From the NCBI GenBank assembly GCA_018812465.1, contig JAHJCS010000092.1, positions 1-16,958 of the forward strand: a DNA stretch of 16,958 bases, read 5' to 3'. Of the stretch, positions 1 through 16,958 are shown in pieces (position 1 is the stretch's first letter; every line of letters begins with the position of its first letter). Origin of the DNA: Nanobdellota archaeon. GTDB lineage: Archaea > Nanobdellota > Nanobdellia > Woesearchaeales > UBA12501. The position numbers were made by a program, and so were the translations under genes. Below the pieces are notes generated by a model, which was given only the letters and a program-made list of their open reading frames with translations, ran no database searches and was not told the DNA's origin.

Positions 1-795
1 GCCTATATGATAAACCCATCTCCAGTGTTCTATAATCTTATCACAGGATCCCCTCAGATGCTGAAAGGATTTATCTCAGATCTTGGAGGCCCTATAGGGA
101 TAGGAGCGTTCTATCTTATGCTGGTCATTATTGGTCTGGTGTACTCTTGGCAGGAGAACCGGAAATATTACCCGCTTTATATGATACTGGTTTTATACAC
201 GATCTCATTCTACTTTGCAAGAGGGTATGTGCTTGGTTATATGAATTTCTTTATGGTAGTCTTTGCAGCACAGGGAATAAAGATAATAAAAGATCTTAAC
301 TGGCAGATGAAGATGATAAAAAACCTTACTTTCATTGTCATTGCATGCGGCCTGCTTTTTTCCATGATATCATTCTCAGGCAGACTGGCAGAAATGCCTC
401 CTAATGAGAATATGGAAATAGGGTTTGACTGGTTAAAGCAGAACTCAAAACCGGATGATGTTGTCCTATCCCATTATTCAAATGGTTATTTTATAGAATA
501 TTATGCTTCAAGGCCTGTGCTTATGGACAGTTATATAAGCCATATCCAGGACTTCAACCAGAAATATCTTGATTCATATGATCTTTTCAACACTTATGAG
601 CTGAAACACGCTGAAGAGATCCTAAAAAAATATGGAATAGTCTATATTGTGGTCACAAAAGACATGAAAGAAGGTATTGTATGGGAATCTCCTGATGAAG
701 GATTACTGCATCTTATGAAAGACCCAGAGGCATTCAAGAGCGTTTATATCTCAGAAGAATTAGAGATCTGGAAATATCTGAAGAAACCCCAGTAA
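1..795 (+). CDS. Multi-span membrane glycosyltransferase, C-terminal part (5' cut by window edge)
   Basis: The frame is open from base 1 (GCC TAT ATG), so the ATG at 7 is probably internal and the N-terminus lies outside the window. What remains, about 264 residues, has hydrophobic segments near residues 30-50, 57-75 and 103-122 (numbered from the ATG at 7), followed by a soluble tail of about 140 residues. The tail contains a WLKQNSKPDDVVLSHYSNGY stretch and then 'RPVLMDSYIS', the type of motif found in the C-terminal extracytoplasmic domain of STT3/AglB-like and PMT-like (GT-C fold) enzymes, which transfer lipid-linked sugars outside the membrane. The exact family is not proven because the catalytic N-terminal loops are missing. 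It lies 23 nt upstream of another glycosyltransferase on the same strand, so the two are probably one transcript. Confidence 0.6.
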   Translation, partial: AYMINPSPVFYNLITGSPQMLKGFISDLGGPIGIGAFYLMLVIIGLVYSWQENRKYYPLYMILVLYTISFYFARGYVLGYMNFFMVVFAAQGIKIIKDLNWQMKMIKNLTFIVIACGLLFSMISFSGRLAEMPPNENMEIGFDWLKQNSKPDDVVLSHYSNGYFIEYYASRPVLMDSYISHIQDFNQKYLDSYDLFNTYELKHAEEILKKYGIVYIVVTKDMKEGIVWESPDEGLLHLMKDPEAFKSVYISEELEIWKYLKKPQ

Positions 796-818
796 AAAGA
801 GAGCATAGAAAAAAGAGG

Positions 819-1856
819 ATGGCAAGAATAATCTATGGTGTTTGCGGAGAGGGAATGGGCCATGCTATAAGGAGCAGGCCTGTGCTTGATCACCTTTCAA
901 GCAAACATAATCTAGAGATATTCTCAAGCAAAAGAGCTCATGATTATCTATCCAGCTGTTTTAAGAATGTCAATAGAGTGCCTGGAGCATATATAGATTA
1001 CAACAGGAACAGTGTCCTCAGGTTTAAGACAGTGCTATCTTTCCTAAAGGCAGTCCCTGGGATACTAGGTTCTATCAGAAATATGATTAAGATAATAGAA
1101 TCATTCAAGCCAGACTTGATGATATCTGATTATGAAATAGTAACAGCTTATGCTGCAATGATCAAGGGAATTCCTCTGATAAGTATTGACAACCAGAATA
1201 TAATCAGAGAGCGTCTTTGTTTTCCTAAGAAATATCTTAGAGGATATCTAGAGACCAAGATAGTGAATAGGATAAATATACCAAAAGCTGACCATTATAT
1301 TGTGACCTCATTCTTCATGCCAGAGAGCAAGCCAACCAAGATAAAGCTTGTTCCCCCAATACTCAGAAAGAGCATATTGACAGCTAATCCTAAAGAGAAA
1401 GATTATGTTCTTGTGTACCAGACAACTGACACAAACAAAGAGCTGATAGAGGCTCTTAAAGAGATTGACATGGATTTTATTGTGTCAGGCTTCAGGAAAA
1501 ATAAAAGAGAAGGTAATATTACCTTTGTGAAGTTCAAAGAAGATAGGTTTGTGGAGCATCTGTCAGGATGCAAGGCACTTATAACTAACGGAGGTTTCAC
1601 CCTGATATCAGAAGCTTTACATCTGGGCAAACCTATACTCTCAATACCTGTAAAAGACCAGTTTGAGCAGACCCTAAATGCATTCTACTTGGATAAGATG
1701 GGTTATGGCAGATTCGCTGATAAAACAAGCAAAGAAGAGATCGAGAGATTCATCAAAGAGAATAATAAATACAGAAAAAAGCTAAGAAACTATAAAAAAC
1801 AGGATAATTCAATAGTTCTAAAGAATATAGATAGGATTATTGATGATGTCTGTTAG
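819..1856 (+). CDS. TIGR00661/MJ1255-type glycosyltransferase (GT-B fold)
   Basis: This 345-residue protein has the two-domain layout of GT-B glycosyltransferases. The N-terminus has the glycine-rich acceptor-side loop GEGMGHAIRS (residues 10-19), and the C-terminal half has the nucleotide-sugar motif ITNGGFTLISEALHLGKP followed by DQFEQ (about residues 255-284). These match the archaeal MJ1255/VC2487 family, related to MurG and UDP-glucuronosyltransferases. It has no signal peptide or clear membrane span, so it is probably cytosolic and peripheral, making a glycolipid or surface glycan intermediate. AGAGG lies immediately before the ATG, which is unusually close for a ribosome binding site. 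The 3' end overlaps the convergent gene at 1837 by 20 nt. The sugar substrate cannot be told from sequence. Confidence 0.8.
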   Translation: MARIIYGVCGEGMGHAIRSRPVLDHLSSKHNLEIFSSKRAHDYLSSCFKNVNRVPGAYIDYNRNSVLRFKTVLSFLKAVPGILGSIRNMIKIIESFKPDLMISDYEIVTAYAAMIKGIPLISIDNQNIIRERLCFPKKYLRGYLETKIVNRINIPKADHYIVTSFFMPESKPTKIKLVPPILRKSILTANPKEKDYVLVYQTTDTNKELIEALKEIDMDFIVSGFRKNKREGNITFVKFKEDRFVEHLSGCKALITNGGFTLISEALHLGKPILSIPVKDQFEQTLNAFYLDKMGYGRFADKTSKEEIERFIKENNKYRKKLRNYKKQDNSIVLKNIDRIIDDVC

Positions 1857-2517
1857 TGCTAAAAGCTCTACTAAAGAGATTATAATGTTTATCAATCACA
1901 AAAGCGCCTATAAATATTATGCCTCCCAACAGGTTGTTCACAAGGTCCATGCAGGCATTCTCCCATGGCCCCTCAAGAGGTGACTGATCGCCTGCACCAA
2001 ACTCCATGAAGCCTTCTCCAATACCAAACATATTAAATCCTAGAAACTCGTTTATCTCGTTTATAGCTCCAAAACCCATCATTGCTAGCAGGATAAAGAT
2101 AAAAACAGTATAATTGCTTCTGAAAGCTTTCCTAAGAAAAGGATATGACACAGAAGAGAAAGCCAGAGCAAAGAAGCCAAAACCTATTGAATGAGCAATC
2201 CAATCATAATGATATCCCAGCTGGGGAGCGCCATAAAGATTGCCTATATAAAACTCATTATAAGGGATTATGCTGTACAAACCTAGAACATTAAAGAATA
2301 AGCCTATTGCAAGAAAAATGGGTACAGTCCTTCTGAATCCCACTTGGATATGAAGAAGATAAGCAAATCCCAAGAGGAGGACTGATGCAAAAAGATCAAA
2401 TAATGGGGGAAAAGACTTGAAGAACAGAGCAAGCAATGCCTGAATCAGGTAGAACAGCATGCAGAATAGGAAAACCATAGATGTTCTATCAAATATTCTT
2501 TCCTTGATTGCAGACAT
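1837..2517 (-). CDS. Polytopic membrane protein, DUF2238/YjdF-like
   Basis: This 226-residue protein has about six hydrophobic segments (roughly residues 14-33, 41-57, 64-80, 107-123, 136-152 and 194-208). Polar conserved-looking residues cluster in the second half: DWIAHS (H109), EINEFLG (E154, E157) and ENACMDLVNNLLGG (D191). This pattern of His, Glu and Asp facing a membrane core resembles the DUF2238/YjdF family of inner-membrane proteins, whose function is not established. AGAGGT sits seven bases before the ATG (plus strand 2523-2528), supporting this start. It follows the GT2 gene at 2567-3901 by 49 nt on the same strand and may be co-transcribed. The family call is from memory of motifs; function unknown. 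Confidence 0.6.
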   Translation of the reverse strand: MSAIKERIFDRTSMVFLFCMLFYLIQALLALFFKSFPPLFDLFASVLLLGFAYLLHIQVGFRRTVPIFLAIGLFFNVLGLYSIIPYNEFYIGNLYGAPQLGYHYDWIAHSIGFGFFALAFSSVSYPFLRKAFRSNYTVFIFILLAMMGFGAINEINEFLGFNMFGIGEGFMEFGAGDQSPLEGPWENACMDLVNNLLGGIIFIGAFVIDKHYNLFSRAFSTNRHHQ

Positions 2518-2566
2518 GAAAATACCTCTAACACTAGCATAAACACTCTATAACACCCCTTTTTTA

Positions 2567-3901
2567 TCACTTAGAGTAGTTTGTATCTTTATTCAGGAGA
2601 TACCACTCCATTGGCTTTCCAAGAATAGATTTGAAAATTCCTTTATTGACATAGAAAGTTGTGATTATGCCTATTGTGAATGAAGAAGCAAGCATCTTCA
2701 GGAAGTATTTTGTCTTCTTGGCCTTGTACAATGATACAAGGCTTGCTGCAATAAGGCCTGATGTCAGAATGATATTTATTCCGGTCTCTGTGGCAAATTT
2801 AGGGATATCGACAGGGCCAGGTGTTGCAGTTATAAAACTCAAGGTTCCAAAAGAAAAAAGAGCTAATATCATCACAGGAAGGGTATAACCGAATCCTGCA
2901 CAATAGCTCAATAGCTTCCTTCCAAAAGTTATCCTCTTGTTGAATATCAAACCTCTGCTATGCAGGATATATGATTTTATCACACCATACGCCCATCTCA
3001 TCTGCTGCTTGTAAAGATCCTTTGCTTTGTAAGGGACATCGCTGTAACACTCAAGTTCAGGAAGGTATATTATATTCTTGTTTGCCTTATGGAGCCTCAA
3101 TGCATATTCGACATCCTCAGTAAGACTTCCTGAAACCCAGCTTCCAAGCTTGATCAAATCATCTTTCTTCACAGCTTCTGCAGAACCGCATAATGATCCA
3201 GTGTTGAATCTTTCCATGAATGTGAGGACAATATGATGAAAAACATACACTATTGTAGAAGAAAGCACGGTGACTATGTTCTGATTGAAGTTATTGAAAT
3301 TCCATCTGGCCTGGACTGCTGAGATAGATTTATCATGGACAAAAGGCGCAATAAGCCTCTTGAGAAAATCCCTGTCAGGAGTGAAATCTGAATCAAATAT
3401 GACTATTATGTCTCCTTTGGAGTGCTTGAGCATATTGTTCAGATTACCAGGCTTAAATCCAATATTCTCCTTTCTCTTGTAGACCTTGACCTGGCTGTGC
3501 ATCTTTGCGAACTCCAGAAGCTTCTTTGAGACAGACTTATCATTGCTGTCATCTCCTATGAGTATCTCAAACTTGTTTTTAGGATAGTCAAAATCAAGGC
3601 ATCTCTCAGCGCATCTCAATGCGATTATCTCATTCCTTGTTGGAATCTGTATTGTGACAGAAGGAGACTTGATTGCATCAAAGGCCTTTTCTTTGTGTCT
3701 TGGTTTATAGAATATTGAGAACACAGAGAGCACAAGATAGAATATGGTGATACCTATTGTTATATAGAGGAAAAAATAGAATATATCATCAAGGATGATA
3801 TGCGCAACATCCAATATTCCTCTTCCATGCGCAACATTCCATTCCAGAAAAGAGGAATTTAGCTGTAATATCCAATCAATGAACGTCATGATTACTCCCA
3901 T
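2567..3901 (-). CDS. Membrane family 2 glycosyltransferase (processive, BcsA/HasA-like)
   Basis: This 444-residue protein has the GT-A fold of family 2 with the hallmark motifs of processive synthases: the nucleotide-binding D-x-D (FDSDF, D170/D172), the catalytic-base motif TED (residues 261-263) and QQMRW (299-303), which holds the acceptor terminus. There are one or two membrane spans before the catalytic domain (about 36-65) and three or four after it (about 330-425), so the polymer or lipid-linked product is probably made on the cytosolic face and passed through the membrane. GAGGT nine bases upstream supports the ATG at 3901; a second in-frame ATG (residue 5, 3889) is also possible. A TATA-like element at 3963-3973 suggests its own promoter. 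The sugar is unknown. Confidence 0.8.
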   Translation of the reverse strand: MGVIMTFIDWILQLNSSFLEWNVAHGRGILDVAHIILDDIFYFFLYITIGITIFYLVLSVFSIFYKPRHKEKAFDAIKSPSVTIQIPTRNEIIALRCAERCLDFDYPKNKFEILIGDDSNDKSVSKKLLEFAKMHSQVKVYKRKENIGFKPGNLNNMLKHSKGDIIVIFDSDFTPDRDFLKRLIAPFVHDKSISAVQARWNFNNFNQNIVTVLSSTIVYVFHHIVLTFMERFNTGSLCGSAEAVKKDDLIKLGSWVSGSLTEDVEYALRLHKANKNIIYLPELECYSDVPYKAKDLYKQQMRWAYGVIKSYILHSRGLIFNKRITFGRKLLSYCAGFGYTLPVMILALFSFGTLSFITATPGPVDIPKFATETGINIILTSGLIAASLVSLYKAKKTKYFLKMLASSFTIGIITTFYVNKGIFKSILGKPMEWYLLNKDTNYSK

Positions 3902-3962
3902 GCCTTTTCTACCTCTTTTTGGAATTAAAAACCATATTTCTGACGCTAATCTGCCTTTTAAG

Positions 3963-3973
3963 CCAATATAAAG
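3963..3973 (-). promoter_or_regulatory. TATA box for the GT2 gene at 2567-3901
   Basis: On the minus strand this reads CTTTATATTGG. It is about 65 nt upstream of the ATG at 3901, implying a leader of roughly 35-40 nt that contains the GAGGT ribosome binding site at 3911-3915. The 89-nt gap upstream of this gene holds no other recognisable feature. Confidence 0.4.
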
Positions 3974-3990
3974 CCTGATTAATCTTTATT

Positions 3991-5247
3991 TTAATCTATG
4001 AAATACTTCTCCTTTAAAAATATTAGCTTTATAAGGCCTATTAAAACAATGATATTTAAAATTATCGTGTATGGAAAGTAAAAGAAGAGCCCAAAAAGGT
4101 TCTTGATGTGGCTTTTATCCCTGAACAAAATTAGTGCTTTGATTATCAGAAGGATGCTTATGATGCCTGAGAACACACCAAATACACTATAAATGGACAA
4201 TCCCCAATCAGGTATCTTGTAGATGACATATGCTGGACCTAGCAAAGTGAACCATCTGAAAAGATACATGAACAGCATGTAGAAAGTCTCTGTGTTATAA
4301 GGAAGCCAATAATATACCTGATATGCTATCAAAGGAAGTGAGATAAGTGCATAAAAAGACCACCAGTACTGGTTTAAAAAAAGAAATATTATAGAAGGGC
4401 TTGACTTCCTTGAGAAAAGATGTTTATTCTTCTTCAATGCCTGCAGCACTCCAGCCCACCACCTGGCTCTCTGCTTGACCAGACCTATAAGATTAGAAGG
4501 CACAAGGACATAACCAAAAGCATCATGCACATTCACCATCTTATACCCTGAAGAATAGATCTCAAGAGCTATGTCAGCATCCTCTGTTAAACACTCTTTC
4601 TTGAAGTATCCTATCTTCTCAAGCACTTTCCGCCTATAGCAGGCAAAAGCACCATAAAACCAGATTCCCTCATTGAAAAGCACAGAAAAGCTTTTCCTTA
4701 TAAGATTGTTATAGTGATATTCTACATTCTGAAAATAAGATAAAAGAGAGTTCCTGTTCCTAACAATGCAGGAGCCATTTGTAGCACCTACTTTCTTTGA
4801 GTGGAATGGTCTTACAAGCTCTCTTAAAGCATCCTTGTCAAGGATTGTATCAGCATCAACAGTGAATATTATCTCATTTCTTGACTTCTTTATGCCTATA
4901 TTCAGGCTCTCTGATTTTCCCCCATGATTTGCAGGGATTATCTTTAGAGGGTGTCTGGACCTATATAATCGCAATATCTTAAGTGTATGGTCCGTGCTTC
5001 CATCGTCTACAACAAGAATCTCTATCTTATCATGATTGTAGTTGAGAGCAGATATAGAATCAAGGCACTGCTTTATGTTCTTCTCTTCATTGTAGCATGG
5101 AATGACAACACTTACAGAAGGTTCATGATCATGCTTCTCCGGTTTCTTGAACAAAGAGATAAAAGAGGTTATGAATACAAGCGCAAGAAAGAGAAATAAC
5201 CCGCCAAATACAAAGACTCCTATTATCATGATTATATCAGCTGCCAT
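3991..5247 (-). CDS. Membrane family 2 glycosyltransferase (PgaC/IcaA-like)
   Basis: This 418-residue protein has an N-terminal membrane span (about residues 7-30), then a GT-A catalytic domain starting at SVVIPCYNEE (about 46-55). Motifs seen are VVDDGSTD (79-86), the D-x-D at TVDADT (D131/D133), TED (221-223) and QRARWW (259-264). Several membrane spans follow the catalytic domain. The set is typical of poly-N-acetylglucosamine and hyaluronan-type synthases, but the substrate cannot be assigned. It has the same motif order as the GT2 at 2567-3901, so the two are diverged paralogues. It starts nine nt after the stop of the DUF4190-like gene, so it is probably the third gene of an mbf1-DUF4190-GT2 operon. 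Confidence 0.8.
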   Translation of the reverse strand: MAADIIMIIGVFVFGGLFLFLALVFITSFISLFKKPEKHDHEPSVSVVIPCYNEEKNIKQCLDSISALNYNHDKIEILVVDDGSTDHTLKILRLYRSRHPLKIIPANHGGKSESLNIGIKKSRNEIIFTVDADTILDKDALRELVRPFHSKKVGATNGSCIVRNRNSLLSYFQNVEYHYNNLIRKSFSVLFNEGIWFYGAFACYRRKVLEKIGYFKKECLTEDADIALEIYSSGYKMVNVHDAFGYVLVPSNLIGLVKQRARWWAGVLQALKKNKHLFSRKSSPSIIFLFLNQYWWSFYALISLPLIAYQVYYWLPYNTETFYMLFMYLFRWFTLLGPAYVIYKIPDWGLSIYSVFGVFSGIISILLIIKALILFRDKSHIKNLFGLFFYFPYTIILNIIVLIGLIKLIFLKEKYFID

Positions 5248-5256
5248 GTCGATCTC

Positions 5257-5556
5257 TTAAATAATTATTCTTCCGGTTGAAGTGAGTATGAGCACAATAA
5301 GAGCATAAACAAATGAGATTGATGCAAAAACAACAGCCACTATAGATAAAGCCATACCCTCATGCTTTTCAGGGTCTCTCCTCACATTTCTTATGGCAGT
5401 GACGCCACAGTACAAAGAAGCAGGAAGGAATAAAAAAACATTGAATATTGGAACCCAGAAGAAAAGAGCGAGAATAATAGCAGCCCATGCATAACCTGAT
5501 TCTTTACTGGAAACATTATGCTTTCCTGAATTCCCTAATCTTTTATTCTTCTTCAT
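5257..5556 (-). CDS. Small two-span membrane protein, DUF4190-like
   Basis: A 99-residue protein with a basic N-terminus and two long hydrophobic segments (about residues 22-55 and 67-95). Between them is a short charged loop, 'AIRNVRRDPEKHEGMALSI', of the kind found in DUF4190 proteins, in which the second span follows a GxxLAI/GMALSI motif. The family function is unknown. Its start overlaps the end of mbf1 by 14 nt, so translation is probably coupled. It sits between a transcription coactivator and a polysaccharide synthase, so a role as an accessory membrane subunit for the synthase is possible but only inferred. Confidence 0.6.
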   Translation of the reverse strand: MKKNKRLGNSGKHNVSSKESGYAWAAIILALFFWVPIFNVFLFLPASLYCGVTAIRNVRRDPEKHEGMALSIVAVVFASISFVYALIVLILTSTGRIII

Positions 5557-6019
5557 CCTGTTTGACCTTGGTATGCTTTATCTTTATTGCATCTCCTATA
5601 GTGAACTCAGCAGTCTTTCTCTTTGTAGACATTGCCCCTCCTTTCTCGTCATAAGCCTCTACAAGGAGTATATTGAAGAACTTCTCAAGCTTCCTGGCCA
5701 CACTGAGGCTAGGCTCTGTCTGGCCTGATTCTATCTTCTGGATTATTGACTCTTTCTCGGCAATCTTTTTGGCCAGGTCTTCCTGAGTTATGCCCATCTG
5801 CTCTCTTTTTTGTTTTATTATCCTGCTGCAGCCAGCGACTATTATCTCCAAAAGTTCTGGTTTTGATTCTTTTACTATCTGCTGTTTCTTGAAGAACATC
5901 ACTGGACTGGCAAGAGTCTTGCCGAATTTTGAGCAATCCTTGCATACATTAAGCTCAGTGCCTTCTATCAAAGACCTTACAAGCTTCCCTTCTGCTCCGC
6001 ACATGTCACAGCTTGGCAT
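5543..6019 (-). CDS. mbf1: Archaeal multiprotein bridging factor 1 (aMBF1)
   Basis: This 158-residue protein has the two-part architecture of archaeal MBF1: an N-terminal zinc ribbon with paired cysteines (C4/C7 and C26/C29), then a Cro/XRE helix-turn-helix at about residues 66-125 (GITQEDLAKKIAEKESIIQK, then IESGQTEPS). Archaeal MBF1 is known as a ribosome- and transcription-associated factor. An acidic tail (KQDEEE) closes the protein. The ATG lies three bases after the stop codon of the yjbQ remnant upstream, and a TATA-like CAATATATTC inside that remnant (about 6065-6074) could drive it. The 3' end overlaps the DUF4190-like gene. Confidence 0.88.
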   Translation of the reverse strand: MPSCDMCGAEGKLVRSLIEGTELNVCKDCSKFGKTLASPVMFFKKQQIVKESKPELLEIIVAGCSRIIKQKREQMGITQEDLAKKIAEKESIIQKIESGQTEPSLSVARKLEKFFNILLVEAYDEKGGAMSTKRKTAEFTIGDAIKIKHTKVKQDEEE

Positions 6020-6022
6020 TTT

Positions 6023-6167
6023 TTAGCTCTCATTGATTGTTATCACAGCAGGTGTATGAGAGATGAATATATTGCACAACCCGGACTTTACCTTTGACTG
6101 CACAATAATCCCCCACTTTCTCTGTTATATCGACTATCTCATACTTTGATGATGTTGATATAACCAA
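6023..6167 (-). pseudogene. yjbQ: YjbQ/UPF0047 family remnant, frameshifted and truncated
   Basis: Reading the minus strand from TTG at 6167 gives LVISTSSKYEIVDITEKVG; after the G run at 6110-6114 the homology continues in another frame as GLCNIFISHTPAVITINES and then TAA (6025-6023). Together these match the first third of the YjbQ/UPF0047 family, where the pattern is '..ISTxxRYEIxDITxxV' followed by 'GxCxxFxPHTTAxVxxNE'. Removing one G from the five-G run restores a single frame of about 47 residues. The family is normally about 130-140 residues, so roughly two thirds of the C-terminus is missing and mbf1 begins three bases later. No ATG is seen; the frame is open right up to the tRNA-Cys end. 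YjbQ proteins have been linked to thiamine-phosphate synthase activity. The remnant is too short to be functional. Confidence 0.72.
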
Positions 6168-6180
6168 AGTATGCTGTATA

Positions 6181-6301
6181 AGGCGGTGCTGGGATTTGAA
6201 CCCAGAATCTTCGGGATCTACAGTTCATTGATGAATGCAGTTCATGCACCATCTCATCATCCCGTTGCAGCCGAATGCCTTAGCCGTTTGGCCACACCGC
6301 C
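6181..6301 (-). tRNA. tRNA-Cys: tRNA-Cys(GCA) with a 49-nt intron after position 37
   Basis: On the minus strand the acceptor GGCGGTG pairs with CACCGCC and is followed by U73, the cysteine discriminator. The D-stem is GCC/GGC, the anticodon stem TTCGG/CCGAA, the anticodon loop C-T-GCA-A-C, and the T-arm CTGGG/CCCAG around TTCAAAT. Exon 1 is 6301-6265 (37 nt) and exon 2 is 6215-6181 (35 nt); 6264-6216 is the intron. The splice sites form a textbook bulge-helix-bulge: CTGC (32-35) pairs with GTAG near the intron end, leaving three-base bulges AAC and ATC cut as AA^C and AT^C. The intron has its own helix, TGATGA/TCATCA. CCA is not encoded. Confidence 0.93.
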
Positions 6302-6309
6302 AGCGCAAA

Positions 6310-6337
6310 GAAAATCTCGAATAAAACCGGGATTTTC
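6310..6337 (-). other. Strong hairpin just upstream of tRNA-Cys
   Basis: The minus strand folds as GAAAATC paired with GATTTTC, extended inward past one C-A mismatch by CGG/TCG, with a six-base loop TTTTAT. It starts nine bases before the 5' end of tRNA-Cys, in the 103-nt spacer between the two tRNAs. The spacer also has a T run after the tRNA-Arg end (minus strand TCTTTTT, near 6346-6352). It could be a processing structure in a shared pre-tRNA transcript; the loop is also a weak TATA candidate for tRNA-Cys. Role unproven. Confidence 0.35.
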
Positions 6338-6404
6338 AAGCGTGTAAAAAGACAGACACACAGACTCACTGCATTTGTCTGGCATTGCCTTTATCTTTAT
6401 TATA

Positions 6405-6539
6405 CGGGCCCGGTGGGATTTGAACCCACGATCCCCAGCTTACTTTTGAACTAGTCCAAGATGAGTGAACCCAGCTCGTAGAAGGCTGGTGCCTTATTTA
6501 CCTTATGGATGAACCACATCCAGGCTAGGCTACGGGCCC
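6405..6539 (-). tRNA. tRNA-Arg: tRNA-Arg(UCU) with an anticodon-loop intron and an apparent D-loop intron
   Basis: The acceptor GGGCCCG pairs with CGGGCCC, followed by G73, usual for archaeal tRNA-Arg. The D-stem is GCCT/AGGC, the anticodon stem CCAGC/GCTGG, the loop CT-TCT-AA, the variable loop GGATC, and the T-arm GTGGG/CCCAC around TTCAAAT. The mature molecule is 75 nt but the gene is 135 nt, so 60 nt are extra. One insert (6478-6441, 38 nt) is at the standard 37/38 site; its helix GAGCTGG/CTAGTTC and a three-base-pair central helix (CTT/AAG) give a relaxed BHB. The other (about 6517-6496, 22 nt) is inside the D-loop, and removing it leaves the ordinary loop AGCCTGGATA. Boundaries of the D-loop insert can slide by two bases. 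No CCA is encoded. Confidence 0.9.
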
Positions 6540-6564
6540 TTTAATTCAAGAATTAAGCCTTTTG

Positions 6565-6576
6565 TTTATAAATATT
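6565..6576 (-). promoter_or_regulatory. TATA box for tRNA-Arg (and perhaps the tRNA pair)
   Basis: The minus strand reads AATATTTATAAA centred about 30 nt upstream of the first base of tRNA-Arg. This is the strongest TATA element near the two tRNA genes. Nothing as good is seen in the spacer ahead of tRNA-Cys, so both may come from one transcript. Confidence 0.5.
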
Positions 6577-6595
6577 ATGGAGTTGCCCAAAAAGA

Positions 6596-7675
6596 TTATG
6601 TAAGCCAGGATTTAGTGTTTTTAAGCTTTTGAGGCAGATAATTATCAATGACATAGTTTAGGTTGTATTTGGCAAAGGCCTGCTGCTCTGCTCTTTTGCC
6701 CAGTTTAAGCATCAGTTTGAGGGCCTTGTCCCAGTCCTGATGCTCCTGCACAAAAGGGTCATTCTTCAGTCCGTCCTTGATCCTCTTGATATCAACATCT
6801 TTCAAAGGATGTGTAGGGAGCTTGTAATCAATGATATCCTGAGGAGTGACCCCTATGAATTTTGCCTGTGGAACGCAGAAATATTTGTTTATGTGCGCTG
6901 CATTGCCAGAACCCACCTTGAGAGTTCTGTAGATATTAAGGAAACCATAAGGATCTCCATCTGTGAACACATATACTGGAATCTTCTTGTCATCGCTGAG
7001 TCTTCTTATGAATCTTCTGCAGGCTCTTGTTGGAACTCCTCCCATGCTTATGAGTATGCAATCAGCTTTCTTCCAGTAGCCGTGCTTCACAAGCCTCTGA
7101 AACATACCTGCAGTCTCTATTGCAAGTATGAACTTCGCATTTGTCTCAAATTTAAGACCCTCAACAGAAGTGGGAACAGAATATGCTCCTGAACCAAACT
7201 TTGTGCAGTCAATCTTGATTGTCTTACCTTCCTCGTCCTGGTCTATCACAACAAGCCTTCCAGCAACATCCCCTCCTTTTTCTTCTGGGATAAATCCAAG
7301 CTGCTCCCTATTGAAACCTAACATTGCTTCTATATCATCCATTACTGTATCAGATTCAGGCTGCTCCCTGAACATAGCCTCTCCCCAGTTCTTGCTCACA
7401 TAATATATCTCTCTCTTGGTGGCAATGTCATTAGTCTCCACAATCTTCTTGGATTCATTCATCATAAGAAGGGTCTGGGCAAATGTCTTTATGGTTGCAG
7501 CGCCCAGAGTCCTTGAAAGGATCTTTCCTTTAAGCTCAAAATAACCGATCTTAGAATCATAATTGACATTCTGCAGTGATCTTATAGGCATATCCAGAGA
7601 AGGCACTTTCTTCTTGATTATCTTCTGGTAGATATCATTAGCTATCCCTTTCATATGTTTTATGACTTCAGTCAT
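6596..7675 (-). CDS. top6A: DNA topoisomerase VI subunit A
   Basis: This 359-residue protein is the Spo11/Top6A catalytic subunit, which cuts both DNA strands through a tyrosine and, with subunit B, relaxes and decatenates DNA. The winged-helix/CAP domain carries [11 protein letters not shown] (residues 87-97) with the tyrosine pair Y91/Y92, the second being the expected attacking residue. The Toprim domain shows IETAGMF with E187 and the DGDPYG motif with D239 and D241 for magnesium. Length is normal for the family. The start codon overlaps the end of top6B by four bases (ATGA arrangement), implying coupled translation and balanced A2B2 assembly. tRNA-Arg lies downstream. Confidence 0.97.
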
Positions 7676-9384
7676 AGGTCTTCCCCCTTCTCTTCCTCAT
7701 CGCCTGAGTCTTCTGGCTCCTCGCTTCCAATCTTGGCAAACTCCTCATCATACTCCTCATTCTTCATCTCTACTTTCTCAAGCTTGCCTCTCTTATGCTC
7801 AAGTATCTCTTTAAGCATATTCTCTATTGTCTCTTGTTCACTCTTCTTTAGGTCTAGAAGATCCTTGAGTGCCTCACCTATGAATGGCATGTACTTCTCA
7901 ATGTAACTTCTCTTTTTCAGTTCATCAGTGTATTTCCTTTTTTTGTGTGTGTACTGGGCAAGCTTTCTTCCGCATTCCTGCAGAGCAAGCTTGACTTCCT
8001 TGACAATCTCAGGATAATGTGCTATTGCCTCTTTTGCTTCAGAGGTAAAAGGAGCCCAGACAGATGCTAGATGCACTACAATGACTGCAGGGCCTACAGG
8101 TATTGAATTCTGGCTCTGGCTAAGGCCATATCCTCTCCATTGAGTACCTGAGATTGACTCAGTTATTACACAAGCACCCTGCTGGTAAAGAAGAGGCACC
8201 CTATTAGCGAATCTCATTATCCTCACTGGTTTGTCAGCAGGCAGCTCTCCACCATAGGCTATTGCTGCTTCTACCTGGAAAGGATTGCCCCTGTAGACAG
8301 AAGGTGATCTTGATACAGCACAGTAGAATTCTGCATTGATCTCTTTTTTTAGTCCTTTCTGAAGAAGCTCTTCTCCAATAGGACTGACACAATCAGTTGG
8401 AGGAGCTATTATCTTGGTCTCTCTGATTGCTTTGATCAGCCTTTCTGCCTGATCCCTGTTGACTTCAATAGGTTTAAAAGTAGGAAGAATTCCTGCTTTT
8501 GAGCAGATCTCCTTTGCGACACCAGAACTCACCCTTGAGAATTCTTTCATAAAGAAAGCCTGAAGGCTCTTTGAGTCAGACCATCTCATCATCTTCATGA
8601 GCATCCCTATCTCTACACCATAAGGGTGAGGTTTTATCTCCTTAGGCTCTTTTGGAAGCATATCAGTAGCTCTTGCGAAGATAAGCTGTTCTGCTTTTGG
8701 ATTTGTATAGATTATTGTACAATGAGGATTCACAATAGCTGTCTGCTTCAGATAAGTGTCCACTGACTGGCCAGCCTGCTGATAATTTGCCTCAAGATCA
8801 AGCTCTATCCTTGTGCCATGGTCTTTCTTCCATTCTTTAACTTCCTCAGAAAGAATCTCTGGCTTGTTCTTCTGGGTATTTATGTGAAGTTCGCAGTAAT
8901 GTGCAGGATCATTCGGGGATATCTTTGAGATTATCTTTATTGGCTTTCCGGTAGTCAGCTGGCCATAGAGAGCAGCTGCGCTTATTCCTATTCCCTGCTG
9001 ACCTCTGCTCTGTTTCATGGTATGGAATTTTGATCCAAAAAGAAGCTTTGCGAATATGTTAGGGATGTTCTTCTTGATTATTCCAGGGCCATTATCTTCT
9101 ATGATTATCCTGAATCTGTCATTCTTCATATCAATTATCTCAATAGATATCTCTGGAAGGATTTCAGCCTCCTCACATGCATCCAGACTGTTGTCAACAG
9201 CTTCCTTGACAGTTGTCAGAAGAGCTTTCTTCTTGTTGTCAAATCCTAACAGATGTCTGTTTTTCTCAAAGAATTCAGCCACAGAGATATCTCTCTGTTT
9301 CTCAGCAAGCGCATACGCGATTGGTTTTTTCCCCTCTTTTTCTCCACTCCCTTGTTTGAGTGTGGTCTGAGACTCGTCGCTCAT
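7672..9384 (-). CDS. top6B: DNA topoisomerase VI subunit B
   Basis: This 570-residue protein is the GHKL ATPase subunit of topoisomerase VI. ATP-site motifs are visible: [10 protein letters not shown] (N65, D68), EDNGPGI (D97, G99, G101) and the lid [11 protein letters not shown] (127-137). A transducer domain follows, with [14 protein letters not shown] likely holding the switch lysine that contacts ATP. The protein is somewhat longer than the usual 530 or so, owing to a coiled, strongly acidic tail (about 525-570, ending in [17 protein letters not shown]). It overlaps top6A by four bases downstream and the KH gene by four upstream, so the three form one tightly coupled operon. Confidence 0.97.
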
Positions 9385-9956
9385 TTTAAATCTTCCTTTA
9401 ATAAAGGCTGGTCAAAGACACTTATTTTTAATTCTTTGCTTTTTCTTTCCAACGCCCGATACACAGCAGAATGTCTTGAACCAGATATGAGGCTCTCAAC
9501 AGCTCTTCTGGCCAGATTCACATTGGCATGCTTGCCGATTATCGCGATGGTCTTCCCATAGACAGAGATATTTGTCTCTGTGAGGGTTTCTATTGTCTTT
9601 CTGGATTTGCCTTCCTCTCCAATAATCCTCCCTTTAAGTCTCAGGAGCTTTTTCTTGGATTTTCCTGCAATATCCCCTATATTCACAATCTCAAGGCAGA
9701 AATCCTGTTTAAGGAGGAGAGTTGCTAGTTCAGGATTAAAACCTCTTCCGATTGCTTTGATTATCTCTCTTGCAGAAAGCAGGCCTACAGGATCCTCACC
9801 CCGTACAGAAACCTCTCCTTCATTTGAGTCTATATGCAGTTTGGTGCTGGTAGAATTCTCAATCTCTTTCTTTACTTCTCCTTTCTTGCCTATAAGCACA
9901 GCTACCCTTTCTTTAGGTATCTTGATGTCATAAGAATATTCAAGGTCTTCTGCCAT
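9381..9956 (-). CDS. Double KH-domain RNA-binding protein, archaeal Dim2/Pno1-like
   Basis: This 191-residue protein has two KH domains. The first carries [10 protein letters not shown] (GxxG at 23-26) and the second [14 protein letters not shown] (GxxG at 113-116). This two-KH arrangement and length match the archaeal relatives of yeast Dim2/Pno1, which bind the 3' end of small-subunit rRNA during ribosome maturation and work beside the Rio kinases. It is the first gene of the KH-top6B-top6A operon. A TATA-like element lies about 27 nt before the ATG, so the message is probably leaderless. The Dim2-type role is inferred from family knowledge. Confidence 0.88.
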
Positions 9957-9978
9957 AAATAAAACAAGAACATGGTCA

Positions 9979-9988
9979 TTTTTAAAGC
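9979..9988 (-). promoter_or_regulatory. TATA box for the KH-top6B-top6A operon
   Basis: The minus strand reads CTTTAAAAAT, centred about 27 nt before the ATG at 9956. With archaeal spacing, transcription would start at or next to the ATG, giving a leaderless message; no ribosome binding site is seen. Confidence 0.45.
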
Positions 9989-9992
9989 TTTG

Positions 9993-10004
9993 TATACTGG
10001 TATA
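9993..10004. promoter_or_regulatory. Palindromic operator candidate between divergent promoters
   Basis: TATAC-TG-GTATA is a perfect inverted repeat (12 bp) lying between the TATA boxes of the leftward KH-top6 operon and the rightward membrane-anchored winged-helix gene. Its position would let one dimeric regulator affect both promoters. No binding evidence; AT-rich palindromes can arise by chance. Confidence 0.3.
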
Positions 10005-10021
10005 TGAAGACCATAAAAAGA

Positions 10022-10030
10022 TTTAAATAG
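10022..10030 (+). promoter_or_regulatory. TATA box for the membrane-anchored winged-helix gene
   Basis: TTTAAATAG is centred about 28 nt before the ATG at 10054, a leaderless spacing. GAGGT at 10046-10050 lies close upstream and would serve as a ribosome binding site only if transcription starts earlier, or for the in-frame ATG at 10063. Confidence 0.45.
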
Positions 10031-10053
10031 GGAAGTTCTTTAAGTGAGGTTAT

Positions 10054-11157
10054 ATGGTTAATATGGTTAAAAGGGTTAAAATGACAGTTTTTTTTGTAAG
10101 TATAATTATGTTATTCCTGATTATGTTAACAGCTGCTCAGGCAGTTATAACATATACTGATCTCTACTTCTCTGTCAAGGATATAGAGACAAATGAGCTG
10201 GTTAAGTCTAAACCAATAGATATCCGTTTCAATAATATCAACACAGGAACTTCCATAAACCTGACTGATTATATTAATGAACTAGGAGAGTTCAGTTATA
10301 GAATAAACTTAGGCAACTGGAACCTTGTTACTAAACTTGATGATCCTTTGACTCCAGAGATCGATTATTCAGCAGAAAGGACCTTTCTTATAGAAGAGAA
10401 CAACCCTGTGGTGTATGAAACATTATATCTCGCCCCTGTTGGAGCTATTGAAGGAAGTGTTGTTAATCCTTCTGGAAAGCTCATAAGCAATGCAGACTTA
10501 ACTTTCAAATGCAGATCATACAAGGTAACAGCAAAAACAGACCAGTTCGGCTCATTCAAGCAGGATCTTCTTCCAGTAGGCCAGTGCAAAGTACAGGCTG
10601 CTTTTGATGATTTTGTAGGGTCAGCGACAATCAATGTCACAAAAGGGGGTCTTAGCACAACAGTAGTTGGACTGAACAGGACATTGCTCTCTGCCACTAA
10701 AGGATATATCTATTTTATATTAGGAATTTGCATTATAGGTTTCATTGTGGTGTTTGGTCATAGGGCTTTAAAGAAGAGAGCTGCAAAGAAGCCAGTTCCA
10801 GCTAAGCCTGCTAAAAAAGACAAAAAAGAGGTAAAGAAATCAAAGAAGCAGGCAGAGGACAAGAAAGAGGAGTCTGTTGTTGAAGCTGAGCAAAATGAAC
10901 AGAAGGAGGAACTGAATCCTAGAGCAAGAGATATCATGAAGACTCTCAATGAAAGAGAACGGGAGATTGTTGATTCATTGCTTTTACAGAAGGATTACAA
11001 GAGCACTCAGGCAAAGCTGAGGAATGACACAGCAATACCAAAGACCTCTCTGGTAAGGATCTTCCAGTCTCTTGAATCAAAGAAAGTTATAACAGTTGAA
11101 GTCATAGGTAAGCTCAAAAAGATTGAATTGACTGACTGGTTCTTAGGAAAGGATTAA
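10054..11157 (+). CDS. Membrane-anchored protein with extracellular Ig-like domain and cytoplasmic winged helix
   Basis: The 367-residue protein is laid out as signal peptide (about 1-30), an extracytoplasmic region (31-125), a carboxypeptidase-regulatory-like beta domain (about 128-200, GAIEGSVVNPSGKLISNADL, with C153 and C178), a single membrane span (about 217-236), a lysine-rich linker (238-290) and a C-terminal winged helix (about 291-365, LNEREREIVDSLL then PKTSLVRIFQSLESKKVITV). The plan matches COG2512, predicted membrane-associated transcriptional regulators of archaea: an outside sensor tied to an inside DNA-binding domain. It stands alone on the plus strand, divergent from KH-top6B. 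Its ligand and targets are unknown. In-frame ATGs at 10063 and 10081 are alternative starts. Confidence 0.78.
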   Translation: MVNMVKRVKMTVFFVSIIMLFLIMLTAAQAVITYTDLYFSVKDIETNELVKSKPIDIRFNNINTGTSINLTDYINELGEFSYRINLGNWNLVTKLDDPLTPEIDYSAERTFLIEENNPVVYETLYLAPVGAIEGSVVNPSGKLISNADLTFKCRSYKVTAKTDQFGSFKQDLLPVGQCKVQAAFDDFVGSATINVTKGGLSTTVVGLNRTLLSATKGYIYFILGICIIGFIVVFGHRALKKRAAKKPVPAKPAKKDKKEVKKSKKQAEDKKEESVVEAEQNEQKEELNPRARDIMKTLNEREREIVDSLLLQKDYKSTQAKLRNDTAIPKTSLVRIFQSLESKKVITVEVIGKLKKIELTDWFLGKD

Positions 11158-11163
11158 ATTACC

Positions 11164-11226
11164 TATTTTTGTTATTTGGACCGCAATTATGCCTTTTTTC
11201 ATGATTAGGGCCTTTTTTAGAGTTCT
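11164..11226 (+). terminator. T-rich termination region after the winged-helix gene
   Basis: Several T tracts (ATTTTTG, CCTTTTTTC, CCTTTTTTAG) follow within 65 nt of the stop codon. Archaeal RNA polymerase ends transcription at such tracts. Flanking TGGACC (11177) and GGTCCA (11238) could pair across about 55 nt, but this is weak. Confidence 0.4.
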
Positions 11227-11244
11227 AAGCCAGTTATGGTCCAC

Positions 11245-11260
11245 AAAAGATTTATAAATA
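11245..11260 (+). promoter_or_regulatory. Strong BRE-TATA promoter for an unassigned small RNA
   Basis: AAAAGATTTATAAATA is close to the ideal archaeal BRE plus TATA box. Transcription would begin near 11278-11284. No plus-strand coding frame of useful length follows; the next gene (rio1) is on the other strand and converges. Confidence 0.55.
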
Positions 11261-11277
11261 GGTCGCATTAACAAGCA

Positions 11278-11349
11278 TAGTAATAGGCTATCTTTAAGTG
11301 TGTGAACCAAAGTTCCGCACTCTTTGTTTTTTTATTTTTTTGTTTTTTC
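11278..11349 (+). ncRNA. Putative stand-alone small RNA with terminal stem-loop and T tract
   Basis: Downstream of the TATA box at 11251-11260 lies a possible small hairpin ATAG/CTAT (about 11277-11291), then a strong stem: AGTGTG (11297-11302) with CGCACT (11316-11321), a bulged T, GAAC with GTTC, and loop CAAA. It is followed by three T runs of seven, seven and six between 11327 and 11348. Promoter, folded body and T-rich end in about 100 nt are the expected parts of a short RNA gene of 50-70 nt. C/D-box and H/ACA-box signatures were looked for and not found, so no class is assigned. It could also be an orphan terminator or attenuator. Confidence 0.45.
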
Positions 11350-11380
11350 TGATGATTTTATGCAAGCTAAAGATTAAAAG

Positions 11381-11406
11381 GTTATAAGGTTCTATCAGAA
11401 TATAAC
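11381..11406 (-). terminator. Hairpin possibly ending the rio1 transcript
   Basis: GTTATA pairs with TATAAC and, inside, TTCT with AGAA around ATC, with one three-base bulge. On the minus strand it is about 25 nt past the rio1 stop codon and is followed by CCTTTTAATCTTT. Together with the T tract of the plus-strand RNA it closes off two converging transcripts. Function is inferred. Confidence 0.3.
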
Positions 11407-11430
11407 TTAGCAAAGAGGATTATAAAGAGA

Positions 11431-12120
11431 TTATGACTTGATATGCTGCTTTAGATTATTGTCTACCTCAACTCCAATCTTTGAGAAGAACCTGTTGATG
11501 TTCTTTATATCTCGTTCAAGAAGCTCAGAGCTGTTTGCGCTGTTCAATGGAGAAGCCTGGGAGAAATCTATCAGGACAGGCCTCTCTTTATAGTTCAGTA
11601 TATTGAATTCAGACAAATCTCCATGCACAAGACCTGCTTTATAGAAATTCTTGACATTCTTTACAAGCCGGTTATAGAAGGATAATGGATCCTTGGGTAT
11701 CCTATCTTTTAGTTTAGGAGCTACTTGGTCATCACCAATATACTCCATGACAAGGATATTGTCTTTGAAGGTTATAGGTGTAGGTGCTTTCACTCCTGCT
11801 TCCCTTGCTTTCAAAAGGTTCCGAAACTCCCTCTGGCACCAGGAGAATATGATAAGTCTTCTCTTATTCTTAAGAGATAAGTATCTGGTGTCATATCTTA
11901 TATATTCATACATCCTGTTGAAATCACAATTCTCAAGACGATATATCTTTATGATCACCCTTTTTCTGCCTTTCAGAGCTGTGAAAATATTTGCTTCCTT
12001 CCCGATTGAGACCGGACTTTCAAGGCCATCAAAATGCCCTTCAGATATCAACTTGAATATAGCTGACTCTGTATGAAGATCAAATACATTCTTAAATGTC
12101 TTGAATTTTTCCTTGCTCAT
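11431..12120 (-). CDS. rio1: RIO1-type serine/threonine kinase/ATPase
   Basis: The 229-residue protein is a compact RIO kinase. It shows the flexible ATP loop SIGKEANIF (38-46), the lysine in VIIKIY (K58), the catalytic loop VHGDLSEFN (H166, D168, N173) and the metal-binding IDFSQA (D185). The GKEA loop and the HGDLSEFN form point to Rio1 rather than Rio2, and there is no N-terminal winged helix as in Rio2. Rio1 acts in the last steps of small-ribosomal-subunit maturation. It starts four nt after the stop of the tRNA thiolase gene, so it is the distal gene of a sulfur/tRNA-modification transcript. In many archaea rio1 is next to the Dim2-like KH gene; here they are 1.5 kb apart. Confidence 0.93.
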   Translation of the reverse strand: MSKEKFKTFKNVFDLHTESAIFKLISEGHFDGLESPVSIGKEANIFTALKGRKRVIIKIYRLENCDFNRMYEYIRYDTRYLSLKNKRRLIIFSWCQREFRNLLKAREAGVKAPTPITFKDNILVMEYIGDDQVAPKLKDRIPKDPLSFYNRLVKNVKNFYKAGLVHGDLSEFNILNYKERPVLIDFSQASPLNSANSSELLERDIKNINRFFSKIGVEVDNNLKQHIKS

Positions 12121-12124
12121 CTTA

Positions 12125-12997
12125 TTAACCAGCTATCTTACCAAGGATGTTGCATGTATTGCATAAATCTCCTTTGGATGGCTCTCTGCATTTTTTGCAG
12201 AATGCCTGGACTCCATTCCCGTGTTTTTTCCTCAGCTCAGGAATAATAGTGCTAAAAGACCTCACAATATTTAATTTTATCTTAGGATCTGACTTCTCAA
12301 GCCTGTCCAGCAGCATCCTGACCTTATTCCTGTAAGAAGATGTCCTGCATGGGCAGGGGCTGTAGTTGACTGGAAACTTCATTATCTTAGAGTATATGAT
12401 AACATCTTTCTCTGTAGTGTAATATAATGGTTTAACCCTCTGGACAAAAATTCCTGAACTGGTTAATCTCTTTGAGCCGGTCTTTGGCCCCAGCCTTGAA
12501 CCGACTTCAAGCTGATTTCTGAGCAGGTTCATCATGACAGACTGGGCTTCATCATCAAGGTTATGGCCTGTTACCAGATAATCTGCATTAAGCCTTTTCG
12601 CAGCCTTGTTGATGAGGTATCTCCTGAGTATTCCGCAGATAGTGCAGGATCTTAATTTAGTGCCTTTGGATGCCAGAGTCTGCCTGATGTAACAGAGTGA
12701 TTTTCCAAATGCATCCCTGAATGATATGATATGCAGCTTGACACCGTTTTCTTTGCAGAATTGCTTCAGGTTCTCCAGATTCTTCTGGGTATAATTGCCT
12801 ATGAGCGCATCAATAGTTATTGCCTGAACAATGTAACCTCTCTTCTTTAGGATGTGAAGGACAGCTGTAGAGTCCTTGCCGCCTGAGCATGCGACAAGCA
12901 CTTTGTCTTTCTTAGTGAAAAGATGATATTTTTTTATTGTATCCTCTACTTTGTTCTCAAATTCCCTGATGAATCTGTTCTTCTTTAATGTATCCAT
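12125..12997 (-). CDS. TtuA/NcsA-family tRNA 2-thiolation enzyme
   Basis: The 290-residue protein is an N-type ATP pyrophosphatase that activates a tRNA uridine by adenylation and inserts sulfur. The PP-loop is SGGKDS (38-43). Cysteines for the catalytic Fe-S cluster are C118 and C121 (RSCTICG) and C215 or C217 (SPCPC). The C-terminus has a zinc finger, C267/C270 and C279/C282 (CKKCREPSKGDLCNTC), typical of TtuA and NcsA/Ncs6. The N-terminal zinc finger usual in that group is missing: the protein begins directly at the helix before the PP-loop, and the frame upstream codes no cysteines. Whether it makes s2T54 or s2U34 cannot be told. A TATA-like element lies about 40 nt upstream (13031-13040). 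Confidence 0.87.
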   Translation of the reverse strand: MDTLKKNRFIREFENKVEDTIKKYHLFTKKDKVLVACSGGKDSTAVLHILKKRGYIVQAITIDALIGNYTQKNLENLKQFCKENGVKLHIISFRDAFGKSLCYIRQTLASKGTKLRSCTICGILRRYLINKAAKRLNADYLVTGHNLDDEAQSVMMNLLRNQLEVGSRLGPKTGSKRLTSSGIFVQRVKPLYYTTEKDVIIYSKIMKFPVNYSPCPCRTSSYRNKVRMLLDRLEKSDPKIKLNIVRSFSTIIPELRKKHGNGVQAFCKKCREPSKGDLCNTCNILGKIAG

Positions 12998-13030
12998 GAG
13001 ATTATTTTCTTGCTGTGTGAAAAGCAGTTT

Positions 13031-13040
13031 GGTATAAATC
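13031..13040 (-). promoter_or_regulatory. TATA-like element upstream of the tRNA thiolase gene
   Basis: The minus strand reads GATTTATACC, 34-43 nt before the ATG at 12997, giving a leader of about 10-15 nt. It lies in the 65-nt gap after the ThiI-like gene, so thiolase-rio1 may have its own promoter in addition to read-through. Confidence 0.35.
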
Positions 13041-13054
13041 AGTCTTGAATTAGA

Positions 13055-13079
13055 TTAATTGATTATGTTAATTGATTAT
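13055..13079. repeat. Perfect 12-bp tandem repeat at the end of the ThiI-like gene
   Basis: TTAATTGATTAT occurs twice, at 13055-13066 and 13068-13079, separated by one G. The copy inside the gene encodes the last residues (YNQLT) and contributes the stop codon region; the other copy is just outside. It looks like a local duplication by slippage. Confidence 0.6.
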
Positions 13080-13896
13080 ATTGATCTGTTATCTTAAGCA
13101 TCTCTTTTGCTTTCTTAGGGCTGATACCAACAAGAGGCCTGAGCACAGGAAGACTGAGATCTATATCCTTTGTGCTGTTTAGATCATGATTGGTGATAAG
13201 TGCTGTGCATCTCTTCTTAGCAGCAAGAGATTCTATATCCTTAAGATCTTTTATGAGGACAAGCTCTTTTAAGCACCCATAATTACTCAACAGGCTGATA
13301 TCTGATTTCTTGAATGATACTGGAATGATGTCACACCCCCTCCTCATTGCAAGAAGCCCTGCAAGTATTGAATCTTGATTCTCAACAAGCAGGATTACCT
13401 TTCCTTCAATGCCTGCAGGCAATCCCCCCACACAGGATATCTTCTCAGTGAATACATAAGCCTTATCTGATATCTCTATGGATATCTCAAGGTCTGGTTT
13501 CTTAAGCTTGACTTTCTTCCCTGTCTTCTCCACAATGAATGCCCCTATTTCTCTCTCAATCTCAGGGCTTGGCTTTAATCTCTTCTGGGATCTTTGCGCT
13601 GTGATCCTGAAGGTTGAGAATTCCTTGTTCAATGCCTGATTGAGGCATTCCTGTTTTATTGCATCAATATCAAGTTCAATCTCTTTTGCTATGCTTATAG
13701 AAGCGATTCCAAAGACTTTCCTCAGGCTCTGCACTGCTTTAGCTATATTCTGGGGGATGATTATAAATCTTCCAGGGATTTTCCTGATTGAGCCTTGGAC
13801 AGAATCTATCATATTGTACTTTAGCTTGTTCTCAAAGTTTATTCTGTTCTTGCCTTTCAAGGCTATCTCGCTGTACCTAACAAGAATGATTTCCAT
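13063..13896 (-). CDS. ThiI-like THUMP protein with degenerate PP-loop
   Basis: The 277-residue protein follows ThiI along its length: N-terminal ferredoxin-like and THUMP region (about 1-150, MEIILVRYSEIALKGKNR at the start, FRITAQRSQK near 96-105), the linker GGLPAGIEGKV (157-167), then a PP-loop-type domain ending in LPVLRPLVGISPKKAKEML. In real ThiI the next motif is SGGIDSP; here 171-177 read VENQDSI, so both glycines of the ATP loop are lost. The PP-loop domain is also shorter than in ThiI. It probably still binds tRNA through THUMP but should not adenylate uridine-8. It sits between iscU and the tRNA thiolase, so it may be a tRNA-presenting or sulfur-relay partner; this is inferred. 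It has no rhodanese domain. Confidence 0.82.
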   Translation of the reverse strand: MEIILVRYSEIALKGKNRINFENKLKYNMIDSVQGSIRKIPGRFIIIPQNIAKAVQSLRKVFGIASISIAKEIELDIDAIKQECLNQALNKEFSTFRITAQRSQKRLKPSPEIEREIGAFIVEKTGKKVKLKKPDLEISIEISDKAYVFTEKISCVGGLPAGIEGKVILLVENQDSILAGLLAMRRGCDIIPVSFKKSDISLLSNYGCLKELVLIKDLKDIESLAAKKRCTALITNHDLNSTKDIDLSLPVLRPLVGISPKKAKEMLKITDQYNQLT

Positions 13897-13911
13897 AAGA
13901 ATGATTAATTA

Positions 13912-14325
13912 TCATGCCTTTTTATGCTTTTCCCTGAAGTCCTTGATAGCATCTTTAAGGCCTTCTGCTCCAAGCACAGAGCAGTGTATCTTCACAGGAG
14001 GCAGCCAGCCAAGATGCTCTAGTATATCCTGGTTGCTTATCTTCTCTGCCTGCTCAAGTGTCTTGCCTTTGGCAAGTACACATAATGCTTCAGAAGAGCT
14101 TATTGCAGCAACACAACCAAAGGTTTTGAATTTTATGTCAGTTATCTTGTTATCCTTGACTTTGATAAATATATGCATAACATCTCCGCAGGTAGGGTTG
14201 CCGACCTTGCCTGTTGCATCAGGATTCTTCATCTCGCCTGCGTGTTTTGGGTTCTTGAAGTAATCAAGAGCTTTCCTGCTGTATCCTCCTTGCTTGCTCT
14301 GTATGTTTGATGCATTATTTGGCAT
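13912..14325 (-). CDS. iscU: Fe-S cluster scaffold protein IscU
   Basis: This is the IscU/NifU-N scaffold on which [2Fe-2S] clusters are built from IscS sulfur. From the start chosen here (137 residues) it has the three ligand cysteines C46 (NPTCGD), C71 (KTFGCVAAI) and C115 (VKIHCSVLG), the cluster-labilising D48, and LPPVK at 108-112, the motif read by Hsc70-type chaperones in bacteria. A longer frame opens 48 bases upstream inside iscS, but GGAGG at 14333-14337, eight bases before the ATG at 14325, decides this start. It begins one base after the iscS stop, giving a tightly coupled pair. The N-terminal 14 residues are extra and look unstructured. Confidence 0.95.
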   Translation of the reverse strand: MPNNASNIQSKQGGYSRKALDYFKNPKHAGEMKNPDATGKVGNPTCGDVMHIFIKVKDNKITDIKFKTFGCVAAISSSEALCVLAKGKTLEQAEKISNQDILEHLGWLPPVKIHCSVLGAEGLKDAIKDFREKHKKA

Positions 14326-14326
14326 A

Positions 14327-15511
14327 TTACCAGCCTCCTGAATCAGCTGAATCTTTTGTGTCTGATTTTGCAAGAGGGCTCATCTTCCTGAGTTTTGAGA
14401 TTATTCCAGGCAGAACCTCTATTAGCTTGTCAATCTCTTCTTTTGTTGTGAACCTGCTTATTGAGAGCCTAAGGCTTCCATGAGCATCTTCTGCATCCAT
14501 ACCCAATGCCATTAGGACATGGCTTGGCTCTAAGGTATGAGAAGAGCATGCTGATCCTGTTGAGCTGCAAATTCCTTTTGCATCCAAGTAAGCTCCTATT
14601 GACTCTCCTTCAACATATTTAAAAGAGAAATTTGCATTATTGCACAGTCTCCTGTCACCTGTTGAACCATTTACAGCAGTATCAGGTATTTTCAGCACAT
14701 TTTCAAAGAGGTAATCTCTCATTTTTGTCATCTGTTTTATGTGGCTGCTGCCTGCGATTTTCACAGCCTTGGCAAATCCCACAATTCCTGAAACATTCTC
14801 TGTGCCTGATCTTAAAGCAAACTCATGGCCTCCGCCATGATTCAGAGGAGTTATTTTAGTGCCTTTCCTGACATAGAGAGCACCAACTCCTTTTGGTCCA
14901 TGGATCTTGTGGCTGTTTATTGTCACAAGGTCAAGGCTCTGCTTCTTTACATCAAGCAGTGTCTTTGTGTATGACTGACAAGCATCTGTGTGGAATATTA
15001 TTTCTTTCTTCCTGCATACCTCCCCTATTGCCCGGATGTCCTGTATTGTGCCAATCTCATTATTTCCGTGTATCACAGAGACAAGTATGGTCTGTTTTGT
15101 GATTGCCTTCTCTACCTGTTTTGGATCCACAAATCCTTCTTTGTCTACATCAAGGTATGTTACCTTGAAGCCTTGTGTCTCAAGCCACTTGCATGCATTG
15201 AGTATGCAGTCATGTTCAATCTTAGTTGTGATGATATGATTGCCCTTGCTCTTGTTCGCAAAAGCAATTCCTTTCACAGCAAAGTTGTTTGATTCAGTTC
15301 CTCCTGAAGTGAATATGATCTCATCGTATCTTGCACCTATTGACTTTGCGATTGTTTCACGGGCTTCTTCAAGAGCCATCTTTGCTTCCTGGCCTTTATG
15401 ATGGGTTGAAGAAGCATTACCGAATTTATCATCAAAATAAGGCTTCATTGCCTCAATGACTTTTGGGTCAGCCATTGTTGTTGCTCCATTGTCTAAATAG
15501 ATTGTTTTCAT
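14327..15511 (-). CDS. iscS: Cysteine desulfurase IscS/NifS
   Basis: The 394-residue protein is a class V aminotransferase-fold, PLP-dependent enzyme that takes sulfur from cysteine as a persulfide. Seen are FTSGGTESNN (67-76), IHGNNEIGT (148-156), HTDACQ (D176), the PLP lysine in NSHKIHGPKG (K202), RSGTENV (234-240) and the mobile active-site loop SSTGSACSSH with C322. The loop length places it in the IscS/NifS group rather than SufS. GGAGG (15522-15526 on the plus strand as CCTCC) lies ten bases before the ATG. It begins two bases after the regulator's stop and ends one base before iscU. The C-terminal tail (KSDTKDSADSGGW) is low-complexity. Confidence 0.96.
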   Translation of the reverse strand: MKTIYLDNGATTMADPKVIEAMKPYFDDKFGNASSTHHKGQEAKMALEEARETIAKSIGARYDEIIFTSGGTESNNFAVKGIAFANKSKGNHIITTKIEHDCILNACKWLETQGFKVTYLDVDKEGFVDPKQVEKAITKQTILVSVIHGNNEIGTIQDIRAIGEVCRKKEIIFHTDACQSYTKTLLDVKKQSLDLVTINSHKIHGPKGVGALYVRKGTKITPLNHGGGHEFALRSGTENVSGIVGFAKAVKIAGSSHIKQMTKMRDYLFENVLKIPDTAVNGSTGDRRLCNNANFSFKYVEGESIGAYLDAKGICSSTGSACSSHTLEPSHVLMALGMDAEDAHGSLRLSISRFTTKEEIDKLIEVLPGIISKLRKMSPLAKSDTKDSADSGGW

Positions 15512-15513
15512 GT

Positions 15514-15894
15514 TTATTGCACCTCCTCAACTCCTAGGCATGCCTCACATTTCTGAGGCATTCTTCCATGTTTGTAATGCACCTTGCAGAGAGTCTTGCT
15601 CTTCTTCACAATCTGAAGAAGCCTTTGCATCTCACATATCAGGATCTCTGGATTCTTGATTATGATATCAGAGGATTTATCTATTTCTTTCAGAGTCTCT
15701 GGAAGAAATTCCACTTCTTTAGCCCTTTTCAGTTTCAGATACTGGCTTACAGCTGCTTCTGTGATACTGAGCAGCTCTGCTATCTTGTTCTGCTTTAGTT
15801 TCTTCCTGGCCATTGATTTTGCCAGCTCTCTTCTTAATGAAGGGATTATGTACCACACTTCAATCTCCTGAGGCATGTACTGCTTGTTTATCAT
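15514..15894 (-). CDS. HTH regulator with C-terminal cysteine cluster, head of isc operon
   Basis: From the ATG at 15894 this is a 126-residue protein. A helix-turn-helix of the COG2522/XRE type occupies about residues 14-58 (IIPSLRRELAKSMARKKLKQ, then NKIAELLSITEAAVSQYLKL). The C-terminal third has cysteines C87, C103, C116 and C119 (LCKVHYKHG, then KCEACL), a layout able to hold an Fe-S cluster or zinc. A longer frame begins at 15978, but a TATA box lies about 28 nt before the ATG at 15894, and the longer version would start upstream of that box; a shorter start at 15876 is also possible. Being first in the iscS-iscU operon, it is probably its Fe-S or sulfur-responsive regulator, an archaeal counterpart of IscR in role only. 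Confidence 0.75.
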   Translation of the reverse strand: MINKQYMPQEIEVWYIIPSLRRELAKSMARKKLKQNKIAELLSITEAAVSQYLKLKRAKEVEFLPETLKEIDKSSDIIIKNPEILICEMQRLLQIVKKSKTLCKVHYKHGRMPQKCEACLGVEEVQ

Positions 15895-15898
15895 ATTA

Positions 15899-15912
15899 TT
15901 AACTATAGTTAA
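15899..15912. promoter_or_regulatory. 14-bp perfect palindrome, likely operator of the isc operon
   Basis: TTAACTATAGTTAA is its own reverse complement. It sits between the TATA box (about 15917-15929) and the likely start codon at 15894, i.e. over the expected transcription start. A repressor bound there would block polymerase; the HTH gene directly downstream is the obvious candidate. Confidence 0.55.
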
Positions 15913-15916
15913 GTTT

Positions 15917-15929
15917 CTATATATAAATT
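15917..15929 (-). promoter_or_regulatory. TATA box of the regulator-iscS-iscU operon
   Basis: The minus strand reads AATTTATATATAG, centred about 28 nt before the ATG at 15894. This implies a leaderless or near-leaderless message. No ribosome binding site is seen before that ATG. Confidence 0.6.
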
Positions 15930-15977
15930 TTTTGATTCCTGAAGCCATATATAAAACTGATTTTAGAAAACGAAACA

Positions 15978-15986
15978 TTTATATAG
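15978..15986 (+). promoter_or_regulatory. TATA box for the secreted repeat protein gene
   Basis: TTTATATAG is centred about 45 nt before the ATG at 16027, giving a leader of roughly 20 nt containing GGGG (16014-16017). It shares a 132-bp intergenic region with the isc operon promoter on the other strand. Confidence 0.5.
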
Positions 15987-16026
15987 GAATATTCTATTGC
16001 TAAGTAATAAATCGGGGTTATTCATT

Positions 16027-16958
16027 ATGAGTAGTAAAATGAAAGTTATCTATGCTATAGTATTTGTGATCCTTCTTGTTATAAGTATAAAAGCAGGATT
16101 TGCGCTCCAGGAGGATTTTAATGCATATGCGTCCCAGAAAGTGCTTTACACTTGCGCGTGTTCTGATATTGAGAATATTATAACCCTTGAGAACACAGGG
16201 GATGTAGCAAGCATATATGGAATCACCCAGAAAGGTTCTGCGCTGCCATACTCAACATTCAATCCTGCTACTTTCGGCCTGAAGCCAGGGGAAAGCCAGA
16301 ATATACATAACTTCATAAGCGTGCCATGCAATGTTGAAGGCAAGTTTGATCTCGTGACTGAGGTTGACACAGCTTTTGGGCTTGTGAAGCAGCTTGAACA
16401 GACAGTAGATATAAGAACATGCGTCAATGTTGATGTTGCTCTTATTGAGACTCCTACAGAGATATGCCCTTGTTCTCCAGTAAGATACACTTTCAGGATA
16501 AAAAATACAGGAAATTTTGTTGACACTTATTTTATCAATGTGACACCTTATCCAGAATATATCAGCATCAGTGAAGAATTTGTTGTTCTTGGGCCTGGAC
16601 AGAGCGAAGATGTGTATGTGTTTGTTGCCACGCCTTGCGGGATGTATGGTGAAATCGCTTTCAACCTTAAGGTAGAGGCCCAGAGGAATGGAGTTATTGC
16701 TGAGCTTCCTTTTGATCTTAAGATAAACCCATGCTATGAGTATTCAATGACTTCGGCAGACAGTTTCTCAGTATGCAAAGATCTGAGGAATATTGTTCCT
16801 GTCACAGTATCAAACAATGCTGATATTGCTAATACATATTTCCTGAGCACAAACTCTGATTGGGCATTCTTTGACCAAAGCATGATCAGTCTTGCAAAAA
16901 AGCAGGCAACAGGAGTCAATGTCACATTATACCCGGCAGCAGTGCCAGAAGGATTGTA
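16027..16958 (+). CDS. Secreted repeat protein with cysteine-patterned Ig-like domains, 3' end cut off
   Basis: The frame is open from the ATG at 16027 to the window end (310 complete codons, no stop). A signal peptide covers about residues 1-26 (ending AGFA). The rest is built of beta-rich repeats of about 104 residues: C43/C45, C101 and C132 recur as C147/C149, C204 and C236, and a third repeat starts near C250. Each unit has 'NTGxxxxxY' (NTGDVASIY, NTGNFVDTY, NNADIANTY) and a 'LxPGxSxxV' strand, as in CARDB or NPCBM-associated (NEW) domains of archaeal surface proteins. It is probably exported and displayed on the cell surface, perhaps disulfide-stabilised. It is divergent from the Fe-S regulator. 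Confidence 0.85.
   Translation, partial: MSSKMKVIYAIVFVILLVISIKAGFALQEDFNAYASQKVLYTCACSDIENIITLENTGDVASIYGITQKGSALPYSTFNPATFGLKPGESQNIHNFISVPCNVEGKFDLVTEVDTAFGLVKQLEQTVDIRTCVNVDVALIETPTEICPCSPVRYTFRIKNTGNFVDTYFINVTPYPEYISISEEFVVLGPGQSEDVYVFVATPCGMYGEIAFNLKVEAQRNGVIAELPFDLKINPCYEYSMTSADSFSVCKDLRNIVPVTVSNNADIANTYFLSTNSDWAFFDQSMISLAKKQATGVNVTLYPAAVPEGL

Follow-up and report, generated by a model that had tools for sequence, protein, structure and literature searches.

The window analysed here is a stretch of 16,958 nucleotides from a Nanobdellota archaeon (assembly GCA_018812465.1, contig JAHJCS010000092.1). Topoisomerase VI, Rio1, an archaeal KH protein and the size of the genome suggest a DPANN-type host. 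Three genes lie on its minus strand in the order IscU, ThiI homologue and TtuA-family gene, separated by gaps of 15 and 65 nt. The ThiI homologue (13063-13896, minus strand) is an unbroken open reading frame of 277 amino acids. The next gene in the same direction encodes a TtuA-like PP-loop tRNA thiolase with an intact SGGKDS motif (12125-12997, minus strand), which domain searches and surveys indicate is probably a separate enzyme. On the other side are the IscU scaffold gene (13912-14373, minus strand; PF01592, 144 bits) and an IscS/NifS-type cysteine desulfurase gene (14327-15511, minus strand), the latter scoring 295.7 bits for Aminotran_5 and 512.9 bits for TIGR03402, below the cut-off of 530.75. 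This gene map agrees with the original prediction, which had placed an unbroken frame between iscU and a TtuA-family gene. Directly upstream of iscS, an HTH protein (15514-15978, minus strand) carries a C-terminal cysteine/histidine cluster. The cluster takes the form Cx2H or Cx2C followed by Cx2C or a wider pair in 9/9 homologues, most of them near isc genes. The protein could regulate the isc operon in response to metal or Fe-S.

Domain searches found the N-terminal part of a ThiI architecture in the window protein. The ThiI ferredoxin-like region (NFLD; ThiI_fer, PF22025) was matched at residues 3-68 (13693-13890, minus strand) with 58.4 bits, above the cut-off of 25, and the THUMP domain (PF02926) at residues 78-150 (13447-13665, minus strand) with 45.2 bits, above the cut-off of 20.6. 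A GGLP linker follows at residues 157-160 (13417-13428, minus strand). The remainder, residues 163-277 (13066-13410, minus strand), is a vestigial and shortened PP-loop (PPase) domain, for which the PP-loop family PF02568 gave 18.2 bits over residues 163-198, below its cut-off of 20.5. Against the whole-protein model TIGR00342, the protein shows the NFLD and THUMP domain and scores 144.8 bits, below the cut-off of 264.5, with the aligned part covering positions 1-208 of 373. Among proteins of solved structure, the window protein is closest in sequence to PH1313 (1vbk), Thermotoga maritima ThiI (TmThiI) and Bacillus anthracis ThiI (BaThiI).

Alignment to TmThiI found in the window protein no SGGxDS ATP loop, dimer-interface (DI) loop glutamines or catalytic cysteine. 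The lost ATP loop reads VENQDSI (residues 171-177; 13366-13386, minus strand), with S182, G184, D186 and S187 of TmThiI (4kr6) corresponding to E172, Q174, D175 and S176. Q291, Q295, K320 and C344 of TmThiI are each replaced or absent, the dimer-interface-loop glutamines Q291 and Q295 being S241 and I245. These alignments, together with Pfam and TIGR00342, show that the NFLD and THUMP domain are intact, and bear out the earlier description of an ATP loop replaced by VENQDSI and of a shortened PP domain. The gene is therefore called the N-half below.

The window assembly (1.35 Mb in 280 contigs, estimated 79% complete) was searched with PF02568 for a second, intact ThiI, a check that the original prediction had proposed. 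No full-length ThiI was found by this search in the 280 contigs of the roughly 79% complete assembly. The matches were a stand-alone PP-loop domain in two pieces, each at a contig end, and the TtuA-like gene, the latter as a weak cross-hit. One piece starts MRKAIALISSGIDSPVAV and has an intact loop; the other carries a CxxC and later cysteines. The neighbours of both pieces are syntenic with one contig of G129, a genome of the same genus, where a single intact stand-alone PP-loop gene of 208 amino acids is present. About 22 residues between the two pieces are unread. On the strength of this one intact syntenic gene, the window genome very probably carries a stand-alone catalytic PP domain, here termed the PP-half, that is split by the assembly alone. 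CxxC and a third cysteine are present in the PP-half fragment of G000 (L001) and in the intact G129 PP-half (L056), and the window genome's PP-half belongs to this CxxC type. The motif is not universal, being found by regular expression in 26/51 PP-halves.

To follow both halves through the phylum, 279 genomes were searched with TIGR00342 and PF22025, and odd cases were rechecked with PF02568 and with profiles of our own alignments. Halves were sorted by frame length and by which part of the protein was matched; among the 78 N-halves, 27 were classed by frame length alone. Both halves were found in 72 genomes, the N-half only in 6, the PP-half only in 7 and neither in 194. By the same sorting, full-length ThiI is present in 55/279 genomes (41 above the TIGR00342 cut-off), and 54 of them are among the 194 with neither half. 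Genome G223 is the sole one of the 279 to carry full-length ThiI and both halves (L130, L131, L132), and the branch leading to its full-length ThiI is long in the tree of N-terminal parts. Some ThiI frames of 440-500 amino acids in the phylum may carry an extra domain.

The association between the halves is strong (odds ratio 333, Fisher p 7e-51). Since this p value ignores relatedness, the safer number is the family count: both halves occur in 26/29 families, and in 60/66 genera, that have either. With a mean completeness of 94%, about 5 genomes are expected to miss a given half from incompleteness alone. For 7/13 one-half genomes, a relative of the same genus has both halves; three one-half genomes (G011, G122 and G009) are rated 98-100% complete. 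The 72 pairs include some resting on PP-half pieces, at contig ends in G000, G110 and G248 and partial in G119, and some on a partial N-half, namely G062 (first 34 positions only) and G200 (two frames). Judged by eye from coordinates, only 3/72 pairs are close, with the halves about 4 kb apart or less in G231 and G026 and a PP-half piece at most 3 kb from the N-half in G248. The remaining placed pairs are distant or on separate contigs.

Residue conservation was compared in TmThiI numbering among 51 of the 78 N-halves, the window's own included, 50 PP-halves and 31 full-length ThiI proteins. The PP-halves sampled were 51 of 79, and the window genome's fragment among them was excluded from this comparison. 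N-halves retain Lys17 (51/51), Arg46 (50/51), Gly126 (50/51), Gly168 (51/51) and Pro170 (51/51), while their Cys344 position is empty in 51/51 and the Gln291 and Gln295 positions have no consensus. In the window protein, Lys14 of the NFLD is the equivalent of Lys17, G118 of the THUMP domain that of Gly126, which touches the 3' A of CCA, and G158 of the linker that of Gly168. PP-halves retain S182, G184, D186 and S187 in 49/50, and the one lacking them fits G110, whose gene ends at a contig edge. Gln291, Gln295 and Lys320 are each kept in 50/50 PP-halves, and an equivalent of Cys344 is present in 38/50 and absent in 12/50. All three domains and the active-site residues are thus present between the two halves, the Cys344 equivalent in 38/50. 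The TmThiI RNA contacts Tyr119, Ser123 and Arg141 are missing from most N-halves and also from most of the 31 full-length proteins.

This complementary conservation suggests that the halves retain the two sides of a trans arrangement seen in the TmThiI-RNA structure. As set out in PMC4041423, one subunit grips the RNA with its NFLD and THUMP domain and so brings U8 to the active site of its partner subunit; the two subunits meet mainly through the PP domain. The paper also states that the side chain of Lys17 in one state aims at the partner's active site, that the amide of Gly168 touches Asp319 of the other subunit, and that only dimeric ThiI, working in trans, can bring U8 to the active site.

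Both halves are predicted to be well folded. AlphaFold2 models reached a mean pLDDT of 93.8 for the N-half and 94.7 for the G129 PP-half. The best fold matches of the N-half model were PH1313 (1vbk_A, TMq 0.88) and then TmThiI (4kr7_A, TMq 0.84), and the PP-half model matched the PP domains of TmThiI and BaThiI (4kr6, 2c5s, 4kr7) with TMq 0.81-0.89. In the N-half model the vestigial domain is predicted to be folded and not a random tail.

The co-occurrence of the halves, their near-exclusion of full-length ThiI, the complementary conservation and the predicted folds lead to the reading that the window gene encodes the tRNA-binding subunit of a ThiI split over two genes, with the stand-alone PP-loop protein as its partner, to which we give a probability of about 0.78. 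The best reading of the pair is a two-subunit s4U8 synthetase, with the complex, its activity and the s4U8 product all predicted. The PP-half would supply ATP binding, U8 adenylation and cysteine chemistry, and the N-half would present the tRNA to it. The vestigial PP domain of the N-half would stand in as dimer partner and is proposed as the docking surface.

The immediate neighbourhood of the gene offers a different partner. The original prediction had seen in it a non-catalytic tRNA-binding adaptor that brings tRNA to IscS/IscU or to the TtuA-like thiolase, complementing the zinc finger which that thiolase has lost. The thiolase of the window indeed has no CxxC upstream of its ATP loop, as had been claimed, and retains the C-terminal pair. 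A TtuA-like gene lies on the same strand and no more than 300 nt away in 15/51 N-half loci, compared with 2/51 PP-half loci and 5/31 full-length ThiI loci, and anywhere in the pulled flanks in 26/51 N-half loci, a kind of count that is not comparable between the sets as their flanks are unequal (medians 10 kb, 8.5 kb and 4 kb). IscU is present in 9/51 and IscS in 12/51 pulled N-half loci. The N-terminal CxxC is missing in 8/8 TtuA-like genes abutting or overlapping the N-half and kept in 14/18 of the remaining TtuA-like genes in N-half loci. However, in genomes that lack an N-half it is also missing in 18/20 close TtuA-like homologues (L227-L246), and 5 of the 18 come from genomes with full-length ThiI elsewhere; the 20 were taken as top-scoring and are thereby biased to the finger-less subclass. 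A finger-less TtuA-like subclass hence exists independent of the N-half, and the finger data speak both for and against the proposed complementation.

The phyletic distribution also speaks against the thiolase as partner. A TtuA-like match is present in 246/279 genomes, with an E value below 1e-30 in 222 and the weak remainder possibly other PP-loop enzymes, whereas the N-half is found in only 78/279. G042 and G067, of the same family as the window genome, have a TtuA-like gene and neither half; their ThiI-type hits are weak and partial only, and that of G067 is the TtuA-like gene itself. Conversely, no TtuA-like match was found in G040 and G222, which carry both halves. A TtuA-like gene occurs beside full-length ThiI as well. 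The gene whose presence tracks the N-half is the stand-alone ThiI PP-loop protein. The kept, non-catalytic tRNA-binding role foreseen for the gene is upheld by the clade-wide loop loss and apparent purifying selection described below, but its partner is probably not the neighbouring thiolase or IscS/IscU, and an adaptor serving these proteins is considered unlikely. The gene neighbourhood is better explained by a common source of sulfur or Fe-S than by direct partnership. There is a hint that an IscU neighbour is linked to the CxxC-type PP-half, which was counted in 10/11 cases with such a neighbour versus 16/40 others (Fisher p 0.005, a hand tally with no correction for phylogeny), and IscU could be a source of Fe-S for a [4Fe-4S]-type PP-half.

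A further alternative keeps both proteins in one pathway as independent players. The PP-half would then thiolate U8 alone or with some other tRNA binder, and the N-half would be a tRNA chaperone or serve another U8/U9 modification. Thermococcales lend it some weight. Among 23 genomes whose titles name Thermococcus, Thermococcales or Thermococci (23 of 26 such loci), full-length ThiI is present in 17/23, a stand-alone PP protein in 14/23 (G299 fragments excluded) and both in 12/23, and in 9/12 of the last the two genes lie at most 2 kb apart. No N-half was seen among these 23 genomes. A stand-alone PP protein can therefore exist without the N-half, which speaks against taking every such protein for a ThiI subunit. 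Moreover, a table in PMC6313347 lists an archaeon with s4U8 and s4U9 under 'ThiI + alpha'. Against independence stand the tight pairing of the PP-half with the N-half in the phylum studied here, its near-exclusion of full-length ThiI, and the retention of the trans-acting Lys17 and Gly168 in 51/51 N-halves, and we regard it as improbable. At loci L167-L169, L171, L197 and L198, full-length ThiI and a nearby stand-alone CxxC-type PP-loop gene share a contig. Two Aciduliprofundum genomes carry full-length ThiI.

The N-half appears to be under purifying selection, as judged from sequence comparison. Against G129, dN/dS was 0.21 for the whole gene and 0.16 for residues 157-277, with dS near saturation. 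For the vestigial domain a value could be computed in 7 of 8 pairs and ranged from 0.07 to 0.34, a rough estimate given the high dS in most pairs. It is low in both parts of the gene, and relaxed selection was not seen in the relatives compared. SGGxDS was found in 0/51 N-halves, and the loss of the loop is thus not confined to the window genome. A genome-specific oddity is ruled out by this count, the low dN/dS and the kept residues. Simple decay of a thiI gene whose function was lost would account for the missing ATP loop, DI-loop and catalytic cysteine and for the shortened domain, but it is very improbable in view of the same loop-less state in 51/51 N-halves across the phylum, the vestigial-domain dN/dS values, high dS notwithstanding, and the retention of tRNA-facing residues such as K17 in 51/51. 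The window gene probably encodes a functional subunit rather than being a relic in decay.

The number of splits was approached with gene trees, which were poorly resolved. L122 (cut at a contig end) was left out of the N-tree and TP_L187 (a cut full-length gene) out of the PP tree. A single origin of all 51 PP-halves gave p 0.118 in the AU test. For a single origin of 47 PP-halves p was 0.96 and the constrained tree outscored the free one, this group having been named after the tree was seen. PP-halves of family f2 (L066, L073, L111, L113) have no CxxC and cluster with full-length ThiI in the quick tree built without constraint; a second fission or a replaced catalytic half is possible for them.

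PMC2948915 considers it plausible that archaeal ThiI acts in tRNA modification only, and PMC8407392 counts ThiI among the thiamine genes of DPANN. No description of a split ThiI was found in the titles and abstracts of the openly licensed literature searched, and an earlier description elsewhere is possible. Under the split reading, a seemingly dead tRNA-modification gene becomes half of a predicted enzyme that spans many families within a single phylum of small archaea. The pathway is missed by whole-protein cut-offs, with 41/279 genomes passing TIGR00342 and 71 others having both halves. A split ThiI would also put to a natural test the conclusion from crystallography that dimeric, trans-acting ThiI alone can place U8.

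Among known proteins, PH1313 of Pyrococcus horikoshii, whose structure (1vbk) was released in 2005, is the closest likeness of the N-half. In the 2023 THUMP review, PMC9957541, it is called 'ThiI-like' with its activity unconfirmed, and the several ThiI homologues of Pyrococcus are said to have possibly separate roles. PH1313 and the N-half share the three-part outline, the loss of the ATP loop and a small PP domain, with a TMq of 0.88 over 306 columns and 30% identity. PH1313 LHDELSA aligns opposite VENQDSI, and the window protein has the PH1313-type features of a loop-less, C-terminally shortened PP domain on NFLD-THUMP. Unlike the N-half, the NFLD-THUMP part of PH1313 sits inside the full-length ThiI of Thermococcales (SH-aLRT 100 for the group in a quick tree), so its loss of the active site looks independent of that in this phylum and would have taken place in a lineage where stand-alone PP proteins are common. 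The split reading predicts a role for PH1313. It may even be, as a tentative idea with slightly less than even chances, that an obligately heteromeric ThiI arose repeatedly in archaea, here in this phylum and independently on the line to PH1313. One chain would present the tRNA and offer a dummy PP domain for dimerisation, and a stand-alone PP protein would complete the composite active site in trans; PH1313 would then gain a function.

Ctu2 is a degenerate paralogue. The eukaryotic U34 thiolase Ncs6/Ncs2 (Ctu1/Ctu2) resembles the proposed pair in being a two-protein thiolase where archaea use one protein, as given in an excerpt of PMC10067955, and differs in modification and family, which makes it an analogy only. 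The PP-half in turn resembles the stand-alone PP-loop subfamily PRK08349 / NF006222, named only 'hypothetical protein', which scored highest of the NCBIfam families for the PP-halves of G129 (202.4 bits) and G078 (200.1 bits). The four PP-halves scanned against it scored 176.9-202.4 bits, all under the cut-off of 251, and the string PRK08349 was absent from the openly licensed papers searched. With the [4Fe-4S]-dependent archaeal U8 sulfurase, PP-halves of the window genome's type share the CxxC and third cysteine, and they may bind a cluster; the CxxC-type PP domain of methanogens is cluster-binding according to PMC5372739. Compared with full-length ThiI (TIGR00342; TmThiI 4kr6, BaThiI 2c5s), the halves jointly cover all of its domains, three in number, and the majority of the active-site residues that were compared. 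Full-length ThiI is one gene, whereas here there are two, with the catalytic and presenting roles predicted to lie on separate chains.
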